This document shows, in pieces, positions 1-64,000 of a stretch of 64,000 bases of DNA. The stretch spans positions 1 through 64,000 of the forward strand of contig MVRU01000005.1 of the NCBI GenBank assembly GCA_002067745.1. The letters are read 5' to 3'. Origin of the DNA: Syntrophus sp. PtaU1.Bin005 (lineage in GTDB: Bacteria; Desulfobacterota; Syntrophia; Syntrophales; Syntrophaceae). The notes below the pieces were generated by a model, which saw only the letters and a program-made list of their open reading frames with translations, did no database searches and had not been told where the DNA came from. The translations under genes were made by a program, and so were the position numbers. Position 1 is the stretch's first letter; the number at the start of each line of letters is the position of its first letter.

Positions 1-1
1 T

Positions 2-1210
2 CGCCACCCTCATGGCGCGGTTATCCTCTCACAGCGGAGCAGCGAACTCTTCGCATCCATTACCGAGGAAGCCCGACAACGATTTTTTCGGCTTCAGGGG
101 AAACGGCGGGTAGAGAGGGAATATCTTGCCTACGACAGTACGTCCGTTTCCAGTTATTCCAAATGTCTCAGGCAGGTGCGTTACGGGAAGAACAAAGATC
201 ACGAACTCCTGGAACAGATCAACCTGGCTTTGCTTTTCGGGCAGGAATCCCATTTGCCTTTCTATTACCGGAAACTGGCGGGAAACATTCCCGATGTGAA
301 AACCCTGAGAAAAGTTCTGGCCGACATGAACACCCTGGGGTATGAGAAGATCAAAGTGGTCATGGATCGGGGCTTTTTCAGTGCGGCCAACATCAACGAC
401 CTGTATCGGCATCATATCAAGTTTCTGATTGCCGCCAGGTTATCGCTGAAGCTTGTGCAGACCCATTTGGAAACCGTTCGGGATAAGATTCGCAACTGGA
501 CCCATTACCATCAGGACTACCAGCTTTACGCCTATTCCTTGCCGATTACATGGAGCTATGTCCAGGATCGACCCTATCGAGGGGATACGCTCAAAGCGGA
601 CCGCCGGGCGTACCTTCATCTGTATTACTCCCCTGATCGGGCCTTGGAAGATGAAAAAGCCTTCAATAGTCGGTTGGCCAATTTGCAGGCAGAACTGGAA
701 AGCGATCAGCGCCATCCTGATCACGAGAAGCAGTACGCTCAATATTTTGAGGTGAAAACCACGCCGGTTCGAGGGATGAGAATCATTGCCAAAGAAGAGG
801 CCATCGCGGAGGCGAAACGCAACTACGGTTATTTCGCTCTGTTGAGCAACGAAATCAAAGACCCTGTTGAGGCCCTTTCAACCTACAGGAACAAGGACCT
901 TGTAGAAAAGGCCTTTGAGAACCTGAAAGAGCGGCTGAACCTCCGTCGCCTGTCTGTTTCCTCAGAACAAAGCTTGGACGGCAAGCTTTTTGTGCAGTTC
1001 ATCGCCCTCATCTTTCTATCCTACATCAGCCGGAAAATGCAGGCGAACAACCTGTTCAAAGACTATACCTTGCAGGAAGTTTTAGATGAACTCGACATGA
1101 TCGAGTGCTTTGAAGTGCCGGGAAAGAAACTACAGCTTGGTGAAATAACAAAACACCAAATGGATCTCTACACAAAGCTGGGCGTCACACCCCCCGCCTC
1201 GTTACAATGA
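2..1210 (+). CDS. IS1634-like DDE transposase, 5' part outside window
   Basis: Transposase that would cut and join the ends of its own insertion sequence. The reading frame is open to the left window edge, so only about 402 C-terminal residues are visible. Three acidic catalytic positions can be read: the Asp in YDST near base 138, the Asp in VMDRGFF near base 364, and the Glu in KDLVEKAFENLK near base 905, each in a context typical of IS1634/IS4-type enzymes. The frame is intact to its stop, so the copy may be functional. The element's left end and inverted repeat lie outside the window. The right end must lie just after the stop, because a gene on the other strand ends only 10 bases away. 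The family assignment is by recognition only. Confidence 0.82.
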   Translation, partial: RHPHGAVILSQRSSELFASITEEARQRFFRLQGKRRVEREYLAYDSTSVSSYSKCLRQVRYGKNKDHELLEQINLALLFGQESHLPFYYRKLAGNIPDVKTLRKVLADMNTLGYEKIKVVMDRGFFSAANINDLYRHHIKFLIAARLSLKLVQTHLETVRDKIRNWTHYHQDYQLYAYSLPITWSYVQDRPYRGDTLKADRRAYLHLYYSPDRALEDEKAFNSRLANLQAELESDQRHPDHEKQYAQYFEVKTTPVRGMRIIAKEEAIAEAKRNYGYFALLSNEIKDPVEALSTYRNKDLVEKAFENLKERLNLRRLSVSSEQSLDGKLFVQFIALIFLSYISRKMQANNLFKDYTLQEVLDELDMIECFEVPGKKLQLGEITKHQMDLYTKLGVTPPASLQ

Positions 1211-1219
1211 TCCGGGAAT

Positions 1220-1816
1220 TCAGGATACCCACGAACCTGTGCCGTATTGAGTAAATTCAGCTCTAAAGTATTGGGCTGTCGTCAGCGGCACATCTGCAAA
1301 AAGTTCAAGATAATTTAATCCTGAGTAATTCGTTCCCCCGCCGTACACGGGTTGCCAATTTGAGTCCAGCACGGGATTGACCGTATAGTCATACAGTAAT
1401 GCCCATGGTCCCGACAATTCGGTGCTGGAGAATAATTTGAACCTGCTGATTCCTCGATGATTGATGTTTCGGTATTCACCCATGTTCAGGCCATAGTCAT
1501 GAATAGCGACCAAGTTGAAGCTCTGCAGGGTAACAGGGGCTGACGTCTGCCAATTCACCCAATGAACATAACCTTGAGGCTGGTAGTCTTTGAAGATAGT
1601 GTTATTTTTGGTATCAGAATTCGTGCCATAGGCACCCCCGAACATGTTCCGTGGGTCTGACCACCATCCTCCTGCCAAGGCGCCGCTGCTTGCGCTCACG
1701 GAAGTTCCCTGGCTGACATCCCATAAATCATCAAAGATGGCCAAACGAGCATTCGCCGTCAGTGAAGAGAAAATAAGGAGCACCGAAAACGTAATTGTAA
1801 GCAATAGCTTTTTCAT
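1220..1816 (-). CDS. Secreted discoidin-like protein, C-terminus probably cut by the IS
   Basis: Unidentified exported protein of 198 residues. The start at 1816 follows a strong GGAGGG ribosome site and gives a clean Sec signal peptide: MKK, a hydrophobic stretch, then cleavage near TANA at about residue 21. The mature part is rich in Gly, Trp, Tyr and Asn. Its phrases (VTLQSFNLVA, ISRFKLFSS, GPWALLYDYTV, YFRAEFTQYG) resemble beta-sandwich F5/8-type extracellular proteins that often end in a PEP-CTERM anchor. Here the chain stops right after FTQYG plus a few residues, and the stop lies 10 bases from the transposase stop. The likely reading is that the IS inserted into the gene and removed its C-terminus. 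Function unknown. Confidence 0.6.
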   Translation of the reverse strand: MKKLLLTITFSVLLIFSSLTANARLAIFDDLWDVSQGTSVSASSGALAGGWWSDPRNMFGGAYGTNSDTKNNTIFKDYQPQGYVHWVNWQTSAPVTLQSFNLVAIHDYGLNMGEYRNINHRGISRFKLFSSTELSGPWALLYDYTVNPVLDSNWQPVYGGGTNYSGLNYLELFADVPLTTAQYFRAEFTQYGTGSWVS

Positions 1817-2587
1817 CTGCTTGCCCTCCTTTGGTGGTGTATTTAGAAAATTCGACTTTTGGTACCTCTTTATTAAGGATACTTCCCAGCTTAGCTGCCG
1901 TAAATGAGATCCTTTCAAGATGTTTTGCCCGCCTTTTGATCAATAGTGCCCATGGATTGATTGGTGAGGCTTCACCCCCTTCTTACAAGCAGAAGAATAT
2001 TTAACGTTATTGTTAAGATGAACGATTCGGCGATTACATGACCCATATCGGGAACACCGATTAAAGCATTGAAAAAATAGGGTTAAAATCGATGCTGATC
2101 CCGAAATAGTCATCCTTATTGATGACATCCGGTCAAACTATTTACGGATCTTTGAGTAACAGGCCGATCTGTTGTCAATCAGATATTACCTGGAACTAAC
2201 ATACACCAGGATGTCTTGTCTTACAATCCGGTCTATTCATGACGGGTAATCATCCAAATCCTGATGGCGGAATAATAATGACCCTATCCGGATCAGCCTG
2301 AGGATTAATGTGTTCTTCGAGCTGGCGGGATAGGCGGCTGTTCTTTCAGTATGCCGAGAGAGGCACTGCGTATGAGAGCCGTCATGAGGCCCATGATGGT
2401 TCATCGGATAGGTCAGAAGACCTGTATCAGGTTGGACGATGGCATGTATTGGCCCTCAAATAAATTATTTCTTGACATTCAAATAAATTAAAGGCAGAAA
2501 ATTGCAGACATATTAGATAGTTTCAAGCGTTTGATGAATATCATCCTTTTATCTTATTTTGAAAAGGCATCCCTTGGAGAGATGATT
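1817..2587. other. Gene-free stretch
   Basis: About 770 bases with no convincing coding frame. The short frames present have no ribosome site and no recognisable protein character. The stretch is AT-rich toward its right end and may hold the promoter of the flavoprotein gene at 2717, but no clear -35/-10 pair stands out. Confidence 0.5.
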
Positions 2588-2624
2588 AAAATCTTGCTTC
2601 TAATTAAGGGGGCAAGATTTTTTT
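2588..2624 (+). terminator. Orphan intrinsic-terminator hairpin in the leader of the flavoprotein gene
   Basis: A perfect 10-bp stem pairs AAAATCTTGC (2588-2597) with GCAAGATTTT (2612-2621) across a 14-base loop. The second arm runs directly into a T run (2618-2624). No plus-strand gene precedes it, so it may end a small RNA or act as an attenuator for the gene starting at 2717. Seen directly; the role is inferred. Confidence 0.6.
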
Positions 2625-2716
2625 GTTTTCAGGAAGAGCTTTTTGTTTGAACCAGAAATGTGGTCTTTGTTTCGACAAATCTTTAGTCACTATCGATCAT
2701 CTTAAGGAGGTGCTCC

Positions 2717-4285
2717 ATGAAAACAGAAAAAGATCCGTTGTCATGCAGTGGTATGAGTAGGCGTTCCGTGCTCAAAGGGGCCATTGCCATGGGTGCGGCC
2801 ATGGGAAGCGGCCTGGCTCTCAACATGGCCACACCGGGAACCGCGGAGGCCATGGCTCGAAAACTTCCACAAAAATGGGACGAGACATGGGACGTCGTGA
2901 TTATCGGCTCCGGATTTGCCGGGCTGGCCGCAGCGGCGGAGGCGGCGAAGGCAGGGGCCAAGGTGGTTATTCTCGAGAAAATGCCTACATATGGCGGCAA
3001 TTCCACTATAAATGGCGGCGGATATGCAGCCTGGAACGATAAGCTGAATCTCCGGGAAAAACTTAATCTTGGGAATGACAGTCCGAAGCAGCATCTGGAA
3101 GACACCCTAAAAGGGGGCGATTACTACAACATTCCCGAGCTGGTTGAGGTTCTTGTCAACGGTGCCCCGGATGCCCTGAACTGGATGATGGATGAGGGCG
3201 GCCTTGAGATTCGCCAGGCGGTGAACAGAGCTGGCGGGCATAGCGCCTATCGGGCACATTTTTCAAAAACCAGTTGGGGGCGCGACTACACGGAAGCCCT
3301 CAGAAAAATCGCCGAGAAATACGGCGCTAAAATTGTTCTCAATTCTGAAGTGACCTGGATGTGGCGGAAGGATGCGGACCCGAAAAGCCCGGTGCTTGGA
3401 TTGGAAATCAAGCGGGGCAGAAGGGTTTTAAATATCAAGGCCAGCAAAGCCGTCGTGGTTGCATCGGGAGGCTTCAGCAGAGACGTAAAGATGCGGATGG
3501 CCCATTATCCGAAGCTGGTGGCAGAGTTTAACTGCACCAACCACAAAGGCGCCACCGGGGAGATGATTCGCTACGCCCAGGCCATCGGAGCCGATACGGT
3601 TCAGATGAATTTCATCCAACTGTACCCGTTTGCGGAGCCAGCATCGGGAACTCTGGACAATCCGGCCGTTTATGCTTTCAGCGCTCCGGGTCGCGGATGC
3701 ATTTATGTCAACAAACTTGGTAAGCGCTTTGTAAGCGAATTGGAGCGCAGGGATGTCTGTGCCTTTGCCCAGATCAATATGGGTGACAAGATGAAGCCTA
3801 CCTACACCATTTTCAATGCCGCCATGGTTCCTCTTATCGGGGAAACGCAGGAAAGCCTGAATGCCGGGCTGAAAAAAGGCCGGTTTACAGAGGCGGATAC
3901 AATAGCCAGCCTTGCAGAAAAGATCGGCATTCCGGTCGATGCCCTTGTGAAGACAGTCACCGACCACAATCGCTATCTTCAGGAGGGAAAGGATTCTGAA
4001 TTCAACAAGCCGATATCAAAGGCCATGCTACCCCTGGACAAGGGCCCCTTCTATGCCCTCCCGCAGTGGCCTGCGGTCCATCACACCATGGGCGGTCTAA
4101 GAATTAACACGAATGCCCAGGTCATCGATGTGTTCGGAGCCGTTGTTCCGAAATTGTATGCTGCGGGTGAGGTTACAGGAGGAATACATGGGTCGAACAG
4201 ACTTGGCACAAACGCGACAACCGATTGCGTAGTCTTCGGGCGCATCGCAGGCGTCAATGCCGGCAAGGAAAAACCGACGGTGTAA
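2717..4285 (+). CDS. Tat-exported FAD-dependent fumarate reductase/urocanate reductase-type flavoprotein
   Basis: Periplasmic FAD enzyme of the FAD_binding_2 family (flavocytochrome c/fumarate reductase type), 522 residues. It opens with a twin-arginine signal (SRRSVLK at 14-20 and a hydrophobic stretch), so it is exported folded with FAD. The Rossmann motif GSGFAG is at 64-69, followed by ILEKMPTYGGNS. Near the C-terminus HHTMGG, AGEVTGG and GSNRLGTNAT match the family's substrate and flavin site. No haem-binding CXXCH domain is fused, so electrons must come from a separate donor. The start has an ideal AAGGAGG site. It stands alone, so the substrate (fumarate, urocanate, acrylate-type or a steroid-like compound) cannot be named. 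Confidence 0.85.
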   Translation: MKTEKDPLSCSGMSRRSVLKGAIAMGAAMGSGLALNMATPGTAEAMARKLPQKWDETWDVVIIGSGFAGLAAAAEAAKAGAKVVILEKMPTYGGNSTINGGGYAAWNDKLNLREKLNLGNDSPKQHLEDTLKGGDYYNIPELVEVLVNGAPDALNWMMDEGGLEIRQAVNRAGGHSAYRAHFSKTSWGRDYTEALRKIAEKYGAKIVLNSEVTWMWRKDADPKSPVLGLEIKRGRRVLNIKASKAVVVASGGFSRDVKMRMAHYPKLVAEFNCTNHKGATGEMIRYAQAIGADTVQMNFIQLYPFAEPASGTLDNPAVYAFSAPGRGCIYVNKLGKRFVSELERRDVCAFAQINMGDKMKPTYTIFNAAMVPLIGETQESLNAGLKKGRFTEADTIASLAEKIGIPVDALVKTVTDHNRYLQEGKDSEFNKPISKAMLPLDKGPFYALPQWPAVHHTMGGLRINTNAQVIDVFGAVVPKLYAAGEVTGGIHGSNRLGTNATTDCVVFGRIAGVNAGKEKPTV

Positions 4286-4295
4286 AGCTCAAAGA

Positions 4296-4327
4296 GGTGG
4301 GGGGGAATGGGGCATCACCCCCCCACC
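4296..4327 (+). terminator. GC-rich hairpin after the flavoprotein gene
   Basis: GGTGGGGGGG (4296-4305) pairs with CCCCCCCACC (4318-4327) around a 12-base loop, 10 bases after the stop codon. There is no T run behind it, so it may be a weak or Rho-assisted terminator, or a 3'-end stabiliser. Confidence 0.5.
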
Positions 4328-4653
4328 CTTGAAAAATGACGGATTTCATCAGAAGAAGACATTTCATTCAGAAATAATCTCCAACTTCCCTTCCCTTCCG
4401 AATTTTTAGAATCTCTGGAGTGCCTCCAATACAGATCGTAAATAGATAAAACATCGTTGAGAAGGCCAGTCCGTTTCTTCCGCCGATGATATCAGATATT
4501 ATCTGGTATATATTCAGTACCCAGGCCGTATTGCTTATTACGAAAGAGGCATTATTATTAATAAGACGATCAACAATCCGATTCAAACAAAAGCTTTGTG
4601 AATCTAGAGATCGAGCTGCTGGAAAAATCGAATGACAACTATAGAGGAATAAG
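4328..4653. other. Gene-free stretch
   Basis: About 325 AT-rich bases between the hairpin and the small gene at 4654. A minus-strand frame crosses it, but it is mainly the antisense of that small gene and has no ribosome site. Nothing else is recognised. Confidence 0.4.
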
Positions 4654-4842
4654 ATGAAGTCCAAAGAAAGAAAAATGAAGCGGATGGAAGAACGACAAAA
4701 AGAGATGCTTCGTGAACTGGAAAACCGGAAAAGGATATGGAATGCTGCAATGGCTGGAGACGAAAAGGCCTGCAGGTTCTTAGCCAAGCAGTATTTGGGA
4801 AACGAGGATGAGAAGGGGGAAGAAGTCATGCGCTCTGCGTGA
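4654..4842 (+). CDS. Small charged protein, unknown
   Basis: A 62-residue protein rich in Lys, Glu and Arg (about half the residues), probably one or two helices, with no membrane segment or signal peptide. An AGAGGAA ribosome site sits about 6 bases before the ATG. I do not recognise a family. The middle part (NAAMAGDEKACRFLAKQY) loosely recalls an alpha-helical repeat such as Sel1. The plus strand is preferred over a longer overlapping antisense frame because of the ribosome site and a normal amino-acid mix. Confidence 0.5.
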   Translation: MKSKERKMKRMEERQKEMLRELENRKRIWNAAMAGDEKACRFLAKQYLGNEDEKGEEVMRSA

Positions 4843-5132
4843 TATGGTTCACTGGTAACAGATAACTGTTTCTGTCTTTTGCCTGGCTTTTCAGCATATG
4901 GCATCTACCGAGCAATCTGTTTTGTAAACAGCGGTAGTCCTCAGTATCCAAAGATTTTGCGGTATTGCTTATGCTGGTCACATCCGAGTCAGGAAGCCTC
5001 CGCCGTGCAAAAAATCTCTGTTTGGTAATGAACGGGATATTCTGTTTTGGATGGACATTTTAGAAAAGAAATGTTTAATAATTGGAAAAATAAAGGGTAC
5101 AAGCTTGATCCAAAAAAGAAGGAGAATAAAAA

Positions 5133-5372
5133 GTGTTGCTGAAGTTAACGGAAGAACAGATAAATTACGTGAAAATTACCTTTAACACGGATCGATTTGT
5201 CGTAAAAATAGGCGAAGTTGAACCCGTCGTGAGGGAATATTATTCGGTACCGGACATGCTCAGGGAATTTGAAGAAAATGGGATCGAATCTGCTGATTTT
5301 GACGGTCTATCCCATGAGGTCTATAACAGGTTTCTTGAGAAATCCTATAAATTGAGTGAAGTATTATCCTGA
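5133..5372 (+). CDS. Small acidic protein, unknown
   Basis: A 79-residue cytoplasmic protein starting with GTG, 5 to 6 bases after a strong AAGGAG site. It is acidic, with no membrane segment. It alternates beta-like (VKITFNTDRFVVKIG) and helical (PDMLREFEENG, YNRFLEKSYKLSEVL) segments, so a small folded domain is likely. No family recognised. It lies downstream of the small gene at 4654 and converges on the flagellar cluster. A co-transcribed link to either is not shown. Confidence 0.55.
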   Translation: MLLKLTEEQINYVKITFNTDRFVVKIGEVEPVVREYYSVPDMLREFEENGIESADFDGLSHEVYNRFLEKSYKLSEVLS

Positions 5373-5530
5373 TTTCAGAAAAGGGGCAGGTTTGGGCTTT
5401 TAATCTATTTAAGGAAGAGACATCCGCTTTCCCGTCAAAAAAAGAGAATGCACGAAAGTGAAATCGATGGTCTTCATCCGCCGCAGGATGGCAGCTGAAG
5501 GCATTCGGGATCATCTCATGAGCATTCTCT

Positions 5531-6085
5531 CTATCCTCGTCTGTTGAAAAACGTTCCGTTGGACATTGTCGTACACATGCGGCCTGACGGCATATAGTTC
5601 GTTGAGCCGGAGATCGTTTTCTGCAAAAACATCAACGTTGATCCGATTTGTGACAGGGAACTCCCCAGCAGGGTCACATTTCTTGAGATACGGTTCTTGA
5701 CGGCCTCGATCAGTCGGCAGCGTTTGTCCAGGCATTCCAGTAGTTGATTCCTGAGATGGTCATCCGCATGTTCGGCGATGGAATAAAGTGTCTGTTCATC
5801 GTCACAGCCGGGATAAACCGTTTTATTGAACGATTTAAGAATTTTCTCCTTCTCGTTTCTGCAGATCTGGACGTTGAGAAGACATGCTTCCATTCTCGAA
5901 TGGTTGGTGCGTAAATCTACAAGAGAGGTGTGTCGTAAGATCTCTCGTTCCCGTTCGATCAGTTGAACTAATTCCCTGTAAAAATTCGTTTCAGCCTGAA
6001 GATTCTTTATGAAAGAGTGGACAGGGGCATTGAATGCAGTGGCTGAAGGTTCGGCAAAGGGAGGCGTTATTCTCGCGTTGTTCAT
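5531..6085 (-). CDS. flgN: FlgN-family flagellar export chaperone
   Basis: Probable cytosolic chaperone for the hook-filament junction proteins FlgK and FlgL, 184 residues. The chain is almost all helix, with long charged heptad-like stretches (residues 25-135) and a family-typical small helical C-terminal part. The sequence is divergent, as is normal for FlgN. The assignment rests on size, helical character and position directly after flgM, where flgN usually lies. flgK and flgL would be expected next but are absent from this side, so the operon has been broken or rearranged here. Confidence 0.68.
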   Translation of the reverse strand: MNNARITPPFAEPSATAFNAPVHSFIKNLQAETNFYRELVQLIEREREILRHTSLVDLRTNHSRMEACLLNVQICRNEKEKILKSFNKTVYPGCDDEQTLYSIAEHADDHLRNQLLECLDKRCRLIEAVKNRISRNVTLLGSSLSQIGSTLMFLQKTISGSTNYMPSGRMCTTMSNGTFFNRRG

Positions 6086-6258
6086 ATCCTGAAAAGTATT
6101 CCGGGATCTTCTGATGAGTAAAGTTGATTAAGTTCGGTGAATGGACTCCAGCTTTGTGTGTTCCCAAAAAGCCCGACGCACAAAAAGAGCGGTGCCTATC
6201 TCTTGAGAACGTAAATAATCACGCAACGGCAATCTTGAAATGACCCTAAATTCGGGGA

Positions 6259-6567
6259 TCAGGCAAAAATATCCAGGAAGTATTCGCCTAACATTTTATT
6301 AGCCACTTCTTCACCGCTTACGTTGTAGGTCCCATCTTCAATCTGTGATTTTATTGCCGCGACCTTATCCTCCCGAATGCTCTGAACGTCAGTCATTGCG
6401 CTGCTTATTTGCTGTATTTCTCTCGCCTTATTGGAAATATCCACTTTTTCTTGCGGAATGGCCGAGGATTTTTCTTCAGGCAACTCCCTGCCTTTCCCAA
6501 GTGTCTCATTCAACAGATACTGTTGAATATCTTTCGGTGATATTCCATTCGAATTGTTGATGTTCAT
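6259..6567 (-). CDS. flgM: FlgM anti-sigma-28 factor
   Basis: Binds and silences the flagellar sigma factor FliA until it is exported through the finished hook. 102 residues, the usual length. The N-terminal half is polar and disordered, which suits secretion. The C-terminal half has the family pattern VDISNKAREI, then helices with VREDKVAAIKSQIEDGTY-like spacing and a final ANKMLGEYF. ATG at 6567 follows a GGAG site. A sigma-28 promoter lies just upstream, so the gene is itself a FliA target, giving negative feedback. Confidence 0.9.
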   Translation of the reverse strand: MNINNSNGISPKDIQQYLLNETLGKGRELPEEKSSAIPQEKVDISNKAREIQQISSAMTDVQSIREDKVAAIKSQIEDGTYNVSGEEVANKMLGEYFLDIFA

Positions 6568-6602
6568 CGTGCGTCTCCATCATTGGCTTTGTTTATTATT
6601 AT

Positions 6603-6629
6603 TCATCGGTATAATCTACAAAGTCTTTA
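6603..6629 (-). promoter_or_regulatory. Sigma-28 (FliA) promoter of flgM
   Basis: Read on the minus strand: TAAA (6629-6626), exactly 15 bases, then ACCGATGA (6610-6603). The sigma-28 consensus is TAAA-N15-GCCGATAA, so 10 of 12 defined positions match with exact spacing. Predicted start of transcription is near 6596, about 29 bases before the flgM ATG. Confidence 0.8.
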
Positions 6630-6694
6630 ATGATTGTTCTCCCCAAATCTGAATTTACAAAAAAAATCCGGCTCAGGAAACATAAAAAGCTGCT

Positions 6695-7021
6695 CTATTT
6701 ATTCTTGATATCCTGTTTTTTCAGTTGATGATACAGGATCGTCTGCAGGCCCATTCCGCTTCCCTTGTGGGATAATTCTTCGGCGATCTTCTGATCGAAC
6801 ATCATGTTGTAGGTATCTTTGCCGAAGGAGTGCGTGACAGGACTTCCCGCAGGTATTGTTTTTCTCATCGTCTGCAGCAAATTATAGACAAAAAGGGATT
6901 CGAAGTCAGCACATACTTTTTTAAGCTGATGGTCCTCTTTATTCTTCATCTGGTTTTCGGCATTCGTTGGAGAGGTGAATTTTCTATGCGGCGTGCTGAT
7001 GTTCATCCCGTTGTCATTCAT
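6695..7021 (-). CDS. flgJ: FlgJ-type rod-capping protein, N-terminal domain only
   Basis: Scaffold for flagellar rod assembly in the periplasm, 108 residues. The segment ADFESLFVYNLLQTMRKT and the later FGKDTYNMMFDQKIAEELSHKGSGMGL are hallmarks of the FlgJ rod-binding domain (about residues 35-100). The peptidoglycan hydrolase half found in enterobacterial FlgJ is missing. This is normal for deltaproteobacteria, where a separate lysozyme-like enzyme opens the wall. It follows flgI by 44 bases in the same transcript. Confidence 0.88.
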   Translation of the reverse strand: MNDNGMNISTPHRKFTSPTNAENQMKNKEDHQLKKVCADFESLFVYNLLQTMRKTIPAGSPVTHSFGKDTYNMMFDQKIAEELSHKGSGMGLQTILYHQLKKQDIKNK

Positions 7022-7064
7022 CTGTGTAACCCCCGATCCATCGAAAAAAATTCGATGTGAAATG

Positions 7065-8243
7065 TCAGATGATTTTCAGCTCGGCCTGCAATGCCCCCGC
7101 CGCCTTGATCGTCTGCATGATGGTGATAAGGTCTCGGGGCGATACCCCGATCGCGTTGAGCGCCCTGACGACATCCTGAATCGTTACCCCCTTGGATACG
7201 ACCATGACCTTGTTTTTCTCCTCCGACACGCCGACATTGGTATCCTTGGTTACAACCGTGTGCCCCCCCGGGGCCAGGATCGTTCCGCTTTTACGATCCT
7301 TGACGGGAGAGTCTCCTTTCGTCGGAGGAGGCGAGAAAGGAAGGGGCTGAGAAACCAACACATCCTCCTTGATCTGAATACTTAAATTGCCATGCGCCAC
7401 GGCCACGGTTGCGATCCGGACATTCTCACCCATGACGATCGTTCCGGTTTTTTCGTTCATGACCACCACAGCCCTCGAATCTACTGGAACTTCAAGATTC
7501 TCCATTAATGAAATAAGCTGCATCATATTCATAGGGTCTGTTTCTCTCATCCTGACGTTTACAGAGAAGGCGTCTACCTGGCTCGCCTGGACATATTTTC
7601 CCAATTCCTTATTAACGACGTGGGTCAAATGACTGGAGGTTGAAAAATCGGGGTGCAAGAGATTAAGCGTCAATGAACGGAGCTGGCCTAAATCGTAGTT
7701 GAGCTCCCTTTCAACGAGGGCACCGTTGACGATCCTGCCTGCGCTGGCATGATTTTTCCCGGCATTGCTGTTTGCTCCGCCGAAGGCGTATCCGCCTAGA
7801 ATTACCGGACCTTGCGCAACGGCATAGATGGCTCCATCCGCCCCTTTCAGTGGGGTCATCAGCAGAGTCCCGCCATGAAGGCTTGTTGCGTCCCCGATGG
7901 ATGAAACAATGGCATCGATCTTTGAGCCGGTTTTTGCGAAGGCGGGCAGTGTTGCCGTAACCATCACAGCGGCCACATTGTCGGATTTCAGAGTCTTGCC
8001 CTTCATGAATATGCCCTGCCTGTGGAGCATGTTGGATAGAGACTCGCTGGTGAATCCGTTTTTGATATCGTCACCCGTTCCGGCCAGCCCGACAACAAGG
8101 CCATACCCGATGAGCTGGTTGTCTCTCACCCCGCTGATGGAGGCAATATCCTTCAATCGGGCGGAAAATCCCGGCCGGGTAAACATGCCGGTCAGGGCGA
8201 TCACCATAAGGATTATGAGTGTCATTGCCTTTATACTTTTCAT
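7065..8243 (-). CDS. flgI: FlgI flagellar P-ring protein
   Basis: Forms the peptidoglycan-level bushing around the rod. 392 residues from ATG at 8243, with a Sec signal peptide. A TTG four codons upstream is also in frame, but the ATG has a GAGGAA site at proper spacing. Conserved blocks are ARLKDIASISGVRDNQLIGYGLVVGLAGTGD cut into the mature N-terminus, GRIVNGALVERE, and the C-terminal ALNAIGVSPRDLITIMQTIKAAGALQAELKII. Full length. A typical partner of FlgH (L ring) and FlgA (its chaperone) immediately upstream, which supports a Gram-negative envelope. Confidence 0.96.
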   Translation of the reverse strand: MKSIKAMTLIILMVIALTGMFTRPGFSARLKDIASISGVRDNQLIGYGLVVGLAGTGDDIKNGFTSESLSNMLHRQGIFMKGKTLKSDNVAAVMVTATLPAFAKTGSKIDAIVSSIGDATSLHGGTLLMTPLKGADGAIYAVAQGPVILGGYAFGGANSNAGKNHASAGRIVNGALVERELNYDLGQLRSLTLNLLHPDFSTSSHLTHVVNKELGKYVQASQVDAFSVNVRMRETDPMNMMQLISLMENLEVPVDSRAVVVMNEKTGTIVMGENVRIATVAVAHGNLSIQIKEDVLVSQPLPFSPPPTKGDSPVKDRKSGTILAPGGHTVVTKDTNVGVSEEKNKVMVVSKGVTIQDVVRALNAIGVSPRDLITIMQTIKAAGALQAELKII

Positions 8244-8294
8244 AACGTTCCTCAAGCAGGAAACATTCCTTAAAGACCCATTTTGAAGGAGAGC

Positions 8295-8990
8295 TTAAAA
8301 TGGCCATACCCAATCGACAACTCTCGTCATCCAACCGGGCTTCATCTTGTCGTTGATGACTCCATGGCCGGTATAGACCATTCTGGCATCGGCGATATAC
8401 TGTGAATAGATGCTGTTGTCCGATCTGATATCTTCGGGCCGGACGATCCCGGTGAGAATGATATACTGATCCTCGTTGTTTACGGATAGCTGACGCTTCC
8501 CTTCAATAACGAGATTGCCGTTGTCCAGCACTTTCGTAACACGCGCGCTTAAAGTGGCCACAAGCTGACCACCGCGGGAGGTATTCCCCTCCCCCTTCAG
8601 ATTGGAAACCGCGCTTCCCCCGATTTCTATTTTTGACCCCATGCCGGCGTTGCGGCTCAAAATCGAATGATCCAGACCCAGAAAGGCGTCGATTCCGGCC
8701 GAGGCACTTGAATCTCTGCTGGTGTTTGTCGTGGCTTTATTGGTTCCGAGAGAGGATTCACTAATGAGAATCGTCACGATATCATTGACAAACCTGGCTT
8801 TTTTGTCGGAAAAGAGCATGTTGGTCGAACTTTCACCAGGCCAGATGGAGCCCCTTGCCGGCTCTTCTCTTGGGGGAGTCGGTGTCTGAAGAGGCGGCCC
8901 TGGCGGAAAATAATCCGGTTTGCTCATACAGCCCGGGAACAGCAAAACAATCACCCAAAATGTGCATAATATTGAAAGTCGACGATACAT
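8295..8990 (-). CDS. flgH: FlgH flagellar L-ring lipoprotein
   Basis: Outer-membrane ring around the flagellar rod. 231 residues with a lipobox (LFPGC, Cys at about 21), so it is lipid-anchored. Family blocks include [43 protein letters not shown], and the C-terminal [23 protein letters not shown] and a Trp-rich end. Full length. It sits between flgA and flgI, the standard order. Confidence 0.96.
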
Positions 8991-9067
8991 ACCCGTTTCT
9001 CCCGTTCGTTACGCTCGATCATTTACAATATTTTTCTGAAATTCTTCTGCCTTTGTTTGATGATCCG

Positions 9068-9805
9068 TCATATGTCAACCTTCACGATGGAATCGCCGAT
9101 GACCCTGCCATGAATGACCTTGTTCGAGGAAATGTTTCTGACTTTTACCGTGGTCCCGAAGATCCCCTCTTCCTCGGCAACGCCAAGCGTCGAGATATTC
9201 AGCGTATCATGAATGCAGACGATTTTGACGATCTTCCCTTTCTTAAACATGACGGGATCGCCGATCATACTCGACGTCAATGGCGTCTGGGCATTAACGG
9301 AGCGAAGCATTCTCCTTCCTATGACGGTCTGCGGATCGTCAATGAGGTCTTTAGGCAACCGGCTGAACCATTTTTCCGAAAGGGCAATGTCCTGTGCAGA
9401 GACAGTTTCCCCTTTTCTGAGAAGTTTTGCGCTCAGGGCGACTTCCATGAAGACCTCGATCCGAACTGGAACGAAGATCTGTTTGTAATCATGATCTTTA
9501 TGCCGTACGTTTACGCGATAAAGCTTATGGCCGATATATTCGTCGTTTTTGTTTTCCTTGACCTCCAATTTGAAATTCCTGGAAGGAAGGACCATTTCCT
9601 TGAGATCGGATGGAAAAAACACCCTGACCGCCCCCTTTGGCCATGGCATATGTTTTTCGATATGGCATCTTACGGCAGCTTCAACGAGTGACTTCTCAAG
9701 AATTGTCGGATCAGAGGCATAAAGGGAGGCAGCGGCTAACAGGAGAAAAAAGCCGCAAAAAAGAAGCATCTGAAAGAGAGGGGTCCAAAGTATCTTTCTC
9801 TTCAT
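9068..9805 (-). CDS. flgA: FlgA P-ring assembly chaperone
   Basis: Periplasmic protein needed to assemble FlgI into the P ring. 245 residues with an N-terminal signal peptide (hydrophobic 8-28). The C-terminal SAF-like domain shows RRMLRSVNAQTPLTSSMI, VMFKKGKIVKIV and KVRNISSNKVIHGRVIGDSIVKV, the conserved FlgA pattern. ATG at 9805, 4 bases after the flgG stop, so translation is probably coupled. Confidence 0.93.
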   Translation of the reverse strand: MKRKILWTPLFQMLLFCGFFLLLAAASLYASDPTILEKSLVEAAVRCHIEKHMPWPKGAVRVFFPSDLKEMVLPSRNFKLEVKENKNDEYIGHKLYRVNVRHKDHDYKQIFVPVRIEVFMEVALSAKLLRKGETVSAQDIALSEKWFSRLPKDLIDDPQTVIGRRMLRSVNAQTPLTSSMIGDPVMFKKGKIVKIVCIHDTLNISTLGVAEEEGIFGTTVKVRNISSNKVIHGRVIGDSIVKVDI

Positions 9806-9809
9806 TGCG

Positions 9810-10592
9810 TTATCTCTTGAGGTTGTTCGTTACTTCAAGCATGTTGTCCGCCGTCGTAATCGCTTTTGAGTTGATTTCGTAGGCCCTCTGCCCGACGATC
9901 ATCTTGACCATCTCATCGACCACATTCACATTGGACATTTCAAGAAAACTCTGGGAAGTGGTTCCCATGCCATTCTCTCCCGGATTGCCTGTCACCGCTT
10001 CGCCGGAGGCTTCCGTCTGGGCGAAAAGGTTCCGCCCCATGCCCGTCAAGCCTGCAGGATTAATGAATTTTGCCAGTTCAAGCCTACCGGTGGCCAGGGC
10101 TTTTCCGTTTGCATCAGAGGCGGTCCAGGTTCCACCGCTGTCCAGGGTGAAGGTTACGGTGTCCGCCGGGACGCTGACCTCAGGAATCAATTTCAGCCCT
10201 TCGGTGGTGCAGACGACCCCGTCCTTGTTGATCTTGAAATTGCCGGCCCGTGTGTAAACCGTTTCCCCGTTGTTATCCAATTGGAAAAAACCGTCCCCTT
10301 CAATGGCCCAGTCGAAGGGATTGCCGGTGGATTGATAATCGCCCTGAGAAAACATTTTTTGCGTTGCAACGGGTTTGACGCCCATTCCCACTTCTATGCC
10401 AACGGTCATTTGATTTCCCGATGATGTTTCCGATCCTGCCTTTGATGAGAGCTGATACATGAGATCCTGGAAATCCGCTCTGGATTTCTTGAATCCGACG
10501 GTGTTGACATTGGCAAGATTGTTCGCCACTACATCCTGTTCGAGCTGCTGAGCCTGCATTCCAGTCGCTGCGGTCCAAAGCGATCTGATCAT
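9810..10592 (-). CDS. flgG: FlgG distal rod protein
   Basis: Builds the distal rod of the flagellum; exported through the flagellar type III apparatus. 260 residues, the usual length. N-terminus MIRSLWTAATGMQAQQ followed by NNLANVNTVGFKKSRADFQDL is the rod/hook family signature, and the C-terminus (LEMSNVNVVDEMVKMIVGQRAYEINSKAI, TADNMLEVTNNL) is the FlgG form. AAGGAGG ribosome site. Located between flgF and flgA. Confidence 0.97.
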   Translation of the reverse strand: MIRSLWTAATGMQAQQLEQDVVANNLANVNTVGFKKSRADFQDLMYQLSSKAGSETSSGNQMTVGIEVGMGVKPVATQKMFSQGDYQSTGNPFDWAIEGDGFFQLDNNGETVYTRAGNFKINKDGVVCTTEGLKLIPEVSVPADTVTFTLDSGGTWTASDANGKALATGRLELAKFINPAGLTGMGRNLFAQTEASGEAVTGNPGENGMGTTSQSFLEMSNVNVVDEMVKMIVGQRAYEINSKAITTADNMLEVTNNLKR

Positions 10593-10616
10593 CGCGAATT
10601 CCTCCTTACGTTAAGT

Positions 10617-11333
10617 TTAGACGAGTTTCCCAATTCGGCCTGTTGAAAGTTTATCCTGATCGCTCATGGTGTGGATAAGCTTTTGGTAGGTTTCGAAGGT
10701 TCTCTGAAGGTCAATCATTTGAATCATTTCCTTGATCGCACTGACATTTGAACTTTCAAGCGATTCATTCACAACATGCGGGGCGAAATCCTTTTTGAGC
10801 ACTCCGTTTCCATTGTCCTTAAAAGCGCCGCCTCCCACATGAACCAGGGCTTCCGGATTCTCGAAACTGACGATGCTCAGCATGTCCGCCTGGTTTCCAT
10901 CCATCATGATGTTTCCCGATTCATCAACCCGGATGTCTTTGCCCTCGAGAATGATTTTTCCTGTTCTGCCCAGAACATAATCACCGGACTTTGTAACCAG
11001 TTCACTCCGTGAATTGATGGTGAAATCTCCCTTTCTTGTGTACACGATGCCCTGATCGGTTTGCAGGGTAAAAAAGCCGTCTCCTTGAAGGGCAAAATCC
11101 AGGGGATTATCCGTTTTCTGGAGGGTGCCCTGTGAATAATCCGTAAAGACGGATTCCGTATAGGGGGGCACCTGATCTCGAAGGTCTGGAGCTGGCGTAT
11201 TCATGATATAGCTCAAATATTCGGCCTTGAACCCCGGGGTGGCGACATTGGCCACATTGTTGGAAGAGTGATCCAGTTTTGCCAGGGTTCGGACACATGC
11301 TTTTCCTACATCAGAAACATCATAAGAGGTCAT
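10617..11333 (-). CDS. flgF: FlgF-like proximal rod protein
   Basis: Rod component of the flagellar basal body, 238 residues from ATG at 11333. An in-frame TTG 13 codons upstream is rejected because it lies inside a sigma-54 promoter. The N-terminal NNVANVATPGFKAEYLSYIM and C-terminal LESSNVSAIKEMIQMIDLQRTFETYQKLI are the family ends. The middle (NPLDFALQGDGFFTLQTDQGIVYTRKGDF) matches the FlgF/FlgG class. FlgF rather than FlgG is chosen by order and because the true flgG is next. First gene of the flgFGAHIJ unit. Confidence 0.92.
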   Translation of the reverse strand: MTSYDVSDVGKACVRTLAKLDHSSNNVANVATPGFKAEYLSYIMNTPAPDLRDQVPPYTESVFTDYSQGTLQKTDNPLDFALQGDGFFTLQTDQGIVYTRKGDFTINSRSELVTKSGDYVLGRTGKIILEGKDIRVDESGNIMMDGNQADMLSIVSFENPEALVHVGGGAFKDNGNGVLKKDFAPHVVNESLESSNVSAIKEMIQMIDLQRTFETYQKLIHTMSDQDKLSTGRIGKLV

Positions 11334-11366
11334 AAGCCCCGCTCCGTAACTGTTTTCGATGGAGAA

Positions 11367-11383
11367 TTGCAATATGTGAACCA
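11367..11383 (-). promoter_or_regulatory. Sigma-54 (RpoN) promoter of flgF operon
   Basis: Read on the minus strand: TGGTTCACATATTGCAA. The GG at -24 and GC at -12 are exactly 10 bases apart, and TGG, C6 and TTGCA agree with TGGCACG-N4-TTGCW. Predicted transcription start is near 11357, giving a leader of about 24 bases before the flgF ATG. Confidence 0.75.
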
Positions 11384-11581
11384 GATAGAATTAACAGGGC
11401 GAATCCATGGGCGGTAACTCGCTAAGTAGCTTATAATAAATGGTTATTACAATGTGAATTCTGCACGATTTTGCGGTTCTGGAAGCGGATGGATCACCTG
11501 GATAGCAGATTTGGATCTGGAGGGGAAAGAGGTGAAAGATTTTCTCCCTTTTTTGGGGGATAGCCTGGAAATATTTTCCCC

Positions 11582-11875
11582 TTAGGATAACCCTTGGGAA
11601 TGATCACGATAATCGGAGTTTACCGCATAGATGAACGAAAGAATTTCTGCTACGGCTCGATACAATTCTTCCGGGATTTGTTCATCAATGTCCAGCTTGC
11701 TGAGGATCTGAACAAGCTCGGGGTCATTTTTGATGGGAACGCCGTTTTTCATAGCCAATTCTATGATGTTATCGGCGATTATCCCCTGCCCCCTGGCCGT
11801 TACTCGTGGCGCCGCATCACGGGAACCGTCATATCTTATCGCTGCGGCAACCCTTCTTTTTTTTGTTTCTTCCAT
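11582..11875 (-). CDS. FlhB C-terminal paralogue (FhlB-like)
   Basis: 97-residue cytoplasmic protein resembling only the part of FlhB that follows its self-cleavage point: RRVAAAIRYDGSRDAAPRVTARGQGIIADNI aligns with the LAIALKYD...KGAGYIAEKI region of the FlhB at 20454-21518, and the ends IPEELYRAVAEILSFIYAV versus IPDSLYRAVAEILAYVYSL are nearly identical. There is no membrane part and no NPTH cleavage site. Such proteins can replace or modulate the FlhB C-terminal domain in substrate switching. ATG 11875 lies 4 bases after the preceding stop, so translation is coupled. An upstream in-frame extension overlaps the previous gene and is rejected. Confidence 0.85.
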   Translation of the reverse strand: MEETKKRRVAAAIRYDGSRDAAPRVTARGQGIIADNIIELAMKNGVPIKNDPELVQILSKLDIDEQIPEELYRAVAEILSFIYAVNSDYRDHSQGLS

Positions 11876-11879
11876 TGGA

Positions 11880-13040
11880 TCAGGCAAAACAGTTAATGAT
11901 TTTTTTTGAATAGATGACCCGATTGTTGATAAAATCGAGTTTCTCTTCAGCAAGATGGCTGCATCGGCAGACCGTAAAGTTAGCCTGACTGTATCCCGCA
12001 GAGGTCATCCGGTCGTTCAGAATCTCCAAAGACTTTTGTAGAAAACGATCCGAATCGACATGGCTGCATTTAAAGGTGCCCCATACCTTTTTCTGCCTGC
12101 AGTTGACATCCACCATCAGGTCGCCTAATGCGTCCATGGTCACGAACACGACAAAGCGAAACCGATCAGGAAGGTTCTTTGATTTTTGACCCTTCAGGTC
12201 TACGAACAGATCGGCCATGGTCAAATGCTCCGAAGATTTTACGGGAATCTGGAAGTAATAGCCCTGTTCCTCCTCCTGGCCAATGACATTGATCACCTGG
12301 TGGTTGTAAATTGCCTCCAGCGCATCGTCGGCATAGGTGACCAGATTTTCAAGGGCCTTCAGGAGGCCGGGATTCAACTCGGAACCCGTTGCGCCGGACA
12401 GAAGCGGGCGCATTCTTACAGAAAGGCGAGACAAAAGGTCTTTTAAGGTTTTTGCCGAAGAATTCCGGAGGTCATCCTCCTTTTCCGTGTAACCGGATGA
12501 GAATCTTCTCAGGGATTTCTCAACCAGGAAGCCCAGGTTGATGATAAACTGCTTGATAAAAAGGGGGTCGTTCAGGCTTTTCTCTGAATACACAAGAGAA
12601 GAAAGCATTCGTTGAAGAGAGTCCGCTTCTGCTTTTTCAAGGAAGGGGAGGAGGGAATGCAAATCGCCGTCGCATAACGCAAGGCCATTTCTTATCACGT
12701 TGAACAGGGAATCGGGGCTGGATCGGAACATTGCCAGGTTGCTTTTGGCAGGGTGGAAGGCCTCTTCGGAGGATTGAACCAGGCTCAGCAGAATCTGTGG
12801 CTGGAGTTCTTCCACTTTAAGAAGCATGCTGTCTCCCCGGTTAAAGGAATGGTTGGATTGGGCAGACAACATCCCCCTGCCGGTCTCGATGAGGATTTCG
12901 TGACTGCTTAATTTTCGTACGACCTGGGCCCGGAAGACGTCCCCCTTCGACAGGGAGAGTGTCTCATCTGCTGCTTGCCTCGAATGAGTCAAGACCGGAG
13001 AGTCGGGACTGCCTGGGGGCAGCTTGTGAATTGGATACAT
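11880..13040 (-). CDS. Second FliK-like hook-length control protein
   Basis: 386-residue protein placed directly before the FhlB-like gene. The last 130 residues look like the FliK C-terminal globular domain: GYYFQIPV, a strand with MDALGDLMVDVNCRQKKVWGTF, and a helix FLQKSLEILNDRMTSAGYSQANF that ends in a beta strand. The N-terminal 200 residues are mostly helical and unassigned. A role in export-specificity switching together with its FhlB-like neighbour is inferred, not shown. The true fliK is at 26221-27807, so this would be a divergent second copy. Confidence 0.65.
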   Translation of the reverse strand: MYPIHKLPPGSPDSPVLTHSRQAADETLSLSKGDVFRAQVVRKLSSHEILIETGRGMLSAQSNHSFNRGDSMLLKVEELQPQILLSLVQSSEEAFHPAKSNLAMFRSSPDSLFNVIRNGLALCDGDLHSLLPFLEKAEADSLQRMLSSLVYSEKSLNDPLFIKQFIINLGFLVEKSLRRFSSGYTEKEDDLRNSSAKTLKDLLSRLSVRMRPLLSGATGSELNPGLLKALENLVTYADDALEAIYNHQVINVIGQEEEQGYYFQIPVKSSEHLTMADLFVDLKGQKSKNLPDRFRFVVFVTMDALGDLMVDVNCRQKKVWGTFKCSHVDSDRFLQKSLEILNDRMTSAGYSQANFTVCRCSHLAEEKLDFINNRVIYSKKIINCFA

Positions 13041-13045
13041 GGACC

Positions 13046-13531
13046 TTATCGGCTTCTGGCACGGGAAAGACTGAGGATCAGCTCGATTTCACCTTCCGGA
13101 AGTCCCAGTTGCTGAGATATCTGCCCTTCATTCAAACCTTGTCCTGCCAGATCAAGAATTTTACGATAGGGCTCCTCAGAAGAACAATCTCCGTTCTCTT
13201 TATGGTCTGTTTTTTTTGCATTCCCTGTGATGGATAGATGGTCGAAACGCATGGCCTGTTTCAGAAGATCATCCAGCTTTTTTTCCCTTTCCTCCAACGA
13301 TGAAGCGAGTTCTTTCATTTCACGCTTCCCCCGCTCCAGTTCCTGAAGAAACTGATCGGAAAACCGTTTTGACTCAGCAAGCATTTGCTTTAATTCACTG
13401 ATGGAGTCTTCAGAGAGCCCCGTGGAACCCGGCTTGAAGTATTTACGGAACCTGAACAACAACACAAGGATCCCCGCGCATATCATGATGTCCGTTGCGA
13501 TCTGGAATCCGAACAAATACTGGATATTCAT
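13046..13531 (-). CDS. DUF2802-like membrane protein of the flagellar cluster
   Basis: 161 residues: one membrane helix (about 10-28), a charged coiled coil (about 45-90, SISELKQMLAESK to LLKQAMRF), and a C-terminal helix-turn-helix-like end (YRKILDLAGQGLNEGQISQQLGLPEGEIELILSLSR). This layout is that of DUF2802 proteins, which recur in flagellar and chemotaxis loci of proteobacteria without a proven function. It lies 5 bases before the FliK-like gene, so they share a transcript. Confidence 0.7.
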   Translation of the reverse strand: MNIQYLFGFQIATDIMICAGILVLLFRFRKYFKPGSTGLSEDSISELKQMLAESKRFSDQFLQELERGKREMKELASSLEEREKKLDDLLKQAMRFDHLSITGNAKKTDHKENGDCSSEEPYRKILDLAGQGLNEGQISQQLGLPEGEIELILSLSRARSR

Positions 13532-13545
13532 GTTAAATCCCGGCG

Positions 13546-13866
13546 TTAAATCTTGATATTAACGAACTTCCCCTTCCCTGCCGATTTCCCGTCTTCTTCG
13601 TTTTCCGTATCCTCATCCTGTTTTTGGGTCCTGGGGCTCTTCCGCTGGGGCATATTGTGTTTCGTTGACTCTTCTCTATCCCGGATCAGGGCCCTTTCTG
13701 TTTTTGAAGAGTCCTGGACCTTCTCTCTGGCCAGCTTCTGCTCTTCCTTAAGCTGCGTCTCGATGTAGTTTTGCTGGATGCTGGATTGCTGTTTTTGGAC
13801 ATGATGGATCTTTTCAATGGCCTCCACTTGCGATACGATTTGCTGGATATCAATGGGTCTTACCAT
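13546..13866 (-). CDS. Small coiled-coil, disordered flagellar-locus protein
   Basis: 106 residues from ATG at 13866, with a GGGAG site; an upstream in-frame TTG has no site. The N-terminal 50 residues (IQQIVSQVEAIEKIHHVQKQQSS...) are Gln-rich and helical. The rest is highly charged and probably disordered, ending in the hydrophobic FVNIKI. I do not recognise a named family, but short proteins of this build occur next to DUF2802 genes in related flagellar clusters. Function unknown. Confidence 0.6.
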   Translation of the reverse strand: MVRPIDIQQIVSQVEAIEKIHHVQKQQSSIQQNYIETQLKEEQKLAREKVQDSSKTERALIRDREESTKHNMPQRKSPRTQKQDEDTENEEDGKSAGKGKFVNIKI

Positions 13867-13959
13867 GGAAAGGCTCCCGTGGTCCAAGAGGCGCTCAAAG
13901 CCAGAAACGGCCCTGGAGATTCATTGGAATCAGGAAAAGGCAGTCCCCTGTTCAGTAAG

Positions 13960-14757
13960 CTATTTTTTTGTCACAGGGAATTCAATCGTTATCCTGTTCC
14001 TGTCCTCCATGCCTTCAAAAAGGCAGTTTATTCCATATTCATCGAAGATGGTTTTAATGTATGCAAAATTTCCATCCGAACGTCGGGGCATTGAGCTCGG
14101 AGCGGAATCGGCATCGTCCGCAGGATTGTCGATCCCTGCACCGGTATCCTCAATCGACACTGAAATCAAGGGATTGGTATGGACCATTTCAATGGACAAT
14201 TCCTTTCTGTCTCCCCTTTTCATCCTGCCCATGGCATCCCGGAACAGGGCGGAAAAACAATAGGAATAGTCCGACAAAACCCCATATACGAATGGCAGAT
14301 CGCCTGCAGGCTTAACGGTTTTTTTTACTTCATGTTTGAAATCCAGATAAAAATCCAGAAAGCGAATTTCGTTTCTTATAAGATCTTCCAGGTTAATCTG
14401 ATCAAGTCTTCTGTCCGCAACGGCATAGAACTTTGATGCCAGATCCTGGAACATATAAAAAAAACGGTCGGATTCCTTACAGATGGAAGCGATGTCGCTT
14501 AACAGTCTCGTCTGCTCGGCCCCAAGCGGATCCATCCATTCCGGATCGTGCGGATTTGTTTTCTTGAGATAGTCATTGAGCCTTCTTTCCAGCAGCCTCG
14601 ATCGCCCCATGATTCCATTGAGAGGGTTTGCAAAATTATGCAGAATGCCCGGCATCAGGTCATTGATGAAGGTAGACTCAAATTCTCTTTGCAGCGCTTG
14701 GCGGGCAACTTCCAGCTTCGTTTTTTCGTTGCTCAAAATCGATTCCCCCACGGTCAT
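13960..14757 (-). CDS. Orphan soluble histidine kinase inside the flagellar operon
   Basis: 265-residue sensor kinase core without membrane helices or an obvious input domain. The phospho-acceptor His is in ILHNFANPLNGIMGRSRLLE (His 40). The ATP-binding part keeps the D-box VSIEDTGAGIDNP and a G-rich-like NFAYIKTIFDEYG, although the N-box (YSYCFSALFRDAMGRM) is divergent. No response regulator adjoins it. In flagellar loci such kinases (FlrB, FleS or FlgS type) activate an NtrC-like partner that drives sigma-54 promoters. That role here is an inference strengthened by the sigma-54 promoters in the cluster. Confidence 0.75.
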   Translation of the reverse strand: MTVGESILSNEKTKLEVARQALQREFESTFINDLMPGILHNFANPLNGIMGRSRLLERRLNDYLKKTNPHDPEWMDPLGAEQTRLLSDIASICKESDRFFYMFQDLASKFYAVADRRLDQINLEDLIRNEIRFLDFYLDFKHEVKKTVKPAGDLPFVYGVLSDYSYCFSALFRDAMGRMKRGDRKELSIEMVHTNPLISVSIEDTGAGIDNPADDADSAPSSMPRRSDGNFAYIKTIFDEYGINCLFEGMEDRNRITIEFPVTKK

Positions 14758-14802
14758 AGTTCTTGTTCAGTTTGACAAAAAATCCAGCTTGCTGCTTGCG
14801 TC

Positions 14803-15372
14803 TTACAAAATAACAAATTTAGTAAAATAAATCCCGGATAAGAACCTGTTGCCGAATCGCTGATTCATTTCCTGGACTATGTGATCCTTCAATCTGTTTT
14901 TGTCTCTCATCGCCGCCGGATCTTTTGTTTGCTTCTCAAGAACTATTTTATAAACAAATTTTCTCAAATCGACAACCTGCTGCCGAGATAAAAACCTGTC
15001 GTCAGAGCCCGCATCGAGCACCAGAGAGCAGACCAACAGTCTGTCCTTTCCGCTGTGGTCTTTGAAGCTGATGATCATGTCCTGCAGCGCCGCGGATCGC
15101 TCGCGATCCTGTTGAGTCGAAAGGGCCTGCCTTCCGATGGCATGGCCATCCGGCTTTTTTGTAGGCCATGCGAAAATAAACAACGCCGCCGTCAGGGATG
15201 CAGAAACTAGGATCAGGCAAAGGCCGATCAGGATCTTCTTCGATGTTGGCCACTTCCCTCCGGGGCTCCCCTCCGGCGGATCCCCGGAGGGGGATTCGCC
15301 GGTGGAATCCAGATCGTTTGCCCTCTCAAAGAGGCTTACATCAAGAACGTCGATTTGAACTTTCTGTTTCAT
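14803..15372 (-). CDS. Second FliL-like protein
   Basis: 189 residues: Pro- and Gly-rich cytoplasmic N-terminus, one membrane helix (about 46-68), then a periplasmic domain with the FliL pattern SLVLDAGSDDRFLSRQQVVDLRKFVYKIV and the closing RFLSGIYFTKFVIL, which mirrors RVYFTEFVIQ at the end of the FliL at 25346-25837. FliL surrounds the stator and supports torque. A second copy may serve a specialised stator or a sensing role. It belongs to the string of genes after fliA. Confidence 0.75.
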   Translation of the reverse strand: MKQKVQIDVLDVSLFERANDLDSTGESPSGDPPEGSPGGKWPTSKKILIGLCLILVSASLTAALFIFAWPTKKPDGHAIGRQALSTQQDRERSAALQDMIISFKDHSGKDRLLVCSLVLDAGSDDRFLSRQQVVDLRKFVYKIVLEKQTKDPAAMRDKNRLKDHIVQEMNQRFGNRFLSGIYFTKFVIL

Positions 15373-15461
15373 GTGACTGCATCAGGATAAACGTTCATGG
15401 CATCCCCTGTCCCTGTTCCATGGCGTTGTACAGAGGATCCGGGACTGACCGGGCCATGCCT

Positions 15462-16181
15462 TCACCCGCTTATTTTTTTGACCGCCGCCTTAAGCCGGAT
15501 TATGGCCTGAGAATGAAGCTGGCAGACCCTCGATTCCGTTAATTCAAGGACGCTGCCGATCTCCTTCATCGTCAGCTCTTCGTAATAATACAAAGTCAAG
15601 ACGACGCGTTCTTTATTCGGAAGCTTTTCGATGGCTTCCTTAAGTTGGATTTTAAATTCCCGATCTGTGATTAAATCAAGAACGCTGCCTTGATCGACTG
15701 CTCTCATGACATCGGAACGGGAATACTTCTCCAGATAATCCCCCGGCAAATCCTCGCTGCTGATCAGGGAAAGACAACGTGATTCATCCAGATATTTAAA
15801 GTATTCCTCAAGAGATAGCCCCATATGATCCGATATTTCCTGATCTTCCGGATGGCGTCCCAACTTCTTCTGCAATTCTGAGATTGCCCTTGCTATTTCA
15901 TGATCCCTGCTACGCACATTCCTGGGGACCCAGTCTCTTGCCCGCAATTCGTCCAGAACGGCGCCTCGAATTCTAATGCCGGCATAGGTCTCAAATCGGA
16001 CATTTCTCTCGTCATCAAAATGTTCTATGGCGGACATGAGTCCCATGATCCCCACATTGAACAGATCTTCCTTGTCCCCGGCATCAATGGGCAGCCTCGA
16101 TACGATTCTCCCCACCACCGCTTTGGCGAAGGGAAGATATTTCAGTATCAAGGCGTCACGTTCTTTTTGCTCTACGTTCAT
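15462..16181 (-). CDS. fliA: FliA flagellar sigma-28 factor
   Basis: RNA polymerase sigma factor for late flagellar genes, 239 residues. Region 2 shows LFNVGIMGLMSAIEHFDDERNVRFETYAGIRIRGAVLDELRARDW, the classic FliA segment. Region 4 has RVVLTLYYYEELTMKEIGSVLELTESRVCQLHSQAIIRLK. ATG at 16181 overlaps the end of flhG by 26 bases. Its anti-sigma factor FlgM and a matching promoter are at 6259-6629. Confidence 0.97.
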   Translation of the reverse strand: MNVEQKERDALILKYLPFAKAVVGRIVSRLPIDAGDKEDLFNVGIMGLMSAIEHFDDERNVRFETYAGIRIRGAVLDELRARDWVPRNVRSRDHEIARAISELQKKLGRHPEDQEISDHMGLSLEEYFKYLDESRCLSLISSEDLPGDYLEKYSRSDVMRAVDQGSVLDLITDREFKIQLKEAIEKLPNKERVVLTLYYYEELTMKEIGSVLELTESRVCQLHSQAIIRLKAAVKKISG

Positions 16182-17088
16182 TTCCTAAACTTTTATCTCC
16201 GAAAAAACTGATGTTTCCGTTTTCGTCGTATTCAGGATTTTCGCTACAGATCTTTTCAGCCACCTTTTTTATGCAGAGGCTCGCCGCGGAGCGGGGATAA
16301 AGTTCCACAAAGGCCCTCTGCATCCTTACAGCCTCCTGGAGTCGTTTATCGTAAAGAATGTATCCCAGATATTCGATGGTGACATTCAGGAAATGCTCCG
16401 TTGCATGGCTCAACCGCAGATAGACACTCCGGGCTTCCGCGGCACTGCTGACCATGTTGATCACTATTCGGAACCGCTTTTTCGCATACCTCTGCTGGAG
16501 AACTTTTATCAAGGCATAGGCATCCGTCAGAGAGGTAGGTTCAGGAGTGGCGACAACGATGATCTCCCGCGCCGCCATGTTGAAGTACATGACGTTGTTT
16601 GCAATCCCGGCCGCTGTGTCAATCAGCATGAAATCGTGTTTTTCTTCAATGGAATCCAGGTCTTCCAGCAGTGTTAACTTCTGGCCACGCGACAGATCCG
16701 TCATTTCCTGTATGCCGGAAGAGGCCGGCAATATCTTAACGCCGCAGGGGCCGGAGACGAGGACTTCAGACAAGGAACGCTCTCCAGACAGGACGTGGTA
16801 GAGGTTATATTTGGGGGTAAGCCCCAGGACAACGTCAATATTGGCCAATCCGGCATCTGCATCAAGAACAAGGGTTTTTTTGTTCATTCCAGCCAGGGTG
16901 CATGCAAGATTCGCCGTGATGTTCGTTTTGCCCACCCCGCCTTTGCCGCTTGTGATGGCAATGGTCCTGACGCGCTCGGAAATTATTCTCCTGAAGAACA
17001 TTTTCGTAGACACGATTTCCGAAGGCGTTGCGGCTTCTCCCGCACTCTTCTCTCGCATCAACTCTCTAAGAGATTCAGCCTGATCCAC
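16156..17088 (-). CDS. flhG: FlhG (FleN) MinD-type ATPase, flagellar number control
   Basis: Limits the number of polar flagella and stimulates the FlhF GTPase. 310 residues. The N-terminus carries the DQAxxLR motif (DQAESLRELM) known to activate FlhF, and the deviant Walker A KGGVGKT is at 49-55. Also visible are DADAGLANIDVVLGL and a Walker B region LIDTAAGI. GTG start at 17088 after a GAGAGGT site. Placed between flhF and fliA, the usual polar-flagellum order. Confidence 0.95.
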   Translation of the reverse strand: MDQAESLRELMREKSAGEAATPSEIVSTKMFFRRIISERVRTIAITSGKGGVGKTNITANLACTLAGMNKKTLVLDADAGLANIDVVLGLTPKYNLYHVLSGERSLSEVLVSGPCGVKILPASSGIQEMTDLSRGQKLTLLEDLDSIEEKHDFMLIDTAAGIANNVMYFNMAAREIIVVATPEPTSLTDAYALIKVLQQRYAKKRFRIVINMVSSAAEARSVYLRLSHATEHFLNVTIEYLGYILYDKRLQEAVRMQRAFVELYPRSAASLCIKKVAEKICSENPEYDENGNISFFGDKSLGNERRAKRT

Positions 17089-17187
17089 TAGATACCTCTC
17101 ACAACCTTTGACTTTTCAATTGTTTCAGAAAAGTTACCCTTCGGGGTTCTGTTCAATCTTTATTTCCCGTCCGCGAGTTAGAAATCG

Positions 17188-18357
17188 TTAATGCAAATCG
17201 CTGCCCACGATCAATCGTGCAATTTTCCGGGGATCTGCTTCTTCAATATCCTCAGGGACATTCTGCCCATTTGTGATGTAGGAAACCGGCCTGGCGATTC
17301 GATCAAGAATGTCCCAAAGAAATCCGATGCGCATGCACTCATCTGCCCTGGTCAAAATAATCCGGCTGTAATCAAACATTCTGTAACGCGATGCGACGTC
17401 CAGCATGCAATCCTTGCTGGATGTCAGGCTTATGAGAAGGTTTGGCTCGAAGGGGGTTTCCGAGCCCAGTGTTTCACGGAGCTTTTTCAAATTGACCATG
17501 TCGTTCCTGCTGGTTCCCGGCGTATCGACAAAGATCACGTCTTTGTCGGCAAGCCGGCTGAGAGAATTTTTGAACTCCCTGCTTCCTGATGCGATCTCGA
17601 GAGGAATACCGATGATTCTGGCGTAAGTTTTCAACTGATCGACCGCCGCGATCCGATAGGTATCGGTCGTGATCAACCCGACAGACTTCTTTTCGCTGAG
17701 GGCGTGATAAGCGGACAGCTTGGCCAGGGTCGTCGTTTTTCCAACACCAGTAGGTCCAATGAGAACCTTGACTCGCTGGCCGTTGTCGGAATTATCTGCA
17801 GCCGGAAGCGAATTTTGAATAAAGTTTTCGACGGCCGCCAAGCAGGCCTCTTCATTGACCATGGTTCCGCTTGAGGATTCCTCTTTGATCCGCTCAACGG
17901 CTCTCCAGGCTTTATCTTTGGAAATACCCTTTGAAATCAAAGTGTAATAAACTGCGTCCGTTCCATTTTGGCCTGTCTTGCTCCTCTTTAATCCGAGCAC
18001 ATCAAAAAATGTGTTTATGGAGTCTTTGACCTCTTCAATTTCAGCTCGTAAGTCTCGAGTATTTTTCAACTCCCGGATAAGCCCTTTTAGCTCCTCAACG
18101 TTCTTTTCAAGGTCAAGGGAAGGGCGGAAAGACGGACTTCCTGAAACCATATGTATGTCTTTTGGGGCTTCAGCGGAACGAGAATCGGCAGCCGCCTCGG
18201 TAACGTCCAGTTCTCTTGCCGCCAGAACTTCCATCATGGGTCCGCAGGCCGATTTTATCTTTTTTGTCGACAGGATAATGGCATCTGGGCCGAGGTCCTT
18301 TTTGATCCTGGCAATGGCTTCCTGAACGCTGGGGACCTCATAACGTTTAATCTGCAT
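17188..18357 (-). CDS. flhF: FlhF SRP-type GTPase, flagellar placement
   Basis: Marks the cell pole for flagellar assembly. 389 residues. The N-terminal 45 residues (MQIKRYEVPSVQEAIARIKKDLGPDAIILS) are FlhF-specific. The NG domain has P-loop GPTGVGKTTT at 201-210, then DTYRIAAVDQLKTYA and VDTPGTSR. The gene starts one base after the flhA stop, so translation is coupled. Its presence with FlhG indicates polar flagella. Confidence 0.96.
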   Translation of the reverse strand: MQIKRYEVPSVQEAIARIKKDLGPDAIILSTKKIKSACGPMMEVLAARELDVTEAAADSRSAEAPKDIHMVSGSPSFRPSLDLEKNVEELKGLIRELKNTRDLRAEIEEVKDSINTFFDVLGLKRSKTGQNGTDAVYYTLISKGISKDKAWRAVERIKEESSSGTMVNEEACLAAVENFIQNSLPAADNSDNGQRVKVLIGPTGVGKTTTLAKLSAYHALSEKKSVGLITTDTYRIAAVDQLKTYARIIGIPLEIASGSREFKNSLSRLADKDVIFVDTPGTSRNDMVNLKKLRETLGSETPFEPNLLISLTSSKDCMLDVASRYRMFDYSRIILTRADECMRIGFLWDILDRIARPVSYITNGQNVPEDIEEADPRKIARLIVGSDLH

Positions 18358-18358
18358 C

Positions 18359-20434
18359 TTACAGCTCCACCATGCCTAAGGATTTGATGGATGTTTCGCG
18401 CATCACTTCGTTATGCGCGATAACAACGATATTCGGGAAGAATTTGTCCATGATGTTCCTGAGATGGATTCTTATCGAAGGCGAGCAGAGAATAATCGGC
18501 TGAAGCCCTTTTGTCGTGAAGGGGCTGATCAGCTTCTGCACGTTGTTCACAAGCTTCCGGATCATGACCGGATCTGGATTGATGTAAGATTCATGTTCCG
18601 TGTGCTGAACGGCCTGGCTGATCGTATCTTCAATATCCGGAGAAAGCATCAAGACCGTCAGCCCGCCATTCTGATCCAGATACTGCCTGGTGATGGTCCT
18701 GGCTAAAGCCTGGCGGACATAGCCGGTCAGGAGGTCCACATTCTTGGTCATCGGCACATAATCTGCCAATGTTTCAACAATGGTATAAAGATCCCGAATG
18801 GAAACCCGCTCCTTGAGCAGCCGTTGAATCACTTTCTGGAGGATTCCGTAGGGGACGGTTTTCGGTACGAGATCATCGATGACCTTGGGGTATGACTTGC
18901 TCAGATTTTCGACAAGGGCCTGCACTTCTTTCCTTCCCATCAATTCGTCGGCGTGCGTCTTGATGATTTCCATTAGGTGTGTGGTGATTACCGTCGGAGA
19001 ATCGACGACGACGTAGCCCCTTGAGGTGACGCTTTCCTTTTCCCGGTCGGATATCCACACCGCAGGAAGGCCGAACGCCGGCTCTTTCGTTTCAATTCCC
19101 TTGATCTTGACGTTTTGATCATCCGTCTTGATGGCCATGAAATGGCCCAGCATCAGTTCACCACGTGCAATTTCGACGCCCTTGAGAATGAAGGAATAAT
19201 GGTTGGCGTTCAATTGCAGATTGTCTCTTATGTGGATCGATGGCACGATGAACCCCAACTCAAGGGCCAGCTGTTTTCGCATCGTCTTGATTCTTCCCAG
19301 CAGTTCTCCTCCCTGGTTCGTGTCTACCAGGGGAATCAGGCCGTAGCCCACTTCAAGCGCCAGGAGATCCAGGGGAGTCAGCAGGTCTTCCGGCTCCTCC
19401 TCCGCGGGAACGGCGGGCAGCAGGTCATCATCGCTTTCCTGGGATGTCTCCGCAGACCGGTAAAACGTATAGGCCAGGTAACCAATCAGCGCCGATACCA
19501 GCAAAAAGGAAATCTTAGGCATGCCGGGAATGAGCGCGAACACCAGGATGATGCTTGCCGCCGTTGCGATGGCTTTCGGCTGCACCTTCAGTTGATGACG
19601 CAATTCCTCACCGAGGTCTGAAGAGGCCGCTGATCTCGTCACCAGCATACCGGCCGCGGTGGAAACGATGAGCGCCGGGATCTGAGTCACCAGGCCGTCT
19701 CCCACCGTCAGCAGGGTATAATTTCTGGCGGCGTCCATGGCAGGCATCCCCTTTTGCATCACACCGACGATGAGTCCGCCGATGACATTGATGAGCGTTA
19801 TGACAATTCCCGCTACGGCATCTCCCCGGACGAATTTGCTGGCGCCATCCATGGCTCCGTAAAAGTTGGTTTCTTTTTCGAGGTCGCTTCTCCTGCTCCG
19901 GGCTTCGGCGTCTGAAATCAATCCGGCATTGAGGTCGGCGTCAATGCTCATCTGTTTGCCCGGCATGGCGTCAAGGGTGAATCGGGCGGCAACTTCGGCG
20001 ATCCTTGTGGATCCTTTCGTGATGACGATGAAATTGATCAGCACAAGTACCGCGAATACGATGAAGCCGACCACGTAATTTCCCCCAACCACGAAGGTTC
20101 CAAAGGCGTGGATCACCTGTCCGGCCGCTGTCGTTCCTTCATTGCCGTGCAGAAGAATCATGCGGGTCGAGGCGACATTGAGGGAAAGTCTCAACAGGGT
20201 GACAATGAGAAGAACGGAAGGAAAAATCGAGAAATCCAACGGTTTCAGGACATACATCGCCATGAGAAGGATGATGATCGAAATGGTGATGCTCAAAGAC
20301 AGCAGAATATCCAGAAGAAACGTCGGCAATGGGATCATCATGACCATGAGAATCCCGATGACGCCCAGGGCCATCATTGCGCTGCTGCTCCCAGCCATTT
20401 CCGAGAGGATTCCTTTGCCGCCGGATAGAGTCAT
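18359..20434 (-). CDS. flhA: FlhA flagellar export gate protein
   Basis: Inner-membrane component of the flagellar type III export gate. 691 residues from ATG 20434; an in-frame TTG three codons upstream is less likely. The first ~340 residues hold about eight membrane helices with the FHIPEP-type loop between helices (RIAEVAARFTLDAMPGKQMSIDADLNAG). The C-terminal cytosolic part binds chaperone-substrate complexes (GYGLIPLVD, TITRQYLDQNGGLTVLMLSP). Full length, between flhB and flhF. Confidence 0.97.
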   Translation of the reverse strand: MTLSGGKGILSEMAGSSSAMMALGVIGILMVMMIPLPTFLLDILLSLSITISIIILLMAMYVLKPLDFSIFPSVLLIVTLLRLSLNVASTRMILLHGNEGTTAAGQVIHAFGTFVVGGNYVVGFIVFAVLVLINFIVITKGSTRIAEVAARFTLDAMPGKQMSIDADLNAGLISDAEARSRRSDLEKETNFYGAMDGASKFVRGDAVAGIVITLINVIGGLIVGVMQKGMPAMDAARNYTLLTVGDGLVTQIPALIVSTAAGMLVTRSAASSDLGEELRHQLKVQPKAIATAASIILVFALIPGMPKISFLLVSALIGYLAYTFYRSAETSQESDDDLLPAVPAEEEPEDLLTPLDLLALEVGYGLIPLVDTNQGGELLGRIKTMRKQLALELGFIVPSIHIRDNLQLNANHYSFILKGVEIARGELMLGHFMAIKTDDQNVKIKGIETKEPAFGLPAVWISDREKESVTSRGYVVVDSPTVITTHLMEIIKTHADELMGRKEVQALVENLSKSYPKVIDDLVPKTVPYGILQKVIQRLLKERVSIRDLYTIVETLADYVPMTKNVDLLTGYVRQALARTITRQYLDQNGGLTVLMLSPDIEDTISQAVQHTEHESYINPDPVMIRKLVNNVQKLISPFTTKGLQPIILCSPSIRIHLRNIMDKFFPNIVVIAHNEVMRETSIKSLGMVEL

Positions 20435-20453
20435 GAATTTCAATCCTGATGAG

Positions 20454-21518
20454 TTATTGCTGTTTCAACGAATAGACATAGGCCAGAATTTCAGCTACGG
20501 CCCTGTATAAGCTGTCGGGAATCGCTCCATTGAGCTCTACCGTTTTATACAATACCTGTGCCACCGGCTTGTTCTCAAAGGTCGGTATTCCATGTTCCAT
20601 AGCTATTTCTTTAATCTTTTCAGCGATATATCCTGCTCCCTTGGCGACGACTGCCGGCGCAGCCATCGAGCTCTGATCATATTTCAGGGCAATGGCAAGA
20701 TGGGTGGGATTGGTAATGATTACATCGGCTTTGGGCACATTCGCCATCATGCGCTTTTTCGCCATTTCCCGTTGAAGCCTTCTAATCCTGGCCTTGATGA
20801 TCGGATCCCCTTCCGTCGATTTGTTTTCTTCCTTGATCTCCTGGCGCGTCATTTTCAGGTTCCTTTCAAACTCCCACCGCTGATACAGATAATCCATCAG
20901 GGCAAGGACGATCAAAACCCAGCAGGTTGTCAGAAGTATCTTGAAGGACGTTTTGCCGATGTAAACGACAATGGCCCAAACGCTCTGGTGGGCCAGCGGG
21001 AGGATTTCCGTCAGTTCATTCCTGACGGTCAGATAGGCTATGAATCCAACGATGGCCATTTTCAGGACACTCTTGACAAATTCAACAAGGGATTGCATGG
21101 AAAAGAGTCTTGCAAACCCTTTAAGAGGGTCTATTTTCGACCATTTCGGCTGAATGGCTTTTGTTGAAATCTTCAAGCCGACCTGCATGACATTGGCCAG
21201 AAAGGCGGCGATGCAGACCGTCAGCAGAAACGGCGCCATTAAAGAAATCGATTTGAAAAAGGCCGAAAAAAAAATGGGCTGAATGTTTTCGACGGTGACA
21301 ATGCGGGAATTCATATGAGAAAAGGAGTTTTTCATCAGATCCATCAACGAAGAGACGAAGTGTCCGGAGCCGAAATAGAAATAGATCAGGCATGACCCCA
21401 GTATGGCCACCGAGGCCAGATCACGGCTTCTGGCGACCTGACCTTCCTTGCGGGCGTCTTCTCTGCGCTTTGGGGTAGCTTCTTCGGTTCGTTCCTGGTC
21501 TTTATCCTGTTCAGCCAT
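20454..21518 (-). CDS. flhB: FlhB export-specificity switch
   Basis: Export gate subunit that cleaves itself to switch from rod/hook to filament substrates. 354 residues. The N-terminus DKDQERTEEATPKRREDARKEGQVARS is typical, and four membrane helices lie between about 35 and 215. The autocleavage site NPTH is at 270-273, followed by LAIALKYD. It is complete, which makes the separate FhlB-like gene at 11582-11875 an addition rather than a replacement. Confidence 0.97.
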   Translation of the reverse strand: MAEQDKDQERTEEATPKRREDARKEGQVARSRDLASVAILGSCLIYFYFGSGHFVSSLMDLMKNSFSHMNSRIVTVENIQPIFFSAFFKSISLMAPFLLTVCIAAFLANVMQVGLKISTKAIQPKWSKIDPLKGFARLFSMQSLVEFVKSVLKMAIVGFIAYLTVRNELTEILPLAHQSVWAIVVYIGKTSFKILLTTCWVLIVLALMDYLYQRWEFERNLKMTRQEIKEENKSTEGDPIIKARIRRLQREMAKKRMMANVPKADVIITNPTHLAIALKYDQSSMAAPAVVAKGAGYIAEKIKEIAMEHGIPTFENKPVAQVLYKTVELNGAIPDSLYRAVAEILAYVYSLKQQ

Positions 21519-21540
21519 AAGATTCCCACATCGATTTACA

Positions 21541-22320
21541 TCACATCATTCTGAGAAGCACATGGATCTGTTTCTCCAGATTCAAGAAAAGGGCTGAGGT
21601 AAAACTGACAAACATGGGGGCGGTCAAACCGAGAAAAATAAACCCCAATGCGATCTGAAGCGGAAATCCGATGATGAAAATATTGAATTGAGGTACCGTC
21701 CTGGCCACGATGCCCAGGGCAATGTTTGTAAAGATGAGGACGGCGACCACCGGGGCGCTGACCTTTACGGCAATGAGAAATACGTCCTTCGAGTAGAGGC
21801 AGAGAGTTTGGGTGAGTTGCCCCGAAAGATGAAACTGCAAAGGGGCTATCCGTTCGAAACTTTCCGCCATGGCTGAAAAGAATACGTGATGGGCATTCAG
21901 GGTCAGGAAGATCACGATGGCGATTATGTACTGAAACTGGGATATCAAGGGTATCTGGGTGCTTGTTACGGGATCGATGACATTGGCCATGGAAAACCCC
22001 ATTTCAAAACCGATCAGTTCCCCGGCAAACTGAATTCCTGCGAAGAGGAAGCGGGCGACAAAGCCAATCACGCAGCCAATAAGAATTTCGCCGACCATGG
22101 CGGCCGCCATTGGAAAGAGACCTGCAGAAGTGGCACCGAGGTTGATTTTCACGAAGGGAAACAATAAAAGCGTGATGAGGAGAGACAGTCCTCCCTTGAC
22201 CAGGACAGGGACAGCCCTGTCCCCTCCAAAGACGGGCATCACGGCTATCATGGCACTGACTCTCAGAAAGATGAAAATGAGAGTGTCGATCTGTTCCTGT
22301 GTTATGACAGGCAGGTTCAT
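21541..22320 (-). CDS. fliR: FliR export gate subunit
   Basis: Polytopic inner-membrane subunit of the FliP-FliQ-FliR export channel, 259 residues with about six hydrophobic helices. Family features include FLRVSAMIAVMPVFGGDRAVPVLVKGGL near the N-terminus and GEILIGCVIGFVARFLFAGIQFAGELIGFEMGFSMANVIDP in the middle. Located between fliQ and flhB, the standard order. Confidence 0.95.
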   Translation of the reverse strand: MNLPVITQEQIDTLIFIFLRVSAMIAVMPVFGGDRAVPVLVKGGLSLLITLLLFPFVKINLGATSAGLFPMAAAMVGEILIGCVIGFVARFLFAGIQFAGELIGFEMGFSMANVIDPVTSTQIPLISQFQYIIAIVIFLTLNAHHVFFSAMAESFERIAPLQFHLSGQLTQTLCLYSKDVFLIAVKVSAPVVAVLIFTNIALGIVARTVPQFNIFIIGFPLQIALGFIFLGLTAPMFVSFTSALFLNLEKQIHVLLRMM

Positions 22321-22365
22321 AGGATAATCCCGGCATCTACGAAGGCTTTTTTTACGGCCCGCATC

Positions 22366-22635
22366 CTATCGGACGTAATTCGGAATATTGGAATAGAGGT
22401 TAGAGGTAAAATTGAGGAGGACATTGATCATCCAGGGCAGTGAGGCCACCAGTGCAACAAGAACGGCTACGATCTTGGGGACAAAGGACAGGGTCATCTC
22501 CTGTACCTGCGTGACGGCCTGAAACAAGCTGATCGCCACACCGACCACAAGAGCGACGATTAAAACCGGTCCGGAAACAAACAAAATCACTTTGATGGCT
22601 TCCGCCATGATTCCAACAACAAGTGCCGTGCTCAT
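22366..22635 (-). CDS. fliQ: FliQ export gate subunit
   Basis: Small two-helix membrane subunit of the flagellar export channel, 89 residues as expected. Typical pattern: AEAIKVILFVSGPVLIVALVVGVAISLFQAVTQVQEMTLSFVPKIVAV, with the conserved QEMTLSFVPK turn between helices. Follows fliP by 24 bases. Confidence 0.95.
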   Translation of the reverse strand: MSTALVVGIMAEAIKVILFVSGPVLIVALVVGVAISLFQAVTQVQEMTLSFVPKIVAVLVALVASLPWMINVLLNFTSNLYSNIPNYVR

Positions 22636-22659
22636 ATTCTCCTCACTCCAAAACCCTTC

Positions 22660-23448
22660 TCAATGGAAGCTCTGTACCAGAGATCCGATAATCAAATACC
22701 AGCCGTCCACCAGGACGAACAAGAGCAGCTTGAAAGGCAGGCTCATCATGATCGGGGGAAGCATCATCATCCCCATGGACAGCAGAACGCTTGCAACAAC
22801 CATATCGATAATTATAAAGGGAAGAAAAAGGAGAAATCCGATCTGAAAGGCCGTTTTCAATTCACTGATGACGAATGCCGGAACCAGAACGGAGAGAGAC
22901 AGGTCGTCCGGCCGCTCCGGCCTTTTCGCCTTGGATATCTTGACAAAAAGCGCGATGTCCTTTTCCCGGGTCTGCTTGAGCATGAAGGCTTTGATGGGAA
23001 CGATGGCCTTTTCAACGGCTTGATCCCCCGATATCTCCTCATCGTAGTAAGGCTTGATGGCTTGTGTGGAAATGTTCTGCCAGACGGGGGACATGACGAA
23101 AAAGGTCAGAAAAAGGGACAATCCGATGATGATCTGATTGGACGGCATCTGCTGACTGCCGATGGCCTGTCTCAGCAGGGACAGAACAACGACAATCCGG
23201 GTAAAGGAGGTCAGCATCAACAGGATGGCAGGCGCCAGGGACAGAACCGTCAGAAGAAACAGCAGCTGAATGACTGTCGCCACCTTGTCCGGCTGGTCGG
23301 CTTTTCCTCCGATGCTTAAACTGATGTTCGGCAGAGAAAGAGGCTCGCCCCAGGATAGGTTCGTCAATCCCAGGACAAAAAGAAGCGCCAGAGGAAAGGC
23401 CTTCACGAGCAGCGTCTTCCAATCGGCGGAGGTTCTGTAATATTTCAT
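22660..23448 (-). CDS. fliP: FliP export gate subunit
   Basis: Core of the flagellar export channel. 262 residues with a cleavable signal peptide (to about LSWG, residue 33) and four membrane helices. Signature stretches: SFTRIVVVLSLLRQAIGSQQMPSNQIIIGLSLFLTFFVMSPVW, and LVPAFVISELKTAFQIGFLLFLPFIIIDMVVASVLLSMGMMMLPP at the C-terminus. The ATG overlaps the fliO stop as ATGA, indicating coupled translation. Confidence 0.97.
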   Translation of the reverse strand: MKYYRTSADWKTLLVKAFPLALLFVLGLTNLSWGEPLSLPNISLSIGGKADQPDKVATVIQLLFLLTVLSLAPAILLMLTSFTRIVVVLSLLRQAIGSQQMPSNQIIIGLSLFLTFFVMSPVWQNISTQAIKPYYDEEISGDQAVEKAIVPIKAFMLKQTREKDIALFVKISKAKRPERPDDLSLSVLVPAFVISELKTAFQIGFLLFLPFIIIDMVVASVLLSMGMMMLPPIMMSLPFKLLLFVLVDGWYLIIGSLVQSFH

Positions 23449-23837
23449 CTTCGGATATCATCCATGGCGGAAGCAATGATTTTCTTATACCGGGCAAACT
23501 GACGCGTGCCGGGAAATGAGGGGGGCTCCTCGTGAATCTTCAGGTTCCGGAGCGTGTCCAGAGCCTCCCTGTCGGATATTTTCGTCAACATGGTTATTTG
23601 TGAATTGGAAATCCCCACCGCAATAATTTCCCCGGCAATGTCTACCACGAGGATACTGCTCTTGGGGCCCATATAGCGGCTGGCAAGAATCCGGATCAGG
23701 GATCCCCGATCCATGGCCGGAGTGGTCGCATGCAGAATTTTCCTGGTTAGATACATGGCCCCGATCATCAGCCCCAGAACCAGCGCCAGGGAAAAAATCA
23801 TTTTTATCAGAGAAGGAAAAAAAGAAACGGTTTCCAC
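23445..23837 (-). CDS. fliO: FliO flagellar assembly protein
   Basis: Assists assembly of the FliP-FliR channel. 130 residues: one N-terminal membrane helix (about 10-30, MIFSLALVLGLMIGAMYLTRKI), then a small basic cytoplasmic domain containing RYMGPKSSILVVDIAGEIIAVGISNSQITMLTKI, the family pattern. GTG start at 23837; the only nearby ATG is out of frame. ATGA overlap with fliP. Confidence 0.88.
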   Translation of the reverse strand: METVSFFPSLIKMIFSLALVLGLMIGAMYLTRKILHATTPAMDRGSLIRILASRYMGPKSSILVVDIAGEIIAVGISNSQITMLTKISDREALDTLRNLKIHEEPPSFPGTRQFARYKKIIASAMDDIRR

Positions 23838-23883
23838 AGTCCCATCCTGACCATTGTGATAACATTCCTGTCCTGTTAGGACA

Positions 23884-24348
23884 TCATCTCAGCTTTTTCA
23901 CCCGTTCCGCCTGGGAAACAATATCGGTCAGCCTGATTCCGAATTTTTCGTTCACCACGACAACCTCGCCGCGGGCGATCAAACGCTGATTGACATAAAC
24001 ATCCATCGGTTCTCCCGCCAGCTTGGCAAGCTCGATGATGGAACCCTGCCCCAGTTGAAGCAGTTCGCTGATCAGCATCTGGCAGCGTCCCAGTTCGACG
24101 CTCAGAGTCAGCGGTATGTCGAGAATGAAATCGAGGTTGAGCTGGGCATCAACGGAAGGAGCCGATGGCATTTCGTCAAAATTTACCGGACTGACCTCAA
24201 CCTTTTTCGGTGGCGCCTGTGATTGCATCAGCTCTTCCTGGACGTCGTCCCAGCCCAGATTTTCATCTTCGACCGGATCCAGGTTCGAATCGGATTTATC
24301 GTTTAAATCAATTCCTTTGAGCAGTTCATCAATCTCATTCTGTTCCAT
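23884..24348 (-). CDS. fliN: FliN motor switch protein
   Basis: Part of the cytoplasmic C ring that sets rotation direction. 154 residues from ATG 24348, with a GGGGA site; an in-frame TTG two codons earlier is ignored. The N-terminal 75 residues are acidic and variable. The SpoA domain fills the C-terminus: ILDIPLTLSVELGRCQMLISELLQLGQGSIIELAKLAGEPMDVYVN. The start lies inside fliM (14-base overlap). Confidence 0.95.
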   Translation of the reverse strand: MEQNEIDELLKGIDLNDKSDSNLDPVEDENLGWDDVQEELMQSQAPPKKVEVSPVNFDEMPSAPSVDAQLNLDFILDIPLTLSVELGRCQMLISELLQLGQGSIIELAKLAGEPMDVYVNQRLIARGEVVVVNEKFGIRLTDIVSQAERVKKLR

Positions 24349-25336
24349 GGTCAATCCCCAATTTATCCTGAAGTATCGCTGTTATTTTGACTGCCTGATT
24401 TCCTTTAAAGTTTCCCGGATGGCCCTTGAACTTCAAGACGCCTTCCACAAAAACTTTAACGGGATCCGTGGAATACTGATCCAGGGTTATCACATCGCCC
24501 ACCTTGAGATTCACGACGTCCTTGGCGGATATGCGCGTGTTTCCAAGTTCAATCAAGAGATCCAGACCCGCGAACATCAGGTTGCTGCGAAAACGGTTCA
24601 TCCACACTTTATCCACTTCCATCTGTTCGCTTTGAAATCCAGCCTGCAATTTTTCTCTAATGGGCTCCACGGTTGAATAGGGGATGCAGAGCTTCAGGAT
24701 GCCCGTGATGTACTCAACCTCGATTTCAAAATCGATGACAAAGACCAGGTCGGTAGGGGGGACGATCTGTGCAAATTGCGGATTGATTTCGGAGCGCTGA
24801 TAGACAACCTGAACGTCGTGAAGAGGCTTCCAGGCTTTTTCGAGATCACACAGGGCGCTGAGGATGACCTTCTTGATCAGATTTGTTTCTATGGCCGTGA
24901 ATTCACGCCCTTCAACCTTGAAGAGTTCCTTCCCCGCCCCGCCAAAGAGGACATCCACGAGGGTAAAAATGACTTTCGACTCCATGACAAAAATGGCATT
25001 TCCCCTCAGCGGCTCCATCCGGAATATGTGCAGGCTGGTCGGAACGGGAAGCGTCTTCAGAAACTCCCCGAATTTAATCATATCGACCGACATGGAATTC
25101 ACCGTCACAACTTTTCGCAGCATGGAAGACAGAGTGGCCCGGAACATGCGGGCGAATTTCTCGTTCGTCATTTCCAGGGTGGGCATCCTGCCCCGGATAA
25201 TCCGGTCCTGGCTGGCAAGGTCATAGCGGACGACGCCGGAAGGATCTATGTCCTCCTCAATTTCCGTCTCGATCTGGCCGCCTGAAATTCCGCGCAACAG
25301 AGCGTCAACTTCTTCCTGTGTTAAAACCTGTGACAT
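24335..25336 (-). CDS. fliM: FliM motor switch protein
   Basis: C-ring protein that binds CheY-P and joins FliG to FliN. 333 residues. The N-terminal MSQVLTQEEVDALLRGI is a FliM start peptide, although the CheY-binding LSQxEIDALL form is slightly changed. The middle domain has VDMIKFGEFLKTLPVPTSLHIFRMEPLRGNAIFVMESKVIFTLVDVLFGG. The C-terminal SpoA domain ends in VEGVLKFKGHPGNFKGNQAVKI. Full length, between fliL and fliN. Confidence 0.97.
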   Translation of the reverse strand: MSQVLTQEEVDALLRGISGGQIETEIEEDIDPSGVVRYDLASQDRIIRGRMPTLEMTNEKFARMFRATLSSMLRKVVTVNSMSVDMIKFGEFLKTLPVPTSLHIFRMEPLRGNAIFVMESKVIFTLVDVLFGGAGKELFKVEGREFTAIETNLIKKVILSALCDLEKAWKPLHDVQVVYQRSEINPQFAQIVPPTDLVFVIDFEIEVEYITGILKLCIPYSTVEPIREKLQAGFQSEQMEVDKVWMNRFRSNLMFAGLDLLIELGNTRISAKDVVNLKVGDVITLDQYSTDPVKVFVEGVLKFKGHPGNFKGNQAVKITAILQDKLGIDHGTE

Positions 25337-25345
25337 GACGTTCTC

Positions 25346-25837
25346 TTACTGAATGACAAATTCCGTGAAGTAAACCCGTTTTACCTTGCCTGTCGAGAGA
25401 AGGGAATTCAGCTTGGTGGCGATGTCGTCACGCAGCCGCTGCTTACCGTTGATGTCCATCAGTTCTCCCGAAGACTTGGCTGTAAGGATATCGAGGATGG
25501 AGTCTCTGAGTTTCGGCTTGAGTTCGTCAAGGGCCTTGGGGTCATTCTGGCCGGCCACTTCAAACTGCATCGCCACCTTTAAATATCTTTCACTCGAGTT
25601 ATCCGCCAGGTTCACGATGAATGGATCCATTGCCCACAACATTCCCGCTGTGGCCTTTTCGCTTTTTTGATGTTCCTTTCCCGATCCGGCGTGCTTGAAA
25701 TAAAAGAAGCCCCCGGCAATGCACCCGCCGATAACGATGACTCCGGCAACGCCTATTATCAGCCATTTCATGAATGGCCCCTTTTTTTTCTTGGTCACTT
25801 CTGTGACATCCTGCTGAGACTGTTCCTCCTTTGCCAT
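25346..25837 (-). CDS. fliL: FliL stator-associated protein
   Basis: Inner-membrane protein that rings the stator and raises torque. 163 residues: Lys-rich cytoplasmic tail, one membrane helix (about 24-46), and a periplasmic stomatin-like domain with MDPFIVNLADNSSERYLKVAMQFEV and the terminal VKRVYFTEFVIQ. First gene of the long fliLMNOPQR-flhBAFG-fliA transcript, with a sigma-54 promoter about 110 bases upstream. Confidence 0.93.
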   Translation of the reverse strand: MAKEEQSQQDVTEVTKKKKGPFMKWLIIGVAGVIVIGGCIAGGFFYFKHAGSGKEHQKSEKATAGMLWAMDPFIVNLADNSSERYLKVAMQFEVAGQNDPKALDELKPKLRDSILDILTAKSSGELMDINGKQRLRDDIATKLNSLLSTGKVKRVYFTEFVIQ

Positions 25838-25946
25838 CCGATACCCCCTTCTTCCAGGTAAAGCTGGAGCGTTCCTCCAAATACACGCTTTCGAGATGTA
25901 TCAGACCGAAAGCGAGTCTTGATCCTGCCCATCTTTTCTCAGGACT

Positions 25947-25963
25947 TAGCAATTTGCGCACCA
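25947..25963 (-). promoter_or_regulatory. Sigma-54 (RpoN) promoter of the fliL operon
   Basis: Read on the minus strand: TGGTGCGCAAATTGCTA. TGG, C6, G7 and TTGCT match TGGCACG-N4-TTGCW with exact spacing; only positions 4 and 5 differ. Transcription would begin near 25937, leaving a leader of about 100 bases before fliL. Confidence 0.82.
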
Positions 25964-26016
25964 GTGAAGAAATTCACATTTCTTTTCATCGAATTTCCCC
26001 ATGGAATGTCCTTGCA

Positions 26017-26050
26017 CAAACAAAAACGGGGATGGTTTTTCTCCATCCCC
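26017..26050 (-). terminator. Intrinsic terminator after fliK
   Basis: On the minus strand GGGGATGG (26050-26043) pairs with CCATCCCC (26035-26028) over a 7-base loop, and a GTTTTTGTTTG tract follows. It ends the fliK transcript and separates it from the sigma-54 promoter of fliL about 60 bases further on. Confidence 0.85.
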
Positions 26051-26220
26051 TCGAATAATGATCGGTTTCTGTAAAGATTGTCTTTTGTGCAGGTTCCGGG
26101 ATACCGTCGAATGCCCCGTCTTGAGCACTGCAATCCAGGGCGTGGGTGTCAAGTTATCGGCACATCTTTCCCGGCTTCAGGGAAAGGAAACGCCTGGAAC
26201 AGTCCCTGTGCGGCCATCTG

Positions 26221-27807
26221 TCAAACGAACACACTGATCGAATTGGAGCGGACGGCTCCTTTCTGATTTCCCCCTTCTGCATCCGGCGTGAGATTTAACT
26301 GGATCGGCTCCTCACGATCCGTCTGACCGTGATCGTATTCGTTTCTTGTATGGCGCCATGGACCGCCGTCTCCCGAAAAATACTCCATGTTTGAATCCGT
26401 ATTTCCCTGGAGAAGAACGCTGTATCCATCCATCTTGTATCCCTGCTGGGACAACGCCGTCTTCAGAAGATCCGTCCCTGCCTGAAGCGACTGTTGAACT
26501 TCAGGAGAATCCGCCACAAAAAGGACGTTTACTTTGTTGTTCCTGATCCGGATGTCCAGGTCAAGGGAACCGAGATGCGGAGGATTGAGGGTCATTTTCA
26601 CCCGTCCGCCCTTGATGAAAATCTGTGAATTCTCTTCGATAATCGTATTGATGAGCGTTTGAGGAGAAAGGCCTCGTGGTTCTCCCGGCATCCGAGTCCA
26701 TGTAGTCGAATCACCGTGAGGGTTTCGAACGATCTCGATGGGCCCATGGCTTGAACCTTCCAAGGGGGAAATCCTGTCCTGGCGAACCATGGCTTCCATG
26801 GCATTCCCGGAATCGCCCGTCGGTGTGGAGGATTTTTCCGCAAGCTGTTCAAGTGACGCTTCCGTGTATCCTGATTTGGAACCGAACGCATTGTGATCCA
26901 GGTTTTTTCCCTGGTGTCCGGTTGGTGCCACTCCCTCCCGTTCCGACGTATGACCATAGCCTGCATGACCGTTTGAATCTTGAGACGATGGTGTCGAAAC
27001 CTTATCTGATGTTGATGGCTTCCATGGTCCGTTCAAGGGCGTTTCCGCCCCCGCTTTGCCCAGGGGCTCCTCGATCCCTCCTTGAACAGGAATCTTCGCC
27101 GCCCCGGAAGGGGAATCCACGGTGAGATCCGGGGCATCTCCAGGATGTTGTGCAGCATGCTCCGGTGCATATCCTTCAGATGCCGTTCCGCTGGAAGGGG
27201 TGATTCCGCCTCGTGGAACGATGGAAGGGCTTCGGCTTGAAGGAAAGGGATGAACTTCTCCGTCCCGGTCGACACTCAAAAAAGAGGCTGGCGGAGTATT
27301 TTGAAATCCGCCACCCGATGCGGATAGGCGGGGTGCAGATGACGCCATATACGGGAGTTCCGAACTCTCCGGGACATCCGTATCGATACCGGCCGTGATG
27401 ACAGGGATAAGACTGTCGTCTGGATCTACGGCGGGATATTCTTCCGCATTCATCACCGCAGCGTATGAGCGCTCTCCTTCAGAAGAGCCCGCTTCGATCT
27501 GAATCGAATCCGCAGATGCTGCGTCATTCCCAGGCTTTCCAGGGTCAAGATCCCTTTCCTCCTTTGAAGAAGAATCGAATATCCCTTTTCGATCCTGAGA
27601 AACGACCTCTTCTCCTTTCTTTACCTCTTCAAGGGTTTTATTAAAAGAAAGCCCCGGCAAGTCGGAACATTGGTTGTCATCTGAAGGCTTCCTCCTCATT
27701 GTGTCCCGGATGTCCGAAGAAGGCGATGACCTGTTTTCCTGACGAACGCCGTCCGTCAGCGTCTTCTTTCCGCCAGACAGTAGAATTCTGGACGCTATTG
27801 CATGCAT
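26221..27807 (-). CDS. fliK: FliK hook-length control protein
   Basis: Secreted molecular ruler that ends hook growth and triggers the FlhB switch. 528 residues from ATG 27807, with a GAGGT site. The longer in-frame start is excluded because it runs through the sigma-54 promoter. Residues 1-390 are Pro/Ser/Gly-rich and low in structure, as rulers are. The C-terminal Flg_hook domain reads GRVKMTLNPPHLGSLDLDIRIRNNKVNVLF with later LKTALSQQGYKMDGYSV. It is transcribed alone, since a terminator follows. flgD and flgE, common downstream neighbours, are absent. Confidence 0.92.
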   Translation of the reverse strand: MHAIASRILLSGGKKTLTDGVRQENRSSPSSDIRDTMRRKPSDDNQCSDLPGLSFNKTLEEVKKGEEVVSQDRKGIFDSSSKEERDLDPGKPGNDAASADSIQIEAGSSEGERSYAAVMNAEEYPAVDPDDSLIPVITAGIDTDVPESSELPYMASSAPRLSASGGGFQNTPPASFLSVDRDGEVHPFPSSRSPSIVPRGGITPSSGTASEGYAPEHAAQHPGDAPDLTVDSPSGAAKIPVQGGIEEPLGKAGAETPLNGPWKPSTSDKVSTPSSQDSNGHAGYGHTSEREGVAPTGHQGKNLDHNAFGSKSGYTEASLEQLAEKSSTPTGDSGNAMEAMVRQDRISPLEGSSHGPIEIVRNPHGDSTTWTRMPGEPRGLSPQTLINTIIEENSQIFIKGGRVKMTLNPPHLGSLDLDIRIRNNKVNVLFVADSPEVQQSLQAGTDLLKTALSQQGYKMDGYSVLLQGNTDSNMEYFSGDGGPWRHTRNEYDHGQTDREEPIQLNLTPDAEGGNQKGAVRSNSISVFV

Positions 27808-27841
27808 GATGTTTACCTCATGTCTCCGTTTTATCATCGTG

Positions 27842-27859
27842 TTAGCAGAGACCATGCCA
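27842..27859 (-). promoter_or_regulatory. Sigma-54 (RpoN) promoter of fliK
   Basis: Read on the minus strand: TGGCATGGTCTCTGCTAA. TGGCA, G7 and TGCT match TGGCACG-N4-TTGCW with exact 10-base spacing between GG and GC. Transcription is predicted near 27832, about 25 bases before the fliK ATG. Confidence 0.85.
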
Positions 27860-27917
27860 TATAAATAAACCAGATATTACAATAAGATACCAACTTATCT
27901 CCCTGCAATGGGGCAGA

Positions 27918-27939
27918 ATTGGGGAAATTTGTTCCCAAT
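27918..27939. promoter_or_regulatory. Inverted repeat upstream of the fliK sigma-54 promoter
   Basis: ATTGGGGAA (27918-27926) is mirrored by TTCCCAAT (27932-27939), an 8-bp palindrome with one extra G and a 5-base centre. It lies about 86-107 bases upstream of the predicted fliK start, the usual place for an NtrC-type activator site, and also upstream of the divergent PTS genes. The function is inferred from position only. Confidence 0.4.
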
Positions 27940-28104
27940 CCTCCCGTCCCGTTATTCATGAGCTGGAAGTTTCTTCCCTTCAACCGGAGATCCGTGTGTT
28001 CCGTTGCTCAAGAAAGGATGGTTTTCTCATAATTCTTGACATCTCTTGATGAATTTATTAGCGTCACCCTGCCATGTGGTGTTGTACCAGGGAGGAACAC
28101 AAGT

Positions 28105-28515
28105 ATGATTGGGGTTTTAATTGTAACACACGGGAATGTCGGCGGTGAGTTAATCAAGGCGGCGGAGATTATCAAAGGCCCCTTGAAATCCCTTCTTCAC
28201 GTATCTGTCGACACGTTCAACAGCGTTGAATCCCTGAAGAAAGAAATCAGCTCATCCATCAAAAAGATCGATGCGGGTCAAGGCGTGTTGATTCTCACAG
28301 ATCTTTTCGGCGGAACGCCATCCAACCTGTCTCTTTCATTTTTGAAAAAGGACAGGGTGGAAGTGGTGACGGGAGTGAATCTCCCGATGCTACTGAAGGT
28401 ATCCGACATTCGCCAGGATATGAGTCTTCGGGATTTTGCCGCCCATGTGACGGAATACGGCAGAAAGAACATCTACCTGGCCAGCGAGGTATTAGACAAG
28501 AAAATTGCCGAATAA
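28105..28515 (+). CDS. PTS system EIIA component, mannose/fructose family
   Basis: Phosphocarrier protein of 136 residues that takes phosphate from HPr. The phospho-acceptor is His 9 in LIVTHGN, and the family loop LILTDLFGGTPSNLSL follows in the middle. The start ATG at 28105 has a GGGAGGA site; a longer frame opening at 28036 lacks one. First of three PTS genes, divergent from fliK. No EI or HPr gene is in the window, so the phosphate source is elsewhere. Confidence 0.92.
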   Translation: MIGVLIVTHGNVGGELIKAAEIIKGPLKSLLHVSVDTFNSVESLKKEISSSIKKIDAGQGVLILTDLFGGTPSNLSLSFLKKDRVEVVTGVNLPMLLKVSDIRQDMSLRDFAAHVTEYGRKNIYLASEVLDKKIAE

Positions 28516-28519
28516 GACC

Positions 28520-29020
28520 ATGCAGAACGATTATGACATAGTCCTTGTGCGAGTGGATGACCGCCTTATTCATGGACAAATCCTTGAAGCATGGCTCCCC
28601 TTTTTAAAGGCCTCATGCATCATTGTGGCCGATGACGGGGTAGCCGCTGATTTTTTTCGCGAAACGGTGATGAGAATGGCGGTTCCCAATGAAACGGAAG
28701 TCCTTTTCCGATCCATAAATGACTTGTCGGGAAATTATCGCTGCAAACCCGAAAACGGCAAACGGACGCTCGTTCTTTTTTCATGCATTTCCGACGCGGT
28801 ACGTGCCTATGAATCCGGCTTCCGTTTTTCACAGCTCAATATAGGCAACGTCTATAACGAGAACGGAGAAAGGATCTGTTCCCCTTCCGTTCTCTTGGGT
28901 TCTCAGGATATGGATTTCCTGAAGGATCTTGTCAGAGACAATGTCACCATCCAAGTACAGCGCGTTCCAAGGGAGAGATCCTTCGATTTCAAAAATTTCT
29001 TAACGGCGCAGAGGCCTTAA
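28520..29020 (+). CDS. PTS system EIIB component, mannose/sorbose family
   Basis: 166 residues from ATG 28520, 4 bases after the EIIA stop. The phosphorylated His is His 18 in VRVDDRLIHGQILEAW, the family signature, followed by ADDGVAADFFRETVMRMAVP. The C-terminal part keeps LNIGNVYNENG-type spacing. It would transfer phosphate from EIIA to a sugar in the EIIC/EIID channel, but EIID is missing here. Confidence 0.9.
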   Translation: MQNDYDIVLVRVDDRLIHGQILEAWLPFLKASCIIVADDGVAADFFRETVMRMAVPNETEVLFRSINDLSGNYRCKPENGKRTLVLFSCISDAVRAYESGFRFSQLNIGNVYNENGERICSPSVLLGSQDMDFLKDLVRDNVTIQVQRVPRERSFDFKNFLTAQRP

Positions 29021-29048
29021 AGATTTCAAGGAATGGACTGGCTTCCCG

Positions 29049-29744
29049 ATGGTTCTCCAATGCCTTATGATTTCACTGCTTGGGGGAGTGATCTGCCTTG
29101 ACAGAATCGTGATTCAAAGCATGATCGCCAGGCCTGTCGTGGCGGCTCCACTTATGGGCTTTTTTTTAGGCGATCCTTACACCGGCCTGATGATCGGCGC
29201 TGTCATCGAGTTGTTCTGGATAGATCGATTGCCCATCGGCACCCTGATTCCTCCCAACGATTCTCTGGCGGCGATTCTGGTGACGGCGTCCTGCATCATT
29301 TCCAGCGGGCTTGTCGGCCATTCGTCACGGCAGATCATGGCCTTTTCCCTCCTGATCTATCTCCCCTGCGGTTATATCGGCCAGAAGATGGACGTCTTTT
29401 TCGTTTCCCTGAATGACCGCCTGGCCAGGGCAGCTCTTCGAAGCGCCGAAAAAGCCGATCTTCATGGGGTCCAGGCCCTGCACCTTCTGTCTCTTCTCAT
29501 CTATCTGTGCCTGTCCGTTTGCTTCCTTTTCTTCTTTCTGTGGCCGGGAATCGCCGCAACCGCTTTTCTCTTTCCTCTATTTTCCCCGTCCGTATTAGAA
29601 GCCCTGAATATCATCTTTTTTTTCTTTCCCCTCCTGGGGATTGCCGTCGCGTTGAACACGATCCACCTGAGGGGCATGGTTCCCGTCTTCTGCTGCATTT
29701 TTCTTCTGGCCAGCATGATCTTGGAGATCGGGCATGTTCTCTGA
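29049..29744 (+). CDS. PTS system EIIC component, mannose/sorbose family
   Basis: Membrane channel subunit, 231 residues with six to seven hydrophobic segments. Typical pattern near the N-terminus: ISLLGGVICLDRIVIQSMIARPVVAAPLMGFFLGDPYTGLMIGAVIELFW. In this family EIIC works with EIID, and no EIID gene follows; the next gene is rimI, whose ATG overlaps this stop by 11 bases. The three genes may act as a sensor, or may recruit EIID from another locus. Confidence 0.85.
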   Translation: MVLQCLMISLLGGVICLDRIVIQSMIARPVVAAPLMGFFLGDPYTGLMIGAVIELFWIDRLPIGTLIPPNDSLAAILVTASCIISSGLVGHSSRQIMAFSLLIYLPCGYIGQKMDVFFVSLNDRLARAALRSAEKADLHGVQALHLLSLLIYLCLSVCFLFFFLWPGIAATAFLFPLFSPSVLEALNIIFFFFPLLGIAVALNTIHLRGMVPVFCCIFLLASMILEIGHVL

Positions 29745-30219
29745 TTTCCGCAGGGGCGATCACGGCATTCTCCGCGCGATGGATCAGGAAGATCTGGACG
29801 AGGTCATGGCCGTCGAAAAGGCCAGCTTTCAAGCCCCTTGGACAAGGGCCATGTTTCTCCAGGAGCTTTCGACACCCATCTCGAGATGCGTTACCCTCCG
29901 GGATCCGGAGGGGGAAGGCATGAGGCTTGCGGGCTATATGATTTACTGGATGTTTGCACAGGAGGCGCACCTCCAGAAGATTGCCGTAAGACCTGAATGC
30001 CGGCGCCGACATGCGGCAGACTGCTTGATGAAGGCGCTGCTGCAAACAGCGCGTGAAGAGCGGTGCCGGACCGTTATCCTGGAAGTGCGCCGGTCGAATA
30101 CGGCGGCACGGAAGCTCTATGAGAAGTTCGGACTTACCGTAAAGGGCATCCGGAGTTCCTACTATCCCGAGGAAGGAGAGGACGCCCTGATCATGGGAGC
30201 GGATCTGAAGGAATGTTGA
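29734..30219 (+). CDS. rimI: RimI-type ribosomal-protein N-acetyltransferase (GNAT)
   Basis: Acetyltransferase of the GNAT fold that in its family modifies the N-terminus of ribosomal protein S18. 161 residues. Motif A reads QKIAVRPECRRRHAADCLMKALLQTA. VILEVRRSNTAARKLYEKFGLTVKGIRSSYY is the characteristic RimI block. Its start overlaps the EIIC gene, so it is translated from the PTS transcript. Substrate not shown by the sequence. Confidence 0.85.
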   Translation: MFSDFRRGDHGILRAMDQEDLDEVMAVEKASFQAPWTRAMFLQELSTPISRCVTLRDPEGEGMRLAGYMIYWMFAQEAHLQKIAVRPECRRRHAADCLMKALLQTAREERCRTVILEVRRSNTAARKLYEKFGLTVKGIRSSYYPEEGEDALIMGADLKEC

Positions 30220-30279
30220 CGGTGCGAAGAAATTTTGCAGGAGATCGTATTCCAATTTCGCCGCAAAAATGCTATGCAA

Positions 30280-30368
30280 CGCCAGGCTGAAGAGGCGCTG
30301 GCGGGATGAAGCCCGGATATCTCCGGATATCTGAGGAGGGGCCTGACTGAAAACCGGCTTTTTTTCAG
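30280..30368 (+). promoter_or_regulatory. Structured leader before pyrK
   Basis: The 180-base gap between rimI and pyrK holds two possible hairpins. CGCCAG (30280-30285) pairs with CTGGCG (30298-30303). CTGAAAA (30347-30353) pairs with TTTTCAG (30362-30368), with T-rich bases between the arms. A tandem repeat CCGGATATCT x2 (30313-30332) lies between them. It could be a pyrimidine-responsive attenuator, but no known PyrR-type element is recognised. Confidence 0.3.
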
Positions 30369-30399
30369 CGCCTGGACATGAAGTTCACCATCAGGGAGG

Positions 30400-31236
30400 A
30401 TGACGGCCGCCATCATGCACCCCGTTCCATTGTTTATAAAGGGCAGGATTCTCGATAACCTGGAAGCTGTCCGCGGACATTTTCTTCTTCGGCTGAAGCT
30501 TCCGCCGGCCTTTCATCACCCCGTGCCGGGTCAGTTCGTCATGATCCGGGTCACGGAATCGCAGACGCCTCTGCTTGCGCGACCGATGAGCATTTACGCC
30601 TTTGAAAAAGGAGCGGGGCACTCGGTCCTGGAAATTTTCTACCGGGTGGCCGGTGCTGGTACAAGGATTCTCTCAGGTCTCAAACCAGGCGACGAGCTCT
30701 CTCTTCTCGGCCCGCTGGGAAATGGTTTTTCAGGAAACCAGGAGGCCAGACGCGCTATCCTCATTGCGGGCGGGATCGGCATTTCTCCTCTGACGTTTCT
30801 TGCCGCCTCCCTGAGCCCTATCCGGGAGCCTTTCCCCGTCGAGATGACGGCCTATGTCGGGGCGCAGCGCAAAGAGGCCCTGGCTGGACTGGATCGACTT
30901 TCGGCGGTATGCCCGGACATAAGGATCTGTACCGATGATGGCAGTATGGGATATGGCGGGAGAGTCACCGAGCTTTTCGAACGGGAGCTTGACGCTTTCG
31001 ACCCGCAGGGCTGCGCTGTCTATGCCTGTGGACCCCGCGCCATGATGAAGCGCCTCGCGGAGCTGCTGGAGAAGCATCCCCTTCCCTGTCAGGTATCCGT
31101 CGAGGAAAGGATGGCCTGCGGCCTTGGCGCCTGCCTGGGCTGTGCCGTAGCCGTGCGAACGCCGGGGGGAGACGTGGCGTTCATGCGGGCATGCAAGGAT
31201 GGACCCGTTTTCGATATCCGCCGGATCGACTGGTGA
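30400..31236 (+). CDS. pyrK: PyrK, electron-transfer subunit of dihydroorotate dehydrogenase
   Basis: FAD- and [2Fe-2S]-containing subunit that passes electrons from dihydroorotate oxidation to NAD. 278 residues. The FAD part has ARPMSIYAFEKG, the NAD part ILIAGGIGISPLTF and YACGPRAMM, and the Cys cluster sits at the C-terminus as CGLGACLGC plus a later Cys (MRACKDGP). The start is uncertain: ATG at 30400 overlaps the GGGAGGA site, and ATG at 30415 is 14 bases from it. It pairs with pyrD downstream. Confidence 0.93.
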   Translation: MTAAIMHPVPLFIKGRILDNLEAVRGHFLLRLKLPPAFHHPVPGQFVMIRVTESQTPLLARPMSIYAFEKGAGHSVLEIFYRVAGAGTRILSGLKPGDELSLLGPLGNGFSGNQEARRAILIAGGIGISPLTFLAASLSPIREPFPVEMTAYVGAQRKEALAGLDRLSAVCPDIRICTDDGSMGYGGRVTELFERELDAFDPQGCAVYACGPRAMMKRLAELLEKHPLPCQVSVEERMACGLGACLGCAVAVRTPGGDVAFMRACKDGPVFDIRRIDW

Positions 31237-31356
31237 TCCAACCGGAACGGGATGAAGCGGAAGACACTTTGGGCCGAAGGTACCGGGAGTGTTCCATCAC
31301 GGAGCGTCATGACCACTTGTCTTCAGGAAGGATTGCCCATTATGACCATCATGGCT

Positions 31357-31390
31357 GGTATGGGGTGCCGTGACAACGGCACCCCATACC
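31357..31390. repeat. Perfect 15-bp inverted repeat between pyrK and pyrD
   Basis: GGTATGGGGTGCCGT (31357-31371) and ACGGCACCCCATACC (31376-31390) are exact complements around a 4-base loop (GACA). No T run follows on either strand, so it is not a standard terminator. It lies in the 186-base pyrK-pyrD gap, about 20 bases before the pyrD ribosome site (AAGGAG at 31411-31416). Confidence 0.9.
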
Positions 31391-31422
31391 GGAAGCTCCT
31401 GCAGAATGGAAAGGAGAATTGA

Positions 31423-32355
31423 GTGCGGCCATCTTCTTTACAACCCTCGCTGAGTGTCGACATTGGTCCGCTTTCCCTCCGGAATCCCGTTATGACGGCA
31501 TCCGGGACCTTCGGATATGGTGAGGAATACGCTCCCTTTGTCGACTTGAACCGCCTGGGGGCACTGATCGTCAAGGGATTGTCCCTTGAGCCGAGGGCAG
31601 GAAACCCTCCCCCGCGCCTGGCCGAAACGCCGTCGGGCCTGCTCAACGCCGTCGGGTTGCAGAATATCGGCGTCAAGGCTTTCGTCAAGGAAAAGCTTCC
31701 CTTTTTGAAGGAATATTCAACGGCGATCATCGCCAACATCTTCGGCGAAACCGTCGATGAGTACGGAAAGGTCGCGGAAATTCTCGGGATGGCCGACGGC
31801 CTGTCCGCATTGGAAGTGAACATCTCCTGCCCCAATGTCAAGAAGGGGGGGATTGCCTTCGGGTCATCTCCCGAAATGGCCGCCGAGGTGACAAAAAGGG
31901 TCCGGGAGGCAACGGATCTTCCCATGATCATGAAGCTGTCACCCAATGTGACCGACATTTCACACATTGCGGAAAGTGTGGAGTCCGCCGGTGCCGATGC
32001 CGTGTCGCTCATCAACACCCTGGCCGGGATGGCTGTGGACGTGGAACATCGCAAGCCCGTCCTGTACAATGTGACTGGCGGTCTTTCAGGGCCGGCCATC
32101 AAACCGGTCGCTCTGCGGATGGTCTGGCAGGTCGTAAACAGGGTAAACATTCCGGTCATCGGTCTGGGCGGCATCATGTGCCCGAACGATGCCCTGGAAT
32201 TTCTCATTGTCGGGGCAAGGGCCGTTGAGGTGGGAACGGCCAGTTTTCTGAATCCCCATGCCACCATGAACATTCTGGAGGGAATCGAAACGTATCTTCG
32301 TGAGCATTCCATTTCCGATATCGGGGACCTGATCGGAACCCTCGAGAGACCTTGA
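31423..32355 (+). CDS. pyrD: PyrD, dihydroorotate dehydrogenase class 1B
   Basis: Oxidises dihydroorotate to orotate in pyrimidine synthesis, with FMN. 310 residues from a GTG at 31423, 6 bases after AAGGAG. The catalytic base Cys 136 is in EVNISCPNV. The phosphate-binding end shows VIGLGGIMCPNDALEFLIVGARAVEVGTA. The early block NPVMTASGTFGYGEEY is class 1. Class 1B enzymes work as a complex with PyrK, the gene just upstream, and use NAD, which suits an anaerobe. Confidence 0.96.
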   Translation: MRPSSLQPSLSVDIGPLSLRNPVMTASGTFGYGEEYAPFVDLNRLGALIVKGLSLEPRAGNPPPRLAETPSGLLNAVGLQNIGVKAFVKEKLPFLKEYSTAIIANIFGETVDEYGKVAEILGMADGLSALEVNISCPNVKKGGIAFGSSPEMAAEVTKRVREATDLPMIMKLSPNVTDISHIAESVESAGADAVSLINTLAGMAVDVEHRKPVLYNVTGGLSGPAIKPVALRMVWQVVNRVNIPVIGLGGIMCPNDALEFLIVGARAVEVGTASFLNPHATMNILEGIETYLREHSISDIGDLIGTLERP

Positions 32356-32400
32356 AGTAATTAATCAGACAATTTTCATTTTGAAGGAGAATTTCCGAAA

Positions 32401-34584
32401 GTGGACGATACCAAAGCCAATAGGACTGCACAAAATCTGACACCTCCTCACTTTATGCTGCCGGAGGGGGATTATCGAAAGTTGACTGCCCCCGAATCGG
32501 TTGCCCTCCTGGGAGTCACTCGCCGCACAGGAAAAGGCAGCAACAACCCACTGGAGGTTCTCCTGGAATGGGGGTATCGGGGAAAGATTTATCCCGTCAA
32601 TATTGCAGGGGGTGAAATCCTGGGCTATCCCGCCTATACCTCACTGCTGGACGCCCCGGAGGTTCCCGACCTTGCCGTCATCTGCTCCCCGAGAGACACG
32701 GTGCCGGAATTTTTCCGTCAGTGCGCGGAAAAAGGGGTCCGCATCGTGATTATCGTGGCTCAGGGCTTTACGGACGGCGATGGAGACGGGGTGGCGATGC
32801 ACAATGAAATCATGAAACTGGCCGGTGAAAAAGGCATCCGCATCATCGGTCCGAACACCCTGGGTGTCGTAAACAATTTCAACTCCTTCTGCACCTCCTT
32901 CATGCGTTTCATCAATCCCCTTGCCCCGGTAGGGATCCTCGGCCAGTCCGGCATTTACGTGGTGGGCAATGCCGGCTTGATGGGCGGTACGGGCCTGTGC
33001 ATCGATACCGGCAATACCGCCGATGTGGAATATGCGGAACTGATCGGGCATATGGCCCGGGATCCGAAACTTTCCGTCATCAACATCTACATGGAAGGCG
33101 TGCGGGACGGGGCCCGCTTCATGGAGGCCGCCCGTGATGCCGTTGCCCATAAGCCGGTGGTCATTTTCAAGATCGGATCCAGTCCGGCAGGGGCGCTTGC
33201 CGCCGGATCGCATACCGGCTCCATGACCGGCGAGGATCGGATCTATGAGGCAGCTTTCCGGCAGAGCGGCCTCATCCGGGCTGCGACGACGGATGACGTG
33301 ATGGATTTGAACAGGACGTTCCAGACCTTCAAGGGAATCGGGGGAAACCGGATCGGGGTCATGACCATTTCAGGCGGTGCCGGCATCAATGCCGTCGATG
33401 CCTTCGCCCGATGCGGCCTCCAGGTGGCGGAGCTGAGCGAGGAGACCAGGAATACGATTGCGGAACTGTCTCCAGGCTGGTTTCGTGTGCACAACCCCAT
33501 TGACGTCTGGCCAGCCGCCATGAAATACGGATACCCGGAAGTCTACCGGAGGACCTTGGCGGCCATGATGAACGACCCCGGGGTGGATGCCGTGGTCTGC
33601 GTCACCGGCTCTTTCCTGGAAAAGGAAAAGGACTTCCTCGATGTCACCGGCATTCTTCACGCCGCCGCCGCCGAGCATCCCGAAAAGCCCATCGTGGCCT
33701 GGACTTACGGAGGTCGCTGGCTGGAGTACATTGCCGAGCTGGAAAAAGAAAAGAATGTCGTGGCCTTTTCTTCCCTCGACCGGGCAGCCGCATCTCTGGC
33801 TGCCCTGTACCGCTACGGTCACATTTTCCAGCCTCGCGCCGTGAAGTTCCTCACGGAATCGTCTTCGTCCATCCCCCGCCTTTCACTCCCTGCGGCGCAG
33901 AAAGAGGGGGAACGCCTGATTGCCGCGTCATCCCCTGGATTTATGAGCCAGGAGCGCGCCCTTGCCCTTCTGGAGGCCTATGGCCTTGCCGGGGCCAGGC
34001 GGGAAAAAGCTGAGAATGCGGAAGCCGCCGTCGCTGCGGCGGAAAGGATCGGCTATCCCGTTGTCCTGAAGATTTCCAGTCCGGACATCATCCACAAGTC
34101 CGATGTGGGAGGGATTCGGCTGAATATTCCAAACGCGGACGCATTGAAAAAAGCCTGCGAAGAGATGCTTGCCTCGGCAGGAAAGCAATGCCCGATGGCG
34201 CGCCTGGAAGGGTTCCTCGTTCAGGAGCACCTCAACGGGGGGACGGAACTCCTTCTGGGGTGCAAGAGGGACAGCCAGTTTGGTCCCGTCATTGCCTTCG
34301 GCAGTGGTGGGGTCTTTACGGAAATCTACGCGGACATCGCGCTGAGGATACCGCCCCTGGACAGGGATGAAATCCTGGCAATGATCGACGAAACGAAGGT
34401 CAGCCGGATTCTGAAGGGCTACCGCAACGTGCCCGCGGCAGACATTTCGGGACTTGTCAAGGCGATCCAGTCCTTCTCAGCGCTCGTTACGGATTTTCCC
34501 ACCATCCAGGAGGTGGACATCAACCCGCTGCTGGCGCAACCGGAACGCCTCGTCGTTCTGGATGCCAGAATACGCCTGGGATAA
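32401..34584 (+). CDS. Acyl-CoA synthetase (ADP-forming), fused alpha and beta subunits
   Basis: Converts an acyl-CoA, ADP and phosphate into acid, CoA and ATP, or the reverse. 727 residues. Order: CoA-binding Rossmann domain (about 20-150), two succinyl-CoA-ligase-like domains with the phospho-His 271 in GSHTGSMTGED, and a C-terminal ATP-grasp domain (about 510-727, VVLKISSPDIIHKSDVGG). GTG start after AAGGAG. In fermenters and syntrophs such enzymes make ATP from acyl-CoA. The acid used cannot be told from sequence. An MBL hydrolase gene follows after 14 bases. Confidence 0.92.
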   Translation: MDDTKANRTAQNLTPPHFMLPEGDYRKLTAPESVALLGVTRRTGKGSNNPLEVLLEWGYRGKIYPVNIAGGEILGYPAYTSLLDAPEVPDLAVICSPRDTVPEFFRQCAEKGVRIVIIVAQGFTDGDGDGVAMHNEIMKLAGEKGIRIIGPNTLGVVNNFNSFCTSFMRFINPLAPVGILGQSGIYVVGNAGLMGGTGLCIDTGNTADVEYAELIGHMARDPKLSVINIYMEGVRDGARFMEAARDAVAHKPVVIFKIGSSPAGALAAGSHTGSMTGEDRIYEAAFRQSGLIRAATTDDVMDLNRTFQTFKGIGGNRIGVMTISGGAGINAVDAFARCGLQVAELSEETRNTIAELSPGWFRVHNPIDVWPAAMKYGYPEVYRRTLAAMMNDPGVDAVVCVTGSFLEKEKDFLDVTGILHAAAAEHPEKPIVAWTYGGRWLEYIAELEKEKNVVAFSSLDRAAASLAALYRYGHIFQPRAVKFLTESSSSIPRLSLPAAQKEGERLIAASSPGFMSQERALALLEAYGLAGARREKAENAEAAVAAAERIGYPVVLKISSPDIIHKSDVGGIRLNIPNADALKKACEEMLASAGKQCPMARLEGFLVQEHLNGGTELLLGCKRDSQFGPVIAFGSGGVFTEIYADIALRIPPLDRDEILAMIDETKVSRILKGYRNVPAADISGLVKAIQSFSALVTDFPTIQEVDINPLLAQPERLVVLDARIRLG

Positions 34585-34598
34585 AATTCGGAGGACTT

Positions 34599-35294
34599 AT
34601 GGGACGCGCGGTAACCATCGTCGAGGGAGTTTATCTCATCGGGGGGCCTGACATTACCCGGTCGGAAGACGCGGCCGCCTATCTGATCGATTTCGGGAAG
34701 GAACAGGTCATGATCGATTCGGGCGCCGGTGGGTCTGCGGAGCGCCTGGAGCGGAACATTCTGGATTTGGGCCTCGATCCCCGGGGCATCTCCACGCTGA
34801 TCCTGACCCACAGGCATATTGACCATATCGGCGGGGCCCCGTATTTCCGCAAACAATTCGGATGCCGGATTCTCATGCATGAAGATGACGCAGAGGCCGT
34901 TGAGACGGGTGACCGCGTCCAGACCGTGGCCGACTGGTACCAGACAGCCTTTCCCCCCACTCCCGTCGATATCCGCATTTCAGGCGATGGTGGAACCCTG
35001 TTGTTCGGCGGGGAATCTCTGTCTCTTCTGCACACCCCGGGCCATACGCCGGGTTCCCTGTCCCTTTATCTGGATCGCGACGGGCGTCGCATCCTCTTCG
35101 GACAGGATATCCACGGTCCTTTCTTTCCCAGGCTTGGTGCAGATCTTGCGGCCTGGCGACGATCCATGGAAAAACTCCTCGATCTCAGGGCGGATCTGCT
35201 CTGTGAGGGCCATTTCGGCATCTATCAGCCCTGGGAGGAGGTCGAACGGTACATTCGCGAACACCTGAGAAGAAACAGCGGATGTCCGGGATAA
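34599..35294 (+). CDS. MBL-fold metal-dependent hydrolase
   Basis: 231-residue hydrolase of the metallo-beta-lactamase (glyoxalase II-like) fold. The metal ligands are in LTHRHIDH (His 71, His 73, Asp 75, His 76), followed by HTPGHTPGS, GQDIHGPF and a final EGHFGIY His. GGAGGA site before the ATG. It is probably co-transcribed with the acyl-CoA synthetase, so a thioester (acyl-CoA or glutathione-type) substrate is possible, but this is inference. Confidence 0.88.
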   Translation: MGRAVTIVEGVYLIGGPDITRSEDAAAYLIDFGKEQVMIDSGAGGSAERLERNILDLGLDPRGISTLILTHRHIDHIGGAPYFRKQFGCRILMHEDDAEAVETGDRVQTVADWYQTAFPPTPVDIRISGDGGTLLFGGESLSLLHTPGHTPGSLSLYLDRDGRRILFGQDIHGPFFPRLGADLAAWRRSMEKLLDLRADLLCEGHFGIYQPWEEVERYIREHLRRNSGCPG

Positions 35295-35297
35295 GAA

Positions 35298-38200
35298 TTA
35301 AAACATACGGTCGATTTCGTTCAGCTTTTCCTCGAGGCGACGGGCGGATACGGGGAACGCCGTTTTAAGCTCCTGGGCAAAAAGCGAAACTTTGTACTCT
35401 TCAACCATCTGGGAAAAATCGTCCAGGGCCTGCCTCTTTTTGTCCGATGCATGCTCCGAAAGCCCGTCTAACGCTTCCTTCAGCCGGTGGATAAAGGGCT
35501 GCAGTTCTTCCTCCCTGCGGCGGTCCTTCTCCCGGTTCAGAAAACCACGGTCTGCACGTATTTTAAGCGCTTTGAGGTAGCGGGGTATGTGCTTCAACCG
35601 CTTTTCTTCCCAGCGGAGGAGAAAATCCCCGGGAAGCAGCTCCTCCAGTTCACAACGGAGCTGCTTCAGAAATGCCTGTCCTTCGCGGTTTCCCCGCACC
35701 GAAAGCTCCAGTTGGCGCAGATCAGCGGCCGTTTCGGAATAGGCCTTCAGCAGCGGTTCCACCGCCTTGATCAATTCCTGGCCGTACATGAGGAGTTTCT
35801 CCCGGATCTTCCGAGCATGGTCGAGAAACTCTCCTTCCTTCCTTATTTCCAGCTCGAAGAGATCTTTTTTCACTTTATCCAGGAACAGGCTTTCCACCTT
35901 CCGGGCTCCCCCGAAATCCTCAGCCCAGCTTTTCAGCGGTTTCGGCAGTTGAAGAGCCTTCCGGAGATCCTTAAGCTCCCGGGAAAAATAAATCGAGTAG
36001 AGGGCCGCTACGCCTTTCGGGTGGACCATTGCCGCCTCTTTTCGGGTTTTGTAAAGGCAGAGATCGACGCAGCCTTCCGCGGGCGTCAGCGCAGGCCAGG
36101 CAAGGCCTGCGGGCGATCCATCGTGGGAGACCTCGACGGAATCCGGCAGATCGCCGAAGTTCCAGGCGGTGAAACCGGTTTTTTCCCAGATTCGGCGGGT
36201 CCGTTCAAGGGCTTTCGAATCCTTCCCGGCATTGACGCTCTGCTGAAGCACGGCAAGATCGCGTCCGGAAGCTTTTTCATGATTCTTGCCGTCCAGTACG
36301 GCAAAGCGGACCCGCAGGTAATCGGGCACTTCCGATTTCGACCAGGCCGCGGCGGGAATGTCCAGCGAAAGCGTTGTGCGGATCAAACCGGCCAGTTCGG
36401 GAATGAGAGGGCCGGATGGTTCGGTCAGATTTCGGATGAGACTGTCCGCCGTCGGTCCAAGGGGATGCAGCTTTTTCCGGTATTCCTTCGGAAGCCCCCG
36501 AAGCAGGGCCAGTACGCGATTTTTCAGCATTCCCGGGATCATCCAGTCGGCTGAACCAGGGGGAATGCCCGGCAGAAGGGCATCGGGGATCTGGATGGTC
36601 ACCCCGTCATCCTCTCTTCCCGGATCAAAGCGGTACACACAACGGTACTTGCGGCCCTCTACATCCACCTGGTCCGGATAGAGGGACAGTTCGTCCTCGT
36701 CGGGCACCTGGGACAGGACGTCCGCAAGGCTCATCCTGAGGAACGCGTCCCCGCCCTGATCACGGATCCTGCTCTTGAGGGTTCGCATATCACAGACTCC
36801 CGGGAGCCGCGATGCATAGAAGCTCTCCAGCACCGCATCGTCTTGAAGAAGATTCCGGCGGCGAATCTTATCCTCCATCTGCATGACCTCGGCAATGAGC
36901 TGGCAGTTGGCATGAAGAAAGGGAGGGAGCGTTTTCAGCTCGCCGTCTACAAGGGCACTGCGGATGAAAATTCTGTTCGATTCCTCCGGATCGACGGCAG
37001 CGTAGGAAACCCTGCGCCGAGGGACAATCACCAGGCCGAACAGGGAAACCTGTTCGAAGGCGACCACCTCTTCGCGGCGCTTCTCCCAGTGCGGTTCGGA
37101 ATAGGTGGAGGTGCAGAGCTCTCCGGCAATCTGCTCAATCCATGAGCTGTCGATATTTGCGGCGGTGCGGGCAAATAGCCGGGATGTTTCCACCATTTCG
37201 GCGGCGACAATCCAGTCGCCTCCATGATGGAACAGACCCGAGCCCGGATAGAGCATAACCTCCCGTCCCCGGGTCGCCGCATAAAAATTTTTTTCGCGCC
37301 GGCAGGCAATGCCTGAGAGATAGCCGCTGAGGATGGAGCGATGAAGAGCGGCGTAGAGATCTTTCTGTCCGGACTCCACGTCGATTTCGTTTTCGCCCTT
37401 TTCTTCACCTCCCTCCTTGAGGATGGTACGGACCTGTTCGTAGATCTCCTTCCACTCGCGCATTCTTCTCCAGGAAAGATAGTGAGTGCGGCAAAATTTG
37501 CGCATCTTCGTGCTGCTTTTGAGACGTTCCAGATTGTTCTCATAGGCTTGCCAGATGCGCAGCAGCGTCAAAAAATCAGAGGCCGGATCGACAAAGCGGC
37601 GATGAGCCAGATCTGCGCGACCTTCATCGTCAGCGGGCCGTTCCCTTGGGTCCTGGACACAGAGCCCCGAAGCGATAATCGTTGCCTCCTTGAGGCATCC
37701 CTCTTTTTTCGCTTCTAAAAGAATTCTGGAAATCCGCGGGTCCATCGGCATGCGGGCCATGCGACGGCCCTTTTCCGTAAGTCCGACTCCGAATCCTTCA
37801 TCCTCCGTGTTGTCGCCTTTCCTTTTTTTTTCGATCGTTACGGCGCCGAGTTCCTTGAGGACATCAAAACCATCGCGGATGCTTTTGAGATTCGGGGCGT
37901 CAATGAATGGGAAGGAAGACGGGTGGCCGAGGCCCAGCTTCAGCATGCGCAGAATGACTTCCGCCAGATTGGATCTCAGGATTTCCGGCACGGTGTACAA
38001 GGGGCGCCGGAGATAATCCTCCTCCGAATAAAGGCGGATGCAGACGCCGTTCTGTACGCGCCCGCATCGCCCCTTGCGCTGATCGGCGCTGCTTCGGGAT
38101 ATCGCCTGAACGGCCAGGCTGATCGTCCTTGTTCTGGGATTGTAGCGGGAAATTCGCGCGGTACCGCTGTCGATGACATAGCGGATTCCGGGAATGGTGA

Positions 38201-39146
38201 GCGAGGTTTCTGCAATGTTGGTGGCTACGACAATTTTCCGGGCGTTTGCCGGCGAAAAAACACGCCTCTGCTCGGACCAGGAAAGGCGTGCGAACAGGGG
38301 GAGGACTACCAGGTTATCGTAGCTCCGCCCTTCCAGGAGTTCGCAGGTATCACGGATATCCTGTTCCGTGGGCATAAAGATCAGGATGTCCCCGCGATGG
38401 TACTGCCCTGTTCGCAGTTCATCGACGGCACGGACGGCGGCGTCGACGGGGGAAAGGTCCTCCGAATCTTCATCCTCGGGCTCAATGGGCCGGTAAAGGA
38501 CTTCCACGGGGTAAACCCGGCCTGTAACCTCAACGACCGGCGCTCCGCCGAAAGCAGACGAAAATTTCTCCGTATCGATTGTTGCCGAGGTAATGACGAT
38601 TTTGAGATCACGTCTTCTTTGCAGAAGGGTTTTGAGATATCCGAGCAGGAAGTCGATATTCAGATTCCGCTCGTGGGCTTCATCGACGATGATGGTATCG
38701 TAGGCTCGCAGAAGCGGATCCCTCTGGCTTTCCATGAGGAGAATTCCGTCGGTCATGAGCCGGATGAAAGGTGACGGGCCGGAACGATCTTCAAAACGAA
38801 TCTTGTAGCCTACCGCCTGCCCGACGGTCTGTCCGAGTTCCTCGGCAATCCGCTCCGCCACGGTTACCGCAGCCACCCGCCTGGGCTGCGTACAGCCAAT
38901 GATGCCGGACATGCCCCTTCCCGCCTCCAGGCACATCTTGGGAAGTTGTGTCGTCTTGCCGGACCCGGTTTCTCCCGTGATAATCACCACCGGATGGCGG
39001 ACAATGGCCTGGACGATATCGTCCTTCCGGGAACAGATCGGCAAGTCCGCCGGGTACGTCACTTCGGGGCGGTTTTTCAGCCGGGCGCTCTTCCTGTCCG
39101 AATAAATTTCTGTCCTGGTCCTTTTTCGTGTGATCGTTTTTTGCAA
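35298..39146 (-). CDS. hrpA: HrpA-type ATP-dependent RNA helicase
   Basis: DEAH-box helicase of 1282 residues, the normal size of bacterial HrpA. Motifs in order: Walker A GETGSGKTTQ (58-67), TQPRRVAAVTVAERIA, DEAH (155-158), SATID, then QRKGRCGRV in the second RecA domain, followed by the HA2/OB-like part and the long HrpA-specific C-terminus (Trp-rich, coiled). In E. coli HrpA frees stalled ribosomes. The start is TTG at 39146 with no good ribosome site and no nearby ATG, so the exact N-terminus is unsure. It converges on the MBL gene with only 3 bases between stops. Confidence 0.94.
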   Translation of the reverse strand: MQKTITRKRTRTEIYSDRKSARLKNRPEVTYPADLPICSRKDDIVQAIVRHPVVIITGETGSGKTTQLPKMCLEAGRGMSGIIGCTQPRRVAAVTVAERIAEELGQTVGQAVGYKIRFEDRSGPSPFIRLMTDGILLMESQRDPLLRAYDTIIVDEAHERNLNIDFLLGYLKTLLQRRRDLKIVITSATIDTEKFSSAFGGAPVVEVTGRVYPVEVLYRPIEPEDEDSEDLSPVDAAVRAVDELRTGQYHRGDILIFMPTEQDIRDTCELLEGRSYDNLVVLPLFARLSWSEQRRVFSPANARKIVVATNIAETSLTIPGIRYVIDSGTARISRYNPRTRTISLAVQAISRSSADQRKGRCGRVQNGVCIRLYSEEDYLRRPLYTVPEILRSNLAEVILRMLKLGLGHPSSFPFIDAPNLKSIRDGFDVLKELGAVTIEKKRKGDNTEDEGFGVGLTEKGRRMARMPMDPRISRILLEAKKEGCLKEATIIASGLCVQDPRERPADDEGRADLAHRRFVDPASDFLTLLRIWQAYENNLERLKSSTKMRKFCRTHYLSWRRMREWKEIYEQVRTILKEGGEEKGENEIDVESGQKDLYAALHRSILSGYLSGIACRREKNFYAATRGREVMLYPGSGLFHHGGDWIVAAEMVETSRLFARTAANIDSSWIEQIAGELCTSTYSEPHWEKRREEVVAFEQVSLFGLVIVPRRRVSYAAVDPEESNRIFIRSALVDGELKTLPPFLHANCQLIAEVMQMEDKIRRRNLLQDDAVLESFYASRLPGVCDMRTLKSRIRDQGGDAFLRMSLADVLSQVPDEDELSLYPDQVDVEGRKYRCVYRFDPGREDDGVTIQIPDALLPGIPPGSADWMIPGMLKNRVLALLRGLPKEYRKKLHPLGPTADSLIRNLTEPSGPLIPELAGLIRTTLSLDIPAAAWSKSEVPDYLRVRFAVLDGKNHEKASGRDLAVLQQSVNAGKDSKALERTRRIWEKTGFTAWNFGDLPDSVEVSHDGSPAGLAWPALTPAEGCVDLCLYKTRKEAAMVHPKGVAALYSIYFSRELKDLRKALQLPKPLKSWAEDFGGARKVESLFLDKVKKDLFELEIRKEGEFLDHARKIREKLLMYGQELIKAVEPLLKAYSETAADLRQLELSVRGNREGQAFLKQLRCELEELLPGDFLLRWEEKRLKHIPRYLKALKIRADRGFLNREKDRRREEELQPFIHRLKEALDGLSEHASDKKRQALDDFSQMVEEYKVSLFAQELKTAFPVSARRLEEKLNEIDRMF

Positions 39147-39246
39147 GTCTTTCGCTGAATTATTTTATCGAGATTGCTCCGGCAGACGTCTCTTGTATTC
39201 CTGCAAAGAGTAACCGCATGATGACAGAGTCTCTGAACCGCTCTGC

Positions 39247-41148
39247 ATGACGAGGCATCGAGTGGCCTTATACAGAATTATCACCAGCAACAAAAATATC
39301 TTTCTGGAATACAACAGGTTCCGGAAAAAAATATTTTCCCAGCTCGCCCCGAGAGACAGCGAGTCCATTCTCTATCTTCTTCCCTGGATGATCAGTGTCA
39401 ATCACGAATCCGTCCCAGGCTACATGGATTCTATAAAGCATAATTTCCGTGTTTTCAACATTGAAACAGATCATGAAATCCGGAATAAAGAACCCATGTT
39501 TAAAAAATACTTCAATATCCAGAGTGCTGCGCCCATCCTGACCATGACGAGCAATGACCTGCTCATAGAGGGCATTTACACCATCGGGAGCGCCGGGACG
39601 ATCAGCCAGACCCCTTCTTCGGACTGCGACATCTGGATCTGCATCAACAGAGCCGATTATGACAGCGCGTCCTATGCCCAGTTTCTTAAAAAGGTTCATC
39701 GAATCCAGAACTGGATGGATGACAACCTGAAAATGCCTGTCCACTTCTTTGTGAGCGATATTGAAGATATCAGGCGATGCAGTTTTGGGGATGTGGACTG
39801 TGAAAGCTGCGGAAGCACGCAGAAGAAGGTCCTCAAGGAAGAGTTTTACCGCACCACCATTCTCATCGCCGGCAAGGTTCCCCTCTGGTGGGCTTCCTAC
39901 GATCCGCATTCCCCTTTGACCTATGATGGCGTCGCCGAGGAATTCCAGTCATCTCCCTCCGTTTACTACGATCTCATCGACATGGGAGATCTTGATTTCA
40001 TCGACAAGGAGGAATCCTTCGGTGCAGCCCTCTGGCAGTTGAACAAGTCCCTGACCCACCCGCTCAAGTCCATCATAAAAATGCTGCTGTTGAAGATGTT
40101 CCTCGAATCTCCTGAAGGCGACCTTCTCTGCCACCGGTTCCGCAGCCGGATTCTCAGCCAGGACAGAAAGCCTTATGACTTTGTCGATCCGAGCATTTTT
40201 ACGCTCATTGCCGTCCTGGATCATACACGGAACCTGGACAGGGATACGTATCACCTGATCATGCAATGCTTTTACCTGAGGTATGAGGTGAAGCTTTATT
40301 CCCGGCGGATAACCTTGAGGGAGGAAAAGACCCTTCCTCTTTTCAAGACATACGACCTGGACAGGAAAACGATCTACGATCTCAACCGCTTTACCGACTG
40401 GAGCTATTCAGCGCAGGTCCAGTTCGGAAAAACCATTTTCATGCTTCTCGTTCAGATATACAAGGACATAAGCGAGCTGGCCCGCAATGTGGCGGGGGAT
40501 GTCGCTCCCCAGGATTTGACGATTCTCGGCCGCAAGCTCTCCTCTTCCCTGAAAAAGAAACCCAACAAAATTCCCATTCTTCTCAGGCCTCTGGACACGC
40601 ATAACCTTCCATCGCTGACGGTTCGTTTCTGTGAGGGGGGCTGGCAGATCTTTCCCGGAAATGAATCCGAGACGATCATCTGCGAGAAGTCCGATCTCAC
40701 CTACTGCCTTGCCTATCTCGTCTGGAACGGCCTCTATTTCCCGGAGCTGATACGCATGCTTCCCAATCGCACCTTTGCCACGATGCCTGAAATGATCACT
40801 CTCAGCAAAAAGATCAAGAAAACCTTCGGGACCTATGATGTCAGCTCCATCGAGTTTCAGAATTTTCTTCAGCCGGAACATACGGAAAAAATGCTTCTTG
40901 TCAGCAATTTTGCCGAGGACCCGGACACTCGCTCGCTTGCCTCTCTTCGCATTCTCACTCTGAACAACTGGGGAGAACTCTACATCCATTCCTTTCCCCG
41001 CCCGGGGCGCGTTATTTCCTTCCTTGAAAATCTTTCAAAGAACCCCTATGATATAGAAAAGTTTTATTACAGTCCGCGAAACAGCCGCCATGGCGACAAG
41101 ATTCTCGAAGAAACAAAGCGCCTGGTCGCATCTTATCTTAAAGACTAG
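39247..41148 (+). CDS. cyaA: Class I adenylate cyclase
   Basis: Makes cAMP from ATP. 633 residues. The nucleotidyltransferase motif GSAGTISQ (114-121) followed by SSDCDIWIC (Asp 126 and Asp 128) matches the enterobacterial CyaA catalytic site. The rest follows the class I layout (MTSNDLLIEGIYTIGS, PLKSIIKMLLLKMFLE). E. coli CyaA has about 848 residues, so the C-terminal regulatory region is shorter or different. The ATG at 39247 has no clear ribosome site. The gene is 68 bases upstream of the glucan enzyme and probably in one transcript. No CRP gene is in the window. Confidence 0.9.
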   Translation: MTRHRVALYRIITSNKNIFLEYNRFRKKIFSQLAPRDSESILYLLPWMISVNHESVPGYMDSIKHNFRVFNIETDHEIRNKEPMFKKYFNIQSAAPILTMTSNDLLIEGIYTIGSAGTISQTPSSDCDIWICINRADYDSASYAQFLKKVHRIQNWMDDNLKMPVHFFVSDIEDIRRCSFGDVDCESCGSTQKKVLKEEFYRTTILIAGKVPLWWASYDPHSPLTYDGVAEEFQSSPSVYYDLIDMGDLDFIDKEESFGAALWQLNKSLTHPLKSIIKMLLLKMFLESPEGDLLCHRFRSRILSQDRKPYDFVDPSIFTLIAVLDHTRNLDRDTYHLIMQCFYLRYEVKLYSRRITLREEKTLPLFKTYDLDRKTIYDLNRFTDWSYSAQVQFGKTIFMLLVQIYKDISELARNVAGDVAPQDLTILGRKLSSSLKKKPNKIPILLRPLDTHNLPSLTVRFCEGGWQIFPGNESETIICEKSDLTYCLAYLVWNGLYFPELIRMLPNRTFATMPEMITLSKKIKKTFGTYDVSSIEFQNFLQPEHTEKMLLVSNFAEDPDTRSLASLRILTLNNWGELYIHSFPRPGRVISFLENLSKNPYDIEKFYYSPRNSRHGDKILEETKRLVASYLKD

Positions 41149-41216
41149 ATAAATCGTTCCATAAAACGTCAACAGAATCTTTTCAGCAGCCGTTTGATTC
41201 CATACGTAGGTGAGAT

Positions 41217-43922
41217 ATGCCGTCCGTTATATTTTATTTCCAGTTGCACCAGCCTTTCCGTCTTCATCCGGATCGGGATAAATTCCTCTGGGATGATGAA
41301 AACAAAGAGATTTTCCTTACCACTTCTGAAAGATCGTATCTCCCGGCTCTGGGAATGCTTACAGACCTGGTCCGGCGACATCCGGGCTTCCGGATAACCT
41401 TGAGCATGTCCGGAACCTTTCTGGAGCAGGCGACTCTATACGAACCCAGGGTGATCAATGCCTTGAGATCCCTCCTTGATGTCGGAAGGGGCAGTCAGCA
41501 GGTTGAATTTCTCAATGAAACGTATTTCCACTCTCTGACCTCCCTCTTCTCTGATCCGCATAAAGAGGAGTTTCGCGAGCAGGTAACGGGACACCGGGAA
41601 TGTATCCGCAAACTCTTCGGCATATTTCCCCTCTCGTTTCGAAACACGGAGCTTATCTACAACAACGCACTGGCGGATATTGTTGCCGACATGGGTTATC
41701 TTTCCATTCTCTGCGAACCGCGGTGGCATTCGGAAGATGCCTCGGAAGCAGATCCGATGCAGACCAATTCGGTGTACCGCGCAAGGGGAACGAACCTGAT
41801 TGTGATACCCCGCAATCGCGTTCTGAGCAATCAACTGGCTTACGGTTTTTCACAGCGGTACTTGACGCCGGAGCAGTATGCAGGCTCAATCGCCTCGGTC
41901 GACGGAACCGTGGTTCTGCTGGGCTACGATCTGGAGCATATCGGCGGCTACATCCGTGAAGATGAAGGCATCTTCGACTTCTGGAGAGGCATGCCCGCCG
42001 CCCTGGAAAAATATCCCGACGTCCGCATTGAAACACCAACAAACGTCGCGGCGCGCTACAAATATGAGACCTGTCCCTCCCTGGACCTGCAGAATTCGTC
42101 CTCTTCCACCTGGATGGATATCGTCAGGGACACCTTCGGGTGGATGGAAAGCCCGACGCAGTATGTGCTTTTCAAGGATCTGGAAAATATGGAAGGGTCC
42201 GCGCGCAGGGCCGGAAGCGAGTTTCTGACGCGCTGGCGCAATCTGACGACCTCGGATCAGCTGTACTATCTGAACAACAGGATCGATGCCAGGCAGTCCC
42301 TTTGCCGTTACAACAATCCTTACGATTCGTCGCCGGTCCGCGCCACTCAAATTCTCACCAGGAAAATCGATTACCTGGAAGGGTTCATCCAACGGTTTGA
42401 AATCCTGAAAAAGCCCGCAAGAACGCCCATTATGCTGATTACCCCTGAAACGGGCAGGCTGCCCCATGATATGGGGACCCTTGCCAAGTACATCTCGGGC
42501 AAGAGCGGGGGGCAGGGAGAGGTCGTCGCAGCCCTGTGTGAAGGGCTTCTGGCGAGGGGCATCGATGTCCATCTGGCCACGTTGAATCTGAAGAAGCGCT
42601 TTCAGCTGGAATCTCAAATGACCGAAAGCCAGTGGCGGGAAGTCCGCTACAAGATCGAAGCGGAAAACATTCACCTGGTCAGTTCCTCCATCTTCGCCGA
42701 CAATCTCAGCGCCTACTCCGGAGATCCCCTGCGGACCGCCGCCACATTTCAGCGCGAGATCGTCAACAACGTCATCAAAAACGTCCGTTCAATGCACGAC
42801 GGAAGGCTGATTATCCACAGCCACGACTGGATGGCCGGCGGCGTTATTACCGCCTATGCCAAATCCACCAATGTCCCGGTTCTGCACACGGTTCACAATG
42901 TCTTTACGGAAAACCTGCCTCTCAGCCTTCTGGAAGGAGTCAATCTCCAGGGCATCGGCGAGGAGATCTATTACTCCGAGGCCTATGGGCAATCCTGTGT
43001 CGATTGTCAGGCCACGGCCATCAAAAATGCCACCCTGATTAATTTTGTGGGAGAGCGGTTTCTTCGTGAAGTGGTGAACGACTTTTTCCTCGACCGCCCG
43101 CTGGTTCCACCCAGCGTTCGAAGTGAAGTCAAGGCCAAGTATTACAGCGATGCGGCCCGGGCGATCATCAATGCGCCGGCTTCCGTCATGTACCCTGAAA
43201 ACTGCCCATTTCTGGTCCGCACGTACGGGGTGGAAGATCCCATCATGGAGGCGAAAAGGGAAAACCTTGTGGAGTTCCAGAAAAGAACCGGATTGAACGT
43301 CGATCCGGATGCCATCCTCTTTTTCTGGCCCTCGCGACTGGATCCCGTCCAGAAGGGGGTTGAGCTTCTTGAAGCCATTGCCCATCGATTCATTTCAGCC
43401 TATCCCAGCGCCCAGATGGCCATCGTGGGGGATGGCATCGGGAGCGACCGCACCCATGTGGATATTCTGGGACAGATTGCCTACGCCTCCCAGGGACGGA
43501 TCGCCTATCACCACTTCGATGAAGGGCTTTCCATGCTGGGCTTTGCTGCGGCAAGCGACGTCTTCGGCGCATCCCTTTACGAACCCTGCGGTCAGATCGA
43601 CCAGGTGGGAAATCTGTTCGGAGCGACAGCCACCAACCGGGATACGGGCGGCTATCACGACAAGATTTCAGAATTGCGCCTTAAAATTGACGGAGCACCC
43701 CAGGATGTCGGCAACGGATTTCTCTTCCGCGACTACGATCCCGGCGGGTTGTGGTACGGGCTGGAAAAAAGCATGTTTTTCCACAGAAAGCCTTTGCACG
43801 TCAAAGAGGCCCAGATTCGGCGGATCATGAAGGAATCGCGGGAAAAGTACGACCTCCAGGGCATGATTGCCCAGTACATGCGGATCTATGAAAAGCTCAA
43901 TGGGGGCAAGCCACTCGTGTGA
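41217..43922 (+). CDS. GH57 alpha-glucan hydrolase fused to GT5 glycogen synthase-like domain
   Basis: 901-residue two-enzyme fusion. Residues 1-390 are a GH57 domain: HQP at 11-13, nucleophile candidate Glu 145 in FRNTELIYNN, acid/base candidate Asp 238 in LLGYDLEHIGG. Residues about 403-901 are a GT5 starch/glycogen-synthase fold: KSGGQGEVVAALCEGLLARGIDV (N-terminal glycine loop), HSHDWMAGGV, HTVHNVF, FFWPSRLDPVQKG and LYEPCGQIDQVGNLFG (substrate/ADP-sugar loop). A soluble cytoplasmic protein, with no signal peptide. It may both cut and extend alpha-glucan. An AGGTGAG site supports the start. Confidence 0.9.
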   Translation: MPSVIFYFQLHQPFRLHPDRDKFLWDDENKEIFLTTSERSYLPALGMLTDLVRRHPGFRITLSMSGTFLEQATLYEPRVINALRSLLDVGRGSQQVEFLNETYFHSLTSLFSDPHKEEFREQVTGHRECIRKLFGIFPLSFRNTELIYNNALADIVADMGYLSILCEPRWHSEDASEADPMQTNSVYRARGTNLIVIPRNRVLSNQLAYGFSQRYLTPEQYAGSIASVDGTVVLLGYDLEHIGGYIREDEGIFDFWRGMPAALEKYPDVRIETPTNVAARYKYETCPSLDLQNSSSSTWMDIVRDTFGWMESPTQYVLFKDLENMEGSARRAGSEFLTRWRNLTTSDQLYYLNNRIDARQSLCRYNNPYDSSPVRATQILTRKIDYLEGFIQRFEILKKPARTPIMLITPETGRLPHDMGTLAKYISGKSGGQGEVVAALCEGLLARGIDVHLATLNLKKRFQLESQMTESQWREVRYKIEAENIHLVSSSIFADNLSAYSGDPLRTAATFQREIVNNVIKNVRSMHDGRLIIHSHDWMAGGVITAYAKSTNVPVLHTVHNVFTENLPLSLLEGVNLQGIGEEIYYSEAYGQSCVDCQATAIKNATLINFVGERFLREVVNDFFLDRPLVPPSVRSEVKAKYYSDAARAIINAPASVMYPENCPFLVRTYGVEDPIMEAKRENLVEFQKRTGLNVDPDAILFFWPSRLDPVQKGVELLEAIAHRFISAYPSAQMAIVGDGIGSDRTHVDILGQIAYASQGRIAYHHFDEGLSMLGFAAASDVFGASLYEPCGQIDQVGNLFGATATNRDTGGYHDKISELRLKIDGAPQDVGNGFLFRDYDPGGLWYGLEKSMFFHRKPLHVKEAQIRRIMKESREKYDLQGMIAQYMRIYEKLNGGKPLV

Positions 43923-44071
43923 TCGTCCGGGCACCAGTCAAGAAGGATGCCGAAACGGCGAAGAGAAGGTGAAGGCTGCGTAAGCACCGGCGGACCGCAA
44001 GGCGGCGAAACCGACGCGGACGAAAGGCGAATCCGTGAGGTTTTAAAAAAGGACTCTCGAGGAAGAGCGTT
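43923..44071. other. Structured gap between the glucan enzyme and the DUF4139 gene
   Basis: About 150 bases, rich in short G/C stems (for example GCCGAAACGGC near 43951). No coding frame and no clear terminator. The two flanking genes converge. Confidence 0.3.
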
Positions 44072-45604
44072 TCAGGGCGACCAGCTCATTTCCAGTTCGA
44101 TGTCACGGGGGGCTTCAATGTGAACAGACGTTTCCAGTGTCCGGCTTCCGCCCGGCGTCAACACAAGCTCACGGAGGCCGACGTTTGACTGCCCGTTGAA
44201 AAAGGCGGGCTCTCCATAGACAACCGACGTAATCCGTCGATCCCGTATTTGTGGGACAGGTTCCTCAACGACGACTCTGACCTCCTGGCTGCCTTTGTTT
44301 TGTATAAGCGTTCGCCAGTGCCAATCCAGATCCTGTTTCGCGGAAGGATTTTCCCCGGGGTCCCGTGGTTTCGACACCATCTTCACCTCTGAAAAAACAG
44401 AAGGATCGCTGCCGAAAAAGAGCGTTTTCCCCAGGCCGTAGAATTCGAAGTCCCGGATTCCCATCAGTTCGCCGTCCATTAGAAACAGAGCCGGACTTTG
44501 GGGAATCTCCATGGGTGACGGTGAGAGCACTTCCGCTCTGATGAGGGAGGATGGCTGAGAAAAAGGCCGGATGACGCGGCTGAATGTTGCAGGCCAATGC
44601 GCGCTGTCAACCCCAAGGATCTGTTTCTGTCCTTTCGGGAGGGAGTGTCGTCCCAGCGAGCGCACAGGAATCGCCATGGGTGTTCTGAGCGGCGCTGAAG
44701 GTCCGTTTCCTTCTTCCTTCCTGATGTTTTTACGCTTTCCAGCCTTTGAGGCGTCGAGTTTCCATTCCGGCGATTTTTCAGGGGTACCCGGGACCGGCAC
44801 GGCGGTCTGACTGCCGAGGGACAGTTCCACATCGCTCCAATCCTGCGTGCTGTTTTGCCATACTTCGGCATCCCAGAAAAAATCGACCTGCCCTCGACTG
44901 GAAGTCCCTTCGAGGCGGTACCGAGGCGACCATCCGCAGTTCGGCAAGACATACGTGTACTTGAAGGATAAGATCCCCGGGCCGGGATTTGGGCCGGTGA
45001 GCATCAGGGTCAATTCCCTGTTTTCATCACCCTCTCCAGCGGCCTGCTTCATTTCGTCGGAAAGTTTCTTGATGCGCTGATCCAGGTTTTCGCATTCCCC
45101 TTCCAGGGTCATCTTTTCCTGCCAGGCCCTTTTTGTGTTGCGTGAAATGGCGGTCGACAAAATGGCGGCATCCCTCAGAGTCTTGGTCTTTGCCTTGGCC
45201 TGGGACGTCCAGAAGGAGATCTCCGCATCGAGCCCCTTGATCATTGCCGAATTCCGCATTCTCTCATCCTTGAGTTTCGCAAGCTGCTTCTGCATCGCGA
45301 CGGCCTGTACACTCCCCGGCGGGTTGGCCGTGCGCCAGGAAAGACCGGTGATTCTGAGACCGGGTTCTGATTCCGGCGAAATGGTCAAAGATTCCTGCGG
45401 CACCCGTCCGGGAAGGATCAGAACGGCCGTGGCCCTGCCCTTTTCGTCCAACCGGACCGGTACTCGGGAGCGTTCCGTTACCCGGGCAAAGCTGGGGAAA
45501 AGGGTTACCTCCACAGGCGTCGCGTGGACCATGCCAAGAGGAATCAGCAGCACGGCCAGTGTCATGACTGCGGCCCATGCGGCAGTCCTTCCACAGCGGA
45601 TCAT
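44072..45604 (-). CDS. Exported DUF4139/DUF4140-type protein (mucoidy-inhibitor-A-like)
   Basis: 510-residue envelope protein. It has a Sec signal peptide (to about VHA), an N-terminal DUF4140-like domain (VEVTLFPSFARVTERSRVPV), a coiled coil (about 105-195), and a DUF4139 beta domain (TYVLPNCGWSPRYRL, FFWDAEVWQNSTQDWSDVELSLGSQ). The start ATG 45604 overlaps the upstream stop as ATGA and has GGGAG at good spacing; a second ATG four codons earlier does not. Function in this family is not established; members are linked to exopolysaccharide and mucoidy phenotypes only loosely. Confidence 0.82.
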   Translation of the reverse strand: MIRCGRTAAWAAVMTLAVLLIPLGMVHATPVEVTLFPSFARVTERSRVPVRLDEKGRATAVLILPGRVPQESLTISPESEPGLRITGLSWRTANPPGSVQAVAMQKQLAKLKDERMRNSAMIKGLDAEISFWTSQAKAKTKTLRDAAILSTAISRNTKRAWQEKMTLEGECENLDQRIKKLSDEMKQAAGEGDENRELTLMLTGPNPGPGILSFKYTYVLPNCGWSPRYRLEGTSSRGQVDFFWDAEVWQNSTQDWSDVELSLGSQTAVPVPGTPEKSPEWKLDASKAGKRKNIRKEEGNGPSAPLRTPMAIPVRSLGRHSLPKGQKQILGVDSAHWPATFSRVIRPFSQPSSLIRAEVLSPSPMEIPQSPALFLMDGELMGIRDFEFYGLGKTLFFGSDPSVFSEVKMVSKPRDPGENPSAKQDLDWHWRTLIQNKGSQEVRVVVEEPVPQIRDRRITSVVYGEPAFFNGQSNVGLRELVLTPGGSRTLETSVHIEAPRDIELEMSWSP

Positions 45605-46356
45605 GTTTTCTCCCATGGTTTGCCCAACCTTTCATTTTGACGCCTGGGCGACATAAGCTGACGGATTTCCCACCCCTTGAGGAAGCGGTAATCGCCTTCG
45701 CCAAGATTTCCCAGCTGCAGGTCAGCAATGGCCGTCCGGATCAGCCTCAAAACCGGATGGCCCAGTTTTTCGAAGGCCCTGCGAATAACGCGGTTTCGTC
45801 CTTCACTGATGTTCAGGATCAGCCAGGAGCTCTTGGGGTTGATTTCATCGATCATTGCAGCATCGGGAACAAAGGTACCGTCTTCAAGATCCAGGCCATT
45901 CTGTAGCCGGCGGAATTCAGCGCCGGTCAGTCGGCCGGATATCTTGACCCTGTAGGTTTTGGAAACACGAAAGCGGGGATGTTGAATCTGCTGAGCAAAA
46001 TGGCCGTCATTGGTCATCAGCAGAAGTCCCTCGGAATCATAATCCAGCCTCCCCACTGGGAAAAGACGGGCACCGAGCTCGGGAAGAAGTGAGATCACCG
46101 TGGGACGTTTCTGCGGATCGCTGAGCGTCGTGACGTATCCACGGGGTTTGTTCAGTGCGACATAGATCTTTGTTTCCTCCGCACAGATCAGCTTGCCGTC
46201 CACCCGGATCTCGTCGCGACCGATATCGGCCTTGAAGCCCAATTCCCGCACGGTTTCCGAATTAACGCTGACCCGCCCTTCCCGAATCATATCCTCGGCT
46301 TTCCGGCGGGAAGCGAGCCCCGAGCGGGCGATAATTTTCTGCAGCCTTTCTTCCAT
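45601..46356 (-). CDS. rluB: Pseudouridine synthase, RsuA/RluB family
   Basis: Modifies a uridine in ribosomal RNA. 251 residues. S4-like RNA-binding domain at the N-terminus (RLQKIIARSGLASRRKAEDMIREGRVSVN). The catalytic Asp is in VGRLDYDSEGLLLMTNDG, and RVKISGRLTGAEF follows. Length and motifs favour RluB (23S) over RsuA, but the choice is not certain. Start taken as ATG 46356; an in-frame TTG at 46380 overlaps trpS. The ATGA overlap with the next gene shows coupling. Confidence 0.88.
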   Translation of the reverse strand: MEERLQKIIARSGLASRRKAEDMIREGRVSVNSETVRELGFKADIGRDEIRVDGKLICAEETKIYVALNKPRGYVTTLSDPQKRPTVISLLPELGARLFPVGRLDYDSEGLLLMTNDGHFAQQIQHPRFRVSKTYRVKISGRLTGAEFRRLQNGLDLEDGTFVPDAAMIDEINPKSSWLILNISEGRNRVIRRAFEKLGHPVLRLIRTAIADLQLGNLGEGDYRFLKGWEIRQLMSPRRQNERLGKPWEKT

Positions 46357-46376
46357 GACGGCACCCGTTTCATGCT

Positions 46377-47366
46377 TCAAATTTTTACGGCTTCACGTAC
46401 TTCAGCCATCGTCGCCCGGGCGATTCCGGAGGCCCGAGCCGTTCCGTTCTCGATGATTTCCAAGACTTCCTTGATATGGCCGCGATAATATTCCTGTCGT
46501 TCATGAACGGTTTGAAGTCCCTCGGTGATCCGAGCCGCCAGGCGCTTTTTGCATTCAATACAGCCGATCCCGGCCCGCCGGCACTCAACATCGATTTCCC
46601 CGATGCTGGAATCGTCGGAATAAAGCTGATGAAAGCTGAAGACATTGCAGAGCTCGGGTCTTCCCGGATCGGACTTTCTTTGCCGCTGCGGATCCGTGAA
46701 CATCGAGAGGATTTTTTTGTTCAGCTCGTTACCGGTATCGCTGATGTAAATGGAATTTCCGTAGGATTTGCTCATTTTCCGGCCGTCTATGCCCAGGAGT
46801 TTGGGAACGTCCGAAATCAGGGGTTCGGGAATTGGAAAGATTTCTCGGTAGAGAAAGTTGAATCGGCGGGCGATCTCCCGGGTGAGCTCCACGTGGGGCA
46901 GCTGATCAACCCCTACAGGGACGCCGTGGGCCTTGTAGATGATAATGTCCGCAGCCTGAAGGACGGGGTAACCCAGAAATCCAAACGTCGAAAGGTCCCG
47001 GTTCGACAATTCCTCCTTGATCTCCTTGTAGGTGGGATTCCGCTCCAGCCAGGGAAGGGGTGTGATCATGGAAAGCAGGAGGAAGAGTTCCGCATGTTCT
47101 ATGATCCTGGATTGAACGAAGAGAGTGCTTTTCTCTGGATCGAGTCCGACGCTCAGCCAGTCGATGACCATATCGGTGACATTGTCCAGGATCTGCCCGG
47201 TGTCACTGTAATCGCTGGTCAGCGCGTGCCAGTCGGCCACGAAATAGAAACACTCGTAACGATCATCATTCTGAAGATTCACCCAGTTTTTCAGCGCACC
47301 GTGCAGGTTGCCAAGATGAAGCTTTCCCGTGGGCCTCATTCCACTCAATATTCGTTTTGTTGTCAA
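46377..47366 (-). CDS. trpS: Tryptophanyl-tRNA synthetase
   Basis: Charges tRNA-Trp. 329 residues, the normal bacterial length. The HIGH-like motif is GKLHLGNLHG near the N-terminus and the KMSKS loop is in GRKMSKSYGNSI. GVDQLPHVELTREIARRFN is a family block. The start is TTG at 47366: a GGGGA site sits 6 bases before it, an in-frame stop lies just upstream, and the protein begins TTKRILSGMRPTG as expected, so no ATG is available. Confidence 0.97.
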   Translation of the reverse strand: MTTKRILSGMRPTGKLHLGNLHGALKNWVNLQNDDRYECFYFVADWHALTSDYSDTGQILDNVTDMVIDWLSVGLDPEKSTLFVQSRIIEHAELFLLLSMITPLPWLERNPTYKEIKEELSNRDLSTFGFLGYPVLQAADIIIYKAHGVPVGVDQLPHVELTREIARRFNFLYREIFPIPEPLISDVPKLLGIDGRKMSKSYGNSIYISDTGNELNKKILSMFTDPQRQRKSDPGRPELCNVFSFHQLYSDDSSIGEIDVECRRAGIGCIECKKRLAARITEGLQTVHERQEYYRGHIKEVLEIIENGTARASGIARATMAEVREAVKI

Positions 47367-47420
47367 AGCGCTTCCCCTTCAGTTTTTCCGTCACTTATCA
47401 AAGATAAACCTTAAAGGCAA

Positions 47421-47456
47421 GAAGGCCCCGGAGATTCATTTCTCGAGGGCCTTCTC
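47421..47456 (-). terminator. Terminator of the HU gene
   Basis: On the minus strand GAGAAGGCCC pairs with GGGCCTTC, with an inner GAGA/TCTC stem and an AATGAA loop, followed by a T-rich tract (TTGCCTTT). It lies about 20 bases after the HU stop. Confidence 0.65.
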
Positions 47457-47478
47457 AACAGGTAAAAATGCTATAACA

Positions 47479-47751
47479 CTATTTTACTTTATCTGATAAT
47501 TCCTTTCCCGGCTTGAATTTGACAACCTTTTTGGCCGGAATCTTGATGGCTTTGCCTGTCTGGGGATTTCTGCCTTCCCGGGCTTTTCTCTTGACGACGG
47601 AGAAGGTTCCAAAGCCGACAAGCCCCAGTTTCCCGTTCTTCTTGAGTTCCCTGGCCACTACGCCAACATAGCTGGCCAGTGCTTTCGACGCTGACGCTTT
47701 TGTAATTCCCGCTTCTTCTGCAATTACTGAAATCAATTCCGCCTTCGTCAT
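47479..47751 (-). CDS. hup: HU-family DNA-binding protein
   Basis: Nucleoid-associated protein that bends DNA. 90 residues from ATG 47751, placed 5 bases after GGGAGA; a seven-codon longer frame lacks a site. The signature VGFGTFSVVKRKAREGRNPQTGKAIKIPAKKVVKFKPGK is the HU/IHF beta arm and C-terminal helix. Monocistronic: an AT-rich upstream region and its own terminator. Confidence 0.95.
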   Translation of the reverse strand: MTKAELISVIAEEAGITKASASKALASYVGVVARELKKNGKLGLVGFGTFSVVKRKAREGRNPQTGKAIKIPAKKVVKFKPGKELSDKVK

Positions 47752-47906
47752 CTCTTCTCTCCCCCATTTCATTTTTTAATAAAACAGTTTGTTAAATCTG
47801 CAAGAAATTACCATAAAATATTTACATGTTCAACTATAATTCGGGGTTTGCCGCGATTTCAACGTCGGAAATTCGACTCAGCAAGGAATTCAGAAGTTGT
47901 GTTTCC

Positions 47907-49280
47907 TCAAAAGTCCGTGGCTGCCTCGTTACCGGGAAGTCCCTTTTTCTTTAAAAGGAAAAAAAGGTTCCCGTTTTCCTTAAGGCTTCCTGCAACTCGT
48001 TCTGCGTCGGAACCGGTCCCGCAGAACAGGTCGACTCTTCCCGTACCCTTGATGGCCCCACCGGCATCCTGATTGAGGACAAACCTTGAAAAGGGGACCC
48101 AGTGCATTTTAGAGCCGTTCTCCGTAAATACAGGCTTCCGCGACTGAATCAAGGCCAGGCCCCCCCGGGGGAAATATTTCGGATCCGTGGCGATGGAACG
48201 CCCTGCAGTCAGGCTCACATTGTGAGATCCGACATTTCCTCCTTCGAGCAACCGGAAAAAGACATAGCTCGGATTCATGTGCATCAGTTCGGCGCGCTCT
48301 CCGGGATGCTCCTGGAGATATCTCTTGACCGCCTCGTGGGACATTTCGTTTTTAGCTATTTTTCCCTGTTCGAACAAGACCTTTGCCAGGCCTCGAAAGG
48401 GGTGGCCGTTCGACCGGGCATAACCGACACGGATCGACTGCCCGTCCGGGAGCTCCATGATGCCCGATCCCTGGATATGGAGGAAAAACAGCTCAACGGA
48501 ATCTTCCGCCCAGGCAATTTCCAGGTCCCGGCCCGAAAGGATGCCTTTACCGTCAATCTCTTCCCGCGTGTAATGAGGGATCACCTCTCCGCCGTAAAGG
48601 CGGCCCGTCAGCGTTTCGCCCATGTACCGGCTTTTAAATCTCCCCAGGTTGATCACCACCGTTTCTTCCGGAGGTCTGTAAATGGGGAAAGAAAAGGCCT
48701 CAGACCGTTCGAGGGAGCCCTTGATGATCGGTTCAAAATATCCGGTAAACAGAACCGTTCCCTTCTTGTCACGGCCGGCTGCCTGATAGAAATCAAAGCT
48801 GGCGGCGATCTTCTCTTTCAGCTCATCTTCGGAAGAGGAGTCCTGAAGAATTTTCTGGAACAACAAGAGGGTCTCTTTCAACTCATCGGCCGTGCAGGCG
48901 ACGGGACCCATCGGGTGGCGGCTGTCCCGCGGAATGCGGCTGTAGAACAGAAGGCTCTGTTCAACCGCCGCCAGCAGGGAATCTCTCGATAGGTCATCCG
49001 TAAGCAGGGGGATATCTTCCGGTGCCAGGAGCGTCATGGACGAGGGATCGGGCTGAAGGATCTCAGGAAACGAGGGCTTCATCTCCCGGGCCGGGGGCGT
49101 CGGCGCTGCCGGTTTCGGCTTCTGCACGGGTTCCGGCTGCGGGGCCGGAATGGCGGGCTTGATTGCAGTCGGCGGTTTGGGCTCCTCGTCCCGTGGCTTT
49201 TGATGAGAGGCACAGCCTCCCAGGACGGACAGACAGAGGAAAAGTCCCAGGAGAAGAATGCCGTATCCTTGTTTGTTCAT
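47907..49280 (-). CDS. mltA: MltA-type lytic murein transglycosylase, lipoprotein
   Basis: Cleaves peptidoglycan glycan chains from the outer-membrane side. 457 residues from ATG 49280 with GAGGGGG ahead; a longer frame to 49412 is unsupported. The lipobox is in LSVLGGC. A Pro-rich linker (about 30-75) is followed by the MltA barrel (TGYFEPIIKGS, FFLHIQGSGIMELPDG) and the 3D domain with LNQDAGGAIKGTGRVDLFCGTG carrying the catalytic Asp. Full length. Confidence 0.94.
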   Translation of the reverse strand: MNKQGYGILLLGLFLCLSVLGGCASHQKPRDEEPKPPTAIKPAIPAPQPEPVQKPKPAAPTPPAREMKPSFPEILQPDPSSMTLLAPEDIPLLTDDLSRDSLLAAVEQSLLFYSRIPRDSRHPMGPVACTADELKETLLLFQKILQDSSSEDELKEKIAASFDFYQAAGRDKKGTVLFTGYFEPIIKGSLERSEAFSFPIYRPPEETVVINLGRFKSRYMGETLTGRLYGGEVIPHYTREEIDGKGILSGRDLEIAWAEDSVELFFLHIQGSGIMELPDGQSIRVGYARSNGHPFRGLAKVLFEQGKIAKNEMSHEAVKRYLQEHPGERAELMHMNPSYVFFRLLEGGNVGSHNVSLTAGRSIATDPKYFPRGGLALIQSRKPVFTENGSKMHWVPFSRFVLNQDAGGAIKGTGRVDLFCGTGSDAERVAGSLKENGNLFFLLKKKGLPGNEAATDF

Positions 49281-49311
49281 GTCCCCCTCGATATTCGACG
49301 TGGTTCGGAAA

Positions 49312-49770
49312 TTACAGGTCGAGGACCATGGCGACTTCGTCGCAATAGTCCGGGTATTTGGAACAGCGGAAGCAATCCGTCCATATTTTTTCTGAAAGGG
49401 TTGAACGGTCAACGATCTTGAATCCCATCCTCGAAAAGAACTCCACCTGGAAGGTCAAGGTAAAGACGCGATACAGATCCAAGGTAATGGCTTCAGAAAT
49501 GCAGGCCTCTACGAGGCGACGGCCGATCCCCTCTTTACGCCTCGACTCTTCGACAAAGAGGGAACGGATTTCCGCGAGATTTTCCCAGATGATGCTCATG
49601 GCACATATCCCGACCAGCGAATTGTGCTCTTCATCGATATAGACGAAAAAGTCCCGCAGGTTGCCGTAAATATCCATGAGGGAACGGGGCAGGATCTCCC
49701 CCTTTCCGGAAGAGATGTTGATCATCCGGTGAATCGTCTTGACATCGCCGATTCGAGCTTTCCGTAACAT
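49312..49770 (-). CDS. GNAT acetyltransferase, ArgA-like (N-acetylglutamate synthase type)
   Basis: 152-residue single-domain GNAT. Acetyl-CoA motif: EIRSLFVEESRRKEGIGRRLVEACISEA. The C-terminal KIWTDCFRCSKYPDYCDEVAMVLDL is a Cys-rich ending seen in short ArgA-type enzymes, which make N-acetylglutamate for arginine synthesis. No arginine genes lie nearby, so the role is tentative. Its start is 4 bases after the recN stop, so both are probably on one transcript. Confidence 0.75.
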   Translation of the reverse strand: MLRKARIGDVKTIHRMINISSGKGEILPRSLMDIYGNLRDFFVYIDEEHNSLVGICAMSIIWENLAEIRSLFVEESRRKEGIGRRLVEACISEAITLDLYRVFTLTFQVEFFSRMGFKIVDRSTLSEKIWTDCFRCSKYPDYCDEVAMVLDL

Positions 49771-49773
49771 TTC

Positions 49774-51456
49774 CTACCTCCCCGACACACGTTCAAGCAT
49801 TTCCCGGGCATGCCGTATCGTTGTTTCCGTCAGTTCCCGTCCCCCCAGCATCCGTGCGATTTCCTCAGACCGCTTCTCCTCGGAAAGCACTTCGATCCGC
49901 GTTATCGCCCTGGAATCCTCCTCGGTCTTGACCACACGGTAATGCCGGTCACCATAGCAGGCGATCTGGGGGAGATGGGTAATGCAGAGCACCTGGTGAT
50001 TCCGGGCGACATCCCGCAGTTTGCTCCCTACAAGGTCCGCTGTTTCCCCGCCAATGCCGCTGTCCACTTCATCAAAGACAATGACACCGACGGAGCCCAC
50101 CTGAGCAAGAACCTTCTTCATGGCCAGCACGATCCGCGAAAGCTCCCCTCCGGAAGCGATTCTGCTCAGAGGCTTCGGTTCTTCGCCGATATTGGCGGTA
50201 AGGTAGAATTCGACCCGATCGATTCCCCGTTCGTCAAAGGAAGAACGGAAATCCCCACCCGCCTCATGGAAGACAACTTCAAAGACCGCGCCCTCCATGT
50301 GCAGGCTCTGCAGCTCCTCGACGACGGCGTTCGAGAGAACCTCCGCCGTGCTCCGTCGCGCCGAAGAAAGCTCCCGTGCCTTCTCATCCATTCGGAGCTC
50401 CAATTCCCGAAGGGTCGCATTCTCCTTCTCCAGGTCCTCTTCCAGGGAGAACAGATCCGCCAGGCTTTTCTCCAACTCGTCCTGCCTTGTCAGCACGCCT
50501 TCGAGGCTGCCACCGTACTTTCTCTTAAGGCGGCTCAATACCTCAAGCCTCTCTTCGATCTCTGCGAGCGACTCCGGATCGGGCGACAGGCCCTGGGCGT
50601 AGTTCCGCAGGGCAGAGGCCGCTTCCTCCAGGGAATAATAAACCGCCTCCAGATCCGGTTCAGAAATCTTCAGAGAGGGGTCGATCCTTTGGATTTCCCG
50701 GACACAGGCCATCACGTCCTTCAGGGATGACAGGACGGAGTCTTCCCGGTCATAGAGCAGCCCATAGGCATGGCCCGAGATGCTCAAAAGTTTCTGAACG
50801 GAAAGGAGCGCCTGCCTCTGGGCAGACAGCCGATCGTCCTCCCCGGAGGCTATCCCGGCCTGACGGATTTCTGCAAGCTGATACCGTGCGAGTTCCTCCT
50901 GTTCCGATCGCCTTTTTTTCGCTTCGGTCCGTTTCGAAATCCTCAGCTGAAGATCCTTACAGCTTCTGAACATCCTGCCGTATTCATGACGGAGGGGATC
51001 GAGTCCGCCAAAGGCGTCAAGCAGATCCAGGTGGCAATCGGAATTCAGCAGGATGGAGTGTTCTCGCTGACTGCAGATGTTCATCAGCGATTCACCAATT
51101 CTGTTCAGGAGATTCAGTGTCGACAACGTGCCATTGAGATAAACCCTGTTTTTCCCGGTGTGCGAAATCACTCTGCGGATGACGAGTTCTCTGTCCACGT
51201 CCAGACCGGCCGCCACAAGCATTTCCTGGACGGAGCTTCCCTGTTCCAGCTCAAAGAGGGCCTCAACCTCTGCTGTATCGGCCCCTGAACGAATGCTCAG
51301 CGTCGAGGCCCTGTCACCCAGAAGAAGTCCAATGGCCCCGACAACAATGGACTTTCCGGCGCCGGTTTCCCCGGTCAGAATGTTGAGGCCGTCGCCAAAG
51401 GAAATTTGCAGGGCATCAATGAGGGCAAAATTGCGGATGTTCAGTTGCACCAGCAT
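49774..51456 (-). CDS. recN: RecN DNA repair ATPase
   Basis: SMC-like protein for double-strand break repair, 560 residues as usual. Walker A GETGAGKS near residue 33 follows the typical N-terminus MLVQLNIRNFALIDALQISFGDGLNIL. Coiled coils fill about 150-370. The signature ASGGELSRIVLAMKK and Walker B VIVFDEVDSGIGG follow. 9 bases after nadK, an arrangement common in bacteria. Confidence 0.97.
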   Translation of the reverse strand: MLVQLNIRNFALIDALQISFGDGLNILTGETGAGKSIVVGAIGLLLGDRASTLSIRSGADTAEVEALFELEQGSSVQEMLVAAGLDVDRELVIRRVISHTGKNRVYLNGTLSTLNLLNRIGESLMNICSQREHSILLNSDCHLDLLDAFGGLDPLRHEYGRMFRSCKDLQLRISKRTEAKKRRSEQEELARYQLAEIRQAGIASGEDDRLSAQRQALLSVQKLLSISGHAYGLLYDREDSVLSSLKDVMACVREIQRIDPSLKISEPDLEAVYYSLEEAASALRNYAQGLSPDPESLAEIEERLEVLSRLKRKYGGSLEGVLTRQDELEKSLADLFSLEEDLEKENATLRELELRMDEKARELSSARRSTAEVLSNAVVEELQSLHMEGAVFEVVFHEAGGDFRSSFDERGIDRVEFYLTANIGEEPKPLSRIASGGELSRIVLAMKKVLAQVGSVGVIVFDEVDSGIGGETADLVGSKLRDVARNHQVLCITHLPQIACYGDRHYRVVKTEEDSRAITRIEVLSEEKRSEEIARMLGGRELTETTIRHAREMLERVSGR

Positions 51457-51465
51457 CCTGTCTGC

Positions 51466-52353
51466 TTACCGGCTTATGGAGGGCAGCCGGCCCCATCCCA
51501 GCTTGGACCTGAGAATCTCCAGGTAATTCCTGTTCGCGGAGGAAACCAGGGTGGTAACGTAACGGGATTTGCGGACGATCAACGTATCCCCTGATTTCAG
51601 GGTAACGGACTCCTGCCCGTCCAGATCTACGCTCACCCCTTCCTCTTCCGACCAGACTTTTACGCTGATGGTGATGCTGCTGGGGAGGATGATCGGCCGG
51701 TTGGTCAGGGTGTGGGGACAGATGGGATTGACAATGATGACGTTCTGTGAAGGAAAGACGATGGGACCGCCGGCGGAGAGGGAATAGGCCGTCGAACCCG
51801 TCGGAGTACTGACAATGAGGCCGTCTGCCCGGAAAGTCGTCAGATAGGAACCGTCTATCGCGGTCTCCATATCGATGATCCGGGTGAGGTTTCCCCTGGT
51901 GATGACCACATCGTTGAGCACGGTATATTCACAGGAGGTCTTTCCGTCCCGCACCACCTCCATGTCGAGCATCATCCGGTCTTCCGTAGCGTATTCCCCC
52001 CGGAGAATGCGCTCCAGCGAAGGGTACATCTCATTGAGGTTGATCTCCGTGAGATAGCCGAAGGTTCCCAGGTTGATGCCCACGATGGGGATCGTGAACT
52101 GCCGGACGGACCGGGCTGCCCGCAGCATCGCGCCATCTCCCCCCAGAACAACCAGCAGGTCCACCAGGGCGGCAAGCTTCTGCCGCTCCAGTCCGCAGGT
52201 CTCTCCCAGGGCCGCTGCGATTTCAGAATCGAGAAATACCTCGATTCCCTGCTCCTGCAGCCACTTCTTCAGGCCGGACGAACATCCCAGAGCCGTTTCT
52301 TTTCGAATATTGGCGATGATCCCGACTTTATTAATCCGCTTGCCGCCCGGCAT
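51466..52353 (-). CDS. nadK: NAD kinase
   Basis: Phosphorylates NAD to NADP. 295 residues. The GGDGAM motif is in LLVVLGGDGAMLRAAR. Further blocks are GINLGTFGYL and DGLIVSTPTGSTAYSLSAGGPI. ATG at 52353. It heads a nadK-recN-GNAT transcript. Confidence 0.96.
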   Translation of the reverse strand: MPGGKRINKVGIIANIRKETALGCSSGLKKWLQEQGIEVFLDSEIAAALGETCGLERQKLAALVDLLVVLGGDGAMLRAARSVRQFTIPIVGINLGTFGYLTEINLNEMYPSLERILRGEYATEDRMMLDMEVVRDGKTSCEYTVLNDVVITRGNLTRIIDMETAIDGSYLTTFRADGLIVSTPTGSTAYSLSAGGPIVFPSQNVIIVNPICPHTLTNRPIILPSSITISVKVWSEEEGVSVDLDGQESVTLKSGDTLIVRKSRYVTTLVSSANRNYLEILRSKLGWGRLPSISR

Positions 52354-52753
52354 TTCTCCGCCTCACTTTGATGGCCTTCCCATTTCCAGCTCCACGCTGC
52401 GTCTCGGGTTCCTGACCTTTCAACGTCCGGATGTCAAGGGCAGACGGTCGGCAACAAGTCCGCCGGTGCGGTGGGCGCATGGATATGGGGCTGCAAAAAA
52501 CGATATTTGCCTAACACAAATTGCCGGGAGTGTCCACGACATAATTATACAGGCTATTCTCCTTGACAAGGCTCCTTCCGATACGATAGGTTCCCCTATT
52601 CTCTTTTGCGGCATCTTCTTTTCCGAAACCAGGATGGTTTCAACAGGGCGGAACACAGGGAAAGCGGCCTCGGGGGGCTGTTCGACCGGTGGCCTTTGAA
52701 TCCACATAAATAGAACTTCTGAGAGGATGAGATGACTGCCGCCATGGTGGCTT
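52354..52753. other. Divergent gap between nadK and rdgC
   Basis: 400 bases without a credible gene. It must contain the promoters for nadK (minus) and rdgC (plus). A TTGACA at 52563-52568 is the best -35 candidate, but no good -10 follows at 16-18 bases. Confidence 0.4.
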
Positions 52754-53884
52754 ATGGGACTGCTCAAAGGAACCGTTTCCTTTTCTCTTTACCGTCTGGA
52801 AGGATCGTTGCCGGCATCGGCGGACGAATTTATTCATCAGCAGCTGAAGGCCTTCGCCTTCCGCTCCAGCGCCCCGGCCTCGGAAGAGAAGGCCATTGGC
52901 TGGACCAGTCTTGAAAATGTCCTCGATACGGACTTCGAAGGCGCAAAATATATCTGGGGAGATTACCTGATGCTGACGCTTCGCATCGACAGGAAAACCG
53001 TCCCCCCTTCCCTCCAAAGAATCCGTCTTCTGGAAGCGGAGCAGGATTTCCTTTCTGAAACGGGGCAGAAGAGAATTTACCGTGAGCAGCGGGAAGACCT
53101 CCGGGAGAGGGTTCATCTCGAACTTTTCAGCAAGGCCCAGCCGGTTCCCGCCTTTTATGAATTCTGCTGGTCCGTGTCACAGAAATCGCTGATTCTGTGC
53201 AGCCTTTCGGAGAAGGTGATCGACGATTTCCAGGATTTTTTCAAACAGACCTTCTCCCTGTCTGTCTATCCCTACACACCCTGGGATCCGCTCTGGCTCG
53301 ATGAAGAGTCGGCAAATCGGCTTTCCCTGGCGGAACGGGCCGCCCTCGCTGATGCCCCTGAAACGGCGGGCCTGCAGGCCGTCGACCGGGCCTCCATGGG
53401 CCGTGAATTCCTTACCTGGCTCTGGTTTAAAAGTGAGGAAAGAAACGGATCGGTCTACGTTCCGGGAACGGGCGACGTGGAACTGATCCTCGTTCGCCGG
53501 CTGGTCCTGGAGTCGGGCGACGGGGAATATGCCGAAACGGTGGTCTGTCAGGGGATGCATGCGGATCTCAAGGAGGGCAGAGAGGCCCTGCGGCAGGGGA
53601 AGAAAATCAAGGAAGCCAGGATCAAGCTCGAAAAGGACGGGGATGCCTGGGAATTCACTCTGAAGGCGGACCGCTTCCACTTTCAGTCCCTGAAACTTCC
53701 CGTTATGACCGACCGGATGGAGGACTCGGAAGACAGGGACGGTGCGGTTCTGGAACGCATCTATCTGGTGGAAGGGGCGACGAAAATCATGGTTTCCCTG
53801 TTCAGGGTATTTCTGGAAATCCGCCTTTCTCCCCGCTGGCTCTCTTTGGAGTCTCCCCGGATTGCAAACTGGCTGGAGCAGTAG
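52754..53884 (+). CDS. rdgC: RdgC-like recombination-associated protein
   Basis: 376-residue protein whose N-terminus (MGLLKGTVSFSLYRLEGSLP...) and following GWTSLENVLDTDF segment match the RdgC family, ring-shaped DNA-binding proteins that limit RecA. The C-terminal two thirds are more diverged, and the total is longer than E. coli RdgC (303). The ATG at 52754 has only a weak site. A short overlapping frame from 52732 with a better site could be a leader. RdgC is mainly a beta/gammaproteobacterial protein. Confidence 0.75.
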   Translation: MGLLKGTVSFSLYRLEGSLPASADEFIHQQLKAFAFRSSAPASEEKAIGWTSLENVLDTDFEGAKYIWGDYLMLTLRIDRKTVPPSLQRIRLLEAEQDFLSETGQKRIYREQREDLRERVHLELFSKAQPVPAFYEFCWSVSQKSLILCSLSEKVIDDFQDFFKQTFSLSVYPYTPWDPLWLDEESANRLSLAERAALADAPETAGLQAVDRASMGREFLTWLWFKSEERNGSVYVPGTGDVELILVRRLVLESGDGEYAETVVCQGMHADLKEGREALRQGKKIKEARIKLEKDGDAWEFTLKADRFHFQSLKLPVMTDRMEDSEDRDGAVLERIYLVEGATKIMVSLFRVFLEIRLSPRWLSLESPRIANWLEQ

Positions 53885-54026
53885 ATCGGCGTTGCGGTCG
53901 ATGGTTGTTTGACCCTGATCCTCGTCAGGCGGCAGGGCGCCTGGAAGGTGGACGTAAGGCATCCGCTGAAAGACGAGCTACCCGCCAGGCAGGAGAGAGG
54001 ACACTTCGCGAATGCCCTAACGGCAA

Positions 54027-54482
54027 CTACGCCTCATCCCACTCGCGCATGACCTTCAGCTTGGCTTTTTTCTCTTCCTGCTTGTGAATTGGGCGAAAGG
54101 AATATTCAATCCTGCCGCGTGACGCTTCATTGTATTCCAGGGAAAGGTCCAGTTCCGCACCGGCCCAGTAATAGGTTTCCGTTTCATCCCGGCTTACCGA
54201 TACGCCCTCGCCATAACTTTCGAAAAAGATTTCTTTCAGCTTGGCGAAATTTTCATGGGACTCGATCTGGACATGGACTCGGTACAGGCGATGCCGAAAA
54301 AAATAATATATGATATCGTCTACCTCCACGTGAGCCATCTTCAGGCGGTCATTGTCCAGGCGGTAGGCGCTGACGTCCCCGTCATCGCTGATTTTCGTAA
54401 AGTTCCGGCCGGTCAGGCTTTCCAGTCGCTGCCCCCAGAGGATTCCCCGAAAGCCCATTGGCTCGTTTGGAAAGGCATCCAT
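54027..54482 (-). CDS. Conserved-looking protein of unknown function
   Basis: 150-residue soluble protein from ATG 54482, preceded by a GGGGGAAG site. It begins FRGILWGQRLESL, contains alternating strands (YYFFRHRLYRVHVQIE) and a helix with KLKEIFFESYGEG, then an aromatic strand (ETYYWAGAELDLSLEYN). The pattern resembles small cytosolic or periplasmic domains that open with GFRGIxWG in deltaproteobacteria, but I cannot name a family. No signal peptide or membrane helix. It is followed by the SufB-like gene upstream on the same strand. Confidence 0.65.
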   Translation of the reverse strand: MDAFPNEPMGFRGILWGQRLESLTGRNFTKISDDGDVSAYRLDNDRLKMAHVEVDDIIYYFFRHRLYRVHVQIESHENFAKLKEIFFESYGEGVSVSRDETETYYWAGAELDLSLEYNEASRGRIEYSFRPIHKQEEKKAKLKVMREWDEA

Positions 54483-54573
54483 TCTCTTCCCCCTTTTTTC
54501 CTTTTTGTTCATCCACCGGCTGTTCGGTAGCAGCGCGGAAGCCCCTCTATCCCTACATCTTCCAGAGAGACCG

Positions 54574-55494
54574 TTACTTCAGGAACCCCTGGATGATACG
54601 GTTCACGGCGTCGTCATAGCTCAGCCCAAGGCTCATGAGCTTCATGAGCTGTTCGTTGGCGATCTTGCCGATGGAGGCTTCGTGGGTCAGCTCGGCGTCC
54701 GGATGCATGGCCTTCAGAGCGGGGATGGTTTCATTGGTGCCGTTGTCCATGATTATGGCGTCGCATTCGATGTGTCCGAAGCACTTCGCCAGGGCTTCAA
54801 TGGTTGCGTAGAAATTCTGCTTTGAATCGCCTTTGATAACGGAGCGGGAGATCATATTCGCCCTGCTGTCGGTTCCTGCCAGTTTGATGTCGTTTCTCGA
54901 AATGGCCGTCTGGCCCTTCTCCGTCAGGACCCTTTCCATGATCATCAACATGCTGGAGGCCTCAAGAGTGGCCTCATTGAGGCGGTCGGCCTCATCTACG
55001 CCTCCGATCTGGGTAAGTTCCATTTCCACCTGGGCGCCTTCCTCGAGAAATACTTTTGTCGTGGGGTTGAGGGAACGCTTTCCAGATCCTTTTCCCGCCG
55101 CGTAATGCTTCTCGACATACTTCACCCTGGCCCCACGACCTACCCGGAATTCATGAATGCCCGCATGCCCCTCGGGGCTTTCCGTCCCGCAGTGGATTCC
55201 GCAGCCGGCCACGATGGTGACGTCCGCATTTTCCCCGATGAGGAAAGAGTTGTATACCACATCATAGAGCCCGGCCTGGCTCAGGATCACCGGAATATGC
55301 ACGGATTCGTTGACGGTTCCCGGGGCGATCGCGACGACGATCCCTGTGCCGTCGGCGTTGCTGTCGATCGATATGTTGGCGCTGTTAGCCCGCGTCAGCA
55401 GTTTCCCGTTTTTACGGATATTATAGGCGCCCTTCGGGATATCCTCCAGATCGGCGACGGCTTTTAAAAGTTCCTTATCTAAAGCATCTAGCAT
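54574..55494 (-). CDS. SufB-like scaffold of a minimal iron-sulfur assembly system
   Basis: Fe-S cluster assembly scaffold, 306 residues. It is shorter than E. coli SufB (about 495) because the N-terminal domain is absent, as in the two-gene SufBC-type systems of anaerobes and archaea. The putative catalytic Cys 244 (GHIECDAIIMDNG) corresponds to SufB Cys405, and the His 271-Glu 272 pair (THEASIGKI) to the cluster-ligand site. Extra cysteines at 98 and 102. The start overlaps the end of the ATPase gene by 20 bases. No SufD, SufS, SufE or IscU gene accompanies it. Confidence 0.85.
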   Translation of the reverse strand: MLDALDKELLKAVADLEDIPKGAYNIRKNGKLLTRANSANISIDSNADGTGIVVAIAPGTVNESVHIPVILSQAGLYDVVYNSFLIGENADVTIVAGCGIHCGTESPEGHAGIHEFRVGRGARVKYVEKHYAAGKGSGKRSLNPTTKVFLEEGAQVEMELTQIGGVDEADRLNEATLEASSMLMIMERVLTEKGQTAISRNDIKLAGTDSRANMISRSVIKGDSKQNFYATIEALAKCFGHIECDAIIMDNGTNETIPALKAMHPDAELTHEASIGKIANEQLMKLMSLGLSYDDAVNRIIQGFLK

Positions 55495-56239
55495 TCTGGT
55501 CGTCTCCTTCGCAGCAGCTTTTGAAATTACAGATACTCATGTCGTTCAGCAGGTTCATCGCTTCACCCAGAACCCCTTTAAAAACAATCCGGCCTCCGTT
55601 GATGATGAGGATCTCGTCGGCAGCTTCCAGAAAGACCTTGTTGTGGCTGACGACAATGGTTGTCGTCCCGTAGTTCTTCTGTTCCCGCTTCAGAAGATCC
55701 ACCATTGGCCCGATCGTCCACAGATCAATCCCCGTATCCGGTTCATCGTAGATGGCCAGTTTCGGATTGCGCGCAATGGTGGTGGCAAGTTCGATCTTCT
55801 TGATCTCTCCTCCGGAAAGTTTTGCGTCCACAATCTTGTCGAGAAAGTCCAGGGGACAGATCCCTACCCGCATGAGCAGTGAAACGAGCTGTTCTTCCTC
55901 CTCGATGCCCGTTGCCAGGTTCAGGAGCTCCCGAAAGGTGATTCCCTTGAAGCGGGCCGGATGCTGAAAGCTGTATGCGATCCCGGCCTTGGCCCGGTCC
56001 GTAATGGAAAGATTGGTGATATCCTGGCCATCAAAGAGAATGGATCCCGAAGAGGCTGGATTGATTCCCATGATCAGTTTGGCGAGAGTGGTCTTTCCGC
56101 TCCCGTTCGGGCCGGTAATGGCGTAGAACTTTCCCTTCTCGAACGTGAAATTGATCCCCCTGATGATCTCCCGTTTTTCCCCCCCTTCGGGTCCGTCATC
56201 CCCATCCACCGCAAAGTGCAAATTCCGGAGTTCCAGCAT
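55475..56239 (-). CDS. SufC-like ATPase of a minimal iron-sulfur assembly system
   Basis: ABC-type ATPase partner of the SufB-like scaffold, 254 residues from ATG 56239. Walker A GPNGSGKTT, a signature region LSGGEIKKIE, Walker B LAIYDEPDTGIDL and the switch His in VVSHN are all present. The ABC fold is complete by about residue 235. After it come 20 residues with four Cys (C-N-F-K-S-C-C and one more, then FR), not usual in SufC and encoded where the gene overlaps the next. Four bases further upstream an in-frame TTG exists but has no site. Confidence 0.88.
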   Translation of the reverse strand: MLELRNLHFAVDGDDGPEGGEKREIIRGINFTFEKGKFYAITGPNGSGKTTLAKLIMGINPASSGSILFDGQDITNLSITDRAKAGIAYSFQHPARFKGITFRELLNLATGIEEEEQLVSLLMRVGICPLDFLDKIVDAKLSGGEIKKIELATTIARNPKLAIYDEPDTGIDLWTIGPMVDLLKREQKNYGTTTIVVSHNKVFLEAADEILIINGGRIVFKGVLGEAMNLLNDMSICNFKSCCEGDDQNARCFR

Positions 56240-56472
56240 GGCAGGCAACCTTTCGTTATCCTGAAAAGATATTTAAAATGCGAGGTTCATGACACAGTTG
56301 GTTCTATCTTATTGAAAAATTCCTCAAAGTCAACAGACAAAACCGTTATGCCCTGCAGGGCCCTCATGCAGCTCTTTCTTACAGGACTCCGGAAAGGCGG
56401 TTGAGGAAACAAGGCGCCTTCGGAGAAAACGAGGCCCTCAGAAGCCTGGACGGTCCGAACACAAAACGCGTC

Positions 56473-57252
56473 CTAAAGATAGGTGCGCCCGCCCATATAC
56501 CGGCTTTCGTAGAATCGGCTGGAAAGGGTGTCGACTCTGATGGTTTTTCCCCGTCCGGGAGCGTGGATGAACTTTCCCTTCCCGATGTAGATCCCCACGT
56601 GAGAGATGGGATGCTTTTTCCCGTTGGCGAAAAAAACGAGATCGCCCTTCTGCAGGGAGTTCCTGTTCGCCGGCTCCCCGACGGCATATTGTTCCCGCGA
56701 CGTGCGGGGAAGATCGAGTCCGTTGAGCTGATAAACCGCCATGACCAGCCCGCTGCAATCGAAACCTTCTTCGGGGGTCGTGCCTCCCCAGAGATAGGGA
56801 ACCCCGATGAACTCTCCCGCCGTTTTGATCAGCTGTTCACGAAGATAGTCGTCTCCCAGAGAGGTGCGCCTGGCAACGGCATATTCCTCGGGGCTGACGA
56901 TGTAGAATTCCTCGATGACACCGGCCGTCCTGAGCGTTTCCGCTTTCTGCAGGGCGGCACGCTTGGTGGCGAAGTTTCCGAAGCGCACCTTGTAAAGACC
57001 GGCGGAGGATACGAAGTAGTAGGCGTCCAGGCCTTGAAGGCGGAGGCTGTCCGTCATCCTGGCGGCGTTTGCCACATTGGAAAAGGCTCCGGCCTGAATG
57101 GTGAAGCCCAGATAGGCCGCCTTTTTCTTTGCCGCAGGCCATGGCCGCACCTCCGGCCGGGAAGGAGCCGCTGAGCGTCCTCCGCAGGAGGCAAGAAAGG
57201 AAATGCAGAAAAGAAGGATGAAAAAGACCCCAAGAGCCCTTCTTCGGCGCAT
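56473..57252 (-). CDS. SPOR + NlpC/P60 cell-wall hydrolase lipoprotein
   Basis: Peptidoglycan endopeptidase anchored as a lipoprotein, 259 residues. The start ATG 57252 (GGAAG site) gives RRRR, a hydrophobic helix and lipobox LASC; the 14-codon longer version does not. An SPOR domain (about 45-125: FTIQAGAFSNVANAARMTDSL, YKVRFGNFATKRAALQKAE) binds denuded glycans at the division site. An NlpC/P60 domain follows with catalytic Cys in FDCSGLVMAVYQ and His in SHVGIYIGKGKFIHAPG. Role in septal wall splitting or flagellar wall passage is inferred. Confidence 0.92.
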   Translation of the reverse strand: MRRRRALGVFFILLFCISFLASCGGRSAAPSRPEVRPWPAAKKKAAYLGFTIQAGAFSNVANAARMTDSLRLQGLDAYYFVSSAGLYKVRFGNFATKRAALQKAETLRTAGVIEEFYIVSPEEYAVARRTSLGDDYLREQLIKTAGEFIGVPYLWGGTTPEEGFDCSGLVMAVYQLNGLDLPRTSREQYAVGEPANRNSLQKGDLVFFANGKKHPISHVGIYIGKGKFIHAPGRGKTIRVDTLSSRFYESRYMGGRTYL

Positions 57253-57803
57253 TTCAACTTCCAAAACAGACTTCCTGTTCGCCTTTTCCTTCATCGCCTA
57301 CTTTTTTTAAAATGATCTTTGTCTGTGTCAAAAGCTAACAGATTGTCAAATCATGCTCAAGTTAATTGTCAACGGTTCTCATACCCCCAGAGCCCCCGTA
57401 AATGAACCGCCGACACGATACAGCCGTTTCATAGTTTGTCTGGATTCAGGTGAATGTCCCGATTCGGCCAGCTTTTTCTCTTACGCCTGACGTGCCCGAA
57501 TTTTCTGACGGCAGAAATTGATTCTCTTCAATTCATGTCTATTTTTAAGTTATTCCGTCTGATCTGCCTGTTCGCTGTTGACCTGCGGACGCCCCTTCTC
57601 TTTATAAGATTACCCTCAGTCCTAAGGCTTAACCCTTAGGAGCAGCTCAGTGTATTTTAATAATGTAATTAAGATCTTTCCTGATTGTTGGTTTTTTTGC
57701 GATCCGTATAATCGGACCAAAAGTTGACAGAGGCAACAAATAGCACGGCAGAGGGACTGCAGAACACTGAACGTCAAAACGATTAACCGAAAGGATGGGA
57801 CCC
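57253..57803. other. Gene-free stretch with a small hairpin
   Basis: About 550 bases without a gene. An 8-bp perfect stem TCCTAAGG/CCTTAGGA at 57620-57641 (loop CTTAAC) has no T run. The segment lies at the left border of the ISL3 remnant and may include its old end. Confidence 0.4.
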
Positions 57804-58325
57804 ATGGACTTAGAAACCATAGCAAAGCTTCTTAACATTCCCAATTACAAGGTGGCCAGGATTATTCAGATCAATTCACGATCCATCCACATGCAGGTTG
57901 AGCCGATCGATCCGGGAACGCCGGTCTGCTCCGGTTGTGGATCCACCCACAGCGCAGCGGTTCACAGCATGGGAAGCATGACTGTTCAGGATCTGCCCCT
58001 TTGCGGCAGGCGTGTTTTCCTTCAGGTGCCAAAGAGAAAAATCATGTGCGATCGCGATAAGAAAATCCGGGTGGAAAGCCTGGAGTGGATCAGCGGCCGT
58101 TTCACGAAGCGCTTTGCCGAAGAGATCCTCCGCCTCACGACGGTGACAAGCTACCGGGGAGCAGGCTGGTACCTGGAAGTGGATGACGAGACTATCCACC
58201 GCATGGATCGGAGGAAGAAAACGGGAGCGTCGGCCTCTTCATCCCGCAGGGCCAGAAGCCCGGAGACCGGCGGATACAAGGCCGGCTCCTATTCCCAGGC
58301 GTCCCTCAAGGAGCAGATGCTTTAG
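57804..58325 (+). pseudogene. Truncated ISL3-family transposase
   Basis: The first 140 residues match ISL3-type transposases: zinc-finger-like CSGCG with following Cys 80 region (KIMCDRD), a helix-turn-helix segment (RFTKRFAEEILRLTTVTSYRGAGWYLEVDDETIHRMDRR). After this the frame runs into unrelated Lys/Ser/Arg-rich sequence and stops. The family's DDE catalytic half (about 250 more residues) is absent. ATG 57804 is preceded by AAGGATGGG. The copy is a dead remnant; the 290 bases up to hisC hold no further recognisable piece. Confidence 0.7.
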
Positions 58326-58618
58326 CGGAAGGAACAACGAATGGCGCGTGCTCCAGTCAGGCCCGCTGAAACAAGGCGAACTGGAGCTTTTAAGGACGGG
58401 TGGTCGATAAGTGCCATCGCGGCATATCGTCCATCCGGAGAATCCCCATCGGGTAAAGGGCTGCGAGGGCACGGGCACATGTCCGGACCGTTTCCAGCCC
58501 TTCCCTGCAGGAGATGCCCACTGGATTTTTCTTCAGACGATCGCCCGCCTGCCTTCAACAATCGTGCTGAAGGCCTTTCGGATGCCGGCGTAGCGCTGAC
58601 CAACAGGCTTCACGATTC

Positions 58619-59695
58619 TCAGGTTTCCGTGCAACAAAGCCTTGGCGTCTCTTCCAGCAGACGGGTCATGTCCTCCTTCGTTCCTATGGTGATGCGGACA
58701 AAATCTCGGATTCCCTCCACGTTGAAATAGCGGACCAGAATCCCTCGATTCTTGAGAGTCTCGTAAATATACTGTCCCGAAAGCCCTGTTTTGCGGGCAA
58801 AGACAAAATTCGCCCTGGAAGGCAGAACCTCCCAGCCCTGCGCATGAAGCGCATCCGAGAAAAAAGTCCGGGTCTCAACGATCCGGGATGTTTTTTCTGC
58901 AATCCACTCTTCGTCCTCCATGGCGATCTCGCCGATGGACTGTGTCAGTCGGCCGACCGTGTAGGAGTTGAAGGAATCCTTCGTCGTGAAAAGGGCCCGG
59001 ATCAGATCCGGATTCCCGAAAGCGTATCCGAGCCTCAGACCTGCCAGTGAAAAGCTTTTGGAGCACGTCCTTGTGACGATGAGGTTTTCGTAATCGGCAA
59101 TCATTCCAATGGCGCTTTGAGCTCCGAAATCGACATAAGCCTCGTCGATGACGACAACCCGGTCGGAAGGATAGCGATCCATCAGCGCCTTTATCCTGTC
59201 CAGTTCAAGGGCAACGCCTGTGGGCGCGTTGGGATTGGGAAAGATGATCCCGCAGGAAGGCTCCCCGCCGTTTTCGATCATGGCCTCCACATCCACGGAA
59301 AAATCCGGACGGAGGGGAATCCTCCGGTAGGGAACTTCATAAAAGTCACAGTAAACGGGGAAAAAGCTGTACGTGAATTCCGGAAAGAGAAGCCTGCCGT
59401 ACCGGCCGTCGAAAAAGGCGTACCAGACAAAGCTCAGGACTTCGTCGGAACCGTTTCCCACAAAAATGTGATCCTCGGACAGTCCATACTTCCCGGCCAT
59501 TTTCCGGCGCAGGTTCAGCGACCAGGGATCTGGATAGAGGCGTAGCAGCGCCGGGTCGAATTCCCGCAGAAAAGCCTCGATGCGCGGAGACGGGGGATAA
59601 GGGCTCTCGTTGGTGTTGAGCTTCAGATACGAGCGGTCCCGTGGCTGTTCGCCCGGGACATAAGGGGTCAGGCACTTCAATCGTCGGGAAAACAT
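58619..59695 (-). CDS. hisC: Histidinol-phosphate aminotransferase
   Basis: PLP enzyme of aminotransferase class I/II, HisC type, 358 residues. The N-terminus KLNTNESPYPPSP is the HisC signature, FPNPNAPTG the substrate loop, DEAYVDFG the Asp that holds PLP, and TRTCSKSFSLAGLRLGY carries the PLP Lys. It makes histidinol phosphate in histidine synthesis, but the family also includes aromatic and other aminotransferases. The start overlaps the cca gene by 19 bases, so it is cotranslated; no other his gene is in the window. Confidence 0.88.
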   Translation of the reverse strand: MFSRRLKCLTPYVPGEQPRDRSYLKLNTNESPYPPSPRIEAFLREFDPALLRLYPDPWSLNLRRKMAGKYGLSEDHIFVGNGSDEVLSFVWYAFFDGRYGRLLFPEFTYSFFPVYCDFYEVPYRRIPLRPDFSVDVEAMIENGGEPSCGIIFPNPNAPTGVALELDRIKALMDRYPSDRVVVIDEAYVDFGAQSAIGMIADYENLIVTRTCSKSFSLAGLRLGYAFGNPDLIRALFTTKDSFNSYTVGRLTQSIGEIAMEDEEWIAEKTSRIVETRTFFSDALHAQGWEVLPSRANFVFARKTGLSGQYIYETLKNRGILVRYFNVEGIRDFVRITIGTKEDMTRLLEETPRLCCTET

Positions 59696-61014
59696 GAGTC
59701 ATCCTTCCTGGTCGGAACAGAGGACCAGCGGTCAATTACAAATCGGTGGGCCTCCTCCGGGGTTTTGATCGATCCGTTGAGCTGAGCCTCCTCCACGATG
59801 CGCAGCACCTTCCCGATGAGGGCTCCCTGAGGAAGGCCCATCTCCAGGAGATCCATCCCGGAAAGCAGCCGAGGAAGCGTTCTCAGCTCATCGGCCCATT
59901 CCGCCTGCTTTTTCCGGCAATATTCATAGGATTCCAAGCTCCCATGGCTTGCCAGACAATCCAGGCGATGAAGTTCAAGATGGAGATCAAAACCGGTTTT
60001 CAGCAGAAAACGCTTCAACCGGCTGGGACGCATATTCTGCACATTCATGAAATTCATATGAAAGCGGATGAGATCCAGGATCGTTTCCCTGTCCGCCCGG
60101 GAAAATCTCAGACGGTGCAGGATGCTCTCCCCGAGAACACATCCCTGCCTGGCGTGGCCGAAGAAATGAATGCCGCTGTCGTCTTCTGTCTGCGTATCCG
60201 CCTTGCCTACGTCATGCAGGAGAACTCCCCAGGCGAGGCGGGCATCGGCGGGGCAACGCATCAGATCGAGCATTGTTACCGTGTGGGTCCAGACATCCCC
60301 TTCGGGATGATGCTTCGGAGGCTGCCGCACCCCCCGCAGGGCATCCACTTCAGGCAGAACCTGCGCAAGCAGGCTGCAGTCCGCGAGCAGCCGCATGCCA
60401 TAACCCGCCCCGCCCCGGGTCAGTAGGAAGGTCAGTTCATCTGCAATACGTTCGGCGCTTACGGTCAGGATTTCGGCAGCATGATCCGAAATGGCCTGCC
60501 ATGTGTTCTCTTCGATGGCAAAGCCGAGATTGGAGGCAAATCGCACGGCCCGGAGCATCCTCAGCGGATCTTCGGCAAAGCGGTCTTCGGGACTGCCCAC
60601 GGCACGGATCAGTCTCCGCTTCAGGTCGTCCCGGCCCCCCACCTCATCGACAATCCGACCCGTTTCCGGATCCATCAGCAGGGCATTGACCGTAAAGTCC
60701 CTTCTGCGGACGTCTTCCCGATAACCGTGAGGGGATCGGTAGGTTGCCACCTGATAGGTGTTCCCCCTTTCAATGACCAGGAGAACGCCGAATCGAATCC
60801 CCACGGCGGCCGTATGGGAAAAGAGATTCCGCATGGCTTCCGGAGAGGCGGAGGTCACGATGTCGTAGTCAACCGCTTCCTCGCCGCGCAGAAAATCGCG
60901 GACACAGCCGCCCACCAGCCAGGCCTCATACCCGGCGCTCTTCAGTCGGCGGACAATGCCGGACGCCCCTTCGAGGCTTGGAGCGGAATATCCTTTTTCA
61001 CTGGCGATGGGCAT
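59677..61014 (-). CDS. cca: CCA tRNA nucleotidyltransferase with HD domain
   Basis: Adds or repairs the CCA end of tRNA (or only part of it). 445 residues from ATG 61014; an in-frame GTG at 61047 lies inside thiC. The class II polymerase motif LVGGCVRDFLRG...DYDIVTSASPE, the RRDFTVNAL motif, and RMLRAVRFA follow. An HD phosphohydrolase-type segment (LLHDVGKADTQ, HPEGDVWTHTVTMLDL) follows. The start overlaps the thiC stop by 17 bases. Confidence 0.9.
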   Translation of the reverse strand: MPIASEKGYSAPSLEGASGIVRRLKSAGYEAWLVGGCVRDFLRGEEAVDYDIVTSASPEAMRNLFSHTAAVGIRFGVLLVIERGNTYQVATYRSPHGYREDVRRRDFTVNALLMDPETGRIVDEVGGRDDLKRRLIRAVGSPEDRFAEDPLRMLRAVRFASNLGFAIEENTWQAISDHAAEILTVSAERIADELTFLLTRGGAGYGMRLLADCSLLAQVLPEVDALRGVRQPPKHHPEGDVWTHTVTMLDLMRCPADARLAWGVLLHDVGKADTQTEDDSGIHFFGHARQGCVLGESILHRLRFSRADRETILDLIRFHMNFMNVQNMRPSRLKRFLLKTGFDLHLELHRLDCLASHGSLESYEYCRKKQAEWADELRTLPRLLSGMDLLEMGLPQGALIGKVLRIVEEAQLNGSIKTPEEAHRFVIDRWSSVPTRKDDSCFPDD

Positions 61015-62284
61015 CCTTTTTCCCAAGCTTGATGGCGCAGAACTCACCGCACATGGTGCAGCCCTCCTCCTTCGCGCTTTCGCTCCGTTCCAGCCATGAC
61101 CGGCTGCGTCCGGGATCGATGGAAAGTTCGATCTGACCTTCCCAGTTGAATTCGCTGCGATGCTTCGCCATCAGAGCATCCTTCTCCATGGCTCCGGGGT
61201 AGCCCTTGGCGATATCCGCAATATGTGCGGCAATCCGGGAGGCCATGATCCCTTCGTGGACGTCTTCCAGGTTCGGAAGACGCAGATGCTCCGAAGGGGT
61301 CACATAGCAGAGGAAATCCGCCCCGGCAGCCCCGGCAAGGGCTCCGCCTATTGCCGCGGTAATGTGGTCGTATCCCGGGGCGATGTCCGTCGGCAGAGGC
61401 CCCAGAACATAAAACGGGGCTCCTTCGCAGAGGCTTTTCTGCAGGGAGATGTTCGCTTCAATCTGGTAATAGGGAACGTGTCCCGGACCCTCAATCATGA
61501 CCTGAACATCCTGCATGCGCGCCCTTCGGCACAGTTCCCCGAGAACGATGAGTTCCTGTACCTGGCCCCGGTCCGTCGCGTCGGCCAGGCATCCAGGACG
61601 GAGACCGTCACCCAGGCTGAGGACCATGTCGTAGCGGCGTGCTATTTCCAACAGACGGTCGTATTGGGCGTAAAGGGGATTTTCGGAATCGTTGTAATCC
61701 ATCCAGCGAGCCGTAATGGAACCGCCCCGGCTGACGATGCCCAGCAGGCGGCCCTGGGCCTCGATCCGCCCCACGCTTTCGCGTGTCACCCCGCAATGAA
61801 CGGTAATGAAATCCACGCCGTCCTCGCCGTTTTCTTCAATGGCCTGGAACAGATCATCCGCCGTCATTTCCATGATGGACTTGCGGCGATTCATGGCATT
61901 CGCCGCCGCCGAGTAGATGGGAACCGTTCCCACCGCCATGGGGGAGGCTTTCATGATGGCCTGGCGCATCGACCGGATATCTCCACCCGTGGAAAGATCC
62001 ATCAGGGCGTCTGCGCCCGACGCCGTACAGGCCTCAACTTTCTTCAGCTCAAGAGCTACGTCTGCATGATCCTGAGACGTTCCGATATTGGCGTTGATTT
62101 TTGTGCGAAGCCCCCTGCCCACGGCCAGAGGAACAATACTGTTGTGGAGGTTGTTGCGGATGACGACAATGCTCCCCTCCTCGACCCCCCGTCGGATAAC
62201 TTCCGGTGTAACCCCTTCCTTATCCGCACACAATTTCATTTCCTCGGTGGCTATCCCCAGCCTGGCCGCTTCCAACTGCGTCAT
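60998..62284 (-). CDS. thiC: Phosphomethylpyrimidine synthase ThiC
   Basis: Radical-SAM-like enzyme that rearranges AIR into the thiamine pyrimidine. 428 residues, the compact anaerobe/archaea-type form lacking the long N-terminal extension. The cluster motif CTMCGEFC is near the C-terminus (CX2CX4C), with GPGHVPYYQI, GLRPGCLADATDRGQ and NANIGTS as family blocks. ATG after a GGAGGAAAGAAGGAA stretch. It begins the thiC-cca-hisC transcript. Confidence 0.97.
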   Translation of the reverse strand: MTQLEAARLGIATEEMKLCADKEGVTPEVIRRGVEEGSIVVIRNNLHNSIVPLAVGRGLRTKINANIGTSQDHADVALELKKVEACTASGADALMDLSTGGDIRSMRQAIMKASPMAVGTVPIYSAAANAMNRRKSIMEMTADDLFQAIEENGEDGVDFITVHCGVTRESVGRIEAQGRLLGIVSRGGSITARWMDYNDSENPLYAQYDRLLEIARRYDMVLSLGDGLRPGCLADATDRGQVQELIVLGELCRRARMQDVQVMIEGPGHVPYYQIEANISLQKSLCEGAPFYVLGPLPTDIAPGYDHITAAIGGALAGAAGADFLCYVTPSEHLRLPNLEDVHEGIMASRIAAHIADIAKGYPGAMEKDALMAKHRSEFNWEGQIELSIDPGRSRSWLERSESAKEEGCTMCGEFCAIKLGKKDAHRQ

Positions 62285-62304
62285 CGTTTCCTTCTTTCCT
62301 CCTT

Positions 62305-62340
62305 AAAAAAACGCATCATCGATTTCCAGCACGGAATCGA
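62305..62340 (-). promoter_or_regulatory. Hairpin with T run in the thiC leader
   Basis: On the minus strand TCGATTCC (62340-62333) pairs with GGAAATCGA (62327-62319), with one unpaired base, over a 5-base loop, and 7 T follow after 7 bases (62311-62305). It sits 21 to 56 bases before the thiC ATG and may be a terminator of thiN-thiD or an attenuator of thiC. No TPP riboswitch motif is seen in the 154-base gap. Confidence 0.4.
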
Positions 62341-62438
62341 ATCTCTCCTATGCCCGGTCTGCACGAATGTATTCCGTCGCTGCCATCGATTACAAACGTC
62401 ATGGCTTCCCCAACGACCGTTGCCGCGCCCGCCGTTCC

Positions 62439-63281
62439 TCACGGAATATCATCTTTGATCGATAAATGGAAGAAGCGGGTCGAGGGCATCAAAAAGGGGG
62501 CGGCATGATTCGTGGGTCCGTGTCCCTGCCCGATATGCCAGGCAAAGCGGATCACCTTGGAGATATAGGCCTTCGCTTCCCGGATCGATTCGAGCAGTGA
62601 TGTTCCCCGCGCAAGGGCGGTGGCAATGGCAGCGGAATATGTGCAGCCAGTCCCGTGGCAGTCCGTTGTGGCTATGCGCTCGGACGTGAATTCGTAGAAC
62701 CTGCTGCCGTCAAAAAGAATATCAGTGGCCGGGCCAGTCAGATGGCCTCCCTTGACGATCACGTTGGGAACACCCAGTTCCCGGATGTTCCGGGCTGCTT
62801 TCTTCATGTCCTCGACGGAGCCGATGGCCATGCCGGCGAGAACCTCAGCTTCCGGCACGTTGGGCGTCACGACGAGCGCGAGGGGAATAAGTTCCGAAAC
62901 CAGGCTGTCCAGGGCTTCATCCCTGATAAGCCGCACTCCGCCCTTGGCCACCATGACCGGATCGACGACCAGCCGTTCAATTCCGTATCGGCGGATTTTC
63001 GCTGCAACGGCGCGAATGACGGCGGAGTTGACCAGCATGCCTGTCTTGGCGGCATCAACGCCGATGTCGGTTGCAACGGAATCAAACTGCTGTTCGATGA
63101 AGGGGATCGGCACTTCGAAGATGCCCTGAACGCCCAGGGTGTTCTGTGCCGTCAAGGCCGTGATGACACTCATCCCGAAACCGCCCAGTACGGTAATGGT
63201 CTTCAGGTCCGCCTGAATGCCCGCCCCTCCGCCGGAGTCCGATCCTGCGATGGTAAGGACGCGGGCCGGTTTTCTTTCCAT
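62439..63281 (-). CDS. thiD: Hydroxymethylpyrimidine (phosphate) kinase ThiD
   Basis: Ribokinase-fold enzyme that phosphorylates HMP and HMP-P for thiamine synthesis. 280 residues from ATG 63281. N-terminal motif IAGSDSGGGAGIQADLKT, then VDPVMVAKGG, and DCHGTGCTYSAAIATALARG with the catalytic Asp/Cys region. The start lies 7 bases past the thiN stop. A longer frame through thiN is not supported. Confidence 0.96.
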   Translation of the reverse strand: MERKPARVLTIAGSDSGGGAGIQADLKTITVLGGFGMSVITALTAQNTLGVQGIFEVPIPFIEQQFDSVATDIGVDAAKTGMLVNSAVIRAVAAKIRRYGIERLVVDPVMVAKGGVRLIRDEALDSLVSELIPLALVVTPNVPEAEVLAGMAIGSVEDMKKAARNIRELGVPNVIVKGGHLTGPATDILFDGSRFYEFTSERIATTDCHGTGCTYSAAIATALARGTSLLESIREAKAYISKVIRFAWHIGQGHGPTNHAAPFLMPSTRFFHLSIKDDIP

Positions 63282-63288
63282 CGTCTTC

Positions 63289-63960
63289 TCAGGCTCCTTC
63301 CGGGAAATGCCCCTTGCGGTAATAATGGATGACAAGAAGAATTCCATCGGCCAGTGAAATGAATCCCCGCTGGTCTGTCAGAACATTGCTGATCCCGTAG
63401 GGACGGCCGATTTCCATGGCGTTGTTTTCCAGGGGGTAGGCAAAGCCTCTCAGGGTGATCCCCGTCACCGCCGAAGAAAAAGGAAAAAGGGACACGGTCT
63501 GGCCTGCTTCTCCTTCCAGGACGCAGGAATCGCGAATCATGAGAATCTCGCACCATTCGTCAACAAGCCGTGTGGGGACCCCCTGATCCAGGGCGATTTT
63601 AAGAATGGATAGGTTGGCCAGGGTGTGATCGATCCGGCCACCCATTGCGCCGAAAATCCGGATCTCCTCGGGTTCCAGGGACAGGGCGTACTGCAGCGCA
63701 AGCTGTGTGTCTGTCTCATCCTTTTCCGGGGGATAACCGGATATTCTCGTTCCCCGCCGGACAAGATCCTCCGCCGTCTCTGGATCAAGGGAATCCATGT
63801 CGCCGATCACCACTTCCGGATCCACGTCGATCCTCAGGCAGTGTGCGGCCCCCACGTCGGCACAGATGATCCTGCATGGATCCAGATCGGAAATCCTCTC
63901 CCGGAACCAGGAATAATCGCGAATCTGACCGCCACAAATCACCGCGGCTCTCTTTTTCAT
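63289..63960 (-). CDS. thiN: Thiamine pyrophosphokinase
   Basis: Converts thiamine into thiamine pyrophosphate (TPK family), 223 residues. Blocks: CADVGAAHCLRIDVDPEVVIGDMDSLD near the N-terminus, PPEKDETDTQLALQYAL, and GAMGGRIDHTLANLSIL. ATG 63960 after an AAGAGGAAA site. Gene names in use are thiN or tpk. Because salvage uses this enzyme and thiC-thiD make the pyrimidine, both routes seem present. Any leader element lies mostly beyond the right edge. Confidence 0.93.
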   Translation of the reverse strand: MKKRAAVICGGQIRDYSWFRERISDLDPCRIICADVGAAHCLRIDVDPEVVIGDMDSLDPETAEDLVRRGTRISGYPPEKDETDTQLALQYALSLEPEEIRIFGAMGGRIDHTLANLSILKIALDQGVPTRLVDEWCEILMIRDSCVLEGEAGQTVSLFPFSSAVTGITLRGFAYPLENNAMEIGRPYGISNVLTDQRGFISLADGILLVIHYYRKGHFPEGA

Positions 63961-64000
63961 GTTTCCTCTTCGTGCGGGTAAGACACGTCACTTTTTCGAA

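Follow-up and report, generated by a model that had tools for sequence, protein, structure and literature searches.

A conserved GH57-GT5 fusion protein and its adenylate cyclase neighbour in Syntrophus

The locus and its neighbourhood

The window analysed here, a stretch of 64,000 nucleotides from Syntrophus sp. PtaU1.Bin005 (contig MVRU01000005.1), contains two neighbouring genes on the plus strand. The first encodes a short form of class-I adenylate cyclase with 633 amino acids (P0002, 39247..41148), and after 68 bases follows the gene of a 901-amino-acid GH57-GT5 fusion enzyme (P0001, 41217..43922) with matches to Pfam PF03065 and PF08323 and to TIGR02095. Coordinates, strand and spacing given in an earlier sequence-only reading of this DNA proved to be exact on re-check. 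Upstream lies the divergently oriented hrpA (35298..39146, minus strand), identified by its profile match, and downstream a convergent gene encoding a DUF4139/DUF4140 protein (44072..45616, minus strand; Pfam). In Syntrophales hrpA is the commonest upstream neighbour of the fusion (29 loci), and the DUF4139 protein also adjoins the cyclase in f15 genomes which have no fusion. G000 denotes the window's own genome in the following, and statements on the whole genome rest on family searches.

The gap between cyclase and fusion (41149..41216, plus strand) was scanned for terminators and promoters. No terminator-like site was found in these 68 bases. The nearest promoter-like match, which is the sole one nearby, is located inside the cyclase gene (41024-41052), and such hits are at chance level overall. 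As the gap comprises only 68 bases, cyclase and fusion are probably co-transcribed in Syntrophus.

The window also encodes a flagellar block on the minus strand (7065-27855) with FlgI, a FHIPEP-family protein, FliN, FliM, FliL and FliK. The plus strand (28036-29744) carries a row of genes for the IIA, IIB and IIC proteins of a mannose/sorbose-type PTS, after which a GNAT acetyltransferase is encoded; no IID was seen between them. This row is possibly a regulatory or incomplete PTS.

The fusion protein, its distribution and its gene context

P0001 consists of a GH57 half (residues 1-395) and a GT5-like glucan synthase half (residues 399-901), and its structure model has a mean pLDDT of 82. Near-full-length fusions (match over 780 residues or more) are encoded by 63 of 100 sampled Syntrophales genomes. 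Several further copies from this order are split or ended by contig ends; about 70 of the 100 genomes contain the fusion. Full-length fusions with 51-55% identity also occur in Phycisphaerae/Sedimentisphaerales (Planctomycetota). In the phylum sample of 148 genomes the fusion was not found outside Syntrophales; the genomes outside the order contain unfused GT5 relatives (33-39% identity) and unfused GH57 relatives (34-38%). A strain-specific oddity or an assembly artefact is ruled out by the order-wide occurrence. The window's genome encodes a paralogue of the fusion (G000:C75) which is 74% identical. Beside this paralogue, a caspase-like (Peptidase_C14) protein with glycine-zipper-like and DUF4384 neighbours was observed (L149, 2800-5872).

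An alignment of 55 full-length fusions revealed 237 of 901 columns that are at least 98% identical. In comparison to the nearest relative, the GH57 half has a dN/dS of 0.08 and the GT half one of 0.03, which indicates purifying selection on both halves; non-synonymous change is about 2.6 times faster in the GH57 half. The single chain with GH57 and glycogen-synthase-like domains, as described in the sequence-only reading, is genuine and conserved, and both predicted catalytic sites are kept. No described GH57-GT5 fusion was found in a search of the literature, to which CAZy itself did not belong. The fusion is real and order-wide, and as a variant of an enzyme pair that is already known it is apparently undescribed.

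The GT5-like half (42411..43919, plus strand) was assigned by PF08323, TIGR02095, Foldseek and conserved residues. PF08323 matches residues 429-624 (2e-12, 47.8 bits, cut-off 22.7). The TIGR02095 glgA model matches residues 429-894 (1.1e-33) with 116.7 bits, which is below the subfamily cut-off of 328.45. The structural match in Foldseek is E. coli GlgA (2qzs, E 4e-20, TM(target) 0.79). K429-x-G-G, H536-D-W, H560 and R707 are kept in all 55 full-length fusions, and K713 as well as E789 (in E789-P-x-G) show no variation in alignments A2 and A3. With PF08323 over its cut-off and a GlgA-type GT-B fold in the model, this half is predicted to be a member of GT5. As it is far under the GlgA cut-off, its acceptor and donor may differ from those of GlgA.

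Independent of its own domains, the fusion is linked to alpha-glucan metabolism by its neighbours in some relatives. At L087 a same-strand run of TreY, TreZ and MalQ precedes the fusion, and at L089 a same-strand run of a debranching enzyme, a GT4 protein and a GT3-GT35 fusion does so; convergent to it in family f17 is a GlgB-like GH13 gene. Other than the two fusion copies, the window's genome has no PF08323 protein, and no GlgC over the cut-off was found in a search of this genome. Several phosphorylases and a GT3-GT35 fusion are encoded there, too. The latter (G000:C52, L178:4290-8546) comprises a GT3 glycogen synthase, DUF3417 and a GT35 phosphorylase in 1418 amino acids. Its counterparts in G001 and G003 are of similar length, whereas G002 has a shorter open frame (about 1033-1072 amino acids). 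Given this second synthase fusion, glycogen may be made mainly by an enzyme other than the GH57-GT5 fusion. A second type of GH57 protein (517 amino acids, G000:C154, L001:1096-2649) was also observed in the genome and is close to GH57 structures that were solved recently, for example 8zyi (E 5e-85).

The GH57 half (41217..42401, plus strand) was assigned by PF03065, Foldseek and CSR positions. PF03065 matches residues 5-284 (1.5e-51, 175.9 bits, cut-off 21.2; Pfam). HQP (residues 11-13), Glu145 and Asp238, which the sequence-only reading had pointed out, are all present. Glu145 (codon 41649..41651, plus strand) falls on the position of the GH57 nucleophile and Asp238 (codon 41928..41930, plus strand) on that of the proton donor. 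Glu145 is kept in 54 of 55 homologues, and the donor position is occupied by Asp in 51 and by Glu in 4 of the 55; these homologues come from two phyla and include both paralogues. As regards the incomplete (beta/alpha)7 barrel of GH57, the structural match in Foldseek is a GH57 4-alpha-glucanotransferase (1k1x, E 6e-12) with a TM(query) of 0.30, the pLDDT showing dips within parts of this half. A PDB search with the single sequence of the half was uninformative, and a profile search gave a weak match to a 4-alpha-glucanotransferase.

GH57 specificities are distinguished by published fingerprint positions (PMC6037648), which were used here with a mapping of our own. The window copy carries alpha-amylase residues at position 1 (Gln9), position 12 (Arg142) and positions 35-36 (Tyr350-Tyr351). 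At position 23, where alpha-amylases have Thr, His241 is found, which is invariant in alignment A3. The fingerprint is of the alpha-amylase type and does not support the branching type that had been proposed. In branching enzymes position 12 is aromatic (mostly Trp) and position 23 is Leu, and the branching-enzyme assignment is not supported by Arg142 and His241. In Syntrophus, Gly-Glu-His after the donor Asp is replaced by Gly-Gly-Tyr/His. Judged by these residues, the half appears to be alpha-amylase-type with a family-specific change, and due to His241 and the Gly-Gly-Tyr/His replacement its activity in Syntrophus is possibly altered.

Two other readings of this half have to be considered. 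As a branching enzyme it would cut chains that come from the GT half and re-attach them by alpha-1,6 links, so that one polypeptide elongates and branches. A fusion of synthase and brancher would be metabolically sensible, amylase and branching activity are combined in some GH57 branching enzymes, and a 2024 review asks if GH57 amylases are the missing brancher of glycogen-making archaea (PMC11046441). The alpha-amylase-like fingerprint with His instead of Leu at position 23, together with the separate GlgB-like GH13 gene that adjoins the fusion in some relatives, makes this reading unlikely. Still less probable is that the half is a catalytically weak module for glucan binding or scaffolding, the GT half alone being at work. 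That would fit its faster non-synonymous change, the genus-specific changes after Asp238 and the fusion of G042 (L159, G042:C9, 13276-15843), whose GH57 half has lost Q12, E101 and E145 (now Lys) and retains only 35% identity, in contrast to 68% for the GT half. The G042 copy is probably a natural GH57-dead variant. GT-only relatives also seem to be nested among the fusions in a tree with moderate support, and this nesting and the decay in G042 suggest that the GT half can persist without the GH57 half. Against a weak module speak the nearly invariant nucleophile and the acidic donor residue in all homologues, across two phyla and both paralogues.

The adenylate cyclase and the age of the adjacency

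P0002 matches PF12633 (8.5e-45, 153.6 bits) and PF01295 (2.5e-35, 122.6 bits), with cut-offs of 27 for both. It shares with the short class-I adenylate cyclases (NF006981, PF12633 plus PF01295) the N-terminal catalytic domain, part of the second domain and the nucleotidyltransferase motif GS...SDCD (residues 114-128; 39586..39630, plus strand), which is kept in 16 of 16 cyclases. It differs from them in its NF006981 score of 646 bits, below the curated cut-off of 802, and in covering only positions 1-341 of the 601 of PF01295. The dN/dS value of the cyclase in comparison to its nearest relative is 0.095.

The pair is conserved beyond this strain and so passes the refuting condition of non-conservation which the sequence-only reading had set for it. 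All four Syntrophus genomes contain it, and it is also present in G013, which belongs to another family, with a gap of 59 bases and in different surroundings. In G011 (Smithellaceae) the fusion is directly preceded by the frame-shifted remnant of a cyclase N-terminus (L158, G011:C333, 280-690), on a low-coverage contig. When cyclase remnants were sought upstream of other fusions, L158 was the only convincing case; at L167 one weak hit (E 0.18) was in the wrong orientation, and downstream controls gave none. Elsewhere in Syntrophales the fusion mostly adjoins the divergent hrpA directly, without a cyclase. Among the f15 genomes, G098 lacks the fusion and has the order hrpA-cyclase-DUF4139, and in G091 cyclase-DUF4139 is found at a contig end.

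An insertion of the cyclase between hrpA and the fusion in Syntrophus only was considered and is weakened by the G011 remnant and the gene order in f15. The simplest history would be either an old block of hrpA, cyclase, fusion and DUF4139 gene with separate losses or an insertion of the fusion after the split of f15; the remnant and the f15 order favour the old block. The trees of the cyclase and of the fusion do not decide the history, and in neither of them is G013 placed with Syntrophus, so that the pair in G013 may stem either from shared descent or from independent pairing. The adjacency as such is genuine and old, the cyclase being a neighbour that was often lost.

In the sequence-only reading the two genes were named as the best candidate for a storage-control system. 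In such a system cyclase and fusion would be co-expressed, and the cAMP made by the cyclase would tune alpha-glucan storage. The short gap without a terminator-like site is suggestive only, and the adjacency in the Syntrophus genomes, in G013 and as a remnant in G011 also speaks for it. Moreover, no adenylate cyclase other than P0002 was found in the window's genome (class III is absent, no PF00211), and this genome encodes three cNMP-binding proteins, two of which are CRP-type regulators. The presence of the cyclase and the two regulators makes cAMP signalling plausible in general. However, an intact cyclase is encoded by only about 20 of the 100 Syntrophales genomes in comparison to about 70 with the fusion. 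According to the tables of the 100-genome search, the fusion occurs in 16 of 20 genomes with and in 54 of 80 without the cyclase, which is no significant co-occurrence (Fisher p=0.41). In the 16 genomes with both genes they are adjacent in five, four of which are from one genus, on different contigs in ten, and about 5.7 kb apart in G042. The second fusion copy (G000:C75) has no cyclase beside it, and an f15 genome keeps the cyclase in the same place without any fusion. No CRP-like site was found near the pair, sites across the window being below chance, and a Pfam search of the fusion revealed no cNMP-binding domain. Only position links cAMP signalling to the fusion; the cyclase is probably not its dedicated switch, and the proposed storage control is very doubtful. 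Any cAMP effect would more likely be exerted via the CRP-type regulators of the genome.

Proposed function and comparison with known systems

The most plausible reading, which we hold to be rather probable, is that the fusion is a bifunctional alpha-glucan-building enzyme, a one-polypeptide form of the amyA-glgA pair (saci_1200-saci_1201) of Sulfolobus acidocaldarius. We take saci_1200 to be a member of family GH57. The two Sulfolobus genes form a single transcript, and glycogen is lost when either of them is deleted (PMC8158581). AmyA contributes glycogen-hydrolysing activity, yet it is needed for glycogen, and trimming or rearranging of chains during synthesis was proposed as its role (PMC8158581).

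In the Syntrophus protein the GT5-like half would lengthen alpha-1,4 chains at their non-reducing ends with glucose taken from a nucleotide sugar. This donor is more likely to be UDP-glucose, since no GlgC over the cut-off was found in the genome. The alpha-amylase-type GH57 half would cleave alpha-1,4 chains. It would thereby provide short primers or cut back chains that have become too long, and it may also transfer chains. The fusion would couple both steps in one polypeptide, although the decayed GH57 site of the G042 copy and the GT-only relatives nested among the fusions speak against a strict coupling. A more far-reaching version, in which one polypeptide elongates, cuts and re-branches alpha-glucan, GH57 'alpha-amylases' tied to GT5 are dedicated glycogen-builders, and expression in Syntrophus is coupled to the sole cyclase found, seems improbable to us.

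With a natural mesophilic fusion of this amylase type and a GT5 synthase, two questions become testable in a single protein by changing its active sites one by one: why the Sulfolobus amylase serves glycogen synthesis, and whether GH57 amylases act as branchers in archaea, as asked in the 2024 review (PMC11046441). The fusion also hints at an apparently undescribed route to storage glucan in syntrophic bacteria and Phycisphaerae.

With GH57 alpha-amylases the fusion has in common the Gln/Glu of CSR-1, Arg142, the nucleophile Glu145, the donor Asp238 and the Tyr-Tyr in CSR-5; it differs in His241, where theirs is Thr, and in being joined to a synthase. It shares the GT-B fold and conserved donor and acceptor residues with the GT5 enzyme GlgA (E. 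coli 2qzs), but it scores below the subfamily cut-off, has an additional N-terminal GH57 half and is only about 19% identical. The GT3-GT35 fusion (G000:C52; L089, L152) likewise combines, in the same organisms, a synthase with an enzyme that degrades alpha-glucan. It is, however, built from other enzyme families and encoded outside the window, and at L089 it lies directly upstream of the GH57-GT5 fusion. The feature common to the fusion and Sulfolobus amyA-glgA is that an alpha-amylase and a glycogen synthase are made together. In Sulfolobus these are two separate archaeal proteins with glgC nearby, whereas in Syntrophus they are united in one bacterial chain of 901 amino acids in a genome with no GlgC over the cut-off.
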